Shown: piece after piece, positions 1 through 52,535 of the stretch
Numbering within the stretch: position 1 is the first letter of the stretch
Layout of the letters: each line of letters opens with the position of its first letter
Made by a program: the position numbers and the translations under genes
Source of the DNA: Streptomyces rochei
GTDB lineage: Bacteria; Actinomycetota; Actinomycetes; Streptomycetales; Streptomycetaceae
NCBI GenBank assembly: GCA_002155895.1
Contig: MUMD01000188.1
Coordinates: 1-52,535 of the forward strand
Direction of reading: 5' to 3'
Length of the DNA stretch: 52,535 nucleotides
The notes under the pieces: model-generated
What the model saw: the letters and a program-made list of their open reading frames with translations, nothing else
Databases searched by the model: none
Told to the model about the DNA's origin: nothing

Positions 1-104
1 CGCGACGCCATGCACGCACTCTCGCCGCGCGGGGCCCTGACCCGAGTACATCCAGTACGAGGATCAGGGCCCCGCGCGCCGAGAGCACGCACCTGACGCC
101 GCGA
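1..104. repeat. Long imperfect inverted repeat (hairpin) at the left edge
   Basis: The arms at about 4-40 and 64-101 pair. The core GCGCGGGGCCCTGA (27-40) matches TCAGGGCCCCGCGC (64-77) exactly, and the outer parts pair imperfectly. The 23-nt centre contains GAGTACATCCAGTACG, itself nearly symmetrical. No ORF in the hairpin has coding character. It could be a terminator for a gene left of the window, a structured RNA or an intergenic palindromic repeat. Its left boundary is not certain because the window begins inside or just at it. Confidence 0.6.
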
Positions 105-151
105 GGCCCGCCCTCCGGGCGGACGACGTGAGTGTGACGACAGGACCTAGG
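105..151. repeat. Right half of a palindromic repeat ending in CCTAGG
   Basis: A small hairpin (CCGCCC, loop TCC, GGGCGG at 108-122) is followed by GAGTGTGACGACAGGACCTAGG minus its last two bases as the recognisable tail at 130-151. The same hairpin core and tail form the right half of the complete 66-bp palindrome at 6244-6309. The matching left arm is not seen here. Either it is lost, or it lies left of the window with the hairpin at 1-104 inserted between the halves. Confidence 0.6.
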
Positions 152-205
152 CCCCGGGGTCGACGACGCCGGGTGCCGAGCGGGAGTCGGCACCCGGCGC
201 CCGGC

Positions 206-520
206 TCACCGCGCGTACCGCATCAACGCCCGCACCATGTGGCACGTGGTCGCCGACGGCGGGTGGATGCCGAGCTCCAGGGCGGCGCTCCGTATCCTCT
301 CGTCGCGCGCCTGGTTCGGCAGGTAGACGCCGGAGTCGAGCAGGGCGATGGCGAGCCGCATCGCCTTGAGCCGGCGGTTGTGCGTGATGTACCACTCGCG
401 GGGACGGCCCGCCGGCAGCGGACGCTTCTCCACGGGCTCGTAGGGCGAGTCGAACAGGACGGGCCGCTTGGCGGTGGACTGGGTGGGCAACGGCTTCGAC
501 TTCACTGCGGCAGCGGGCAC
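206..520 (-). CDS. Conserved hypothetical protein, small and basic
   Basis: Predicted 104-residue soluble protein with no signal peptide or membrane segment. The N-terminus is rich in Lys and Pro. The C-terminal two thirds look helical and contain RPREWYITHNRRLKA, LLDSGVYLPNQA and a final HMVRALMRYAR. I do not recognise a family. An in-frame ATG lies at 526, but the AGGAGG ribosome site abuts it directly. The GTG at 520 sits six bases after AGGAGG, so I prefer that start. It is divergent from the ArsC-family gene, and the intergenic stretch 521-695 probably carries both promoters. The region upstream of 526 stays open but lacks a ribosome site. Confidence 0.6.
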   Translation of the reverse strand: MPAAAVKSKPLPTQSTAKRPVLFDSPYEPVEKRPLPAGRPREWYITHNRRLKAMRLAIALLDSGVYLPNQARDERIRSAALELGIHPPSATTCHMVRALMRYAR

Positions 521-695
521 GGGCATCCTCCTGTCGCGGTCGGGGCGCCGGCCGGACCCCCCGGCGACACCCTCGAACACTGCTTCTATTTTACTGCCCA
601 CCACTGACAAAAGCCCCTGGCCACAAGGGCTTTCGGGGGCACTGTGACGCACGGGGTGAACGAGTTCTCGCACCCCTCGGGCTACCGTGTGCGGC

Positions 696-1055
696 ATGGA
701 GATCTGGATCAATCCGGCCTGTTCGAAGTGCCGCAGCGCGATCAGCCTGCTCGACGCGGAGGGCGCCGACTACACCGTGCGCCGTTACCTGGAGGACGTG
801 CCGAGCGCGGACGAGATCCGCGAGGTGCTGACCCGGCTCGGCCTCGAACCCTGGGACATCACCCGCACCCAGGAGGCCGCCGCGAAGGAACTGGGCCTGA
901 AGGACTGGCCCCGTGACGAGGCGTCACGCGACCGCTGGGTCACGGCACTCGCCGAGCACCCGAAACTGATCCAGCGCCCCATCATCACGGCGGACGACGG
1001 AACCGCCGTCGTGGGCCGCACGGACGAGGCCGTCCGGGACGCCCTGTCACGCTGA
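696..1055 (+). CDS. ArsC/Spx-family thioredoxin-fold protein (arsenate reductase-like)
   Basis: 119-residue protein of the ArsC/YffB/Spx family. It shows the N-terminal NPACSKC active-site loop (Cys9 and Cys12 of a C-x2-C pair), central alpha helices, and the family motif LIQRPI near residue 92 with its conserved Arg, followed by a GRT loop. Family members reduce arsenate with glutathione or glutaredoxin, or act as disulfide-sensitive regulators. Many chromosomal ArsC-like proteins without an ars operon have no proven arsenate activity, and no other arsenic gene is next to this one. An upstream in-frame GTG at 687 is possible, but ATG at 696 begins exactly at the conserved MEIWINP strand. Confidence 0.8.
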   Translation: MEIWINPACSKCRSAISLLDAEGADYTVRRYLEDVPSADEIREVLTRLGLEPWDITRTQEAAAKELGLKDWPRDEASRDRWVTALAEHPKLIQRPIITADDGTAVVGRTDEAVRDALSR

Positions 1056-1194
1056 GCCGGCGAAGACCGGGGGCGTACGGGCAGGGCGGCGTGTGACGCA
1101 GGTTACTCGCGCGTAGGGGCGTCGCCGCTGAGCAACTCCGTTCGGTATCCCGTACATAGCGGCGTACCCTCCCCTACCTCTTCAGGAGGCGCGC

Positions 1195-1908
1195 ATGTCG
1201 CGCAGGAGAACGCTCGGCACGAAGAAGAAGCTCGCGCTCCTGGTCAGCGCCGCGACGGTGGCGGGCGGTGGGGCGTTCGTGATGGCGAACGCCTCGAACG
1301 CCGCGCAGACCGCCCCGAACGCGCAGACCAGGTCGGCCGGGGACCCGTCCGTCTGCCAGGGCCTGGCCACCGCGCTCGGGAACAACCAGCGCTTCATCGA
1401 GGGCCAGCGGGCCGCCCCCGACGCGCAGTCCGAGGCCCGGATCGCCAACCGCGAGGCCGTCATCGCGGAGATCGAGCGCAAGCAGGAAGCGTCCGGTTGC
1501 GTGGTCGGGGAGTCGGCTCAGGACTCCCCCACCGCGCAGCCGCCGCAGGACGGCCAGGGGGCGGGGCAGGAGGCGGGCCGGGGCGCCGGTGAGCAGGCGG
1601 GCCAGGAGGCCGGTCAGGAAGCGGGGCAGGGAGCGGGGCAGCAGGCCGGGCAGGACGCCGGGGAGCAGGTGTGTGCCGGCTCCACCGTCACCCTCTCCGG
1701 TGAGGGTGGCGCCCCCGCCGCGTCCAGCAACCAGTTCCCCGTGGGCACCAGGCTCAAGGTGACCAACCTCGACAACGCCAAGTCCACCACGGTGGAGGTC
1801 GCCTCGGTGTCGGGCAGCTGTGTGCTGCTGAACAATGCGGCGTTCGAGCAGGTCCGGGAGGAGGGCAAGTTCCTGATCCGGCGGGCGCTGATCGAGAAGG
1901 TCGGGTGA
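1195..1908 (+). CDS. Secreted protein with Gln/Gly/Ala-rich linker and DPBB-like C-terminal domain
   Basis: 237 residues. A basic N-terminus plus a hydrophobic segment (about 10-35) form a Sec signal peptide. Residues about 47-100 form a helical segment bracketed by two cysteines (DPSVCQG and ASGCVVG). Residues about 118-158 are a low-complexity linker of repeated (E/Q)xAGQ units. The C-terminal 80 residues (GSTVTLSG, FPVGTRLKVTNL, FLIRRALIEKVG) resemble the double-psi beta-barrel of RlpA/expansin-like proteins, but I see no clear catalytic Asp, so a structural or binding role is as likely. A clear AGGAGG ribosome site lies eight bases before ATG. The architecture resembles the secreted protein at 8434-9942. 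Confidence 0.75.
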   Translation: MSRRRTLGTKKKLALLVSAATVAGGGAFVMANASNAAQTAPNAQTRSAGDPSVCQGLATALGNNQRFIEGQRAAPDAQSEARIANREAVIAEIERKQEASGCVVGESAQDSPTAQPPQDGQGAGQEAGRGAGEQAGQEAGQEAGQGAGQQAGQDAGEQVCAGSTVTLSGEGGAPAASSNQFPVGTRLKVTNLDNAKSTTVEVASVSGSCVLLNNAAFEQVREEGKFLIRRALIEKVG

Positions 1909-1993
1909 GGACCGGACAACGACGGGCCGGCGACCGTGCGGGGGTGGCGGTCGCCGGCCGGCCGCGCTGAGACACGCGCCACACCGGCCGCCG

Positions 1994-2031
1994 GTAACAC
2001 GGGGTTCACAAACGGGCAACGGACGGGAAAT
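1994..2031 (+). promoter_or_regulatory. GlnR-type operator upstream of glnII
   Basis: Four pentamers with exact 6-nt spacers: GTAAC-n6-TTCAC-n6-GCAAC-n6-GAAAT. This fits the actinobacterial GlnR box (gTnAC-n6-GaAAc repeated twice), to which the OmpR-type nitrogen regulator GlnR binds upstream of glutamine synthetase and ammonium transport genes. It lies 100 bases before the glnII start. Confidence 0.8.
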
Positions 2032-2130
2032 CGCCGGTTGGCACGCTGCGGAGCAGTAGAGCGGCGCTCCCTGCCGCAGCGCCGCAGCACCCGCAGTGCG
2101 CCCGGACCCACCCCGAAGGATGTGTCACCC

Positions 2131-3162
2131 GTGACCTTCAAGGCCGAGTACATCTGGATCGACGGCACCGAGCCGACGGCCAAGCTCCGTTCCAAGACGA
2201 AGATCATCACGGACGCTCCCGCGGGCCTGGACGCCCTGCCGATCTGGGGCTTCGACGGCTCCTCCACCAACCAGGCCGAGGGCAGCTCCTCGGACTGCGT
2301 GCTCCGGCCGGTCTTCTCCTGCCCCGACCCGATCCGCGGCGGCGACGACATCCTGGTGCTGTGCGAGGTCCTCGACACGGACATGACGCCGCACCCGAGC
2401 AACACCCGCGCCGCGCTGGCCGAGCTGTCCGAGCGCTTCGCCGCCCAGGAGCCGATCTTCGGCATCGAGCAGGAGTACACCTTCTTCAAGGGCGCCCGCC
2501 CGCTCGGCTTCCCGGAGGGCGGCTTCCCGGCCGCGCAGGGCGGCTACTACTGCGGTGTCGGCTCGGACGAGATCTTCGGCCGCGACGTCGTCGAGGCCCA
2601 CCTGGAGAACTGCCTGAAGGCCGGTCTCGGCATCTCCGGCATCAACGCCGAGGTCATGCCGGGCCAGTGGGAGTTCCAGGTCGGCCCGCTGTCGCCGCTG
2701 GAGGTCTCCGACCAGCTGTGGGTGGCCCGCTGGCTGCTCTACCGCACCGCCGAGGACTTCGAGGTCTCCGCCACCCTGGACCCCAAGCCGGTCAAGGGCG
2801 ACTGGAACGGCGCGGGCGCGCACACCAACTTCTCGACCAAGGCGATGCGCGAGGGTTACGACGCGATCATCACCGCCTGCGAGTCGCTCGGTGAGGGCTC
2901 CAAGCCGATGGACCACGTCAAGAACTACGGCGCCGGCATCGACGACCGCCTGACCGGCCTGCACGAGACCGCCCCGTGGAACGAGTACTCCTACGGCGTC
3001 TCGGACCGCGGCGCCTCGGTCCGCATCCCGTGGCAGGTCGAGAAGGACGGCAAGGGCTACATCGAGGACCGCCGTCCCAACGCCAACGTCGACCCGTACG
3101 TGGTGACCCGCCTGCTCGTCGACACCTGCTGCACCGCGCTGGAGAAGGCCGGCCAGGTCTGA
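2131..3162 (+). CDS. glnII: Glutamine synthetase type II (eukaryotic-like)
   Basis: 343-residue ATP-dependent ligase condensing glutamate and ammonia to glutamine, cytoplasmic. Its length and motifs are those of GS-II, not the ~470-residue GlnA: WGFDGSSTNQA (about 39-49), FGIEQEYTFF, GINAEVMPGQWEFQVGP, GDWNGAGAHTNFSTKAMR (ATP/glutamate site) and the final IEDRRPNANVDPY. GS-II enzymes are not controlled by adenylylation. The GTG at 2131 is chosen because it begins at the conserved VTFKAEYIW and follows GAAGGA by ten bases. The frame stays open far upstream, but the GlnR operator at 1994-2031 lies there. Transcription is likely monocistronic, ending at the hairpin at 3181-3215. Confidence 0.95.
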   Translation: MTFKAEYIWIDGTEPTAKLRSKTKIITDAPAGLDALPIWGFDGSSTNQAEGSSSDCVLRPVFSCPDPIRGGDDILVLCEVLDTDMTPHPSNTRAALAELSERFAAQEPIFGIEQEYTFFKGARPLGFPEGGFPAAQGGYYCGVGSDEIFGRDVVEAHLENCLKAGLGISGINAEVMPGQWEFQVGPLSPLEVSDQLWVARWLLYRTAEDFEVSATLDPKPVKGDWNGAGAHTNFSTKAMREGYDAIITACESLGEGSKPMDHVKNYGAGIDDRLTGLHETAPWNEYSYGVSDRGASVRIPWQVEKDGKGYIEDRRPNANVDPYVVTRLLVDTCCTALEKAGQV

Positions 3163-3180
3163 TCCGCCCCGCCCGGTCCC

Positions 3181-3215
3181 GAAGGGGCGTCCACCGTCAC
3201 GGTGGGCGCCCCTTC
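3181..3215 (+). terminator. Terminator hairpin after glnII
   Basis: Arms of 16 bases (3181-3196 and 3200-3215, one G-T mismatch) around a 3-nt loop TCA. It begins 18 bases after the glnII stop. There is no U tract, as is usual in this GC-rich genus. Confidence 0.75.
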
Positions 3216-3283
3216 GCGCGCACCGCGACCGCGCGGTGATCGCGCGGTGATGCGCTGTCGGTGGTGCGTGGCATCGTGGGGGC

Positions 3284-4213
3284 ATGGACAAGGACGGGGA
3301 CCTCGCCATCAAGGTCGAGACGGAGAACGGGCAGACCCACGCGTGGATCACGGCGACGCGGCTGCGCGAGCTGGTGACCCGGCTCGGCGGCCCCCACGAC
3401 CGGTTCCTGGTCGTGCAACGGATACCGGACATCCCCGATGTCTTCGCCCAGGTCTGGCACGAGGCGGGCGGTGACTACCGGCTGGAGCACCGGGCCGCCG
3501 AGGACCTGTTCTTCGGCACCGATCTCGACGACCCCGGCCTGGTCGCTGACCTGCTGACCGGCTGGGCGCGCCGACGGCCCGGCTGGGACAGCGGCGTCGC
3601 GTGGGCGCCGATCGACCCCGGCCCGCGCGAGGCGGTCCCCGAACTGCCGGACGACGTACGGGAGGCGGTCGAGCGGCGGGTGCGCGCGTTGCTGCTCTGC
3701 GGTTACGACGGCCGCCGGGCCCTGGTCGAGACGGCCGAGGACCATCTGGTCGGCGGCGAGCACGGCGAGCGGCCGGTGTCGCGGGCCCAGGCGCAGGAGG
3801 TGGTGGACCGGCTGTGGCTGGAGCGGCTGGCGGAGCAGGAGACATGGGGCGAGGGCCCCACCGACCCCGACCGGGTCGCCCGGGCCTTCGGCGCCCTGGA
3901 CGCGGCCGGCGTCACCGCCCGGGAGAACTTCACCTGCTGCCGGGGCTGCGGCACGGCGGAGATCGGCGCCGAACGGGAGGGTGCGCGGGGCTTCGTCTTC
4001 TTCCACCGGCAGAGCACCGAGGCCGCGGCCGAGGGGTACGGGCTGACGCTGCACTACGGCGGGTTCGACGGCTCGCAGGACACGACCACCGCGGTCGGCC
4101 ACGAGGTCGTGGCGGCCCTCGCGGCGGCCGGGCTGTCCACGAAGTGGGACGGCGATCCGGGCACGGCGATCACCGTCGCGCCCCTGGACTGGCGAAAGCG
4201 CCTGGTCGGATGA
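3284..4213 (+). CDS. DUF6891-type hypothetical protein
   Basis: 309-residue soluble protein. The C-terminal half carries the pattern I associate with DUF6891: ENFTCCRGCGTAEIG (tandem Cys, C-C-x2-C), GFVFFHRQSTE, LTLHYGGFDG and GHEVVAALAAAGLSTKWDG. The Cys cluster at about residues 213-217 could bind metal. The N-terminal 90 residues (MDKDGDLAIKVE, PDVFAQVWHEAGGDYRLEHR) resemble a domain often found in Streptomyces proteins of unknown role. No signal peptide or membrane segment is present. The gene stands alone after the glnII terminator. The family name is from memory and no function is known to me. Confidence 0.75.
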   Translation: MDKDGDLAIKVETENGQTHAWITATRLRELVTRLGGPHDRFLVVQRIPDIPDVFAQVWHEAGGDYRLEHRAAEDLFFGTDLDDPGLVADLLTGWARRRPGWDSGVAWAPIDPGPREAVPELPDDVREAVERRVRALLLCGYDGRRALVETAEDHLVGGEHGERPVSRAQAQEVVDRLWLERLAEQETWGEGPTDPDRVARAFGALDAAGVTARENFTCCRGCGTAEIGAEREGARGFVFFHRQSTEAAAEGYGLTLHYGGFDGSQDTTTAVGHEVVAALAAAGLSTKWDGDPGTAITVAPLDWRKRLVG

Positions 4214-4302
4214 CCGGTTGAGGGTCGGGTTCACGCCAGGAGCGGCGTCCACGCAGTGAGAGGAGGCTCCTGCGGCGGGCGGGTGTCTGCTTCAATGGCC
4301 CC

Positions 4303-4425
4303 ATGGCCAGCTTCCGGAAGTACGCAGCGACGGGTCGCCATGACCTCGAGCCCTTCTGGCCGTCCCGTCAGCACGACGACTTCGACCGGGTGTGTTGCCG
4401 CGCGACGACCGCGCCGGCCCGCTGA
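4303..4425 (+). CDS. Upstream ORF / putative leader peptide with tandem cysteines
   Basis: 40-residue ORF ending 127 bases before glnRII. It starts MASFRKYAATGRHD and contains SRQHDDFDRVCCRAT near the end. Third codon positions are strongly GC, as expected for translated Streptomyces sequence. Short actinobacterial leader ORFs with an R-x-H-V-D-like motif and one or more cysteines near the C-terminus are known upstream of sulfur-metabolism genes. This one shares H-D-D-x-x-R-V-C-C. There is no obvious ribosome site just upstream, so translation may be leaderless. It may be a cysteine- or charging-sensitive attenuator for the downstream regulator, or a free small protein. Confidence 0.5.
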   Translation: MASFRKYAATGRHDLEPFWPSRQHDDFDRVCCRATTAPAR

Positions 4426-4552
4426 CACGCCGCACCCCACCCGGGCGGCCTCCGGCCGACGCGTCCGACGTACGTCCCGCGACGCGCCCGACCACCCACT
4501 CGCGCACGTCGCCCTTCCCGACGAACCTCTCGCGCGAAAGAGCTGACGTCTC

Positions 4553-5179
4553 ATGGCGACCACCCGTTCCCTGTCCACCGTCACCCTCGACTCCCCCACC
4601 TCCGCCCTCGCGCCTTCCGGCACCGGCGGCGCCCGGCACCGGCTGCGCGCCGTCGACCGCGACGAGGTGGTGGACGTCGCCGACCTCCTGCCGCCGGGCG
4701 CGACCTGGCTGCCCGCTCCCCCGCACGCCCTGCCCTCCCTGCCGGGACGGCCGCCGATGGTCGGCTACCTGGTGCTCGTCCCGGCCGACCGGCAGTCACC
4801 CTCCCCGGCGGGCGGGTTCGGCCCACTCCTCGGAGACGCCCGGGACGTGGGGGACGTCGGGGCCGACGCCCCCGACCGGGGCGGCGACCCGCTCGTCCGC
4901 ATCGACGCCGCGCGCCGCACCGCCGCCGTGGCCGGCCGCGAACTGGACCTGACCTACCTGGAGTTCGAGCTGCTCGCCCATCTGGTCGCCCATCCGCACC
5001 GGGTGCACACCCGCGACCAGCTGGTCACCACCGTGTGGGGCTACGGGCACGTGGGCGACGGACGCACCGTCGACGTGCACGTGGCGAGGCTGCGCCGCAA
5101 GCTGGGCGTCGAGCACCGCGGGACGATCCAGACCGTCCGCCGCGTCGGCTACAAGTACACGCCGCCGACGGGACGCTGA
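4553..5179 (+). CDS. glnRII: GlnRII-like winged-helix regulator
   Basis: 208-residue DNA-binding protein. Residues about 118-205 form an OmpR/PhoB winged helix: LDLTYLEFELLAHLVAHPHRVHTR, QLVTTVWGYG, RTVDVHVARLRRKLG and IQTVRRVGYKY. The N-terminal half is Pro/Ala-rich and does not look like a phosphoacceptor receiver domain, so control is not by a cognate kinase on an Asp. Position between glnII and the two-component pair matches S. coelicolor GlnRII, a second regulator reported to bind GlnR target promoters such as glnII. The symbol is from memory of gene order. ATG at 4553 follows a weak AGCTG stretch. A tandem-Cys upstream ORF precedes it. Confidence 0.7.
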   Translation: MATTRSLSTVTLDSPTSALAPSGTGGARHRLRAVDRDEVVDVADLLPPGATWLPAPPHALPSLPGRPPMVGYLVLVPADRQSPSPAGGFGPLLGDARDVGDVGADAPDRGGDPLVRIDAARRTAAVAGRELDLTYLEFELLAHLVAHPHRVHTRDQLVTTVWGYGHVGDGRTVDVHVARLRRKLGVEHRGTIQTVRRVGYKYTPPTGR

Positions 5180-5240
5180 GCGCTCTGCCGTCGGCAGACA
5201 GGCGTTCCCCGGACGGCCCCGGCGGGGCACAGTGGCCGAC

Positions 5241-6248
5241 ATGAGACTACTGGTGCTGGGCGGTACGGAGTTCGTGGGACGGGCCGTGGTGGAGGCGGCG
5301 CTGGGGCGCGGCTGGGAGGTGACCGTCCTGCACCGCGGGCGGCACGCCCCGCCGCCCGGGGTGCGCGCGCTGCACGGCGACCGCACCGCGCCCGACGGGC
5401 TCGCCGCCCTGGCGGACGGCACCTGGGACGCCGTCGTCGACACCTGGTCGGCGGCGCCCCGCGCGGTGCGGGACTCGGCGCGGCTGCTGCGGGACCGCGT
5501 CGACCGGTACGTGTACGTGTCGAGCTGCTCGGTGTACGCCTGGGCGCCGCCCGCCGGATACGGCGAGGACGCCCCGCTGGTCGAGGGCGCCTCGGCGGAC
5601 GCCGGGCAGCTCGACTACGCCCGCGACAAGAGGGGCGCCGAACTGGCCGTCCTGGACGCTTTCGGCGCGGACCGGTCGGTGCTCGTCCGGTCCGGGCTGA
5701 TCCTCGGCCCGTACGAGAACATCGGGCGGCTCCCGTGGTGGCTGAACCGCGTCGCGCGCGGCGGCCCGGTGCTCGCCCCGGGCCCCCGGGACCTCCCCCT
5801 CCAGTACGTCGACGTCCGCGACCTCGCCGACTGGGTCCTCGGCTCGGTGGAGCGGAAGCTGGGCGGCCCGTACAACGTGATCTCCCCGCCGGGCCACACC
5901 ACGATGGGCGCGCTGCTCGACGCCTGCGCGGAGGTCACCGGCGGCGCGGCCGAGCTGTGCTGGACGGACCCCGCCACCGTCCTCGCCGCCGGGATCGAAC
6001 CGTGGACCCAGCTGCCGGTGTGGGTCCCGCCGGGCAGCGACCTGCACGAGGCGCTGCACACGGCGGACGTCTCGCGGGCCCTGGCCACCGGCCTGGTCTG
6101 CCGGCCGGTCGGCGACACGGTCGGCGACACCTGGACCTGGCTGCGGGGCATCGGCGACGCGGCACCGCTGCGCCCGGACCGGCCGCCGGTGGGACTCGAC
6201 CCGGAGACGGAGGCGAAGGCCCTCGCCGCCGCCCGCGAGCAGCCCTAG
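5241..6248 (+). CDS. NAD-dependent epimerase/dehydratase family protein (extended SDR)
   Basis: 335 residues. An N-terminal Rossmann fold carries LVLGGTEFVGR (G-x2-x-x2-G nucleotide loop, residues 4-14), then YVYVSSCSVY (strand with the SDR Ser) and YARDKRGAE, which supplies the Tyr-x3-Lys catalytic pair near residues 130-134. The C-terminus (PGPRDLPLQYVDVRDLADWVLG, GPYNVISP) is the substrate-binding part of sugar-nucleotide-type reductases. Substrate unknown. An in-frame GTG at 5232 is an alternative, but ATG at 5241 starts directly at the first beta strand. The stop codon TAG lies within the CCTAGG of the palindromic element at 6244-6309. Confidence 0.8.
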   Translation: MRLLVLGGTEFVGRAVVEAALGRGWEVTVLHRGRHAPPPGVRALHGDRTAPDGLAALADGTWDAVVDTWSAAPRAVRDSARLLRDRVDRYVYVSSCSVYAWAPPAGYGEDAPLVEGASADAGQLDYARDKRGAELAVLDAFGADRSVLVRSGLILGPYENIGRLPWWLNRVARGGPVLAPGPRDLPLQYVDVRDLADWVLGSVERKLGGPYNVISPPGHTTMGALLDACAEVTGGAAELCWTDPATVLAAGIEPWTQLPVWVPPGSDLHEALHTADVSRALATGLVCRPVGDTVGDTWTWLRGIGDAAPLRPDRPPVGLDPETEAKALAAAREQP

Positions 6249-6309
6249 GCCCTGTCGTCACACTCCCGTCTGCCTCCGGGCGGACGGGAGTGTGACGACA
6301 GGACCTAGG
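6244..6309. repeat. 66-bp palindromic miniature element with CCTAGG ends
   Basis: A near-perfect inverted repeat. Each 31-nt arm begins CCTAGG(C/T)CCTGTCGTCACAC and runs to GTC(T/C)GCC, with two mismatches and a loop of about four bases. CTAG ends resemble the CTAG/TA targets of IS5-type elements, so this may be a non-autonomous miniature transposon. A bidirectional terminator for the epimerase gene is the simpler alternative. A related right half occurs at 105-151 in the same orientation. Confidence 0.65.
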
Positions 6310-6385
6310 GGTGTACCTGGCACCACCTCCCGGTCGGGGGGTTCGGCCCCGTGACCGGTGACGTCGCCTCGGCGAGACTGAGCGC

Positions 6386-7663
6386 ATGGACATCGAGACG
6401 AAGAGCGGCGACCGCCGGCCCGCGACCGACCGGACGAGGACCATGGCCCAGTCGGCCCTGCGGGGACTGGCGGTGGCGCTCGTCTCCCTGCCCGGCTCGG
6501 TGCTCTGCTTCTGCCTGACCCTGGTCTCCCTCGCCCTCGTCCCGATCGGGATCGGCATCGTCACCACGCCGTACGTCCTGACCGGGGTGCGGATGTTCGC
6601 GGACTGGCGGCGGGTGCTGGCCGCCGAGTGGGGCGGGGTGCGCATCCAGCGGGCGTACCGGCCGCTGCCGAAGGACGCCAACCCGTGGGCGCGCACCTTC
6701 GGGATGCTCCGCGACCCGGCGACCTGGCGGGACTTCCTCTGGCTGCCGGTCGACATGACGTTGGGCTTCGTCACCGCGCTGCTGGCCTTCGCGCTGGCCC
6801 TCTACCCGCTGGAGGGCTTCGTGATCGCCGCCGGGCTGTGGCGGGTCTGGGACGGCGGCACCTACTGGTACGGCTTCGTACCGGTCAGCGACCAGACCAC
6901 CGCGTTGTACGCCGCCGCCCTGGGCGCCGTCCTGCTGGTCGCCGCGCACTGGCTCACCCCGTTCCTGCTGCGGGCCCACTTCCGGCTCACCGACGCGATC
7001 CTCGGCTCCCACCAGATCGAGCTGGCCGAGCGGGTACGGGTGCTGACCGAGACCCGGCGGGACGCCGTCGACGCCTCCGCCGCCGAACTGCGCCGCATCG
7101 AACGCGACCTGCACGACGGGGCGCAGGCCCGGCTGGTCGCCATGGGCATGGACCTCGGCACCATCGAGGCGCTGCTGGAGAAAGACCCGGCGAAGGCCCG
7201 GGAACTGCTCGCCCGGGCCCGCCGGTCCTCCGCCGACGCGCTGACCGAGCTGCGGGAACTCGTGCGCGGCATCCACCCCCCGGTGCTGGCCGAGCGGGGC
7301 CTGGGGGACGCCGTGCGGGCCCTGGCGCTGCGGCTGCCCCTCCCCGTGGAGACCGACGTGGATCTGCCCGGCCGCGCGGACGCGCCCGTGGAGTCCGCCG
7401 CGTACTTCGCGGTCAGCGAGATTCTCACCAACGCCGTGAAGCACTCGGGCGCCGAGCGGATCTGGATCGACCTGCACCACGCCGACGGCCGGCTGCGCGT
7501 GTCCGTGACCGACGACGGCAAGGGCGGTGCGGTGATCGGTGCGGGGTCCGGGCTGGCCGGGGTGGAGCGGCGACTGGGTACATTCGACGGCGTCCTGGCC
7601 GTCAGCTCGCCCGCGGGCGGCCCCACCATGGTCACCGTGGAGATCCCTTGCGCGTTGTCCTAG
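6386..7663 (+). CDS. NarL-family sensor histidine kinase
   Basis: 425 residues. The N-terminal ~200 residues hold about four membrane segments in two pairs (30-70, 130-190) and form a DUF-type membrane sensor module seen in actinobacterial kinases. The HisKA_3 dimerisation box ELRRIERDLHDGAQARL places the phosphoacceptor at His243. The HATPase domain has FAVSEILTNAVKHS (N box), VTDDGKGG (D/G1 box) and GSGLAGVERRL (G2). It presumably phosphorylates the regulator encoded from 7648. The signal is unknown. ATG at 6386 has only a weak ribosome site. The 66-bp palindrome ends 76 bases upstream, so this gene's promoter lies beside or within that element. Confidence 0.9.
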   Translation: MDIETKSGDRRPATDRTRTMAQSALRGLAVALVSLPGSVLCFCLTLVSLALVPIGIGIVTTPYVLTGVRMFADWRRVLAAEWGGVRIQRAYRPLPKDANPWARTFGMLRDPATWRDFLWLPVDMTLGFVTALLAFALALYPLEGFVIAAGLWRVWDGGTYWYGFVPVSDQTTALYAAALGAVLLVAAHWLTPFLLRAHFRLTDAILGSHQIELAERVRVLTETRRDAVDASAAELRRIERDLHDGAQARLVAMGMDLGTIEALLEKDPAKARELLARARRSSADALTELRELVRGIHPPVLAERGLGDAVRALALRLPLPVETDVDLPGRADAPVESAAYFAVSEILTNAVKHSGAERIWIDLHHADGRLRVSVTDDGKGGAVIGAGSGLAGVERRLGTFDGVLAVSSPAGGPTMVTVEIPCALS

Positions 7664-8301
7664 CCGAAGACCTGTTCCTGCTGCGCGACGGACTGGTCCG
7701 GCTCCTGGAGGCCCACGACTTCGAGATCGCCGCGGCCGTCGAGACCGGCCCCGAGCTGTCCCGGGCGCTGGCCGAACTGGAGCCGGACGTCGCCGTGGTC
7801 GACGTACGCCTGCCGCCCACGCTCACCGACGAGGGCCTGCAGTGCGCGCTCGAGGCCCGCCGCAGGCGGCCGGGGCTGCCGGTGCTGGTGCTGTCCCAGC
7901 ACGTGGAGCAGCTGTACGCGCGTGAGCTGCTCGCCGACGGCAGCGGCGGGGTGGGGTACCTGCTCAAGGACCGGGTCTTCGACGCCGAGCAGTTCGTGGA
8001 CGCCGTACGGCGGGTGGCGGCCGGCGGTACGGCGATGGACCCGCAGGTCATCCAGCAGCTGCTCAGCCGGCGTGCGGCGGTGGACCGGCCGCTGGAGCGG
8101 CTCACCCCCCGGGAGCTGGAGGTGCTGGAGCTGATGGCCCAGGGTCGGACCAACGCGGCGATCGCCGCGAAACTGGTCGTCACGGAGCGGGCGATCGCGA
8201 AGCACACCGCGAACATCTTCGCCAAGCTGAGCCTGGAGGTGTCGGACGACGACAACCGCCGTGTACTGGCGGTCCTGGCGTATCTGGACCGCGGCCACTG
8301 A
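7648..8301 (+). CDS. NarL/LuxR-family response regulator
   Basis: 217 residues. The receiver domain starts RVVLAEDLFLLRDGL (acidic pair Glu7-Asp8), has the phosphoacceptor in VAVVDVRLPP (Asp52), Ser/Thr switch in VLVLSQH, and Lys in YLLKDR. The C-terminal LuxR helix-turn-helix is LTPRELEVLELMAQGRTN then AKHTANIFAKL. The start is a TTG at 7648 with GGAG five bases upstream; the gene overlaps the kinase stop by 16 bases, so translation is probably coupled. No ATG or GTG at a better position precedes the conserved RVVLAED. Target genes are unknown. The DUF1996 gene 132 bases downstream is a candidate. Confidence 0.9.
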   Translation: MRVVLAEDLFLLRDGLVRLLEAHDFEIAAAVETGPELSRALAELEPDVAVVDVRLPPTLTDEGLQCALEARRRRPGLPVLVLSQHVEQLYARELLADGSGGVGYLLKDRVFDAEQFVDAVRRVAAGGTAMDPQVIQQLLSRRAAVDRPLERLTPRELEVLELMAQGRTNAAIAAKLVVTERAIAKHTANIFAKLSLEVSDDDNRRVLAVLAYLDRGH

Positions 8302-8433
8302 CCCCACCCGTCCCACAGGACCCTCCGATTCCGCACTCGGCTGAACAGCCCCGGGACCGCCTCCGTATGGAAGGGAGCCGCTTCACTCCTGTCGGGCGCC
8401 CTCGATGCCCCGCAAGGAAGTCAGAGGAGTTCC

Positions 8434-9942
8434 ATGGGACGCAACACGAGAAAACGCCGTACGCCGCTGGCCACCAAGGTCGTAGCCGGGGCGGCGGCCC
8501 TGGCGGTCGGCGGGGGCGGGCTGGTCTGGGCCAACTTCTACGCCTCGGCGCACGAGGAGGGCCCGGCCCACCACCGGACGAGGTCGGCCGCGGCGCAGGT
8601 CGCGACGATCGACTGCCCCGACGTCGGCCAGCAGCTCTCCGGCGTACCGGACCGGGCGCGCGGGGAGGTCGACGGCGAACTGGCCACGATGGACAGCCAG
8701 ATCACCGAGGCCTACCAGCGCCTCGCCACCACCCGGCGCGCGCAGGCCGGTGATCCCCGGTTCGTGCAGAACACCATCCTCGGCCCGCTGAAGGACCGGC
8801 GGAAGGCGATCATCGACCGGATCCAGCTGGAGATCAACCGGGCCGGCGGGCAGGCCGACGAGGACCTGGACCGGCTGGCCGGCTGCCAGGGTCAGCCCGC
8901 GGAGCAGCCGCAGGCCGGGGACGGCCAGGACGGTGGCGGCCAGGACGGCGACGGTCAGAACGGGGACGGCCAGGACCAGGACGGCGGTCAGAACCAGGAC
9001 GACAACGGCAACGGCGCCGCGGGCCCGGTCGCGGACGACTTCATCGACATCGACGACGTCGAACCGAACTCCCGCGCCAGCCGCAACGGTCTGGCCGCCG
9101 ACGGCGACGGCGGTTCCACCGGCACCTTCACCACGGACTGCGGGGTCAACGAGAACGACCTGTTCAACAGCGACAACCTGATCGCCGCCCCCGGCGTGGA
9201 CAACGGCGCGCACCACGTCCACGACTACGTCGGCAACCAGGACAACGACGCCTTCTCCAGCGACGAGGACCTGGCGAACGCGGACACCTCGTGCCGGAAC
9301 CAGGGCGACCGGTCCACGTACTACTGGCCGGTGCTCCGGCTCCAGGACGGCACCGAGGAGTTCGACGCGAACGACCAGGGCGGTGGCGCCGAGGGCAACG
9401 TCGGGCGGATCCTGAAGCCGGCCCGGGCCGAGCTGAGGTTCGTCGGGAACCAGCAGGGCGACGTGGTAGCCATGCCGAAGTTCCTGCGGATCATCACCGG
9501 GGACGCGAAGTCCTTCACCAACGGCGACGCGAACGCCAACAGCTCGTGGAGCTGCACCGGCTTCGAGGACCGGCAGGTCACCGACAAGTACCCGCTCTGC
9601 CCGGAGGGCAGCCAGGTGGTGCGCACCGCGAACTTCCAGAGCTGCTGGGACGGCCAGAACATCGACAGCGCCAACCACCGGGACCACATGGCCTTCGTCC
9701 AGGAGGACGGCGGCTGCCCGAACGGCTTCCAGGCCGTTCCCCAGCTGCAGGTCCGGCTGGTGTACGACATCCCCACCCCCGTCGTCGAGAACGGTCAGGT
9801 GCGCAACCCGTACGCCGTGGACAGCTTCCCGGAGCAGCTGCACAAGCCGATCACCGATCACAACGACTTCATCAACGTCATGGACGAGGACCTGATGGAC
9901 GAAGTGGTCCGGTGCATCAACAGCGGGGAGGACTGCCAGTAG
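8434..9942 (+). CDS. Secreted DUF1996 domain protein with helical stalk and Asp/Gln/Gly linker
   Basis: 502 residues. The signal peptide is residues 1-40 (basic KRR, then [20 protein letters not shown]). Residues 66-160 are helical and Cys-bracketed ([11 protein letters not shown] to LAGCQGQ). Residues 163-200 are a GQDGDGQN-type acidic linker. The C-terminal ~270 residues are the DUF1996 domain found in secreted fungal and actinobacterial proteins, with [13 protein letters not shown] near residue 255, [25 protein letters not shown] and several cysteines likely in disulfides. Catalytic activity of the family is not established as far as I know. The ribosome site AGAGGAG precedes ATG by five bases. 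A strong hairpin follows. Confidence 0.85.
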
Positions 9943-9962
9943 TCCACCGCGTCGGCGCGGAA

Positions 9963-9994
9963 GGGGCCGGTGACGTCACACCGTCACCGGCCCC
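9963..9994. terminator. Bidirectional terminator between convergent genes
   Basis: Perfect 13-bp arms (9963-9975 and 9982-9994) around a 6-nt loop. It begins 20 bases after the DUF1996 stop and ends 20 bases before the lipoprotein stop on the other strand. Confidence 0.8.
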
Positions 9995-10014
9995 CCGCGC
10001 GTCCCGGTCCGGGC

Positions 10015-10455
10015 TCAGCCGCCGTGCCCACCGTGGCCGCCGTGGCCGGCCGGGTGGCTGCCGCCGCCGTGCCGGGCGCCCTCCTCCAGGGTCCCGCCGA
10101 GCCGGCCGCGCAGGGCCGCCACCACGTCCTGGTGGCCGACGGCCACCCACTTGCGGCCGACGAGGTAGTGACCGCCGTAGTCCTTCGCGGTGTTGATCCA
10201 CTCGCGCTGGCCGCGGTCGGTGGCGAAGGTGACGAGGACGTACTTCCCGTCGCCCTTCCCGCAGAGGGCCTGCCGGATGGTGTCGGCGTCCGTCTGCAGG
10301 TCCGGGTCGCACCTCGCCTCCGCCGCCAGATGCTCCAGGCTGCCGGTCGCCGTCTCGGGGACGGCCGTCTCGCCGTCCCCGCCCGAGCCGCAGCCGGACA
10401 GCGCCAGGACCGCCGCCGCAGCGGCCGGTACGAGCATCGGTCGGGTCAGCCTCAT
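10015..10455 (-). CDS. Lipoprotein with His/Gly-rich C-terminus
   Basis: 146 residues. The N-terminus MRLTRPMLVPAAAAAVLAL ends in a lipobox LSGC, so the mature protein is anchored on the outer face of the membrane by Cys22. The body (residues 40-115) contains two cysteines (EARCDPDLQ and QALCGKG) and the segments YVLVTFATDRGQREWINTA and YLVGRKWVAVG. The final 20 residues are RHGGGSHPAGHGGHGGHGG-like, a likely metal-binding tail. I do not recognise the family. GGAGG lies five bases before this ATG. The longer in-frame start at 10578 would place a basic stretch before the signal peptide and is rejected. Confidence 0.8.
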   Translation of the reverse strand: MRLTRPMLVPAAAAAVLALSGCGSGGDGETAVPETATGSLEHLAAEARCDPDLQTDADTIRQALCGKGDGKYVLVTFATDRGQREWINTAKDYGGHYLVGRKWVAVGHQDVVAALRGRLGGTLEEGARHGGGSHPAGHGGHGGHGG

Positions 10456-10625
10456 GTGTTCCTCCGGTCGTCGCGCCGCTCTTCGCGCCGGTCGCCCCGC
10501 CGGTCGTCGCGCCGACACGCCGCACGGAGCCCCGGCGAGGGCTCTCGCCCGTCGATACGGCTCCGGCGCGCGAAACATTCAGCCGCCCCGGTGCCGTCGC
10601 GGCGGACCCGTGCGAGAGTGTCGCC

Positions 10626-11135
10626 GTGGACCAGGACTGGGAAGACCGTGTGGCCGCCGTGTGGGCGACGTTCGAGGCCCGCCCCGAGGCCGATGCCGAC
10701 GCCTTCCGCGCGGCCGTCGACGCCCTCGCCGACGAACTGCCGGCGGACAGCCCCCTCGGCCTGTTCGAGCGGGCCTGCGCCTGGGACTCCACGGGCCACT
10801 CGGACCGTGCCGTGCCGCTGTACCGCGAGGCGCTGGCACGCGGCCTGGGTGAGGTCAGCCCGTACAAGGGCCGCCGCGCGAAGATCCAGCTCTCCAGCTC
10901 CCTGCGGAACACCGGGCACCCGGAGGAGGGCGTCAAGCTGCTGTCGCCCGAACTGCTGGCCCCGTCCGACGAGTTGGACGACGCCGTACGCGCCACCCTC
11001 GCGCTGTGCCTGTCGAGCATGGGCCGCGACCGGGAGGGCCTGTCGCTGGTGCTCGGCGCGCTCGCGCCCCATCTGCCGCGCTACCAGCGGTCGATGGCCG
11101 CCTACGCGCGGGCGCTGGTGGAACCCGAGGACTGA
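10626..11135 (+). CDS. Tetratricopeptide repeat protein
   Basis: 169 residues, all helical and cytoplasmic. TPR-like repeats: LGLFERACAWDSTGHSDRAVPLYREALARG (about 48-77), RAKIQLSSSLRNTGHPEEGVKLL and ATLALCLSSMGRDREGLSLVLGAL. It resembles the TPR_5 family of small actinobacterial proteins, thought to mediate protein contacts. GTG at 10626 is the first plausible start and directly begins the conserved region. There is no clear operon partner; the next gene begins 60 bases on in the same direction. Confidence 0.8.
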   Translation: MDQDWEDRVAAVWATFEARPEADADAFRAAVDALADELPADSPLGLFERACAWDSTGHSDRAVPLYREALARGLGEVSPYKGRRAKIQLSSSLRNTGHPEEGVKLLSPELLAPSDELDDAVRATLALCLSSMGRDREGLSLVLGALAPHLPRYQRSMAAYARALVEPED

Positions 11136-11195
11136 CCCGGGCCGGCCCCCGCCCGGGTACGGTGACCATCCGCCGATTCGCTCGTTCTGCTGAAC

Positions 11196-13127
11196 GTGCA
11201 GTCACAGGATGTCGCCCCGCGCCCCGCACCGCCTTCCGCCTCCCCGACCGGTCCCGTCGTCGACGTCGAACAGGCCGAGGCCGCGCTCGTCGAGCACTAT
11301 CCGCGCCTGGTCCGCCTGGCCTACCTGGTGCTGCCGCCGGGCCTCGGGCGGGGCCGCCGCGTCCTGTCCGCGCACTCCCTCACCCAGCGGGCCCTGCCCC
11401 GGAACCGGACGACGACCCCGGTGATCCCGGCCCAGTCGACCGGCCGTGCCGTCGACCCCGGCTACGCCCTGGTCCGCCTGCGGGTGCTGCGCACGGCGCT
11501 GGAGGCGGGCCGCCCGCTCAAGCGGCCCGCGTGGCCCAAGCGGTCCCAGCTGCCGCCGCTGCTGCCCCAGGTGCGCGGCCTCAAGCTCTTCCCGCGCTCG
11601 GGCGGCGCCGACGAACTCGCCCTGGACCAGCGGCTGTCCGCCCTGTCCGCGCCCGCGCGCGCGGCCTATGTGCTGCGGGGCCTGGAGCAGTTGCCCGACG
11701 CGGAGGTCCGGCAGCTGCTCCAAGCCGCCGGGGCCGCCGATCCGGACGCCGCGCTGCGGGAGGCCGACGAGGTGCCCGCGCAGTACGCGCTGCTCGCCTC
11801 CCCCGAGTTCGACCCCTGCTCGCTGCAGGCCCGGCCCACCGACCTGATGCGGCGCCGCCAGCACACCAGGGCCGCGCTGGTCGCCGGGGCGGCCCTGGTG
11901 GTGTGCGGGGCGCTGCTGGGCATGCCCGGCGACGGCTGGGGCCCGGACGGCGCCGCCGCCCCGTCCTACGCGCAGAATCCGGCCGCCCGGGCCGCCCTGG
12001 ACCCCGCCCGGCTGACGAAGGTCGCCCCGGCCGCCTGGGAGACCTCCGCGCGCACCGACTTCTCGGTGTGGCCGGCGCGCGGCGACCTCACCGGCGACGA
12101 GGAACTGCTCCGCCGGGCCCTGGCCGTGTGGGCCCGGCCCGGTGAGAGCGTGGGGGTGTCGGCGACGCCGGGCACCCCGACCGGAGGCCCGTCCGGCCCG
12201 CCGCAGCTGCTGTACGCCGGGACCGTCGACAACGCGCGCGTGGTGATCCTGCACGACGGTCTGCGGCTCGCCCGGTACGCCGAGCCGAAGGACGGCACCG
12301 CCGGTGCCGCCCTGGACTTCGCCCGCACCGACGGCGCCGGCCGGGCCGAGGCGGGCGCCGTCGTGCTGGGCCGGGCGGACGGCAACGTCCGCTATCTGAC
12401 GGCGCCCTGGGTGACGAGGGCGGCCGTGCGGGACCTCGCCGCCCCCGGCTCCGACGCCCGCGAGCTGACCCTGACGGACGGGGTCACCGCGCCGCTGGCC
12501 AGCCCCGTGCAGCAGCAGTCCGGGGCGTGCGCCTCCTGGAACGTGCTGGAGCTGACCGACGGCTCGGACACCCGTGTGGCGACCGACCTGGGCGAGCTGG
12601 TCCCGGCCCGTCTCACCACGGGCCGTCCCGGTGCGGCGAAGGACGTCTCCGGGCCCGAGGCGCGGGCCGACTGGGCGCCGTACGCCTGCTCGCTCGGCGC
12701 GGTGCGCGGGCAGGGGGTGCGGTCGGTGAACGCCTGGCGGTTCGCCGCGCAGCCGCTGCCCGACTCCAGCGGCTCGGGGGCCTGGGTGTGCACCCGGGCC
12801 GAGACCTGGCGGGGTGCGGGGGCCCGGGTACTGGCCCAGTTCCGCACCCCGGGCGGGGCCCAGGGCGCGGTGGCGGCGAAGGCGCAGGACGTGCCGGCGT
12901 GCGGGGAGCGCGACCCGCATGTGCTGGCCGGGGTGCTGTGGAAGTCGGAGGGCGGGCACTGGTACCTGCTCGCCGCGGGTGACCGCGCCACGGAGTCGAT
13001 CGAGGCCACCGGCGGCATCAGCGGCTCGGCGGACGGCAACCTGCTGACGGCCAAGGCCGAACAGGGTGCGCGGGCCGAGCTGAAGGGCACCCTGGACGGC
13101 GGCCGGACGATCGGCGGACTGCGGTAG
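11196..13127 (+). CDS. Membrane-anchored protein with sigma-like N-terminus and extracytoplasmic domain
   Basis: 643 residues. Residues 25-75 (EALVEHYPRLVRLAYLVLPP-like) resemble sigma region 2 entry, and residues about 145-195 (LSALSAPARAAYVLRGLEQLPDAEV) resemble sigma region 4 as in degenerate ECF factors, but region 2.4 and the recognition helix look incomplete. One membrane segment, about 226-246 (AALVAGAALVVCGALLG), follows a basic RRRQH stop-transfer. The remaining ~390 residues are outside, with paired cysteines (SGACASW, YACSLG, WVCTRAE, VPACGER). The layout suggests a membrane-bound regulator or a sensor that recycled a sigma fold. GTG at 11196; no strong ribosome site. The function is unknown to me. 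Confidence 0.75.
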   Translation: MQSQDVAPRPAPPSASPTGPVVDVEQAEAALVEHYPRLVRLAYLVLPPGLGRGRRVLSAHSLTQRALPRNRTTTPVIPAQSTGRAVDPGYALVRLRVLRTALEAGRPLKRPAWPKRSQLPPLLPQVRGLKLFPRSGGADELALDQRLSALSAPARAAYVLRGLEQLPDAEVRQLLQAAGAADPDAALREADEVPAQYALLASPEFDPCSLQARPTDLMRRRQHTRAALVAGAALVVCGALLGMPGDGWGPDGAAAPSYAQNPAARAALDPARLTKVAPAAWETSARTDFSVWPARGDLTGDEELLRRALAVWARPGESVGVSATPGTPTGGPSGPPQLLYAGTVDNARVVILHDGLRLARYAEPKDGTAGAALDFARTDGAGRAEAGAVVLGRADGNVRYLTAPWVTRAAVRDLAAPGSDARELTLTDGVTAPLASPVQQQSGACASWNVLELTDGSDTRVATDLGELVPARLTTGRPGAAKDVSGPEARADWAPYACSLGAVRGQGVRSVNAWRFAAQPLPDSSGSGAWVCTRAETWRGAGARVLAQFRTPGGAQGAVAAKAQDVPACGERDPHVLAGVLWKSEGGHWYLLAAGDRATESIEATGGISGSADGNLLTAKAEQGARAELKGTLDGGRTIGGLR

Positions 13128-13174
13128 CCCGACGGCCCGGGGCACCCCGGAACACCTGTGCCCGATCCGGGCCG

Positions 13175-13192
13175 TTCGAAGGCCGAATTCGA
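13175..13192. promoter_or_regulatory. Candidate autoregulatory operator of the TetR gene
   Basis: Imperfect inverted repeat TTCGAA-n5-AATTCGA, 17 bases upstream of the TetR-family start. TetR proteins usually bind palindromes just upstream of their own gene. Symmetry is modest, so this is tentative. Confidence 0.3.
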
Positions 13193-13208
13193 TCGGTAAG
13201 GTGTTCGT

Positions 13209-13898
13209 ATGACTACCGGGGTACGTCGCAGAATGGGCGTCGAGGAACGGCGGCAGCAGCTGATCGGCGTCGCCCTCGATCTGTTCAGCCGCCGCTCGCC
13301 CGACGAGGTCTCCATCGACGAGATAGCGTCGGCCGCGGGGATCTCCCGCCCGCTGGTCTACCACTACTTCCCCGGCAAACTCAGCCTGTACGAGGCCGCG
13401 TTGCAGCGGGCCGCGGACGATCTGGCGGCGCGGTTCGTGGAGCCCGCCCGGGGTCCGCTGGGGACCCGGCTGCTGCGCGTCATGGGCCGCTACTTCGACT
13501 TCGTGGACGAGCACGGGCCCGGTTTCTCGGCGCTGATGCGCGGCGGACCGGCGGTGGGCTCGTCACGGACGAACGCGCTGGTGGACTCCGTGCGGCAGGC
13601 CGCGTACGACCAGATCCTCTCGCATCTGGGCGTGAGCGATCCGCCCGCCCGCCTGGAACTGGTCGTCCGCTCCTGGATCTCGCTGGCCGAGTCGACGGCC
13701 CTGATCTGGCTGGACGGACGCCGCATCCCGCGTGCCGAGCTGGAGGTGCAGCTCGTGCACGACTTCGCGGCGCTGACGGCGGTGAGCGCCGCCCAGGACG
13801 AGGAGATGGCCGCCCTGCTGCGGCGCGTCGTCGCCGACGAGCCGGCCGACGGCCCCTTCGCGGACCTGATCGGCCGGCTCACCGCTCTCGTCGGTTAG
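13209..13898 (+). CDS. TetR-family transcriptional regulator
   Basis: 229 residues. The N-terminal HTH spans about residues 14-60: RRQQLIGVALDLFSRR, then VSIDEIASAAGISRPLVYHYFPGKLSLYEAAL, which is typical of TetR. The C-terminal ligand domain is all helical (LLRVMGRYFDFVDEHGPGFSALMRGG) and resembles actinobacterial members of unknown ligand. ATG at 13209 starts MTTGVRRRMG; the internal ATG at 13233 is an alternative. Neighbours give no clear target: the upstream membrane protein runs toward it, and the downstream gene is convergent with its 3' end duplicated in the gap. Confidence 0.9.
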   Translation: MTTGVRRRMGVEERRQQLIGVALDLFSRRSPDEVSIDEIASAAGISRPLVYHYFPGKLSLYEAALQRAADDLAARFVEPARGPLGTRLLRVMGRYFDFVDEHGPGFSALMRGGPAVGSSRTNALVDSVRQAAYDQILSHLGVSDPPARLELVVRSWISLAESTALIWLDGRRIPRAELEVQLVHDFAALTAVSAAQDEEMAALLRRVVADEPADGPFADLIGRLTALVG

Positions 13899-13951
13899 TT
13901 CTCGACGGTCAGTCTCGAGAGTCAGTTCTCGAAGGTCAGTTCTCGAACTTC
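13897..13951. repeat. Four tandem 13-14-bp repeats carrying stop codons
   Basis: Units AGTTCTCGACGGTC, AGTCTCGAGAGTC, AGTTCTCGAAGGTC and AGTTCTCGAACTTC follow head to tail. They span the TetR stop and the last codons of the tautomerase gene. On the minus strand each unit reads roughly TTCGAGAACTGA, i.e. Phe-Glu-Asn-stop, so the gene's 3' end appears copied three extra times downstream. Confidence 0.75.
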
Positions 13952-14292
13952 CGGTACGACGGATCGAGGTCGCGGACCTCCGCCGAGGCGTGCAGGGCGA
14001 GGCCGTCGGCCGGCTTCACGTGCTGCCGCAGCAGCTCCAGCACCGCCTCGGTCAGCCGCGCCTTGGTCTCGTCCGTGCGACCGGCGAGCAGCCCGAGGGT
14101 GACGTGCACGACGGCGTGCCCCTCGGTGTCCGGGCCGACCGTGGTGTCCTCGGTGCGGCGGAACTGCGTCTTGCAGGCCGGCGGCTTGGCGGCCGCGATC
14201 TCGACGACGGCGCCGTGCAGGGCCCGCGCGAAGGCGGGCCGGTCGAAGTCGTCCGCGAGCGTGGCGGAGTAGTCGACGGTGATCTGCGGCAT
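13936..14292 (-). CDS. 5-carboxymethyl-2-hydroxymuconate isomerase family protein (tautomerase fold)
   Basis: 118 residues. It starts MPQITVDYSATL; removal of Met would expose Pro1, the catalytic base of the tautomerase superfamily. The segments FARALHGAVVEIAA, HAVVHVTLGLLAGRTDETKARLTEAVLELLR and SAEVRDLDPSYRKF match the CHMI family, in which members isomerise a muconate intermediate of homoprotocatechuate breakdown. No other genes of that pathway are nearby, so the physiological substrate is open. GGGAGGG lies three to four bases before this ATG. The start at 14325 would hide Pro1 and is rejected. Confidence 0.8.
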   Translation of the reverse strand: MPQITVDYSATLADDFDRPAFARALHGAVVEIAAAKPPACKTQFRRTEDTTVGPDTEGHAVVHVTLGLLAGRTDETKARLTEAVLELLRQHVKPADGLALHASAEVRDLDPSYRKFEN

Positions 14293-14347
14293 GAGCCCTC
14301 CCGTTGCGTGAACAGCAGGGCTCACCCTAACCGCAGTACCGCGACCG

Positions 14348-19765
<5,418 letters not shown>

Positions 19766-19826
19766 GGGCGTGAGCTCCTTGCGATGACGGCTCGATCGGG
19801 TCCGACCCCGGCGAGACGGTAACGCT

Positions 19827-19843
19827 GCCGCAAGAGTTGCGGC
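19827..19843. promoter_or_regulatory. Candidate MalR-type operator before the amylase-pullulanase gene
   Basis: Perfect inverted repeat GCCGCAA-n3-TTGCGGC, 62 bases upstream of the gene start on the minus strand, followed by a GCAAG half. It shares the TTGC/GCAA core with sites before the alpha-amylase, malE and malR. Confidence 0.5.
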
Positions 19844-19896
19844 AAGGGTCGTGAAAGCAACGGAAAGAACTTTCACGGTCTCTCACGACCCTTGCC
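19841..19896. terminator. Long hairpin downstream of the alpha-amylase gene
   Basis: Perfect 14-bp arms GGCAAGGGTCGTGA (19841-19854) and its complement (19883-19896), with an inner stem GTGAAAG/CTTTCAC. It begins 12 bases past the alpha-amylase stop. The arms contain GCAAGG and CCTTGC, so it may also serve as an operator for the next gene. Confidence 0.6.
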
Positions 19897-19908
19897 CGGC
19901 ACGTCCGT

Positions 19909-21282
19909 TCAGCAGGTGGACTTGCCCGCGTACAGCGCGAGCGCGGTGTTGGCGCCGAGGGTCGCGGTGAACTGGCCGGAGCCGTTCACGCTCACCGGCT
20001 TGCCGCTCTGGACGTCGCAGTACGTCCCCGCCGGCAGCGAGGTCTGGTAGGTGCGGGTCAGCGCGCCGGACTCGTGGTTGATGGCGACGTAACCCTTGCT
20101 GCCGCGCCCGAAGGCGATGGCGTCGTTGCCGTTGTCCCACCAGTTCGTGACGGCCTGTCCGCGGGTGGCGTTGCGGAAGGCGACCATCGACTTGATCTCG
20201 GGCCAGGCGTGCTGGCACTTCCAGCCGTCCTGCCAGCAGGCGTTCACCTGGCCGCCGTTCGGGGGCCCGGCGTCGTGGTTCGACCACTCGTAGCCGGAGT
20301 TGACGTCGGGGGCGCCGTAGGGCCAGGCCAGCATGAAGACGTTGGCGAGGGTGTAGTTCGCGCCGTCCTTGTAGTTCAGCGTGGAGCCGTTGCGCTCGGT
20401 GTCGTGGTTGTCGACGAAGACACCGGAGACGCCGCTGTTCAGGTACCCCCAGCCCTCGCCGTAGTTCTTCAGGTAGGCCAGGTTCTCGTTGGTGAAGACA
20501 CGCTTGAGGTCGTAGGCGTAGCGGAACTCCTGCACGTCGCCGCTGCCGGTGTACTCGGTCGGCTGGACGGCCTCCCCGGCGCCGTAGATGACCTCGTGCT
20601 TCCAGTACACGCCCGGATTGCTCAGCCGGGACTTGATGTTCGCGAGGTCGGCCGCCGGGATGTGCTTGGCCGCGTCGATGCGGAAGCCGTCCACACCGAG
20701 GGAGAGCAGGTCGTTCAGGTACCCGGCGATCTTCCCTCGGACGTAGTCCTCGCCGGTGTCGAGGTCGGCGAGGCCGACCAGTTCGCAGTGCTGGACGTTG
20801 TACCGGTCCCGGTAGTCGTTGATCTCGGAGCGGCAGTCGTCGACGTCGTACGAGGAGTAGAGGCCCGGGTAGTCGTACTTGCCGTACGTGGAGCCGCCGG
20901 TGCCGGTGCCGCTGCCCGCCGACATGTGGTTGACCACGGCGTCGGCGACGACCTTCACACCGGCCGCGTGGCAGGTGTCCACCATGTTCTTGAAGGCGGC
21001 GCGGTCGCCGAGCCGTCCGGCGATCTTGTAGCTGACGGGCTGGTACGAGGTCCACCACTGCCCGCCCTGTATGTGCTCGGCGGGCGGGGAGACCTGGACG
21101 TAGCCGTAGCCGGCGGGGCCGAGGGTGTCGGTGCACTCCTTGGCCACGGACGCGAACTTCCACTCGAAGAGGACGGCGGTGACGTCCTTGGCGCCGGGCG
21201 GGGCGGCCTGTGCGCCAGTCGGGTTCATGACAACAGTAGCTGCCGCGAGCGCGACGGCCACCGTGAGGGCTCTGCGTGCCAT
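19909..21282 (-). CDS. Secreted alpha-amylase (GH13)
   Basis: 457 residues. The signal peptide ends at GAQA, with mature [17 protein letters not shown]. Catalytic motifs of GH13: DAVVNHM (region I), [14 protein letters not shown] (nucleophile Asp, ~200), a Glu in EVIYGAGEA (acid/base, ~233) and [11 protein letters not shown] (~290). The length fits single-domain Streptomyces alpha-amylases: the catalytic barrel plus domain C ending [11 protein letters not shown], without a starch-binding domain. Several cysteines fit disulfide bonding. It endo-hydrolyses starch outside the cell and feeds the Mal transporter. The in-frame GTG at 21297 lies within the ribosome-site region (AAGGAA), so ATG at 21282 is preferred. 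Likely repressed by MalR via the repeats at 21350-21376. Confidence 0.92.
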
Positions 21283-21349
21283 GTGGGGTTCCTTCACCGT
21301 CGAAGGCGTTGTGGGGAGCCGCGGGCCCCTGAAAGCCGGCTTGAATACT

Positions 21350-21376
21350 CTTGCTGAAACCTTCAGAAACCTTGCG
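21350..21376 (-). promoter_or_regulatory. Direct-repeat operator upstream of alpha-amylase
   Basis: On the minus strand, CGCAAGGTTTC, TGAAGGTTTC and AGCAAG follow each other with ~10-bp periodicity, 68-94 bases before the start codon. Direct repeats of this type in Streptomyces amylase promoters are known to mediate glucose or MalR repression. Confidence 0.6.
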
Positions 21377-21498
21377 GTGACGCAGATGTTAAAGGGTCAC
21401 CGACCGAAAGGGCAGCGGTCGGTACGAAATCGGGGCCGGAAGTTTCCTCGGGAGGCCCTGCGCGGGGCGCTGTCGGTGCCCGGCCGCATACTCCACCC

Positions 21499-22515
21499 AT
21501 GCAGATCACCGAGGACGCGCTCAAGCGGGCCTGGCACCGGCTGGCCGCAGGTTCCGACCTGCTCGACGAGGCCGTGTTCCCGCCCACCGGCACCTACGAG
21601 CAGTACGAGGCCCATGTGGAGGGCGGGGGCGGCGCCGGTCTCTACCTCGTCCTCGAGGAGGACGGCACGGTCTGCGGCTGCGGCGGCCCCTACGACGAGG
21701 TCTTCGTCGCCCGGGGCCTGGACGAGGCGCTGTACTGCCTCGCCGAGGAGGCCGTCCGCGGGCTCGACGGGACGATCGCCGGTCAGGCCGCGCTGATGGA
21801 CCGGATAGACCCCGGCTGGGGACGCGTCTTCCGCGGCGGCGGCCCGGACGGTTCGGAACCGGCGCCGCCCTGCGGACGCGACCCGCTGGAGGGATTCGCC
21901 TGGATCGCCGGCTCCTGGCGCGAGCAGGCCCCCTACACCCACCTCGCGTTCTTCCGCGGCGAGAGCGTCGGCGCCGAGCGGATCGCCCTGCTGTACGGGG
22001 CCGACCCGCGGCACGTCGCCGCGGGGACCCGCCTGTCGGACCTGAGCGAGGGCAATGGCGGCGCCCACGGCAACTGGCCTACGGACTGGGACAGTTGCTG
22101 CTTCGGACGCAGCGGCGACTGGACGTTCCTGATGTACCACGACACGGCTCCCGGCACGCGGGTGGACGCGGCGGCCTTCGCCGAGCTGGGGGTGACGGAG
22201 ACCGTCTGGCTGAGCGCCTGCCTCGGCAAGGCCATCTACACGTTCGACTACCTGCGCGACGGCCGGCGCGTCGACGACGACGGCATCATCGAGCTGATCT
22301 CCTACGAGCGGGGCCGCACCCCCTACGTCCGGGGCGGGCGGCTCGACTTCCTCAACCGGGCCCTGCGCCGCGCCGAACTGGACCACCCCGAGCTGACCGA
22401 CGAGTTCGCCCTGTACTTCCACGCCCTGGAGACCTCGCTGGGCCTGGGTCTGCCGCGCCGGGACATCCGGGAAGGGACGGTCCGGGCCGCCCGGTGGGTC
22501 CGTCGCGACACCTGA
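21499..22515 (+). CDS. Uncharacterised protein
   Basis: 338-residue soluble protein with high aromatic and acidic content and no signal peptide. Visible segments: EQYEAHVEGGGGAGLYLVLEE-like N-terminal part, PYDEVFVARGLDEAL, then GERIALLYGADPRHVAAGTRLSDLSEG and HGNWPTDWDSCCFGRSGDWTFLMYHDT, followed by ETVWLSACLGKAIYTFDYLRDG. The central ALLYGAD/GDWTFLMYHD pattern faintly recalls DUF6461-type proteins (suspected immunity-like), but I cannot assign it. It lies between convergent carbohydrate genes without sharing their direction. The terminator at 22539-22565 separates it from the alpha-glucosidase gene. ATG at 21499 is the first sensible start. Confidence 0.7.
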   Translation: MQITEDALKRAWHRLAAGSDLLDEAVFPPTGTYEQYEAHVEGGGGAGLYLVLEEDGTVCGCGGPYDEVFVARGLDEALYCLAEEAVRGLDGTIAGQAALMDRIDPGWGRVFRGGGPDGSEPAPPCGRDPLEGFAWIAGSWREQAPYTHLAFFRGESVGAERIALLYGADPRHVAAGTRLSDLSEGNGGAHGNWPTDWDSCCFGRSGDWTFLMYHDTAPGTRVDAAAFAELGVTETVWLSACLGKAIYTFDYLRDGRRVDDDGIIELISYERGRTPYVRGGRLDFLNRALRRAELDHPELTDEFALYFHALETSLGLGLPRRDIREGTVRAARWVRRDT

Positions 22516-22538
22516 CGTGCGGCGAGCGCGCACGCGGT

Positions 22539-22565
22539 GAGGGGCCCGCGGTGTACGGGCCCCTC
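22539..22565. terminator. Bidirectional terminator
   Basis: Perfect 10-bp arms GAGGGGCCCG / CGGGCCCCTC around a 7-nt loop, between the convergent genes ending at 22515 and 22577. Confidence 0.75.
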
Positions 22566-22576
22566 GGGGGCGGGGG

Positions 22577-24280
22577 TCAGGCCCGCGTCCACCACACCGT
22601 GGTGTCGGCCGGCACCTTCGCCTCGCCGTCCGTCTCGGTGACCTCGCCGCTGGCCAGCAGCAGCCGTCCGTACGCGGGCAGCGCCACCGACTCGCCGGTG
22701 GTGTTGGCGACGCACACGAAGTCCCCGCGCCGGAAGGCGAGGACGCCCTCGGGGGCGCGCAGCCACTCCACGGCGTCGCCCGCGCCGAGGTCGGGCTGCT
22801 CGCGGCGGACCGCGAGCGCGGCGCGGTACAGCTCCAGGGTCGAGCCCGGCTCGCCGGTCTGCGCCTCGACGCTCAGCTCCCCCCAGCCCGCCGGCTGCGG
22901 GAGCCAGCTGCCCCCGTCGCCGAAGCCGTACGAGGAGCCCTCCCGGGTCCACGGGATCGGGACGCGGCAGCCGTCGCGGAAGCCGTCCTGGCCGGCGCCC
23001 CGGAAGTACGCCGGGTCCTGGCGCACCTCGTCGGGCAGGTCGACGACGTCCGGCAGGCCCAGCTCCTCGCCCTGGTAGACGTAGGCCGAGCCCGGGAGGG
23101 CCAGCATGAGGAGGGTGGCGGCGCGGGCGCGGCGCAGGCCCAGCTCTCGGTCGCCGGCCAGGCGGATCTGGGTGCCGAGCCCCGCCGGGTTGGCGAAGCG
23201 GGTGGCGTGCCGGGTGACGTCGTGGTTGGACAGGACCCAGGTGGCGGGGGCGCCGACCGGGCGCATGGCGTCCAGGGTGCGGTCGATGACCGTGCGCAGC
23301 TCCTCGGCGTCCCAGTGGGTGCCCAGGTACTGGAAGTTGAACGCCTGGTGCAGCTCGTCGGGGCGCACGTAGTTGGCGGTGCGCTCGACGGTCGGGGTCC
23401 ACGCCTCCGCGACGAAGATGCGCTCTCCGCTGTACTCGTCGAGGATGAGCCGCCACTGGCGGTAGATGTCGTGGACGCCGTCCTGGTCGAAGAACGGCAT
23501 GACATCGTTGCCCAGCAGCTTCAGCTGTTCGTGGGATCCGAGGTCGGGAAGGCCCTCGGCCTTCACCATGCCGTGCGCGACGTCGATGCGGAAGCCGTCC
23601 ACGCCCATGTCCAGCCAGAAGCGCAGGATGGAGCGGAACTCGTCGCCGACGGCCGGGTGCTCCCAGTTGAAGTCGGGCTGCTCGGGGGCGAAGAGGTGCA
23701 GGTACCACTCCCCCGGCGTGCCGTCGGGCTCGGTGACCCGGGTCCAGGCGGGGCCGCCGAAGATGGACTCCCAGTCGTTGGGGGGCAGTTCGCCGTTCTT
23801 CCCCTTGCCGGGGCGGAAGTGGTAGCGGTCCCGGGAGGGGGAGCCGGGGCCCTCGGCAAGGGCGCGCTTGAACCACTCGTGCTGGTCGGAGGAGTGGTTC
23901 GGGACGAGGTCGACGATGATGCGCAGGCCCAGCGCGTGCGCGTCGCGGATCAGCGCGTCGGCGTCCAGCAGGCTGCCGAACATGGGGTCGACGGCCCGGT
24001 AGTCGGCGACGTCGTAGCCGGCGTCGGCCTGCGGGGAGGCGTAGAAGGGGCTGAGCCACACGGCGTCCACGCCCAGGTCGCGCAGGTACGGCAGACGGGT
24101 GCGGACACCCTCCAGGTCGCCCATGCCGTCGCCGTTGCTGTCGGCGAAGCTGCGCGGGTACACCTGGTAGATCACCGCGTCCCGCCACCAGTCGCGGCGC
24201 CGTGCGACGGTGGCCGTCGCGGAGGCGGGGGCTGCGGAGGTGGGGGTGGAGGCCGGTGCGGCGGAAGGCTGCTGGCTCAT
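22577..24280 (-). CDS. aglA: Alpha-glucosidase (GH13), cytoplasmic
   Basis: 567 residues, no signal peptide. It begins with a low-complexity Ala/Pro/Ser/Thr tail, then WWRDAVIYQVYPRSFADSNGDGMGDL. GH13 oligo-1,6-/alpha-glucosidase motifs: VDLVPNHSS (~118), [13 protein letters not shown] (nucleophile Asp, ~228), IFVAEAWTP (Glu, ~289) and LSNHDVTRHATRF (~348). It should hydrolyse maltose and maltodextrins brought in by MalEFG to glucose. AAGGA precedes ATG at 24280 by four bases; the longer start at 24367 lies in the intercistronic hairpin and is rejected. It is the last gene of malEFG-aglA. The name follows remembered usage for this locus. Confidence 0.88.
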   Translation of the reverse strand: MSQQPSAAPASTPTSAAPASATATVARRRDWWRDAVIYQVYPRSFADSNGDGMGDLEGVRTRLPYLRDLGVDAVWLSPFYASPQADAGYDVADYRAVDPMFGSLLDADALIRDAHALGLRIIVDLVPNHSSDQHEWFKRALAEGPGSPSRDRYHFRPGKGKNGELPPNDWESIFGGPAWTRVTEPDGTPGEWYLHLFAPEQPDFNWEHPAVGDEFRSILRFWLDMGVDGFRIDVAHGMVKAEGLPDLGSHEQLKLLGNDVMPFFDQDGVHDIYRQWRLILDEYSGERIFVAEAWTPTVERTANYVRPDELHQAFNFQYLGTHWDAEELRTVIDRTLDAMRPVGAPATWVLSNHDVTRHATRFANPAGLGTQIRLAGDRELGLRRARAATLLMLALPGSAYVYQGEELGLPDVVDLPDEVRQDPAYFRGAGQDGFRDGCRVPIPWTREGSSYGFGDGGSWLPQPAGWGELSVEAQTGEPGSTLELYRAALAVRREQPDLGAGDAVEWLRAPEGVLAFRRGDFVCVANTTGESVALPAYGRLLLASGEVTETDGEAKVPADTTVWWTRA

Positions 24281-24335
24281 GTCGTCCTTGGGATGAGACG
24301 GAGTTCTGGTCGTGGAGGCGTGGGTGGGGGGGCGG

Positions 24336-24376
24336 CCGGCCGCGGTGCAGCGGGGTCGGATGGGCACCGCGGCCGG
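24336..24376 (-). terminator. Intercistronic hairpin between malG and the alpha-glucosidase gene
   Basis: Perfect 13-bp arms (24336-24348 and 24364-24376) with a 15-nt loop, on the transcribed minus strand 20 bases past the malG stop. It may terminate part of the transcripts or protect the upstream message. Confidence 0.6.
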
Positions 24377-24395
24377 ACGTCTTCCCGGCCGGGCG

Positions 24396-25310
24396 TCAGC
24401 CCTTGGTGCCGCCGGCGGTGAGGCCGGTCACCAGGTTCTTCTGCACGAGGTAGAAGAACGCGGAGACGGGTATCGCGACGAGCACGGCGGTGGCCGCCAT
24501 CAGGTGACGCTGCGCGTCGTGCTCGCTGACGAAGCTCTGCAGGCCGACCGCGAAGGTGTACTTCGTGTCGCTCAGCATGAACGTCGAGGCGAAGGCGACC
24601 TCGCCGAAGGCCGTGATGAAGCTGTAGAAGCCGGCCACCGCGAGGCCCGGCCGGGCCAGCGGCAGGATCAGCCGGAAGAAGGTGCCGAAGGGGGTCAGGC
24701 CGTCGACGCGTCCGGCCTCGTCGATCTCGAACGGGATGGTGTCGAAGTAGCCCTTGAGCAGCCACGCGCAGTACGGCACCGCGGTCGAGCAGTAGACGAG
24801 GATCAGGCCGAGGTAGCTGTCGACCAGCTGGAGCCGCGACAGGATCTGGTACATCGGCACGATCAGCACGGCGATGGGGAACATCTGGGTGACCAGAAGG
24901 ACCCACATGAGCTTGCGGTAGCCCGGGAAACGCATCCGCGAGACCGCGTAACCGGTGGTGGCGGCGACCATGACGCCGATGACCGTGGTGCCCAGCGAGA
25001 CGATCAGCGAGCTCTTCAGCCAGTCGAAGAAATTGGTGTGCTGCAGCACGAACGCGTAGTTGTCGAGGGTCATCTTCGACCAGATGCGCCCGGGGTGCAG
25101 ATAGTCGTTCTTGTCCGGCCCGAGGGACAGGTAGACCAGCCAGGCGACCGGGAAGAGCGCGATGAGGCTCGCGACGGTCAGGATGCCGTGGGAGACGAGG
25201 GAGCCGGCGAGGCCGCGCTCGCCTCGGGCGCGCACCTTGCGCGGCGGTGCGGCGGGCGCGGTACCGGCCTGCTCGGCCGGAGCGGACGCCGGAACGGTCG
25301 TAGTGCTCAT
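24396..25310 (-). CDS. malG: Maltose/maltodextrin ABC transporter permease MalG
   Basis: 304 residues with six predicted membrane helices, starting at about residue 38 (ILTVASLIALFPVAWLVYL). The EAA loop that contacts the ATPase is EIDEAGRVDGLTPFGTFFRLILPLARPG (~195-222), with the conserved Gly. MalG pairs with MalF as the transmembrane channel, and MalE delivers substrate. GGAG lies five to six bases before ATG at 25310; the start at 25346 would overlap malF and is rejected. It begins 13 bases after the malF stop, so translation is closely linked. No MalK-type ATPase gene is in the window; a shared ATPase (MsiK in streptomycetes) presumably energises uptake. Confidence 0.92.
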   Translation of the reverse strand: MSTTTVPASAPAEQAGTAPAAPPRKVRARGERGLAGSLVSHGILTVASLIALFPVAWLVYLSLGPDKNDYLHPGRIWSKMTLDNYAFVLQHTNFFDWLKSSLIVSLGTTVIGVMVAATTGYAVSRMRFPGYRKLMWVLLVTQMFPIAVLIVPMYQILSRLQLVDSYLGLILVYCSTAVPYCAWLLKGYFDTIPFEIDEAGRVDGLTPFGTFFRLILPLARPGLAVAGFYSFITAFGEVAFASTFMLSDTKYTFAVGLQSFVSEHDAQRHLMAATAVLVAIPVSAFFYLVQKNLVTGLTAGGTKG

Positions 25311-25323
25311 GGTGGCTCCTGCC

Positions 25324-26328
25324 TCAGATCGCGAGCTGCTGCTCATTGCGGTTCAGCCAGCGGCGGTAGAAGGAGGTGAAGACGATCAGAATGGCCAGCA
25401 GCAGGATGCCGTAGGCCGCGGACTGCGCGAAGTCGCGCGGCTGCTGTCCGAAGCCGAGCTGGTACGCCCAGGTGACGAGGATCTGCGCCTCGGGGGCGGT
25501 GTTGCCGAACAGCAGGAAGATCACGGCGAACTGGTTGAAGGTCCAGATGATGCCGAGCAGGACGACCGTGGAGCTGACCGACCGGAGGCCGGGCAGGGTG
25601 ACGTAGCGGAACTGCTGCCAGGCGCTCGCCCCGTCCATCTCGGCGGCCTCGTAGAGGCTGTTGTCGATGGACTGGAGGCCGCCGAGGAGCGAGACCATCA
25701 TGAACGGCACACCGCACCAGGTGTTGACCATGATCGCGGAGAACCGCTGCCAGAAGGTGTCCTCCAGCCACGCGGGCGTGGGCAGGTGCAGCCAGTCCAG
25801 GGCGGAGTTGATGATGCCCTCGTCGGCGAGCATGAAGCGCCAGCCGAAGACGGTGACGAAGGTGGGCACGGCCCACGGCAGGACCAGGATCAGCCGGTAG
25901 AAGGTGCGGCCGCGCAGCTTCTGGTTGAGCAGCAGGGCGAGGCCGAGGCCGATGAAGAAGTGCAGGCCGACGCAGACCGCCGTCCACACGATGGTCCAGA
26001 TGAAGTGGGACCAGAAGCGGTCGTAGGCGGTCGGGCCCCACAGGATGTCGGCGTAGTTGTCCAGGCCGACGAACTTGTAGGTGGCCTCGATCTCGTTGAC
26101 GCCGATGGTGCGCGCGCTGTTGAGGCTGTTGGCGTCGGTGAGGGTGAGGTAGAGGCCGTAGCCCAGCGGGTACAGCACGAGGACGCCGATCACGACGGCC
26201 ACCGGCGCGATCATGGCGTAGGCGTACCAGTGCTTCTGGTAGCCGTCTTTCAGACGCCGGCCGAGGCCGGGCCGCGGGGTGCGGTCACCGCGGCGCTTGC
26301 CGGTCGCGCGGTCGATGGCGACTGTCAT
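25324..26328 (-). CDS. malF: Maltose/maltodextrin ABC transporter permease MalF
   Basis: 334 residues. The N-terminus is basic and cytoplasmic (MTVAIDRATGKRRGDRTPRP). Six membrane helices follow, the first AMIAPVAVVIGVLVLYPLGYGLYLTL (~39). The EAA loop is EAAEMDGASAWQQFRYVTLPGLR (~228-250). It is shorter than the E. coli MalF because the large periplasmic P2 loop is absent, as in other Gram-positive MalF proteins. It follows malE across a 110-bp gap containing a stem-loop, which could lower MalF relative to the binding protein. GAAGG precedes ATG by about eleven bases. Confidence 0.92.
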   Translation of the reverse strand: MTVAIDRATGKRRGDRTPRPGLGRRLKDGYQKHWYAYAMIAPVAVVIGVLVLYPLGYGLYLTLTDANSLNSARTIGVNEIEATYKFVGLDNYADILWGPTAYDRFWSHFIWTIVWTAVCVGLHFFIGLGLALLLNQKLRGRTFYRLILVLPWAVPTFVTVFGWRFMLADEGIINSALDWLHLPTPAWLEDTFWQRFSAIMVNTWCGVPFMMVSLLGGLQSIDNSLYEAAEMDGASAWQQFRYVTLPGLRSVSSTVVLLGIIWTFNQFAVIFLLFGNTAPEAQILVTWAYQLGFGQQPRDFAQSAAYGILLLAILIVFTSFYRRWLNRNEQQLAI

Positions 26329-26387
26329 GGTTCGACACCTTCGGGAGCATCGGGACGATCAGAGGGTCAGGGTGCGGCGCACGGCCG

Positions 26388-26432
26388 GTGGCCGCCGGGG
26401 CCCTCCCCCGGGAGCGGGGACCCGGCGGCCAC
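26388..26432 (-). promoter_or_regulatory. malE-malF intercistronic stem-loop
   Basis: Perfect 12-bp arms GTGGCCGCCGGG and complement (26388-26399, 26421-26432), seven bases after the malE stop. By analogy with other binding-protein operons it may stabilise malE mRNA or partly terminate transcription, giving excess MalE over MalFG. Confidence 0.6.
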
Positions 26433-26438
26433 GCGGAC

Positions 26439-27707
26439 TCACTTGCTGAAGTCCGGCACCAGCTTGGCGATCGCGGTCTCGGCGTCGCCCAGACCCTCGT
26501 CCAGGGACTTCTTGCCGCCGGCGATCTGCGGCAGCTCGTCGTCCAGCGGGGTCCACAGGGAGCTGTACTCCGGCAGCGCCGGGCGCGGCTGGGCGGCGGG
26601 CAGGACCGTCTGGAAGCCGGCGATGCCCGGGTCGGCCTTGACCTTGTCGGTATAGGCGTCGTCGCGGGTCGGCAGCGTGGAGTTCTTCAGGGCGATGGTC
26701 TCCTGGGACTTCGCCGAGGTCATGAAGTTGACGAACTTCAGCGCCGCTTCCTGGTGGGCCTGGTCCGAGCCGGCGTAGACCGAGAGGTTGTGGCCGCCGG
26801 TCGGGGCGCCCGCCTTGCCGGTGGAGCCGGCCGGGACGGTGGCGATGCCGAGGTTGTTCTTGTCCTTGAACGCCGAGCCCTTGTAGAAGTTGGTGATCTC
26901 CCACGGGCCCTGGATGATCGAGGCGACCTTGCCGCTGACGAACGCCTCCTGGATGTGGGCGTAGGCGTCGGCGGTGGTGTCTGCCTTGTGCAGGCCCTTG
27001 CCGTCGAACAGGCTCAGCCAGGTGCCGTACGCCTTCTTGGCCTCCGGCGAGTTGACGGTGACCTTCTTGGCGTCGGCGTCGACCGTGTCGGTGCCCTCGC
27101 CGTACAGGAACGGCTGCGCGTAGTAACCGGCGGTGGAGGCCCAGTAGCCGTCGACGCCGGTCTTGTCCTTGATGGTGGCGGCGGCCTTCTTCAGGTCGTC
27201 CCAGCTCTTGGGGACCTCGACGCCGGCCTTCTCGAACAGTTCCTTGTTGTAGACGAAGGCGAGGGTGTCGGTGACCAGCGGGACGCCGTAGGTCTTGCCC
27301 TCGTACTTGGCCTGCTCGATCAGGTTGGGCTGGAACTTGTCCTGGTCGGCGAGGGCCTCGGTGCCGTCCAGCGGCAGGAAGAAGCCCTTCTTGGCGAAGG
27401 CGGGGGTCCAGCCGACCTCGGAGCGCAGCACGTCCGGGGCGCCCTTGGAGCCGGCGGCGGTGTCGAACTTGTTCTGCGCCTGGTCGAAGGGGACGTTGAC
27501 GAAGTTGACCTTGATGCCCTTGTTGGCGGCCTCGAACTCCTTGACCAGGGCCTTGTAGGTCGGCGCCTCGTTGGTCGCGTTGGAGGTGTCCCAGTAGGTG
27601 ATGGTGACCGGTCCGCCGGACTCGCTGTCGCTGTCGTCCCCGCCGCACGCCGTCGCCGCGAGGGCGAGGGACGCCACCAGAGCGGTGGCCGCTATGCCAC
27701 GCCGCAT
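26439..27707 (-). CDS. malE: Maltose/maltodextrin-binding lipoprotein MalE
   Basis: 422 residues. The signal peptide MRRGIAATALVASLALAATAC ends in lipobox AATAC, so Cys21 is lipidated and the protein sits on the outer membrane face. The extracellular solute-binding family 1 fold shows ITYWDTSNATNEAPTYKALV, FNFVNVPFDQAQ-like hinge, VPLVTDTLAFVYNKELFEKAG and WEITNFYKGSAF. It captures maltodextrins released by the extracellular amylases and hands them to MalFG. AAGGAG lies six bases before ATG. First gene of malEFG-aglA, divergent from malR; TTGCA/TGCAA sites occupy the shared promoter region. Confidence 0.92.
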   Translation of the reverse strand: MRRGIAATALVASLALAATACGGDDSDSESGGPVTITYWDTSNATNEAPTYKALVKEFEAANKGIKVNFVNVPFDQAQNKFDTAAGSKGAPDVLRSEVGWTPAFAKKGFFLPLDGTEALADQDKFQPNLIEQAKYEGKTYGVPLVTDTLAFVYNKELFEKAGVEVPKSWDDLKKAAATIKDKTGVDGYWASTAGYYAQPFLYGEGTDTVDADAKKVTVNSPEAKKAYGTWLSLFDGKGLHKADTTADAYAHIQEAFVSGKVASIIQGPWEITNFYKGSAFKDKNNLGIATVPAGSTGKAGAPTGGHNLSVYAGSDQAHQEAALKFVNFMTSAKSQETIALKNSTLPTRDDAYTDKVKADPGIAGFQTVLPAAQPRPALPEYSSLWTPLDDELPQIAGGKKSLDEGLGDAETAIAKLVPDFSK

Positions 27708-27839
27708 GAGTTCTCCTTGAGGGTGAAAGCCCGTGTGGTGCAGGGTGCGGGCCCGTCCGCCGCTCCTGCCGACACCGACCGCGTCGTTGGCGCCGTCGGG
27801 CGACGTGAACGTAACAGCGTTGTAAGCGGCGCGAAAGGT

Positions 27840-27861
27840 CTTGCAGCAAAAAAGTGCAAGA
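27840..27861 (-). promoter_or_regulatory. MalR-type operator in the malE promoter region
   Basis: Inverted repeat CTTGCA-n10-TGCAAG, 133-154 bases upstream of the malE start. The stretch is unusually A-rich for this genome. LacI-family regulators bind such palindromes. The same hexamers recur beside malR. Confidence 0.65.
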
Positions 27862-27968
27862 GATCTCCGAAGTTATCCGGGCGTGACCTCCCGGCGACCG
27901 TGACGAGACGCTTGTTTAACGGGCTGGAGCGGTTTGATCAGGGGGAACAAGCGGTATCGGGCCGGTTG

Positions 27969-27992
27969 TGCAAGACTCTGCAAGCTCTTGCC
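27969..27992 (+). promoter_or_regulatory. MalR-type repeats upstream of malR
   Basis: TGCAAG at 27969 and 27979 (10 bp apart) and CTTGCC at 27987 lie 23-46 bases before the malR ATG. This is consistent with autoregulation. Confidence 0.55.
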
Positions 27993-28014
27993 ACCACTTT
28001 CTCGAGGGAGCGCG

Positions 28015-29154
28015 ATGACGCAGCAGCCCGCGCCGGGCCGTCCGACGGGCCGTCCAACAGGCCGTCCGCGGCGCCCGATCGGTGTGCAAGGCCGCGGCCG
28101 ACAGGTACAGTCCACCCCTGTGACCACACGGCTTGCCGACATCGCTGCCCAGGCGGGGGTGAGCGAAGCGACGGTCAGCCGCGTCCTCAACGGGAAGCCG
28201 GGCGTCGCCGCCACCACCCGCCAGTCCGTACTGGCCGCCCTCGACGTGCTCGGCTACGAGCGCCCGGTCCGGCTGCGCCAGCGCAGCGAGGGCCTGGTCG
28301 GGCTGATCACCCCGGAGCTGGAGAACCCGATATTCCCGGCGCTCGCCCAGGTCATCGGCCAGGCGCTGACCCGCCAGGGGTACACGCCGGTGCTCGCCAC
28401 CCAGACCCCGGGCGGCTCCACCGAGGACGAGCTGACCGAGATGCTGGTCGACCGCGGCGTCGCCGGCATCATCTACGTCTCGGGGCTGCACGCCGACACC
28501 ACCGCCGACATGCAGCGCTACGAGCGGCTGCGCGCGCAGGGCGTGCCCTTCGTCCTGGTGGACGGCTTCTCGTCGAAGGTGCAGGCGCCGTTCATCTCCC
28601 CCGACGACCGGGCGGCGATGAGCCTCGCGGTCACCCACCTCGTCTCGCTGGGCCACACCCGGATCGGGCTGGCCCTCGGGCCGAAGCGGTTCGTGCCGGT
28701 GCAGCGCAAGATCGAGGGTTTCGTCCGCACCGTCCAGGAGCAACTGGACCTGAGTGCCGAGACGGTGGAGAAGGAACTGGTCCAGCACTCCCTCTACACC
28801 CTGGAGGGCGGCCAGGCGGCGGCCACCGCGCTCATCGAGCGCAAGTGCACGGCGGTGGTCTGCGCCAGCGACATGATGGCGCTGGGCGCCATACGGGCCG
28901 CCCGGCAGCACGGTCTGGAGGTGCCCAGGGACATCTCGGTCGTCGGTTTCGACGACTCGCCGCTGATCGCCTTCACCGACCCGCCCCTGACCACCGTCCG
29001 CAAGCCGGTCCCGGCGATGGGGCAGGCGGCGGTGCGCACGCTGCTGGAGGAGATCGGCGGGACGCCCGCGCCGCACAGCGAGTTCGTGTTCATGCCGGAG
29101 CTGGTGGTGCGGGGTTCGACGGCGTCCGCGCCGGGCGAGCGGGGCCGTTCCTGA
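28015..29154 (+). CDS. malR: LacI/GalR-family repressor MalR (Reg1-like)
   Basis: 379 residues from this start. The N-terminal HTH RLADIAAQAGVSEATVSRVLNGKPGV lies at ~39-64, followed by a hinge and a periplasmic-binding-like effector domain (VGLITPELENPIFPALAQVIGQAL, GIIYVSGLHADTT, FVLVDGF, TAVVCASDMMALGAIRAA, VVGFDDSPLIAF). It is expected to repress malEFG and extracellular amylase genes until maltodextrin binds. ATG at 28015 has GGGAG four bases upstream and gives an N-terminal Gly-Arg-Pro-Thr repeat tail. A GTG at 28120 would give 344 residues, the length I recall for Reg1/MalR of S. lividans and S. coelicolor. The tail may therefore be untranslated. Confidence 0.9.
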   Translation: MTQQPAPGRPTGRPTGRPRRPIGVQGRGRQVQSTPVTTRLADIAAQAGVSEATVSRVLNGKPGVAATTRQSVLAALDVLGYERPVRLRQRSEGLVGLITPELENPIFPALAQVIGQALTRQGYTPVLATQTPGGSTEDELTEMLVDRGVAGIIYVSGLHADTTADMQRYERLRAQGVPFVLVDGFSSKVQAPFISPDDRAAMSLAVTHLVSLGHTRIGLALGPKRFVPVQRKIEGFVRTVQEQLDLSAETVEKELVQHSLYTLEGGQAAATALIERKCTAVVCASDMMALGAIRAARQHGLEVPRDISVVGFDDSPLIAFTDPPLTTVRKPVPAMGQAAVRTLLEEIGGTPAPHSEFVFMPELVVRGSTASAPGERGRS

Positions 29155-29259
29155 CCCCCCGGTCTCCCGGTGGCCGCGCGCCCCGTCCCGTAGTGGCCGG
29201 ATGCGCGCCGGATCCTCCCGGGGGATGATCGGTGGGACAGGGCTTTTCTGGCAGACTTC

Positions 29260-30126
29260 ATGCCTATGGGTGACGTGACCGTGAGGACTCCGGAACGCCA
29301 GGAAGAGGGCGTTCCGCACCCCGTCACGGAGGAGACGGGGCAGGGACCCCTGCGCCGTCTGCGCGTGCCCCGCCGGCCCCGGTTGTGGTTCGAGATCCTG
29401 CTGATCGCGATCAGTTACTGGACGTACTCGCTCATCCGCAACGCGGTACCCGAGCAGCGGGGCCAGGCCCTGCGCAACGCCGACTGGATCTGGCGGCTCG
29501 AACAGCAACTGGGCATCGCCGTCGAGGAGTCGGTCAACCACGCCGTGAACTCGGTGACTTGGCTGGTCGTCGGCATGAACTACTACTACGCCACGCTGCA
29601 TTTCGTGGTGACGCTGGGTGTCCTGGTGTGGCTGTACCGCAGTCATCCCGGGCGGTACGCGGCGACCCGGCTGGTCCTCTTCGCGACCACGGGCGTGGCC
29701 CTGGTCGGTTACTACCTGTATCCGCTCGCGCCGCCGCGGCTGATGAACGGCGGGCACTTCATCGACACCGTGATGGTCCACGAGACCTGGGGCTCGATGG
29801 CGTCCGGCGACCTGAAGAACATGTCCAACCAGTACGCCGCGATGCCGTCGATGCACATCGGGTGGTCGGTGTGGTGCGGGCTGACGATCTTCGCGCTGGC
29901 GTCGGTGCCGTGGGTGCGGGTGCTGGGGCTGGTGTACCCGGTGCTGACGCTGGTGGTGATCGTGGCGACGGCCAACCACTTCTGGCTGGACGCGGTGGGG
30001 GGCGTGCTGTGTCTGGGCTTCGGGTACGGGGTGGCCTTCGTCTGGTACGGGGCGTTGCCACACGCGTTGCCGAGGACGGTGCCGGGGGCTGAACGGCGGA
30101 GGGCGTGGCGGCCCACGCGCGCTTAG
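29260..30126 (+). CDS. PAP2-superfamily membrane phosphatase/transferase
   Basis: 288 residues with about six membrane helices from residue ~42 (LWFEILLIAISYWTYSL). Signature motifs of the PAP2/AUR1-like group are PSMHIGWSVW (~200, with catalytic-type His) and ANHFWLDAVGG (~236, His and Asp). The third classical motif (KxxxxxxRP) is not obvious, as in the PAP2_3/inositol phosphorylceramide synthase-like branch. It probably acts on a lipid phosphate at the membrane. A second ATG at 29266 is an alternative start. It lies between malR and the convergent glnE, and the role has no evident link to either. Confidence 0.8.
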   Translation: MPMGDVTVRTPERQEEGVPHPVTEETGQGPLRRLRVPRRPRLWFEILLIAISYWTYSLIRNAVPEQRGQALRNADWIWRLEQQLGIAVEESVNHAVNSVTWLVVGMNYYYATLHFVVTLGVLVWLYRSHPGRYAATRLVLFATTGVALVGYYLYPLAPPRLMNGGHFIDTVMVHETWGSMASGDLKNMSNQYAAMPSMHIGWSVWCGLTIFALASVPWVRVLGLVYPVLTLVVIVATANHFWLDAVGGVLCLGFGYGVAFVWYGALPHALPRTVPGAERRRAWRPTRA

Positions 30127-30187
30127 GGGTGCCCGGCGTCGGTGCGCGCCGGGGCGCTGCCCGGCGCCGCGGGGTGCCGTTGCGTGG

Positions 30188-33181
30188 TCACGCGTAGAAC
30201 AGTTCGTCCACCACCGCTCGTGCCCTGCGTGCCGTGCGGCGGTACTCGTCCAGCATGTCCCCCGCGTGTCCGGGACCGTGCCCCAGGTACCGCCCGACCG
30301 CCGCCAGCTCCCGGGGATCGGTCGGGAAGGTGTCCCCCGCCCTGCCCCGCACCAGCATCACCGCGTTGCGCACCCGCGTCGCCAGGACCCATGCCTCGTC
30401 CAGCGTCGTGGCGTTCTCCGTCGAGATCAGCCCCGCCTCGCACGCGGCCGCCAGGGCCGCCCGCGTCCGGGTCGTCCGCAGTCCCGCCTCCTCGTGCCCG
30501 TGCCGCAGCTGCATCAGCTGCACCGTCCACTCGACGTCGGACAGCCCGCCCGGCCCCAGCTTGGCGTGCAGCTTGGGGTCGGCGCCGCGCGGCAGCCGCT
30601 CGGACTCCATCCTGGCCTTGAGCCGCCGGATCTCCCGCACCGCGTCGTCGCCGAGCCCGCCCGCCGGGTACCGCAGCGGGTCGACCAGCTCGATGAACCG
30701 GCGCCCCAGGTCCTCGTCCCCGGCCACGAACTCGGCCCGCAGCAGCGCGTGCCGCTCCCACACCAGCGACCAGCGCCGGTAGTACGCCTCGTACGACTTG
30801 AGCGTGCGCACCAGCGGCCCGGACTTGCCCTCGGGCCGCAGGTCGGCGTCGATCAGCAGCGGCGGGTCGGCGCTGGGCACCTGGAGCAGGCGGCGCATCT
30901 CGGAGACGACCTTGTTCGCCGCGTCCGCCGCCTCCCGCTCGTCGGCCCCGTCGCGCGGCTCGTGCACGAAGAGCACGTCCGCGTCCGAGCCGTAGCCCAG
31001 CTCGTGGCCGCCGAAGCGGCCCATGCCGATGATCGCGAACCGGGTCGGCAGGGTGTCGCCCCACCCCTCCCGCGCCACCGCCCGCAGCGTGCCCGCCAGG
31101 GTCGCCGCCGTCAGGTCGGACACGGCGGCGCCGACCCGGTCCACCAGCGCGCCCTGGTCGGCCTCGACGGGCTGCGCCTCGGTGCCGTAGGAGCCGACGA
31201 TGTCGGCGGCGGCCGTGCGGAACAGCTCCCGGCGCCGTACGCCGCGCACCGCGGCGACCGCCTGCACGGCGCCGTCGGCACGGCGGACGGCCGCCAGCGT
31301 CTCCTGCTCCAGCTGGGCCCGGCCGCGGGGCGCCAGTCCCCCGGCGTTGCCGTCGCCGAGCAGCGCGACGGCCTCCGGGGCCCGCATCAGCAGGTCGGGG
31401 GCGAGGCGTCCGGCGGAGAGCACCCGGGCCAGGTTCTCGGCCGCGGCGCCCTCGTCCCGCAGCAGCCGCAGGTACCAGGGCGTCTTGCCGAGGGCGTCGG
31501 AGACCTTGCGGAAGTTGAGCAGGCCCGCGTCCGGGTCGGCGGAGTCCGCGAACCAGCCGAGCAGCACCGGCAGCAGGGTGCGCTGGATGGCCGCCTTGCG
31601 GGTGACGCCGGACGCCAGCGCCTCCAGGTGCCGGAGCGCGGCGGCCGGGTCGGCGTAGCCGAGGGCGACCATCCGTTCGCGGGCGGCCTCGGCGCTGAGC
31701 CGGGCCTCTCCGGGCGCGAGCTGGGCGACCGCGTCGAGCAGCGGCCGGTAGAACAGCTTCTCGTGCAGCCGCCGCACGACGGACGCGTGCCGCTTCCAGG
31801 CGCGCAGCAGTCCGGCGACGGGGTCGGTGCGCAGGCCCAGGGAGCGGCCGAGGCGGCGCAGGTCGGCCTCGTCCTCGGGCACGAGGTGGGTGCGGCGCAG
31901 CCGGTGGAGCTGGATGCGGTGCTCCATGGAGCGCAGGAAGCGGTACGCCTCGTCGAGCTGGGCGGCGTCCGCCCGGCCCACGTAGCCGCCGGCGGCCAGC
32001 GCCTCCAGCGCGTCCAGCGTGGTGCCGCTGTGCAGGGAGGTGTCGGCGCGGCCGTGCACCAGCTGGAGCAGCTGCACGGCGAACTCGACGTCCCGGAGGC
32101 CGCCGGGACCGAGCTTGAGCTGGCGGTCGACCTCGGCGGCGGGGATGTTCTCCACCACCCGGCGGCGCATCTTCTGCACGTCGGGCACGAAGTTCTCGCG
32201 GTCGGCGGCCTGCCAGACCAGGGGCTGGAGCGCGGCGACGTACTCGGCGCCGAGGCCGGGGTCGCCGGCCACCGGGCGGGCCTTGAGCAGCGCCTGGAAC
32301 TCCCAGGTCTTGGCCCAGCGCTGGTAGTAGGCGAGGTGGCTGCTGAGGGTGCGCACCAGCGGGCCGTTGCGGCCCTCGGGGCGGAGGTTGGCGTCCACGG
32401 GCCAGATGGAGCCCTCGACGGTGGTCTCGGAGCAGATGCGCATTAGGTGCGAGGCGAGCGCGGTCGCGGCCCGCAGCGCCCTGGGCTCGTCCGCGCCCTC
32501 CACCGCCTCGCCGACGAAGATGACGTCGACGTCGGAGACGTAGTTCAGCTCGTGTCCGCCGCACTTGCCCATCGCGATCACCGCCAGCCGGCACAGCGCG
32601 GCGTCCTCGGGGGCGGCGGCCTCGGCGAGGGCGAGGGCGGCGCGCAGGGTGGCGGTGGCGAGGTCGGCCAGTTCGGCGGCGGTCTCGGCGACGTCGATGG
32701 TGCCGCAGACGTCCCGGGCGGCGATGGACAGCAGGCAGCGCCGGTAGGCGACGCGCAGCGAGACCGGGTCGTCGGCCTCGGCGAGGCCGCGTTCGAAGTC
32801 CTCCACGCCGCGGTGCAGGTCGCGGGGTTCGTAGGTGACCAGGGCCCGCCAGTCACCGGCGTGCCGGGCGAGGTGGTCGGCGAGCGCCTCGGAGGCGCCG
32901 AGCACCCCGAGGAGGCGGTCGCGCAGGGGCTTGGCCGCTATCAGGGTGTCCAGCAGCTCCCGGCGCGCGGTGGGGTCGGGCTGCGCCTCCAGGAGCCGGA
33001 CCAGGCCGTGCAGGGCGAGGTCGGGGTCGGCGGTGGCGCCGAGGGCTTCCAACAGGACCGGGTCGTCGCGGACCGGTGCCAGCTCCACGGCGTCCAGCAG
33101 CCGCTCGGCGGCCGAGGGGTCGGTGAAGCCGTGCCGCAGCAGCCGCGTGAAGGTACTGCTTCTGCGCCCCGGCGCCGTCAT
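30188..33181 (-). CDS. glnE: Glutamine synthetase adenylyltransferase/adenylyl-removing enzyme
   Basis: 997 residues, the normal GlnE length. Two nucleotidyltransferase domains are visible: an N-terminal one with GKCGGHELNYVSDVDVIF (~205-222) and a C-terminal one with GRFGGHELGYGSDADVLF (~721-738), each with the D-x-D metal-binding pair. Helical GlnD/PII-linked spacers lie between them. It attaches AMP to, or removes AMP from, a Tyr of GlnA-type glutamine synthetase (glnA itself is outside the window); GS-II is not a target. AGGAGG precedes ATG by five bases. It is convergent with the PAP2 gene and divergent from yefM-yoeB. Confidence 0.95.
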   Translation of the reverse strand: MTAPGRRSSTFTRLLRHGFTDPSAAERLLDAVELAPVRDDPVLLEALGATADPDLALHGLVRLLEAQPDPTARRELLDTLIAAKPLRDRLLGVLGASEALADHLARHAGDWRALVTYEPRDLHRGVEDFERGLAEADDPVSLRVAYRRCLLSIAARDVCGTIDVAETAAELADLATATLRAALALAEAAAPEDAALCRLAVIAMGKCGGHELNYVSDVDVIFVGEAVEGADEPRALRAATALASHLMRICSETTVEGSIWPVDANLRPEGRNGPLVRTLSSHLAYYQRWAKTWEFQALLKARPVAGDPGLGAEYVAALQPLVWQAADRENFVPDVQKMRRRVVENIPAAEVDRQLKLGPGGLRDVEFAVQLLQLVHGRADTSLHSGTTLDALEALAAGGYVGRADAAQLDEAYRFLRSMEHRIQLHRLRRTHLVPEDEADLRRLGRSLGLRTDPVAGLLRAWKRHASVVRRLHEKLFYRPLLDAVAQLAPGEARLSAEAARERMVALGYADPAAALRHLEALASGVTRKAAIQRTLLPVLLGWFADSADPDAGLLNFRKVSDALGKTPWYLRLLRDEGAAAENLARVLSAGRLAPDLLMRAPEAVALLGDGNAGGLAPRGRAQLEQETLAAVRRADGAVQAVAAVRGVRRRELFRTAAADIVGSYGTEAQPVEADQGALVDRVGAAVSDLTAATLAGTLRAVAREGWGDTLPTRFAIIGMGRFGGHELGYGSDADVLFVHEPRDGADEREAADAANKVVSEMRRLLQVPSADPPLLIDADLRPEGKSGPLVRTLKSYEAYYRRWSLVWERHALLRAEFVAGDEDLGRRFIELVDPLRYPAGGLGDDAVREIRRLKARMESERLPRGADPKLHAKLGPGGLSDVEWTVQLMQLRHGHEEAGLRTTRTRAALAAACEAGLISTENATTLDEAWVLATRVRNAVMLVRGRAGDTFPTDPRELAAVGRYLGHGPGHAGDMLDEYRRTARRARAVVDELFYA

Positions 33182-33317
33182 CCCGTCCTCCTGCGCGCTG
33201 TCGTCCCGTCGGAACGCCGGAACGTCGGATCAAGGTCGTACGGCCCGAGCGTAACCGGGCGGCGGCGTGCGGGCGCCGGGGCGTACCGGCTCCGCCTCCC
33301 GGTGGCCACCCGTGAAC

Positions 33318-33338
33318 TCGTACGATATCTTGTACAAG
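33318..33338. promoter_or_regulatory. YefM/YoeB operator candidate with TGTACA core
   Basis: Two adjacent palindromes, TCGTACGA (33318-33325) and CTTGTACAAG (33329-33338), end 20 bases before yefM. TGTACA-centred palindromes are the recognised target of YefM repressors in yefM-yoeB autoregulation. AT-rich relative to its surroundings, it likely overlaps the promoter. Confidence 0.7.
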
Positions 33339-33358
33339 CCGCGAAGGGAGGCACCGGT

Positions 33359-33622
33359 ATGTCCATCACCGCCAGCGAAGCCCGTCAGAACCTCTTCCCG
33401 CTGATAGAGCAGGTCAACGAGGACCACGCCCCGGTGCACATCACCTCCCGCAAGGGGAACGCCGTGCTGATGTCCGAGGAGGACTTCACGGCGTGGACGG
33501 AGACGGTGCACCTGCTGCGGTCGCCGAAGAACGCCCGCCGTCTGCTCGATTCGATCGCGGAGGCCGAGGCCGGCGAGGCACGGCACCGCGAGCTGATCGA
33601 CCCGGACGCGGAGCGGGCGTGA
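33359..33622 (+). CDS. yefM: Type II antitoxin YefM (Phd/YefM family)
   Basis: 87 residues. The N-terminal Phd/YefM fold reads [42 protein letters not shown] and binds DNA. The acidic C-terminus ([20 protein letters not shown]) would wrap the toxin. It neutralises YoeB and represses its own operon. GGGAGG lies eight bases before ATG. The locus equals the YefM/YoeB pair studied in S. lividans and S. coelicolor (from memory). The 4-nt overlap with the toxin gene couples translation. Confidence 0.92.
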
Positions 33623-33873
33623 GAGTCGCTTTCACGTCGCACGGCTGGGAGGACTACGTCCACTGGGCCGAGAGCGACCGGAAGATGACCAGACGGATCA
33701 ACAAGCTGATCGCCGACATCGGGCGCGATCCCTTCAAGGGCATCGGCAAGCCGGAGCCGCTGAAGGGGGACCTGTCGGGCTACTGGTCACGGCGCATCGA
33801 CGACACACACCGTCTGGTGTACAAGCCGGGCGACGGCGAACTGGTCGTCGTCCAGGCGCGGTACCACTACTGA
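33619..33873 (+). CDS. yoeB: Type II toxin YoeB (Txe/YoeB family ribosome-dependent mRNA interferase)
   Basis: 84 residues, the exact usual YoeB length. It begins [18 protein letters not shown] and has KINKLIADI-like helix, [28 protein letters not shown] and the C-terminal ARYHY. The conserved Glu, Arg, His and final Tyr of the RelE-like active site can be picked out (Glu in PEPLKG, Arg in SRRID and HRLVY, His-Tyr end), so it appears intact. It would cut mRNA at the ribosomal A site when YefM is degraded. GTG at 33619 overlaps the yefM stop in GTGA. Confidence 0.92.
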
Positions 33874-33916
33874 CCACCGAGATCCCGCTCGACAAGGACG
33901 TCGAAGGAGTCACGTC

Positions 33917-34366
33917 ATGGATTTCACGCTCGAAGTGATCCCCCTGCCCGTCACCGACATCGACCGCTCCCGTGACTTCTACCGGGACAAGGTCGGCTTC
34001 CACGTCGACATCGACCAGGAGGTCATGCCGGGGATGCGCATCGTCCAGCTCACCCCTCCGGGCTCGGGCTGCTCGATCGCGCTGGGCGAGGCGATCTGGG
34101 ACATGGCGCAGGGCCAGACCAAGCCGGAACCCGGTGCGTACCAGGGCCTGCAGCTCTGCGTGGCCGACATCAAGGCGGCCCACGCCGAGCTGGTGGGGCG
34201 CGGCCTGGACGTCTCCGAGCCCGTGCAGTACGCCCCGGACGACGGCGCCACCTTCATGTACTTCAAGGACCCCGACGGCAACGGCTGGGCGGTCCAGGAG
34301 TACCGCCGCCGGGAGGCGGAGCCGCTGCACAAGGTGCTCGCGGACCTCAAGCGCCAGGACGGCTGA
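33917..34366 (+). CDS. VOC/glyoxalase-family protein
   Basis: 149 residues forming a paired beta-alpha-beta-beta-beta vicinal oxygen chelate fold: EVIPLPVTDIDRSRDFYRDKVGF at the N-terminus, YQGLQLCVADIKAAHAELVGRG in the second half and MYFKDPDGNGWAVQEY at the end. The final motif carries the usual C-terminal metal-ligand Glu; the N-terminal ligand position is not a clear His, so metal binding is uncertain. Substrate unknown. GAAGGAG lies about five bases before ATG. It follows yoeB by 43 bases in the same direction, but is unlikely to be functionally part of the toxin-antitoxin unit. Confidence 0.85.
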   Translation: MDFTLEVIPLPVTDIDRSRDFYRDKVGFHVDIDQEVMPGMRIVQLTPPGSGCSIALGEAIWDMAQGQTKPEPGAYQGLQLCVADIKAAHAELVGRGLDVSEPVQYAPDDGATFMYFKDPDGNGWAVQEYRRREAEPLHKVLADLKRQDG

Positions 34367-34386
34367 CCGCCCCCGCCGCCCCCGTC

Positions 34387-35055
34387 TCAGGCGCCGGTCC
34401 CGGGCCACGGAAGGTGGTACAGGTCCAAGGGCGCCGGGGGCGGCAGCGGTGCCCCGGCGCCGTCCGGGCCCGCGACATCGGCCCGGAAGGAGTGCAGCAG
34501 CAGGGCCACCAGCCGCCGGGAGGCCGCGAGGGCGGCCCGGGTCGACGGGGCGTTGATGCCGTTGTTGGCCATGAAGACCAGCGTGAGGTCGCTGCGGTCG
34601 AAGTCGGCGCGCAGCCGCCCGGCCTCCTTCGCCCGCCGCGTGAGCACCGCGAACCCCTCCTCCGCGCGCACCCGGGTCGCCTCGAAGTCGGCCGCGTCGG
34701 GGAACGCCGTGAGGAACGCGGCGGCGAAGCCCCGGTCGAGGACGTTCATCGCGCACACCTTCTCGACGACCCCGCAGAAGCCCGCCCAGGGGTCGGGGTC
34801 GGCGAGCGCCTCGTCGACGGTGCCGGCGCACGTCCTGAGCTGGTCGGCGAAGACCGTCGTGACCAACGACTCCCGGGTGGGGAAGCGCCGGTAGAGCGTG
34901 GCCACCCCGACCCCGGCCCGGCGGGCCACGGCGGCCATCGGGACGTCCAGCCCGCGGGCGGCGAACAGGGCGCGGGCCGCCTCCAGGATGCGGTCGCGGT
35001 TGTGCCGCGCGTCCGCGCGCAGGGCGGGCGGCATCCGAGAGGAAGAGGCGGCCAT
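34387..35055 (-). CDS. TetR-family regulator of the adjacent oxidoreductase
   Basis: 222 residues. HTH region: NRDRILEAARALFAARGLDVPMAAVARRAGVGVATLYRRFPTRESL at ~18-63, a standard TetR sequence. The ligand domain (GFAVLTRRAKEAGRLRADFDRSDLTLVFMANNG) matches the common actinobacterial TetR_C_33-like group. It is divergent from the oxidoreductase gene with a 59-bp gap holding a symmetrical operator, so it very likely represses that gene and itself. ATG at 35055 is used; an ATG nine bases upstream lies closer to the operator. Confidence 0.9.
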   Translation of the reverse strand: MAASSSRMPPALRADARHNRDRILEAARALFAARGLDVPMAAVARRAGVGVATLYRRFPTRESLVTTVFADQLRTCAGTVDEALADPDPWAGFCGVVEKVCAMNVLDRGFAAAFLTAFPDAADFEATRVRAEEGFAVLTRRAKEAGRLRADFDRSDLTLVFMANNGINAPSTRAALAASRRLVALLLHSFRADVAGPDGAGAPLPPPAPLDLYHLPWPGTGA

Positions 35056-35072
35056 GTTTCTCACATTAGCTC

Positions 35073-35094
35073 AAGTGGACGACCCCGTCCGCTT
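35073..35094. promoter_or_regulatory. TetR-type operator in the divergent promoter
   Basis: Inverted repeat AAGTGGACG-n4-CGTCCGCTT with one mismatch, centred between the two divergent starts. The GTGGAC/GTCCGC core fits many Streptomyces TetR operators. Confidence 0.7.
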
Positions 35095-35114
35095 ACCGGG
35101 CTAGCGTGCCGGGC

Positions 35115-36086
35115 ATGAGCGACATGCGAGCCGCCCTGTACGACGGGTACGGCCCTCCCGAGGTCCTGTACGAGGGCACCGTGCCCCGACCGGTCGCCGC
35201 GCCCGGCGAGATCCTGGTGCGCGTCCTGACCGCCAGCGTCAACGGCGGGGAACTGGCCGGGCGGGCGGGAAAGCTGAGGCCGGTGACCGGTCTGACGGGG
35301 CGGGGCTTCCCCAAGCGCACCGGAATGGACTTCGTCGGCGAGGTCGTCACCCCGGGACCGCCGGGGTCCGGCGTGACGGCCGGCGACCGGGTGTGGGGGC
35401 TGCTGCCCCGACGCCGGATGTTCGGCAGCGCCGCGGAGTTCGTGACCGTACCCCCCGGGAAAGTGGCCCGGGCACCGTCCTCGCTCGACGCGGCCGAGGC
35501 GGTGTCCCTGCTCGCCGGGGGCACCACGGCTCTCGTCGCCCTGCGGGACAAGGCCCGGCTGCGCGCGGGGGAGCGGCTGCTGGTCCGCGGCGCGGCGGGC
35601 GGGGTCGGCAGCGTCGCCGTCCAGCTGGGGCGGGCCCGCGGCGCCCACGTCACGGCGCTCGCCGGCGCCCGGAATCTGGACTTCGTCCGGGACCTCGGAG
35701 CCGACGACGCCTTCGACTACGCCACCACCGGGCCGGCCGGACTCGGCCGGTTCGACGTCGTCTTCGACGCGGTCGGCACCGACCTGGGCGCCTACCGGCG
35801 GCTGCTGGCCCCGGGGGGCCGCATGGTGGCCATCGCCTTCGACCTCTCGAGACCGGCCACCTCGCTCGCCCGCCTGCTCGCGACGACCGTGTACGGCCCC
35901 CGCCGCGTCCGCTTCTTCAGCGGCAACCCCGACCGCGCCCTGCTCGCCGACCTGACGGCCCTGGTCGATGACGGGGCGCTGCGTCCCGTGGTGGACACGG
36001 TGCACCCCCTGTCCGCCATCGCGGACGCGCACCGCGCGCTGGAGCGCGGAGGCGTGCGGGGCAAGCACGTCATCCGCGTCGGCTGA
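35115..36086 (+). CDS. NAD(P)-dependent oxidoreductase of the MDR (quinone reductase-like) family
   Basis: 323 residues. The N-terminal GroES-like domain (MRAALYDGYGPPEVLYEGTV, GMDFVGEVVTPGPPGSGVTAGDRVWGL) is followed by a Rossmann domain with GAAGGVGSVAVQLGRARGAHVTAL (glycine-rich loop, ~163-175) and FDVVFDAVG. The Zn-binding Cys/His set of alcohol dehydrogenases is absent, so it belongs to the zinc-free quinone oxidoreductase-type reductases. The substrate is unknown, probably a reactive enone or quinone sensed by the neighbouring TetR repressor. The in-frame ATG at 35106 is an alternative start (MPGMSD). Confidence 0.88.
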   Translation: MSDMRAALYDGYGPPEVLYEGTVPRPVAAPGEILVRVLTASVNGGELAGRAGKLRPVTGLTGRGFPKRTGMDFVGEVVTPGPPGSGVTAGDRVWGLLPRRRMFGSAAEFVTVPPGKVARAPSSLDAAEAVSLLAGGTTALVALRDKARLRAGERLLVRGAAGGVGSVAVQLGRARGAHVTALAGARNLDFVRDLGADDAFDYATTGPAGLGRFDVVFDAVGTDLGAYRRLLAPGGRMVAIAFDLSRPATSLARLLATTVYGPRRVRFFSGNPDRALLADLTALVDDGALRPVVDTVHPLSAIADAHRALERGGVRGKHVIRVG

Positions 36087-36112
36087 GGCCGCCGCCCGGG
36101 CGCCGCGTCCCG

Positions 36113-37876
36113 TCAGCCCCGCTCCCGCCACCGGTTGGTGACCGGCAGCCGGCGGTCCTTGCCGAAGCCCTTCGGGGAGATCTTGGTGCCCGGCGGGTAC
36201 TGGCGCCGCTTGTACTCGGCGGTGTCGACCATGCGCAGGGTCCGCGCCACCAGCTCGCGGTCGTACCCGGCGGCCACGATCTCGTCCGCGCCCCGGTCCC
36301 GGTCGACGTACAGCTCGAGGATCGCGTCCAGCACCGGGTAGTCCGGCAGGGAGTCGGTGTCGACCTGGCCGGGGCGCAGCTCGGCGCTGGGCGGCTTGGT
36401 GATCGAGTTCTCGGGGATGGGCGGGGTCTGGCCGCGGGCCGCGGCGGCGCGGTTGCGCCACCGGGCGAGCCGGAAGACGGACGTCTTGTACACGTCCTTG
36501 ATGGGGCCGTAGGCGCCCACCGAGTCGCCGTACAGCGTGGAGTACCCGACGGCCAGCTCCGACTTGTTGCCGGGGGCCAGGACGAGGTGGCCCTCCTGGT
36601 TGGAGATGGCCATCAGCAGGGTGCCGCGCAGCCGCGACTGCAGGTTCTCCTCGGCCAGGCCGGTCAGCCCCAGCGCCCCCATGTACGCGTCGAACATCGG
36701 CTCGATCGGCACGGTGCGGTAGTGGAGGCCGGTGCGCCGGGCCAGCTCGGCCGCGTCGTCCCTGGAGTGCTCGGAGGAGTACCGGGAGGGCATGGAGACC
36801 CCGTGGACGTTCTCCGCGCCCACCGCGTCGCAGGCGACGGCCGCAACGAGGGCGGAGTCGATGCCGCCGGACAGACCGACCAGCACCGAGCGGAACCCGT
36901 TCTTCGCCACGTAGGCGCGCAGTCCGACGACGAGGGCCGAGTAGATCTCCTCGTCGTCGTCCAGCCGCTCTGCGAGCCCGCCCGACAGCCACGGCTCACC
37001 GGCGGCGGGTCCGGTCACCGGCTCCTCGGACAGCACGACCCGGTCGATGCGCAGCCCGTCGTCCACCACGCCGTCCGGGGCGTCCGCGTCGGCGGCGGGC
37101 AGGTCGAGGTCGAGCACCATGCACCCCTCGGTGAACTGCGGCGCCCGCGCCAGCACCTCCCCGTCCCGGTCGACCACGATCGAGTCGCCGTCGAAGACCA
37201 GCTCGTCCTGACCGCCGGTCATGGCGAGGTAGGCGGTCGTGCAGCCGGCCTCCTGGGCGCGCTTGCGGACCAGCTCCAGCCGGGTGTCGTCCTTGTCCCG
37301 CTCGTACGGCGAGGCGTTGACCGACAGCAGCAGCCCGGCCCGCGCCGAGCGCGCCGCCGGCACCCGGCCGCCGTCCTGCCACAGGTCCTCGCAGACGGCC
37401 AGCGCCACGTCCACCCCGCGCACCCGCACCACCGGCATGGTGTCGCCGGGCACGAAGTAGCGGAACTCGTCGAAGACGCCGTAGTTCGGCAGGTGGTGCT
37501 TGGCGAAGCTCAGGGCCACCTCGCCGCCGTACAGCACGGCCACCGCGTTCTGCGGGGCGCCGGCGGGCTGGCCGTACCTCGGCCGGGCGGTCGCCGAGCG
37601 GTCCAGATGTCCGACGACGACCGGCAGCCCGCCGAAGCCCTCGTCGGCGAGGCGCGCGGCGAGGGAGCGCAGGGCGGCGCGGGACGCCTCGACGAAGGAC
37701 GACCGCAGCGCCAGGTCCTCGACGGGATAACCGGTCAGGACCATCTCGGGGAACGCCACCAGGTGCGCTCCCTGTCCGGCCGAGTGCCGGGTCCAGCGGA
37801 GGACCGACTCGGCGTTGCCGTCGATGTCGCCGACGGTGGAGTCGATCTGGTTCAGGGCGAGTCGTAGGCGGGGCAC
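36113..37876 (-). CDS. nadE: Glutamine-dependent NAD+ synthetase
   Basis: 587 residues, two domains. The N-terminal nitrilase-type glutaminase has the Glu-Lys-Cys triad in FPEMVLTGYP (~43), FAKHHLPNYGVFDE (~125) and VDVALAVCEDLWQDGG (~158). The C-terminal synthetase has the PP-loop LVGLSGGIDSALVAAVA (~329-345), later PGNKSELAVGYSTLYGDS and PPSAELRPGQVDTDSLPDY. It amidates nicotinate adenine dinucleotide, using ammonia channelled from glutamine. The start is GTG at 37876 beginning VPRLRLALNQ; no clear ribosome site is seen. It is convergent with the oxidoreductase gene with only 26 bases between. Confidence 0.95.
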   Translation of the reverse strand: MPRLRLALNQIDSTVGDIDGNAESVLRWTRHSAGQGAHLVAFPEMVLTGYPVEDLALRSSFVEASRAALRSLAARLADEGFGGLPVVVGHLDRSATARPRYGQPAGAPQNAVAVLYGGEVALSFAKHHLPNYGVFDEFRYFVPGDTMPVVRVRGVDVALAVCEDLWQDGGRVPAARSARAGLLLSVNASPYERDKDDTRLELVRKRAQEAGCTTAYLAMTGGQDELVFDGDSIVVDRDGEVLARAPQFTEGCMVLDLDLPAADADAPDGVVDDGLRIDRVVLSEEPVTGPAAGEPWLSGGLAERLDDDEEIYSALVVGLRAYVAKNGFRSVLVGLSGGIDSALVAAVACDAVGAENVHGVSMPSRYSSEHSRDDAAELARRTGLHYRTVPIEPMFDAYMGALGLTGLAEENLQSRLRGTLLMAISNQEGHLVLAPGNKSELAVGYSTLYGDSVGAYGPIKDVYKTSVFRLARWRNRAAAARGQTPPIPENSITKPPSAELRPGQVDTDSLPDYPVLDAILELYVDRDRGADEIVAAGYDRELVARTLRMVDTAEYKRRQYPPGTKISPKGFGKDRRLPVTNRWRERG

Positions 37877-37960
37877 GGCGGCCAGTGTAATCGTCAGAAC
37901 GACACAATGGGGTGGCGTACCGGTTTCCGTCTCATGTCCGGGACCTCACACGCCCTCTTC

Positions 37961-38587
37961 TCACGCCCGCGGTTTCGCGCCCCGCTCGGCCAGCAGGTCC
38001 GCCATCAGCCGGATCTCCGACTCCTGCGACTCCACCATTCCCTGGGCCAGCCGCCTCTCCACCCCGACGGTGCACCTGTCGACGCACCCCTCGGCCATGT
38101 GGACCCCGCCCTTGTGGTGCTCGGTCATGAGCTGGAGGTAAAAAATCTCGGCCTGCCTGCCGTCGAGGGTGGCGAGCTCGTCCATCTCGGCGTCGGTGGC
38201 CATGCCCGGCATCAGCGAGCCCTCGCCCGCCGAGGGCATGCCGCCCATCCCCATCCACGTCATCGGCGGATCGGAGGACACCTTGGGCAGCCCCCACAGG
38301 TCGAGCCAGCCGATCATCATGCCGCGCTGGTTGGCCTGCGTCTGCGCGATGTCGTACGCGAGCCGCCGCACCTCCTCGTCGTCGGTGCGGTCGCGCACGA
38401 TGTACGACATCTCCACGGCCTGCTGGTGGTGGACCGCCATGTCCCGCGCGAACCCGGCGTCCGCGGAGTCGGCCGACGGGGTCCGGCCCGCGCCGTCGTC
38501 CCCGGCGACCGCGAAGGTGATACCGCCGGCCGCGACGAGGGCCGCCGCGGCGGCCCCCGCGATCCAGCCGGCCCGCCTGCGGGTCAC
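37961..38587 (-). CDS. DUF305 membrane-anchored protein
   Basis: 208 residues. One N-terminal membrane or signal segment (AGWIAGAAAAALVAAGGITFAVA) is followed by the DUF305 four-helix fold with two His-rich motifs, FARDMAVHHQQAVEMS (~52-66) and LMTEHHKGGVHMAEG (~155-169), plus a Met-rich loop WMGMGGMPSAGEGSLMPGMA. The paired His/Met motifs suggest metal contact; function is not established. GTG at 38587 overlaps the upstream DUF3105 stop in GTGA, so translation is coupled. A GTG at 38608 with a 25-nt overlap is the alternative. Confidence 0.85.
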   Translation of the reverse strand: MTRRRAGWIAGAAAAALVAAGGITFAVAGDDGAGRTPSADSADAGFARDMAVHHQQAVEMSYIVRDRTDDEEVRRLAYDIAQTQANQRGMMIGWLDLWGLPKVSSDPPMTWMGMGGMPSAGEGSLMPGMATDAEMDELATLDGRQAEIFYLQLMTEHHKGGVHMAEGCVDRCTVGVERRLAQGMVESQESEIRLMADLLAERGAKPRA

Positions 38588-39252
38588 TTCGACAGCCCGT
38601 TGGTGCACGCGGCCCCCGGCTCGGGGGTCTGCTCACCCTGGACGAACTTCTCGAAGAACTTGTCCACGTTCGGGTCGTCGGCGCCCGTCACGGCGCGCTG
38701 GTGGCCCCAGGCGGTCAGCATGATCGGGTCCTGCTGCTCGTCGTTGGGGCTCATCAGCGAGTACGGCGTCTTCTTCACCTTCTCCGCCAGCTTCGCCACC
38801 TCGGCCTTCGGGGCCTTGTCGGTGTACGTCACCCACACCGCGCCGTGCTCCAGCGAGTGCACGGCGTGCTCGTTGTCCAGCGGCTCGGTGTAGACGTCGC
38901 CGTCGCAGTTCATCCAGACCTGGTTGTGGTCGCCGCCGACGGGGGGCTCGGCGGGGTAGGACACCTTCTTGGTGACGTGGTTGCGGCCCAGCTCGCCCTC
39001 CCAGGTCCGCACCCCGTCGTCGCCGGTGACGAACTTCCCGGAGGTCTTGCCGTCGGAGGCGGTGTCCGAGGACGAGTCGTCGGACTGCGACCGCACGAGG
39101 AAGACCCCGCCGACCACGAGTCCGGCGACGACCACGGTGCTGACCGCGATGGTCAGGATCCGGTTCCGGCGCTCGCGGGCCTCCTCGGCGCGTCGCATCT
39201 CGGCTATGCGGGCCTGTCGCGCCTGGTTGCTGCTCTTCTTGGCGGAACCCAT
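38584..39252 (-). CDS. DUF3105 membrane-anchored protein
   Basis: 222 residues. The cytoplasmic N-terminus is charged and coiled-coil-like (SSNQARQARIAEMRRAEEARERRNR), then a single membrane helix ILTIAVSTVVVAGLVVGGVFLV (~33-54). The outer DUF3105 domain has YPAEPPVGGDHNQVWMNCDGDVY and NEHAVHSLEHGAVWVTY (~128-144) with conserved His residues, then MLTAWGHQRAV. It is translationally coupled to the DUF305 gene; such pairs recur in actinobacteria and the two products probably act together outside the membrane. AAGGGC lies eight bases before ATG. Confidence 0.88.
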   Translation of the reverse strand: MGSAKKSSNQARQARIAEMRRAEEARERRNRILTIAVSTVVVAGLVVGGVFLVRSQSDDSSSDTASDGKTSGKFVTGDDGVRTWEGELGRNHVTKKVSYPAEPPVGGDHNQVWMNCDGDVYTEPLDNEHAVHSLEHGAVWVTYTDKAPKAEVAKLAEKVKKTPYSLMSPNDEQQDPIMLTAWGHQRAVTGADDPNVDKFFEKFVQGEQTPEPGAACTNGLSK

Positions 39253-39539
39253 GGGGTGTGCCCTTCTGGGGAAACGTCAACGGAAACGGAGCTGTGAGGT
39301 TCGCTGATCGTAATGCGGGAGGGGCCGTCGTTCGTAGGGAGATCACAGGATCGGTCCCGGCCGGATCCCCGGAATGGCCCGATCGAACAGGTGGCCTCTA
39401 CGCTGCGGGGAGGGCCGGTGGGCCGATCGAGGTCCGCAACGCGTACGAAACCGTGCTGTGGTGTGATGCTCGGGTGCGGGGCCGCCTCCCGCCGTACCGG
39501 AGACAGGCGGCCTGACCAGCGAGGATGGGGAAGCGGAAG
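39253..39539 (+). other. glnA2 upstream region without a supported gene
   Basis: This 287-nt divergent intergenic stretch holds the promoters of the DUF3105 gene and glnA2. Two GGAAAC copies 12 bp apart (39270, 39282) and GTGAG at 39294 lie near the left end. They do not meet the 6-nt spacing of a GlnR box. Short ORFs on both strands lack ribosome sites. Confidence 0.5.
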
Positions 39540-40901
39540 ATGGACAAGCAGCAGGAGTTCGTGATCCGGACGCTGGAGGAGCGCGACATCCGGTTCGTAC
39601 GCCTGTGGTTCACGGACGTGCTGGGCTTCCTGAAGTCCGTCGCCGTGGCCCCGGCCGAGCTGGAGCAGGCCTTCGACGAGGGCATCGGCTTCGACGGCTC
39701 GGCGATCGAGGGTTTCGCCCGGGTCTACGAGTCCGACATGATCGCCAAGCCGGACCCCTCCACCTTCCAGGTCCTGCCCTGGCGCGCGGAGGCCCCCGGC
39801 ACGGCCCGCATGTTCTGCGACATCCTGATGCCGGACGGCTCCCCGTCCTTCGCGGACCCGCGCTACGTCCTCAAGCGCGCCCTGGCCCGCACCTCGGACC
39901 TGGGTTTCACCTTCTACACCCACCCCGAGATCGAGTTCTTCCTCCTCAAGGACAAGCCGGTCGACGGCACGGTCCCCACCCCCGCCGACAACTCCGGGTA
40001 CTTCGACCACACCCCGCAGAACATCGGCATGGACTTCCGCCGCCAGGCGATCACCATGCTGGAGTCGATGGGCATCTCGGTGGAGTTCTCCCACCACGAG
40101 GGCGCCCCGGGCCAGCAGGAGATCGACCTGCGCTACGCGGACGCGCTCTCCACGGCCGACAACATCATGACCTTCCGTCTGGTCATGAAGCAGGTGGCCC
40201 TCGAACAGGGCCTCCAGGCCACCTTCATGCCGAAACCGTTCTCGGAGTACCCCGGCTCGGGCATGCACTCCCACCTGTCCCTCTTCGAGGGCGACCGCAA
40301 CGCGTTCTACGAGTCCGGCGCCGAGTACCAGCTCTCCAAGGTCGGCCGCTCCTTCATCGCGGGCCTGCTGCGGCACGCGGCGGAGATCTCGGCGGTCACC
40401 AACCAGTGGGTGAACTCCTACAAGCGCATCTGGGGCGGCACCGAGCGCACGGCGGGCGCCGGCGGCGAGGCCCCCTCCTACATCTGCTGGGGCCACAACA
40501 ACCGCTCGGCCCTGGTCCGGGTCCCCATGTACAAGCCCGGCAAGACCGGCTCGGCCCGCGTCGAGGTCCGCTCCATCGACTCCGGCGCCAACCCGTACCT
40601 GACCTACGCCGTCCTCCTGGCCGCCGGCCTCAAGGGCATCGAGGAGGGCTACGAACTCCCGCCGGGCGCCGAGGACGACGTCTGGGCCCTCTCCGACTCG
40701 GAGCGGCGCGCGCTGGGCATCGAACCCCTCCCCCAGAACCTGGGCGAGGCCCTGGCCCTGATGGAACGCAGCGACCTGGTCGCCGAGACCCTCGGCGAGC
40801 ACGTCTTCGACTTCTTCCTCCGCAACAAGCGGCAGGAGTGGGAGGAGTACCGGTCGCAGGTGACGGCGTTCGAGCTGAGGAAGTCGCTGCCGGTGCTGTA
40901 G
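39540..40901 (+). CDS. glnA2: Glutamine synthetase-like enzyme GlnA2 (gamma-glutamylpolyamine synthetase)
   Basis: 453 residues with the GS-I fold. Motifs: GIGFDGSAIEGF (~44-55), HPEIEFFL, SHHEGAPGQQEIDLRY (~184-199), MPKPFSEYPGSGMHSHLSLF (~225-244), WGHNNRSALVRVP (~317-329) and RSIDSGANPYL. Where GlnA has the adenylylated NLYDLPP loop, this protein has EGYELPPGAED, which keeps a Tyr in an altered context. It closely matches my memory of S. coelicolor GlnA2 (SCO2241), reported to glutamylate polyamines rather than ammonia; the first five codons from an ATG at 39525 are thought to be untranslated. A terminator follows at 40923. Confidence 0.88.
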   Translation: MDKQQEFVIRTLEERDIRFVRLWFTDVLGFLKSVAVAPAELEQAFDEGIGFDGSAIEGFARVYESDMIAKPDPSTFQVLPWRAEAPGTARMFCDILMPDGSPSFADPRYVLKRALARTSDLGFTFYTHPEIEFFLLKDKPVDGTVPTPADNSGYFDHTPQNIGMDFRRQAITMLESMGISVEFSHHEGAPGQQEIDLRYADALSTADNIMTFRLVMKQVALEQGLQATFMPKPFSEYPGSGMHSHLSLFEGDRNAFYESGAEYQLSKVGRSFIAGLLRHAAEISAVTNQWVNSYKRIWGGTERTAGAGGEAPSYICWGHNNRSALVRVPMYKPGKTGSARVEVRSIDSGANPYLTYAVLLAAGLKGIEEGYELPPGAEDDVWALSDSERRALGIEPLPQNLGEALALMERSDLVAETLGEHVFDFFLRNKRQEWEEYRSQVTAFELRKSLPVL

Positions 40902-40922
40902 CGCTCCCGCAGGGGACGAGTG

Positions 40923-40950
40923 GGGCCGGCGGTCGACCGACCGCCGGCCC
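40923..40950 (+). terminator. Terminator hairpin after glnA2
   Basis: Perfect 12-bp arms GGGCCGGCGGTC / GACCGCCGGCCC with a 4-nt loop, 21 bases after the glnA2 stop. Confidence 0.8.
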
Positions 40951-41307
40951 TGCGTCGTGGATGCCGAACATTCCTGGGACCTGCACACCTTTCATCACAC
41001 GGTCGCACGGCGGGGGCGTGGCGGCGGCGTCCGGGCAGACCGGACGCCTCGGAGCCCCGGAGAAAGCCCGGAGAAGGGCCGGTTACCGGCGGGTAGCGTG
41101 AAGAGGCGGGCTCTTTCCCCGACGGTACGCACACACAGATGGACGCGGGTGCGGACCCTCAAGGGCGAGCGCTGGGCCGGTCGTTCGGCACCGTGCTTGG
41201 ATCAGTGCGCGGCACGCCGGTGACCGGCTCCGGGCTTCCCCGACTCCGTACGCCGGGCGGGCGTGCCTCACCGCTCCGATTCCCCCGTACGAAAGGCAGG
41301 ACCTGTC
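40951..41307 (+). other. Intergenic stretch before the double-glycine peptide gene
   Basis: 357 nt without a convincing gene. ORFs of up to 88 codons exist on both strands but have no ribosome site, no family motif and unbiased third positions. The right part should contain the promoter for the peptide gene at 41308. No tRNA-like fold or repeat array was noticed. Confidence 0.5.
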
Positions 41308-41544
41308 ATGAACCTCGTCCCCCAGGTCGAAACGGCCGAGATCTCCGACGCGGACCTGGACCAGGTGTCCGGCGGCGCCATCGTCGGCATCGACGCCGGT
41401 GCGGCCGTCATATCCGCCGGTGGTGCGGTCGGCGCCGGCTTCCACGCGGAGGCCGGCCCCTTCTCGCTCACGGCCGGTCTGGGCGCCTCGGCGGCCTTCG
41501 GCGGCGCCTCGGCCCAGGGCCAGGCCCACACGACCATGGTCTGA
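41308..41544 (+). CDS. Double-glycine leader peptide (bacteriocin/RiPP-precursor-like), orphan
   Basis: 78 residues. The first 23 are a typical double-glycine leader ending EISDADLDQVSGG, with spaced acidic and hydrophobic residues as in class II bacteriocin and lanthipeptide precursors cut by C39 peptidases. The 55-residue remainder begins AIVGIDAGAAVISAGG and is rich in Gly, Ala and Ser. It has no Cys, Lys, Arg, Trp or Tyr, so it is neither a lanthipeptide core nor a cationic bacteriocin. An AGGCAGGA ribosome site precedes ATG by seven bases. No C39 exporter, modifying enzyme or immunity gene is adjacent. A secreted structural or signalling peptide is possible. Confidence 0.7.
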   Translation: MNLVPQVETAEISDADLDQVSGGAIVGIDAGAAVISAGGAVGAGFHAEAGPFSLTAGLGASAAFGGASAQGQAHTTMV

Positions 41545-41565
41545 GCGGCGCGCCTGCCCTGAGCC

Positions 41566-41595
41566 TGAGCCCCGGACCACCGTGTCCGGGGCTCA
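41566..41595. terminator. Bidirectional terminator between the peptide gene and DUF397 gene
   Basis: Perfect 12-bp arms TGAGCCCCGGAC / GTCCGGGGCTCA around a 6-nt loop. Its right arm contains the complement of the DUF397 stop codon (41593-41595). Confidence 0.8.
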
Positions 41596-41802
41596 CGCCT
41601 TGCCGACGCCGGCCACGAACGCCGTCCACGAGGCCGGGGGCACGGTGAGACGGGGGCCGTCCGGCCGCTTGGAGTCGCGGACGTGGATGGTGGCGGGGGT
41701 TATGGCGACCTCGACGCAGTCGCTGGGATTGCTGGTATCGCTGTAGCTGCTCTTGAACCAGGCCAGGTCGGCGAGGTGTCCGGATGTGTCCTTACGGCTC
41801 AT
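41593..41802 (-). CDS. DUF397 small protein (WhiJ-pair partner)
   Basis: 69 residues. The DUF397 signature is clear: LADLAWFKSSYSDTSNPSDCVEVA (W-x-K-S-S-x-S, then N-x-x-x-C-V-E-V), IHVRDSKRPDGPRLTV and SWTAFVAGV. These small proteins are encoded next to XRE regulators of the WhiJ type in Streptomyces, in large paralogous sets tied to development and antibiotic control, with antitoxin-like or antagonist roles suggested. The start overlaps the XRE gene's stop by four bases (ATGA), so the two are translationally coupled. Confidence 0.9.
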   Translation of the reverse strand: MSRKDTSGHLADLAWFKSSYSDTSNPSDCVEVAITPATIHVRDSKRPDGPRLTVPPASWTAFVAGVGKA

Positions 41803-42650
41803 GTCTCCCCCAGCAGTTGTTCGATGAAGGCCACTGACTCCCGGGCGGGCAGAGCCTCGGCCCGGATACTGCCATAGCGCAGTTCGAGGATGCGCAACTG
41901 CCGGGGGTCCGTGACCGGTCGACCACCGAACTCGTCGTCCGCCCGCCCGACCGCCGTGCCGTCCTCGAATTTGAGCACCTGCATCCGCCCGCCTCCCGGG
42001 TGGTCACCGCGGGACGTCGGCATCACCTGGATCTCCACGTGGCGCAATCGCCCGACTTCCAATAGGTGTTCGAGCTGCCGACGCAGAACCATCATGCCTC
42101 CGACAGGACGTCTGAGAGTCGCCTCCTCCTGGACGAAGCTGAGTTCTGGGGCCGGGACCCGTTCGAGCATCGCCTTGCGGCCCATGCGGGCGGCAACGGC
42201 GTTCTCCACCTCGTCCTCGGTGAGGGCCGGCCGTCGCCTGCCGAGGAGTGCGCGTGCGTACTCCTCGGTCTGGAGCAGCCCGTGCAGGCTGTAGCTGCCG
42301 TAGGAGAGCGATTCGACCGCCCGGGACTCCAACTTCGCCAGGTCCCGCACCTGCTTGGGATACCGGACCTTCTTCACGTCCTCCCAGGTGGCGGCGATGA
42401 GTCCGCCCGCCTTCAGGACCTCGTCGGCCCGTTCCAGGTACTCCCGCCGAGGAATCCGCTTCCCGCCCTCGACCTTGTAGACCAGGTCCTCCCCGTACCC
42501 CACCGCCGTCCCGAACTCGGCCGCCCGCATCCCGACCGCCTCGCGCCGCAGCTTCAGCTGCCGCCCGACGGTGGCGATGACCGCCACACCCCACTCGTCG
42601 TCCGGGTCGACCTCCCAACCCGGCTCGTCCGTCCCGCCGTTCACCGACAT
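41799..42650 (-). CDS. XRE-family regulator with DUF5753 domain (WhiJ-like)
   Basis: 283 residues. The helix-turn-helix lies at about 25-80 (IATVGRQLKLRREAVGMRAAEFGTAVGYGEDLVYKVEGGKRIPRREYL). The DUF5753 domain occupies ~95-283: RAVESLSYGSYSLHGLLQTEEYARALL, RQLEHLLEVGRLRHVEIQVMP and a C-terminal VAFIEQLLGE. Paired with DUF397 it forms the standard Streptomyces WhiJ-type locus; a separate small AbaA-like third member is not seen, although the double-glycine peptide lies beyond the terminator. No nearby target is evident. Confidence 0.9.
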   Translation of the reverse strand: MSVNGGTDEPGWEVDPDDEWGVAVIATVGRQLKLRREAVGMRAAEFGTAVGYGEDLVYKVEGGKRIPRREYLERADEVLKAGGLIAATWEDVKKVRYPKQVRDLAKLESRAVESLSYGSYSLHGLLQTEEYARALLGRRRPALTEDEVENAVAARMGRKAMLERVPAPELSFVQEEATLRRPVGGMMVLRRQLEHLLEVGRLRHVEIQVMPTSRGDHPGGGRMQVLKFEDGTAVGRADDEFGGRPVTDPRQLRILELRYGSIRAEALPARESVAFIEQLLGET

Positions 42651-42705
42651 GCCGCCCCTCCTCGTACGTGTCGCCTCGCGACGGGCGACACGGTAGGGCC
42701 CGGGA

Positions 42706-43611
42706 CTACGCCCGAGGGCCGGAACGCGGCTTCGCGCACGCCAACGGGTGATGCCTCAGCAGCGAGGTCAGGACCGGCTCCGCGTGGGTCCACAGCAGGG
42801 CGCCGCCGATGCCGGGGACGACGTGGCGGCGGGCCCCGCGTATCCGGGTCGCGAGGAGGGCGCCGTTGTCCGGTGAGTGACCGGTGTCCTCTTCGCCGTA
42901 CCAGATGTCGACCGGGACGGTGACGGCGTGGAGCGCGAAGGGCCAGCGGCTCATGGCGAGGACGGTGTCGCGGGCGTAGCCGGCCGCCGCGCCCTGGGCG
43001 AATCCCTCGGCCAGGGCGCGGCGGTAGGCGGCGGAGAAGTCGGGGTCCCGGTAGACGGCGAGGTCGTGGTCCGGGCTACCGCCCATGACCATGCTCCACA
43101 TCGCGTCCGCGTCGAAGCCGGCGAAGAACTCCTCCGCGCCGGACGGGTCCCGGACGGCCCGTTCGGTGAGCGCGCGCAGCTCGGCGGGGAGCAGTGCGGC
43201 GAAGTCCGGCGCGGCCACCTCGTCGGCGGCCGAGACCAGGGCCAGAGCGCCGGCGACGCCGGCCTCCGCGCAGGCCAGGGCGAACGGCGCGCCCTGGGAG
43301 TTGCCGACCACGGCGGGGCGGCCCAGCTCCCGCAGGTCGCACAGGGCGCGCATGTCGGCGGCGAAGTCGGCGAAGGTGCGGCCGGGGTGGGGGGTCGAGG
43401 CGCCGAGTCCGGGGCGGTCCACGGAGACCAGGCGGACGCCGAGCGCCTCCACGACGCCCGCGCCGAAGCCGAGCCGGCGGCTCGTGGCGGCGCCGGGGCA
43501 GAACAGGACCGGTACGCCGTCCGGCGGGCCCCACTCGGCCCAGCCGAGCAGGCGTCCGTCCGGCAGGCGGGTCTCACCGAGGCGGGCGGGGGCGGTGACG
43601 AGGGCGGTCAT
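42706..43611 (-). CDS. Alpha/beta hydrolase
   Basis: 301 residues. Fold markers: LGWAEWGPPDGVPVLFCPGAATS (oxyanion region), LVSVDRPGLGAS and nucleophile elbow GNSQGA with Ser105. A later acidic residue occurs in IWYGEEDTGHSPDN (~247-258), and a His in LLWTHAEP (~284) could complete the triad. Substrate unknown. ATG at 43611 starts MTALVTAP; GAGG lies nine bases upstream and an ATG nine bases earlier is possible. Longer in-frame extensions run through a GC-rich minisatellite and are rejected. It follows the MFS exporter gene in the same direction. Confidence 0.85.
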   Translation of the reverse strand: MTALVTAPARLGETRLPDGRLLGWAEWGPPDGVPVLFCPGAATSRRLGFGAGVVEALGVRLVSVDRPGLGASTPHPGRTFADFAADMRALCDLRELGRPAVVGNSQGAPFALACAEAGVAGALALVSAADEVAAPDFAALLPAELRALTERAVRDPSGAEEFFAGFDADAMWSMVMGGSPDHDLAVYRDPDFSAAYRRALAEGFAQGAAAGYARDTVLAMSRWPFALHAVTVPVDIWYGEEDTGHSPDNGALLATRIRGARRHVVPGIGGALLWTHAEPVLTSLLRHHPLACAKPRSGPRA

Positions 43612-43711
43612 GCCCCGCATCCTCGCGCCGCGGCTCGGCGCCGCGCACGCGGTTTTCGGTGCCGCCGGGCGATCGGCGCGGCTGCCGCGGGCCGGCCTCC
43701 GGCCCGGCGGG

Positions 43712-44007
43712 ACACCGGGGCGACGGGACACCGGGGCGACGGGGAGCAGTGGGCCGACAGGGCGGCGGGGCGACGGAACACCGGGCCGACGGGGCGACCG
43801 GGCGACGGGCCGGGGCCCGAGAGACGGCCAGGCCCGGGAGACTGCCAGGCCCGGGAGACGGTCGGGGCCCGAGAGACGGCCGGGGCCCGAGAGACGGCCA
43901 GGCCCGGGAGACGGCCGGGGCCCGGGAGACGGCCGGGGCCCGAGAGACGGCCAGGCCCGAGAGACGGCCGGAGCCCGGGAGACGGCCGGGGCCGGGGAGA
44001 CGGCGGG
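43712..44007. repeat. GC-rich minisatellite region
   Basis: Two adjoining arrays fill the 430-nt gap. At 43724-43810 there are imperfect copies of GGGACACCGGGGCGAC (16 bp). From 43815 to 44007 run about eleven copies of a 17-18-bp unit, GCCCG(A/G)GAGACGGCC(AG/GGG). The arrays keep long ORFs open on both strands by lacking stops, but the encoded Arg-Glu-Thr-Ala or Ser-Arg-Ala-Pro repeats have no start or family support, so I treat them as non-coding. Copy number is likely to vary between strains. Confidence 0.8.
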
Positions 44008-44041
44008 CGGTCCGGGCAGCCGCCCGCACCGCGCCCCGCCG

Positions 44042-45268
44042 TCACCGCCGTACGGCTTCCACCGCCTCCGGCACATGGCCCGCGACCACCCGCTCCCGCC
44101 CGGCGGTCACGGCGGCGGCGTCCCGGCGGCGGTCGACCGCCCAGGCCGTGCCGGCGACGGCCAGCCCGAGCACCGCCAGCGCCGCGCCCGCCGTCGCCGG
44201 GGAGGTGACACCGAACCCGGCGGCCAGGGCGAGGCCGCCGACCCAGGCGCCGCCGGCGTTGGCGAGGTTGAAGGCGGCCTGGTTGGCCGAGGAGGCGAGG
44301 GAGGGGGCCGCCGCGGCCTTCTCCATGACCATCAGCTGGAGCGGGGAGCCCGTGATGAAGGCGGCCATGCCGAGCAGGGCCACCGCGAGGGCCGCCGTGA
44401 CCTCCGTGCGCATCAGGAGCGGGAAGAGGGCCAGGACCAGGACGAGGGAGGCCAGGCCGCCGAAGAGGGTGCCCCGCAGGGAGTGGTCCGCGAGGCGGCC
44501 GCCCAGCAGGTTGCCGGCGGTGGCGCCGACGCCGAACAGGGCGAGCAGCAGGGTCACACTGGCCTCGGCGAAGCCGGCCGCGTCGGTGAGCATCGGTGTG
44601 ATGTAGCTGTACGCGGCGAAGAGCGCGCCGAAGCCCGCGACCGTGGTGCCGAGGGCCAGCCAGACGGGGACGGAGCGCAGGGCGGCCAGTTCGCCGCGCA
44701 GGCCGGTGGTGGGGGCGGGGGCGTGGTCGCGGGGGATGAGGGCGACCAGGGCCGCGATCGCCGCGACGCCGATCGCGCTGACGGCGAGGAAGGTCGCCCG
44801 CCAGCCGAGCTGCTGGCCCATGGCGGTGGCGGCGGGGACGCCGACGATGTTGGCGACGGTCAGGCCCAGGAACATCAGGGAGACGGAGCGGGCCTTGCGT
44901 TCCGGCGCGACCATGCCGGTGGCGACCACCGCGCCGACGCCGAAGAAGGCGCCGTGCGGCAGGCCGCTGACGAAACGGGCGGCGAGGAGGGAGACCTCAC
45001 CGGGGGCGAACGCGGACAGCGCGTTGCCGGCCACGAAGAGGGCCATCAGCGCGATCAGCACCGTGCGGCGGGACATCCGCGCGGTCGCCGCCGCGAGCAG
45101 CGGGGCGCCGACGACGACGCCGAGCGCGTACGCCGAGACCAGGTGGCCGGCGCTGGGGATCGAGATGTCCAGGTCGTCCGCGACGTCGGGCAGCAGGCCC
45201 ATCATCACGAACTCGGTGGTACCGATGCCGAAGGCGCCCACGGCAAGGGCGAGCAGGGCCAGGGGCAT
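44042..45268 (-). CDS. MFS transporter, DHA1-type drug/sugar efflux protein
   Basis: 408 residues with twelve predicted membrane helices, the first at FMPLALLALAVGAFGIGTTEFVMMGLL. GTTEFV and the loop TARMSRRTVLIALM (motif-A position) are typical of the AraJ/arabinose-efflux-like DHA1 group. It likely exports a small molecule by proton antiport; substrate unknown. ATG at 45268 begins MPLALLAL after AAAGGCGAG. The in-frame start at 45325 lies in the palindromic promoter region and is rejected. Confidence 0.88.
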   Translation of the reverse strand: MPLALLALAVGAFGIGTTEFVMMGLLPDVADDLDISIPSAGHLVSAYALGVVVGAPLLAAATARMSRRTVLIALMALFVAGNALSAFAPGEVSLLAARFVSGLPHGAFFGVGAVVATGMVAPERKARSVSLMFLGLTVANIVGVPAATAMGQQLGWRATFLAVSAIGVAAIAALVALIPRDHAPAPTTGLRGELAALRSVPVWLALGTTVAGFGALFAAYSYITPMLTDAAGFAEASVTLLLALFGVGATAGNLLGGRLADHSLRGTLFGGLASLVLVLALFPLLMRTEVTAALAVALLGMAAFITGSPLQLMVMEKAAAAPSLASSANQAAFNLANAGGAWVGGLALAAGFGVTSPATAGAALAVLGLAVAGTAWAVDRRRDAAAVTAGRERVVAGHVPEAVEAVRR

Positions 45269-45324
45269 GAAGGGTCTCGCCTTTCGAGAGCGGAGGTGTG
45301 CAGTACGGGGGGGACGAGGGGACA

Positions 45325-45345
45325 CCGTATGTTCCCGTACGGAAC
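45325..45345. promoter_or_regulatory. Palindrome upstream of the MFS gene
   Basis: GTTCC-n5-GGAAC (45331-45345) lies inside a second symmetrical pair CCGTA/TACGG, 57-77 bases before the MFS start. It may be an operator for an unlinked repressor. Confidence 0.4.
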
Positions 45346-45380
45346 AAAGACTCTCAGGGCGAGTATTCCGCCGACGAATC

Positions 45381-46433
45381 TCAGGAGGCGGTTGTGTCGA
45401 CCTTCACACGTGCGGCGATCGGGAGGTGGTCGCTGCCGGTCGCCGGGAGGGTCCAGCTGGTCGTCGGTTCGACGCCGGAGACCAGGATCTGGTCGATGCG
45501 GGCCATCGGGAAGGACGCGGGCCAGCTGAAGCCGAAGCCGTCGCCCACGGCACCCTGCGGGGAGCGCATCTGCGAGGTGATCGCGGTGAGGGCGCGGTCG
45601 TTCATGGTGCCGTTGAGGTCGCCGAGCAGGATCTTGCGCTCCAGCTTCTCGTCGGCGATGGCCTCGCCGAGGGCGTTGGCGCTCTTGTCCCGCTGCCGGG
45701 CGGTGAAGCCGGCCTCCAGCTTCACCCGCACGGAGGGCAGGTGGGCGACGTAGACCGCGACCGGCCCGGAGGGCGTGGCGACGGTGGCGCGCATCGCGCG
45801 CTTCCAGCCGAGCTGGATGTCGACCGGCTTGACGTCGCTCAGCGGGTACTTGCTCCACAGCCCGACCGTGCCCACGACCGCGTGGTGCGGGTACTTCGCC
45901 TGCAGCGCCTTCTCGTACGTGGGCACCGCGGTCGCCTTCAGCTCCTCCAGGGCCATCACGTCCGCCCCGGCGGCGGCCACGGCGCGGGCGGTGCCGGCCG
46001 GGTCGGCGTTGTCGGCGTTGACGTTGTGGGTGGCCACGGTGAGGTCGCCGCCGGTCCCGGTCTTGTCGAAGAGGAGGCCGCCGAAGAGGTTGAGCCACAC
46101 GCTCACCGGCAGCACCAGCGCGATCAGCGCCGTCGCCGACTTGCGGGCCAGCGCGATCACCAGCAGGACGGGGATCAGCAGGCCGAACCACGGCAGGAAG
46201 GTCTCGGTGAGGCTGCCCAGGTTGCCGATGGCGTTGGGGATGTGGGAGTGGGCCGCCATCACGGCCGCCAGGACCACCGCGACCGCGGCGGTGATCAGGC
46301 CGCGGCGCCAGATCCGCCGGTCGCCGCGCCAGCCGGTGACCATCCGGTCGTACACGCGCCGCGTCCGGGTGGTCCGTCGCTCGGGCCCCGGGTCGCCGTC
46401 GTCCGTTTCCGTGATGTACGCCTGCTGCGCCAT
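45381..46433 (-). CDS. Membrane-anchored endonuclease/exonuclease/phosphatase-family protein
   Basis: 350 residues. The cytoplasmic N-terminus is basic, and three membrane helices follow (~46-65, 78-98, 100-121). The outer C-terminal EEP domain shows ATHNVNADNAD (~134), MALEELKA with the metal-binding Glu (~163), ILLGDLNGTMND (~270) and the catalytic GSDHLPI (~331). The same layout occurs in many actinobacterial VanJ-like proteins, some of which protect against teicoplanin-type antibiotics, probably by acting on lipid-linked phosphates. The exact substrate here is unknown. ATG at 46433. Confidence 0.85.
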   Translation of the reverse strand: MAQQAYITETDDGDPGPERRTTRTRRVYDRMVTGWRGDRRIWRRGLITAAVAVVLAAVMAAHSHIPNAIGNLGSLTETFLPWFGLLIPVLLVIALARKSATALIALVLPVSVWLNLFGGLLFDKTGTGGDLTVATHNVNADNADPAGTARAVAAAGADVMALEELKATAVPTYEKALQAKYPHHAVVGTVGLWSKYPLSDVKPVDIQLGWKRAMRATVATPSGPVAVYVAHLPSVRVKLEAGFTARQRDKSANALGEAIADEKLERKILLGDLNGTMNDRALTAITSQMRSPQGAVGDGFGFSWPASFPMARIDQILVSGVEPTTSWTLPATGSDHLPIAARVKVDTTAS

Positions 46434-46746
46434 GCCGTCGCCTCACTGCCTGCCGTGCACACCGTCGCCCCCCGTGACTCAGCACCCTAGGGGATGATCG
46501 GTTCCGTTCCCGCCGTCCCGCGACGGCCGTACGGGCACGAGGACGTACGAGTCCGCGTCCGGAGTTCCGAACGCCGTCGGTGTGGGCGGCTCTGTGACAG
46601 AACGATCACATTCGCCCCACTCGGCGCGGGGCAGGCTCCGCCCGTGACGAGGGTCCCCTAGCCGTCGGGGCGCGACAGGTGCCACCATGGAAGGGATCCG
46701 GGGACGCCGTGAGGGCGCCTCGAGATGACATGAAGGAGCCGTTGCC
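46434..46746 (+). other. Divergent intergenic region between the EEP gene and panB
   Basis: 313 nt without a supported gene. It contains CCTAGG at 46487 and an 18-bp inverted repeat TGTGA-n8-TCACA near 46597-46614. ORFs here lack ribosome sites. The promoters of both flanking genes should be in this stretch. Confidence 0.5.
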
Positions 46747-47622
46747 ATGACGCAGCTCTCGGCTGCCCAGACGCCGCAGCGCACCCCCTCCGACGGGAGC
46801 AGGGCGCTGTACGGGGGCAAGAGCAACCGTCGTATCACCGTCCGGGACATCGCCGCCGCCAAGGAGCGCGGCGAGAAGTGGCCCATGCTCACCGCCTACG
46901 ACGCGATGACCGCGTCCGTCTTCGACGAGGCCGGCATCCCGGTCATGCTCGTCGGCGACTCCGCGGGCAACTGCCACCTCGGCTACGACACCACCGTGCC
47001 GGTCACCCTCGACGAGATGACCATGCTGTCCGCGGCCGTCGTCCGCGGCACCTCCCGCGCCCTGATCGTCGGCGACCTGCCCTTCGGTTCCTACCAGGAG
47101 GGTCCGGTGCAGGCGCTGCGCTCGGCGACCCGGCTGGTCAAGGAGGCCGGGGTCGGGGCGGTCAAGCTGGAGGGCGGCGAGCGCTCGCACCGGCAGATCG
47201 AGCTGCTGGTCGAGTCCGGCATCCCGGTGATGGCGCACATCGGCCTCACCCCGCAGTCCGTCAACGCGATGGGCTACCGGGTGCAGGGCCGGGGCGAGGA
47301 GGCGGCCCAGCAGCTGCTGCGCGACGCCAAGGCCGTGCAGGACGCGGGCGCCTTCGCGGTCGTCCTGGAGCTGGTGCCGGCCGAGCTGGCCGCCGAGGTG
47401 ACGCGGTCGCTGCACATCCCGACGGTCGGCATCGGCGCCGGGCCCGACACCGACGCCCAGGTGCTGGTGTGGACCGACATGCTGGGCCTGACCGGCGGCC
47501 GGGTGCCGAAGTTCGTGAAGAAGTACGCCGACCTGCGCCAGGTCATCGGCGACGCGGCGAAGTCCTTCGCCGAGGACGTCGTCGGCGGGACGTTCCCGCA
47601 GGAGGAGCACTCCGTCCACTGA
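46747..47622 (+). CDS. panB: 3-methyl-2-oxobutanoate hydroxymethyltransferase
   Basis: 291 residues. It transfers a hydroxymethyl group from methylene-tetrahydrofolate to alpha-ketoisovalerate, the first committed step of pantothenate synthesis. PanB motifs: MLTAYDAMTASVFDEAG (~47-63), VGDSAGNCHLGYDTTVPVTLDEM (metal-binding Asp), VKLEGGE (~137), AHIGLTPQSVNAMGYRVQGR (~161-180) and VPAELAAEVT with the catalytic Glu nearby. The N-terminal ~25 residues are extra and disordered-looking. AAGGAG precedes ATG by nine bases. panC and panD are not in the window. A strong terminator follows. Confidence 0.95.
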   Translation: MTQLSAAQTPQRTPSDGSRALYGGKSNRRITVRDIAAAKERGEKWPMLTAYDAMTASVFDEAGIPVMLVGDSAGNCHLGYDTTVPVTLDEMTMLSAAVVRGTSRALIVGDLPFGSYQEGPVQALRSATRLVKEAGVGAVKLEGGERSHRQIELLVESGIPVMAHIGLTPQSVNAMGYRVQGRGEEAAQQLLRDAKAVQDAGAFAVVLELVPAELAAEVTRSLHIPTVGIGAGPDTDAQVLVWTDMLGLTGGRVPKFVKKYADLRQVIGDAAKSFAEDVVGGTFPQEEHSVH

Positions 47623-47640
47623 GCCATCGCGGCACCACAC

Positions 47641-47678
47641 ACCGGCCCCGCCGATCTTCCCCCGTCGGCGGGGCCGGT
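47641..47678 (+). terminator. Terminator hairpin after panB
   Basis: Perfect 14-bp arms (47641-47654 and 47665-47678) around a 10-nt loop, 18 bases past the panB stop. Confidence 0.85.
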
Positions 47679-47692
47679 CCACGTCGCGGCGG

Positions 47693-47753
47693 TGTCGGCG
47701 GGATGTCGGGGCCGTCGCCGTCCTGTCGGCGAGATGTCGGCGCTTTGTCGGCG
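47693..47753 (+). promoter_or_regulatory. 11-bp-phased direct repeat array upstream of the ABC exporter
   Basis: TGTCGGCG or a close variant begins at 47693, 47704, 47713 (CGTCGCCG), 47724, 47735 and 47746. Four of five steps are exactly 11 bp, i.e. one helical turn; one is 9 bp. Direct repeats with 11-bp phase are typical sites of OmpR-fold activators (SARP, PhoP, GlnR). The array ends 21 bases before the exporter gene. Confidence 0.6.
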
Positions 47754-47774
47754 GGGGCTGACAACGTCGTCGGC

Positions 47775-48806
47775 ATGAAGCGAATCGACGACACCCCCGA
47801 AGCCGCGGGCAGCGCGGTCACCGTGCGGGGGCTGGTCAAGCACTACGGCGAGACCAAGGCACTGGACGGCGTCGACCTCGATGTGCGCGAGGGCACCGTG
47901 ATGGGTGTGCTCGGGCCGAACGGGGCCGGCAAGACCACCCTCGTCCGCATCCTGTCCACCCTCATCACCCCCGACGCGGGCCGGGCGCACGTCGCCGGCT
48001 ACGACGTCGTACGGCAGCCGCGGCAGCTGCGGCGGGTGATAGGTCTCACCGGGCAGTACGCGTCCGTGGACGAGAAGCTCCCCGGCTGGGAGAACCTGTA
48101 CATGATCGGGCGTCTGCTCGACCTGTCCCGCAAGGACGCCCGCCGGCGGGCCGACGAACTGCTGGAGCGGTTCTCGCTCACCGAGGCCGCCAAACGGCCC
48201 GCGCGCACCTACTCGGGCGGCATGCGGCGCCGCCTCGACCTGGCCGCCTCCATGATCGGGCACCCGGCGGTGCTGTACCTGGACGAGCCGACCACCGGAC
48301 TGGACCCGCGCACCCGCAACGAGGTGTGGGACGAGGTCAAGCGCATGGTCGGCGACGGCGTCACCGTGCTGCTCACCACCCAGTACATGGAGGAGGCCGA
48401 GCAGCTCGCCTCCGAGCTGACCGTCGTGGACCGCGGCAAGGTCATCGCCAACGGCGGCATCGAGGAGCTGAAGGCCAAGGTCGGCGGTCGCACCCTGCGC
48501 GTCCGCCCGGCCGATCCGCTGCAGCTGCGCCCGCTCGCGTCCTACCTGGACGAGCTGGGCATCACCGGGCTCGCCAGCTCCACCGTGGACACGGAGCGCG
48601 GTGCCGTCCTGGTGCCGATCCTCAGCGACGAGCAGCTGACCGCCGTGGTCGGCGCGGTCACCGCGCGCGGCGTCACCGTCTCCTCCGTCACCACCGAACT
48701 GCCCAGCCTGGACGAGGTCTTCCTGTCCCTCACCGGCCACCGTGCCAGTGCCCCGCAGGACCCCGCGCCCAGCACCGAGGACTCCCGCGAGGAGGTCGCC
48801 GTATGA
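47775..48806 (+). CDS. ABC transporter ATP-binding protein (DrrA-like exporter)
   Basis: 343 residues. Walker A GPNGAGKTT (~46-54), Q-loop in LTGQYASVDEKLPGWENL (~98), signature YSGGMRRRLDLAAS (~140), Walker B AVLYLDEPTTGLDPRTRN (~160) and switch His replaced by Gln in LLTTQYMEEA, as in DrrA proteins. The C-terminal ~100 residues carry the DrrA-type extension with LPSLDEVFLSLTGH. It energises the ABC-2 permease encoded next; together they likely export a lipophilic drug or lipid. ATG at 47775 has only a weak ribosome site. Confidence 0.92.
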   Translation: MKRIDDTPEAAGSAVTVRGLVKHYGETKALDGVDLDVREGTVMGVLGPNGAGKTTLVRILSTLITPDAGRAHVAGYDVVRQPRQLRRVIGLTGQYASVDEKLPGWENLYMIGRLLDLSRKDARRRADELLERFSLTEAAKRPARTYSGGMRRRLDLAASMIGHPAVLYLDEPTTGLDPRTRNEVWDEVKRMVGDGVTVLLTTQYMEEAEQLASELTVVDRGKVIANGGIEELKAKVGGRTLRVRPADPLQLRPLASYLDELGITGLASSTVDTERGAVLVPILSDEQLTAVVGAVTARGVTVSSVTTELPSLDEVFLSLTGHRASAPQDPAPSTEDSREEVAV

Positions 48807-49627
48807 GCGCCGCCACCGTCACCCCCACCCCCGCCCCGGCCGCCGACGCCCGGATCTCGCTGCGCGGGCACGTGCGGCACACCGGAGCCCTGGTCCGCCG
48901 CAACCTGCTGTGGATCCGGCAGGACCCGGAGTCGATGTTCGACGCCCTGCTGATGCCGGTCGTCTTCACCCTGCTGTTCGTGTACGTCTTCGGCGGGTCG
49001 ATCGGCCAGGCCCTGGGCGGCGGCCAGGACGGCTATGTGCAGTACGTGATCCCCGGCATGATCGCGATGATGAGCATGACGCTGTCCCAGGGCGTCGGCA
49101 CCGGCTTCAGCCAGGACTTCAACTCCGGTGTCATGGACCGCTTCCGGTCGCTGCCGATCGGGCGCGGCTCGGTGCTCTTCGCGAAGATCGCGGTGGAGAT
49201 GCTGCGGATGCTCTTCGCGACGGCGGTGCTGATGATCGTCGCCGTCCTGGTCGGCTTCGACATCGAGCGCTGGGCCGGGCTGTTCGCGGCCGTGGGCCTG
49301 TCGGCGGTCTTCGCCTCGTCGATCATGTGGGTGTTCATCACCCTGGGCGTGGTCCTGAAGAACGCCCAGTCCGTGCAGGCCATGGGCTTCCTGGTGCTGT
49401 TCCCGCTGCAGTTCGGCTCGTCGATCTTCGCGCCGACGCAGTCGATGCCGGGCTGGCTGCAGGCCTTCACCGACTACAACCCGCTGTCCACGCTCGCCGA
49501 CGCGGCGCGCGGACTGATGGTGGGCGGTCCGGTCGCGCACGACCTGTGGATCACGCTGGGCTGGTCGGTGGCGATCACGGCGGTGATGGCGCCGGTCGCC
49601 ATCCACAAGTTCCGTACGAAGACCTGA
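48803..49627 (+). CDS. ABC-2 type permease (DrrB-like exporter)
   Basis: 274 residues with six predicted membrane helices: FDALLMPVVFTLLFVYVFGG (~48), YVIPGMIAMMSMTLSQGVG, then LFATAVLMIVAVLVG, LFAAVGLSAVFASSIMWVFI, MGFLVLFPLQFGSSIFAP and a C-terminal LGWSVAITAVMAPVAI. It carries the ABC-2 hallmark GVMDRFRSLPIGRGSVLFAK in the cytoplasmic loop that meets the ATPase. The start overlaps the ATPase stop in ATGA, with GAGGAGG five to seven bases upstream. Convergent with the AfsR-like gene. Confidence 0.92.
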   Translation: MSAATVTPTPAPAADARISLRGHVRHTGALVRRNLLWIRQDPESMFDALLMPVVFTLLFVYVFGGSIGQALGGGQDGYVQYVIPGMIAMMSMTLSQGVGTGFSQDFNSGVMDRFRSLPIGRGSVLFAKIAVEMLRMLFATAVLMIVAVLVGFDIERWAGLFAAVGLSAVFASSIMWVFITLGVVLKNAQSVQAMGFLVLFPLQFGSSIFAPTQSMPGWLQAFTDYNPLSTLADAARGLMVGGPVAHDLWITLGWSVAITAVMAPVAIHKFRTKT

Positions 49628-49674
49628 CCGGCCGTCCGGGCGGACGGGGGCCCGGGGGGCTCGAGGTCCGGGGG

Positions 49675-52535
49675 TCACACGAGGGCGACGGCGTCCCGCG
49701 GGGAGAGGCCGGCGCCCTCGTGGTACGCGGCCTCGTACGCCTCGGCGTCGAGCACCTCGCGGACCCGGCCGGCGGCCCGGGCGCGTGCGTCCCGCTCCAG
49801 GCCCATCGCGACGTGCTCCGGCGGCAGCATCGCGTCGGCGGCGCCGATGCAGCGTGCGGCGTCGGCGGCCCGGCGCCCGCCGTCCACGCGGGCCAGCGCC
49901 ATCGCGGCGATGGTCAGGTAGCCGGAGCGCATGTGCGGGGCGATGGCCGCGGACAGCGGGTCATCGGCCCGCTCCAGCGACTTGCGGACCTTCTCCAGGC
50001 ACTCCAGGTGCCGGTCCTCCAGCGTGGCGACCCACGCCTCGGCGGCGAGGATGAAGGCGTCGAAGACGATGAAGTGCGAGATGGCGAAATCCTCGCGCAG
50101 CAGCCGCAGCTGCTCCCGGGCCTCGGCGGTCCGGCCGGTCATGCCGAGCCAGCCGGCGAGGAAGAGCCGGGCGGCCGGCATGGCGCCGCTGTGGCCGGCG
50201 CCGTCGGTGCGGTCGATGACGGCGCACAGGATGCGCTCGCCCTCCTCGCCCTCGCCCGCCTCCAGCAGCACACTGCCGAGGCGGGCCTCCAGGACGTCCA
50301 CCTGGGCGTGCGCGCCGAGTCGTTCGGCGTGCCGTGCGGCGGCCCGGTAGTCGGCGGCGGCGAGCCGGAACTCCCCCTTGCGCTCCCGTGCCTCGGCGCG
50401 GGCGGCGAGGGCCTCGGCGGTGCCCCAGGCGTCGCCGAGGCGGCGGTAGATCTCCAGCGCCTCGTCGGCGTCGCTGGTGGCGTCGCCCGCCCATTCGGTG
50501 CGGTTGGCGAGGAAGTTGGCGCGCATCTGGAGGCTGCCGGCCAGCGCCCAGTCGTATCCCGGTGTCTCGCGGCAGGTGCGCACGGAGGCGTCCATGATCT
50601 CGCGCAGCCGCTCCATGTCGCCGGAGAGCATCACGGCGAAGAACCAGAGCAGGCCGGGAGGGAAGCAGTTCTGGGGCATGCCCGGTTCGTACGTCTCGGC
50701 GATGACGCGCAGCTTCCGTCTGGCCGCCGGGCTCTGCCAGGCGTCCAGCTCGGTGTCCATGCAGGCGAGATGGGCCAGGTGGACACCGCGGCGGGCCTCG
50801 GCGAGCACTTCGCCGGTCATCGGGGGCGGGGCGGCGGTGCACCGCTCCCACACCGGCTCGGCGCGGCGGGCCGGCTCGGCGAACGGGTCCGGGCCGAGGG
50901 CCATGACCTCGCTGAACCAGTTCCGGGCCTCCACCCGCAGGTCGCGCATCTGCCAGTACCAGACCAGCGACAGGGACAGGCTGAGCGCCTCCTGCTCGTC
51001 GCGCTCGGCGATGGCGTGGCGCAGGGCGGTGCGCAGGTTCTCGTACTCGCGCTCCAGCCGCTCGATGGCGGCGAGCTGCCGCGGGCCGCGCAGCAACGGG
51101 TCCGTGGTCCGGGCCAGTTCCCGGTAGTACGTCAGGTGCGCGCGCTCGGCGGCGGTCCGGCCGCCGGTCTCGTCGAGGCGTTCGCCCGCGTACTCGGCGA
51201 CGGTCTCCAGGAGCCGGTAGCGCATGCCGTCGCCGGACGGCGCGGCCACCACCAGGGACTTGTCGACGAGGGAGCCCAGCGCCTGAAGGGCGGCGGGCCC
51301 GCAGACGGCCTCGGCGGCGGCCAGGTCGCAGCCGCCGGCGAAGACGGAGAGGCGGCGCAGCACCTCCCGCTCCTCCTCGTCCAACAGCTCCCAGGACCAG
51401 TCGACGACGGCGCGCAGGGTCTGCTGGCGGGGCAGGACGGTGCGACTGCCCGAGGTGAGCAGCCGGAAGCGGTCGTCCAGGCGGTCGGCGATCTGCCGGG
51501 GGGTCAGCATCCGCAGCCGTGCGGCGGCCAGTTCGATGGCCAGCGGCAGGCCGTCGAGGCGGCGGCAGATCTCGGCGCAGGCCGCCGCGGTCTCCTCGTC
51601 GGCGTCGGGGCGGAAGCCGGGGCGGGCGGCGGCGCCCCGGTCGGCGAGCAGCCGCAGCGCCGCGGGCTCGGGCAGCGGCTCCACCGGGCGCAGCTGCTCC
51701 CCCGGCACGCCGAGGGGTTCGCGGCTGGTGGCGAGGACGGTCAGGTTCGGGCAGCGGGCGAGCAGTTCCTCGGCGAGGCGGGCGGCGGCGTCGACGACGT
51801 GCTCGCAGTTGTCCAGGACGATCAGCATGCGGCGCCGGCCGCAGTGCTCGACGAGGCGCTCGACGGCGGTGGCCTGCCGGTCGGAGACGGCGACGGCCCG
51901 CATCTCCTCGGCGCCGGCGCCGTACAGCACGGTCTCGCGGGCGCCCAGCGCGGTCAGCACGGCCTCCGGTACGGCGCCGGGGTCGTCGACGGGGGCGAGT
52001 TCGGCGAGCCAGGCGCCGTCCCTTGCCGGCTCTCCGGCGCCCTCGGCGGCCTCCTGCGACAGCCGGGTCTTGCCGGCGCCGCCGGGTCCGAGCAGCGTCA
52101 CCAGCCGCGCGGCCGCCAGATCGCCCCGCAGCGCCTCCAGGTCGGCGTCCCGCCCGACGAAGGAGGTGAGCCGGGCCCGGAGATTGCCCCGGGGACGGGA
52201 CGTTGCCACGCCCTCGGGGCCACCGGAACCGGAAGCGGCGGACGCCACACGGTCCGGATACGCGGCAGGACCGGCGGACGCCTCGTGATCCGGGTGAGCG
52301 GCGGGACCGGCGGACGCCTCGTGGTCGGAGTACCCCTCGGCATCCACGGACGCCGAGGGGTCAGGCGCTCCGGGACCGGCGGACGCCACACGGTCCGGAT
52401 ACGCGGCGGGACGGGCGGACGCCGACGGACGGGACGCCCCGGGACCGGCGGACGCCTCGCGGTCCGGGTGGGCGGCCGGACCGGCGGACGCCTCACCGCC
52501 CGGGTAGGCGGCCGGACCGGCGGACGCCTCACCGC
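49675..52535 (-). CDS. AfsR-like NB-ARC/TPR regulator, 5' part outside the window
   Basis: Partial gene; the frame stays open to the right edge, so the start is beyond 52535. From the edge: a linker of 12-residue repeats (EASAGPAAHPDR-like), then LTSFVGRDADLEAL and an NB-ARC ATPase with P-loop LLGPGGAGKTRL (near 52072-52107), Walker B MLIVLDNCEHVV (near 51800-51835) and LDGLPLAIELAAARL. Helical and TPR-like repeats fill the last ~500 residues. In AfsR/SARP-type proteins an OmpR winged helix and BTAD precede this unit; they would be upstream of the window. A GTG at 52389 could start a shorter STAND protein. Possible regulator of the adjacent exporter. Confidence 0.85.
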   Translation of the reverse strand, partial: GEASAGPAAYPGGEASAGPAAHPDREASAGPGASRPSASARPAAYPDRVASAGPGAPDPSASVDAEGYSDHEASAGPAAHPDHEASAGPAAYPDRVASAASGSGGPEGVATSRPRGNLRARLTSFVGRDADLEALRGDLAAARLVTLLGPGGAGKTRLSQEAAEGAGEPARDGAWLAELAPVDDPGAVPEAVLTALGARETVLYGAGAEEMRAVAVSDRQATAVERLVEHCGRRRMLIVLDNCEHVVDAAARLAEELLARCPNLTVLATSREPLGVPGEQLRPVEPLPEPAALRLLADRGAAARPGFRPDADEETAAACAEICRRLDGLPLAIELAAARLRMLTPRQIADRLDDRFRLLTSGSRTVLPRQQTLRAVVDWSWELLDEEEREVLRRLSVFAGGCDLAAAEAVCGPAALQALGSLVDKSLVVAAPSGDGMRYRLLETVAEYAGERLDETGGRTAAERAHLTYYRELARTTDPLLRGPRQLAAIERLEREYENLRTALRHAIAERDEQEALSLSLSLVWYWQMRDLRVEARNWFSEVMALGPDPFAEPARRAEPVWERCTAAPPPMTGEVLAEARRGVHLAHLACMDTELDAWQSPAARRKLRVIAETYEPGMPQNCFPPGLLWFFAVMLSGDMERLREIMDASVRTCRETPGYDWALAGSLQMRANFLANRTEWAGDATSDADEALEIYRRLGDAWGTAEALAARAEARERKGEFRLAAADYRAAARHAERLGAHAQVDVLEARLGSVLLEAGEGEEGERILCAVIDRTDGAGHSGAMPAARLFLAGWLGMTGRTAEAREQLRLLREDFAISHFIVFDAFILAAEAWVATLEDRHLECLEKVRKSLERADDPLSAAIAPHMRSGYLTIAAMALARVDGGRRAADAARCIGAADAMLPPEHVAMGLERDARARAAGRVREVLDAEAYEAAYHEGAGLSPRDAVALV
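52235..52535 (-). repeat. Coding minisatellite with 36-bp unit in the AfsR-like gene
   Basis: At least five complete or partial copies of a 36-bp unit encode EASAGPAA(H/Y)P(D/G)(R/H/G). Some copies have drifted (ASAGPGAPDPSASV). The array continues past the window edge. Confidence 0.75.

Follow-up and report, generated by a model that had tools for sequence, protein, structure and literature searches.

The window (the whole 52,535-nt stretch analysed here, contig MUMD01000188.1 of Streptomyces rochei) contains at 41308–41544, on the forward strand, an open reading frame of 78 codons (78 aa) with its ATG at 41308 and its stop codon at 41542–41544, which, by comparison with related sequences, is a real gene, far beyond chance. 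Residues 1–23 (MNLVPQVETAEISDADLDQVSGG; 41308–41376, +) form a double-glycine leader, assigned with leader profile A2 and by identity at 19 of 23 residues to the leader of a peptide encoded beside an exporter on another contig (see below). Gly −1, Gly −2, Val −4, Leu −7 and Ile −12 relative to the cleavage site correspond to the C39 pattern, and the leader matched profile A2, built from 20 leaders of which it is itself one, with 61.1 bits (E = 1.2e-15 in its own genome), in line with the initial annotation of a leader of the type cut by C39 exporters. The remaining 55 residues (24–78; 41377–41541, +) make up the core and predicted mature peptide, delineated from composition, mass and 28 aligned relatives. 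As described initially, this core is devoid of Cys, Lys and Arg and rich in Gly, Ala and Ser (together 58%), but it is not uncharged, since it has one Asp and one Glu, besides two His; it also contains four Ser and three Thr. Its GRAVY is 0.82, its pI 5.15 and its monoisotopic mass, if unmodified, 4895.43 ([M+2H]2+, 2448.72). The core lacks the Cys that a class II lanthipeptide would need for thioether rings and, with one Asp, one Glu and no Lys or Arg, the net positive charge of a cationic class II bacteriocin.

Searches with the window peptide gave no match in Pfam and two weak hits in NCBIfam, both below cut-off, to pheromone VP1 (E = 0.032) and plantaricin C (E = 0.14). None of the 29 window-type members matched Pfam at E 0.01, and a profile of the window family found no match among Protein Data Bank sequences.

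The gene has its own ribosome-binding site, as had been noted, with AAAGGCAGG read from the sequence at 41292–41300 (+), and a GAAGGGAAG-like sequence occupies the same position before many family genes. Downstream, folding of 41545–41625 (81 nt, −43.2 kcal/mol, z = −3.5) gave a terminator-like stem-loop at 41566–41595 (+) with a 12-bp stem (arms 41566–41577 and 41584–41595) and a 6-nt loop. A T-run is absent, and the last bases of the stem-loop are the stop codon of the next gene. The latter encodes a DUF397 protein (41593–41802, −; PF04149, 82.5 bits) and adjoins the gene for a WhiJ-like XRE/DUF5753 regulator (41799–42650, −; PF19054, 158.8 bits; PF13560, 42.4 bits). Both are neighbours that are probably not part of the peptide system and both run toward the peptide gene, tail to tail with it, and not back to back as stated originally. 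Upstream, the gene at 39525–40901 (+), followed by tblastn in relatives, is taken from its sequence to be glutamine-synthetase-like.

Spread and conservation of the leader family

The peptide was initially considered an orphan. With the leader profile (E 0.01), however, 107 of 150 sampled genomes of its own genus yielded matches and, by this comparison, the window gene is not an orphan family. The matches were confined to that genus both in an order sample (64 of 99 genomes; one of five genera), where the 15 listed genomes of other genera gave no leader match, and in a class-wide sample (19 of 246 genomes; one of 103 genera). Using the window peptide alone as query, a search independent of profile A2, we found matches in 28 of 100 relatives, all of one genus and mostly via the leader. 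A scan of named genomes yielded at least 244 relatives, the best 80 of which are loci L171–L250; one of these (L208), recorded as Actinacidiphila soli, corresponds to Streptomyces soli in NCBI taxonomy. Window-type or similar cores, 43–91% identical to the window peptide, occur in 28 of these loci (L171–L199 without L197), and most of the others have the exporter-linked core type. Absence of Arg and Cys does not hold throughout the family, as 11 of 23 window-type cores have one Arg and five have one Cys, with Lys in none.

The leader is the most conserved part, and all 23 window-type genes aligned could be aligned as proteins up to the C-terminus; homologues that might have been lacking, or have drifted out of frame, were thus present with leader and frame preserved, gaps being in frame by construction because proteins were aligned. 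Fourteen positions are invariant among 29 aligned sequences, four of them in the core. For the 23 genes, pooled dN and dS were 0.089 and 0.329 in the leader and 0.307 and 0.370 in the core, whereas the window core compared with those of L172 and L174 gave a dN of 0.05 and a dS of 0.14 and 0.26 respectively. The leader is therefore under strong constraint and the core weakly constrained over the whole set but more tightly against the closest relatives; GC-rich third positions probably lower dS. In L237 (from position 4001; Streptomyces aureocirculatus) the peptide frame continues into seemingly out-of-frame sequence of the exporter operon, and it looks as if the intervening stretch had been deleted or misassembled.

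A single NHLM-type exporter and its co-occurrence with the leader

Exactly one match above cut-off to the C39 peptidase domain (PF03412, E = 3e-36) was found in the 7.68-Mb genome, on contig C64, the window gene being on contig C99. The C64 operon encodes, in order, a 71-residue peptide, an HlyD-like protein, a C39-ABC protein (TIGR03796, 1028.8 bits; cut-off 853.3) and a second ABC protein (TIGR03797, 902.4 bits; cut-off 709.4), and is of the NHLM type, with the HlyD-like protein just under the cut-off for TIGR03794 (143.5 versus 156.2 bits). The same peptide-HlyD-C39-ABC-ABC order was present in 11 of 19 other fetched loci, which had been chosen around leader matches. The gene after the C64 operon is, by sequence, presumably exopolyphosphatase-like, and a gene for an alpha-lytic-type protease (L038:10336–11727) is divergent from the exporter-linked peptide. 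A close relative of the protease (62–79% identity) is near the peptide in seven of the 11 other exporter loci, L045 having a weak match elsewhere; the protease may process or control secreted peptides. One locus has tandem leader peptides upstream of one exporter (L139:6645–6869 and 7282–7491), with the promoter element described below absent at both.

Beyond the leader, the window core and the linked core yielded no local alignment at E 100 or better, and in a profile-profile comparison of the two families only residues 1–26 aligned (E = 2.1e-18), indicating that the leader is what both share. Structure prediction gave four strands (28–37, 40–49, 52–63 and 66–77) for the window family (29 sequences; mean pLDDT 51.7, pTM 0.26) and helices for the linked family (25 sequences; mean pLDDT 58.9, pTM 0.22), both models being poor and offering hints only.

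TIGR03796 exceeded its cut-off in 109 of the same 150 genomes, with leader and exporter together in 105, leader only in two (G001, G158), exporter only in four (G028, G038, G117, G159) and neither in 39 (Fisher p = 6e-29, a significance overstated because the genomes are related). Among the exceptions, G001 is 79% complete and has its leader match near a contig end, the exporter in G158 is in two overlapping pieces, and in G117 the peptide next to the exporter bears a weaker leader (L140, 16.7 bits). As to physical linkage, 94 of the 150 leader matches listed are within 5 kb of an exporter and 56 are not; among the matches listed, 47 genomes have unlinked ones and 42 have both kinds. The 56 unlinked places include G002 and G120, with linked-type cores that are probably apart from the exporter only through contig breaks, and G158, with a linked-type start.

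A promoter-like element shared with the exporter operon

Upstream of the window gene, at 41173–41203 (+), a pattern search of the genome located a promoter-like element, TGG-N17-GTGCTTGGATC, that is shared with the NHLM exporter operon. The pattern TGGN{16,18}GTGCTTNSATC has exactly two matches in the 7.68 Mb, this one and that before the exporter operon (G000:C64:9884–9914), and none with the reversed pattern as control. The window copy (GTGCTTGGATC) is one base off the commonest form. Relaxing the search to at most two mismatches with a fixed 17-base spacer gave four sites in the genome versus five in the reversed control: those of the exporter operon and the window gene (zero and one mismatch) and two others, at two mismatches, without a family gene.

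In the 150 genomes, 101 had the element, compared to 14 matches in all for the reversed control. Among the 150 places listed, 104 were less than 320 bp before a leader match and 46 had no leader match downstream; of 18 of the latter that we inspected, four precede a peptide with a divergent leader, seven a 29-codon ORF and seven nothing recognisable. Counted by gene, the element precedes 36 of 56 unlinked family genes (40 in a looser form; 16 lack even this) and 18 of 24 linked peptide genes (21 loose), versus none of 446 other genes in the same loci (one loose). In a survey of 160 upstream stretches the element lies between about 50 and 160 bp from the start codon; as some of these stretches are from the same genome and hence redundant, the 56/24/446 count is the cleaner. 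Within the word used for the search, base preferences are necessarily high. TGC-TTTGAT would fit an extended −10 box, and the element is thus most simply a dedicated promoter, although its sharing could partly reflect common descent.

In six loci (L283:4626–4715 (+), L285, L286, L287, L288 and L289) five bases separate the element from the ATG of a conserved ORF of 29 codons, of the METTGPA.TVLLDPFWVSRRADQFDQVCC type with a Cys near the C-terminus, and a seventh case, read by eye in L284, is followed by a 2OG-Fe(II) oxygenase gene (PF03171, PF14226). This has the appearance of a further small-peptide locus, whose transcript may be leaderless. Four exporter-region peptides (L290, L291, L292 and L295) have the same element with clearly shorter leaders (MRNDIETREIADTELDAVSGG type, or MSFVPTQEIADSELDNIAGG), the element being kept while the leader diverges.

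Probable export in trans and relation to known systems

The single C39 match elsewhere in the genome, the near-identical leader beside it, the co-occurrence of leader and exporter and the shared rare element point to the window gene product as a co-expressed substrate of the distant NHLM exporter, exported and cleaved in trans after Gly23. We put the probability of this reading, which agrees with the initial proposal of an exported peptide using an unlinked exporter and is drawn from sequence comparison, at roughly 80%. The shared promoter would switch on the window gene and the exporter operon together; the double-glycine leader, judging from its identity to the linked one, the uniqueness of the C39 match and the co-occurrence, would direct the precursor to the NHLM system on the other contig; and the C39 domain would cut after Gly23 during membrane crossing to release a 55-residue, hydrophobic, net-acidic peptide. 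Since no modification enzyme was seen in the C64 exporter operon or beside the window gene, the mature peptide is probably unmodified.

S. coelicolor SCO0753 is apparently the exporter-linked member, an orthology based on gene order and on description. In PMC6629963, SCO0753 is a 77-residue, hydrophobic, Cys-free peptide whose gene lies upstream of SCO0754 (HlyD homologue) and of the ABC components SCO0755 and SCO0756; SCO0757 encodes an exopolyphosphatase, and the gene order is that of the C64 operon, including the exopolyphosphatase-like gene after it. According to the same paper, no gene was more overexpressed than SCO0753 with the activating Sco5282-D125G allele (log2 6.3; 8.1 by qRT-PCR); like the secretion genes, it is almost silent in the null mutant. 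The allele is one of a two-component system that alters mycelial clumping, and the authors suggested export of SCO0753 by SCO0754–0756 and a possible effect at the hyphal surface. Elsewhere, SCO0753 is up-regulated in an aor1 mutant (PMC5733086), sco0756 is among up-regulated efflux genes (PMC5882110) and SCO0756 is listed under bacteriocin (PMC6414726); a Streptomyces 'type A2 lantipeptide' whose region includes a Peptidase_C39 gene as well (PMC13047742) is possibly, from its description, a linked member.

Like SCO0753-type NHLM-exported peptides, the window gene has the leader, the NHLM exporter of its genome and the promoter element, but, where SCO0753 sits beside its exporter genes, the window gene is found on a different contig, not directly upstream of HlyD-like/ABC genes, and has an unrelated Gly/Ala-rich core, which makes it an unlinked paralogue. 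The suggestion of a new class was, accordingly, only partly right, as the linked member, apparently SCO0753, had already been proposed to be secreted (PMC6629963). No description of unlinked paralogues or of the shared promoter was found in the accessible literature on SCO0753–0756, NHLP/NHLM or double-glycine leaders in Streptomyces, a body of sources that subscription journals mostly fall outside.

The exporter families go back to Haft et al. (2010; PMC2887384), who defined them and noted that precursors can be far from the export genes. The NHLP/N11P precursors described there resemble the window gene in their TIGR03794/03796/03797 exporters, Gly-Gly leaders, variable cores and possible distance from these exporters, but their leaders average 83 (NHLP) or 70 (N11P) residues compared to 23 in the window, and the window peptide, with no Pfam hit and no modification enzyme seen, has no NCBIfam hit to the NHLP/N11P models. 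Cyanobacterial double-glycine bacteriocin precursors (PMC3140520) are alike in having a double-glycine leader, a C39-domain ABC exporter, and HlyD and a second ABC protein in a three-gene transport cluster. To the CTB family (NF038167), seven of 25 linked peptides matched weakly (best E = 0.025), that of the genome itself with 13.6 bits against a cut-off of 32, and the window peptide had no hit.

Possible roles of the released peptide

For the mature peptide we tentatively favour, at somewhat less than even odds, a role at the hyphal surface or in the matrix, drawn from the reported overexpression of SCO0753 with the activating allele of the clumping-altering two-component system and from the low-confidence beta prediction for the window core; a signal appears rather improbable.

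Less likely than a surface or matrix role, though it deserves serious weighing, is that the peptide released by the same exporter is an unmodified, bacteriocin-like antimicrobial, varied cores being the usual sign of conflict-driven peptides. The unlinked peptides do show several core types behind one leader, the leader being conserved and the core fast-changing, and TIGR03796 and TIGR03797 are named as bacteriocin exporters. Weak NCBIfam hits, below cut-off, also point this way, to plantaricin C for the window peptide and to CTB, plantaricin C, TIGR01847 and lactococcin G-beta for some linked ones, but the 12 families matched by the 25 linked-type members at E up to 0.1 also include unrelated models such as ATP synthase alpha, as well as FapA amyloid chaperones, and all hits of the genome's own linked peptide are below cut-off. 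Against an antimicrobial, furthermore, Lys is absent, Arg scarce and the core net acidic, and the linked core is well conserved. Neither the exporter operon nor the vicinity of the window gene showed a small immunity-type gene, though such genes are hard to recognise and short ones are missed by the caller, a home-made GC-by-codon-position rule applied to the fetched loci that misses the window peptide as well.

Appreciably less probable than an antimicrobial is a RiPP precursor with core modifications, for example at Ser or Thr, that are introduced before export by an enzyme whose gene is elsewhere. Modified peptides are often the substrates of NHLM exporters (PMC2887384). The core offers four Ser and three Thr, and in the scan at E up to 0.1 four of 25 linked members matched TIGR04497 (best E = 0.0062) and one TigB (E = 0.018); yet the core is without Cys and no modification enzyme lies between peptide and exporter in the operon of this genome. 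In prochlorosins many precursors with one leader and varied cores are served in trans by one system that depends on a lanthionine synthetase. Here, none of the called genes near the exporter peptide or near the window gene was recognised as encoding a LanM-type synthetase.

Genomic setting of the unlinked genes

We searched 31 loci (L171–L199, L092 and L102) using eight window neighbours as queries; at least one was matched in nine loci and none in the remaining 22. In L171, L172, L173 and L189 (4/31 loci; tblastn 99%, 458/458 aa) the glutamine-synthetase-like gene is found upstream of the peptide, and DUF397/XRE genes or a gene for an MFS protein lie downstream in several loci. Window-like unlinked peptides in L039, L096, L099 and L110 are in a neighbourhood unlike that of the window, with genes that, by sequence, we take to be WXG-like and Tad-pilus-like.

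It could be argued that the unlinked copies are by-products in which a duplicated leader and promoter precede a drifting, non-functional tail, as the pooled core dN/dS of about 0.83 and the lack of any window neighbours within 8.2 kb of L174, whose protein is 91% identical, would allow. We consider this very improbable, given that all 23 genes can be aligned as proteins to a conserved C-terminus, that four of the 14 invariant positions are in the core, that core dN is well below dS against the closest relatives, that the gene keeps its place between the glutamine-synthetase-like and MFS genes in L171, L172 and L173, and that the element is kept although its distance to the start codon varies.

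The least credible alternative, that the peptide belongs to the adjacent DUF397/XRE pair, for example as its signal or target, draws on the presence of the pair near the gene in the window, L092, L102, L172, L173 and L176 and of DUF397 alone in L177 (4.5 kb covered), but there is no match to the pair within 8.2 kb in L171 and only XRE fragments in L175 and L189, none of the eight neighbours was matched in 22 of the 31 loci that carry window-type or similar peptides, such pairs are common (four strong and one short further match in this genome) and in the window the search located no element ahead of the pair, so the pair is probably a bystander.

Implications

Returning to the reading of the window gene product as a substrate exported in trans, we would suggest, more speculatively, that promoter, ribosome-binding site and 23-residue leader form a portable cassette that places unrelated cores under one NHLM exporter, creating a scattered, co-secreted regulon in which the linked core is probably helical and conserved and the scattered cores are beta-rich and possibly amyloid-like on the hyphal surface; the odds are, in our view, against this extended form. 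Cluster-based mining, which looks for precursors beside export or modification genes, would miss genes of this kind, and leader and promoter element offer two independent ways to find what one exporter transports throughout the genus. If export in trans is true, deleting a single exporter should stop several peptides from being secreted simultaneously. If, moreover, hyphal clumping involves the linked peptide, as work on SCO5282/SCO5283 suggests, its scattered paralogues would be candidate mycelial-surface factors in an industrially important genus.
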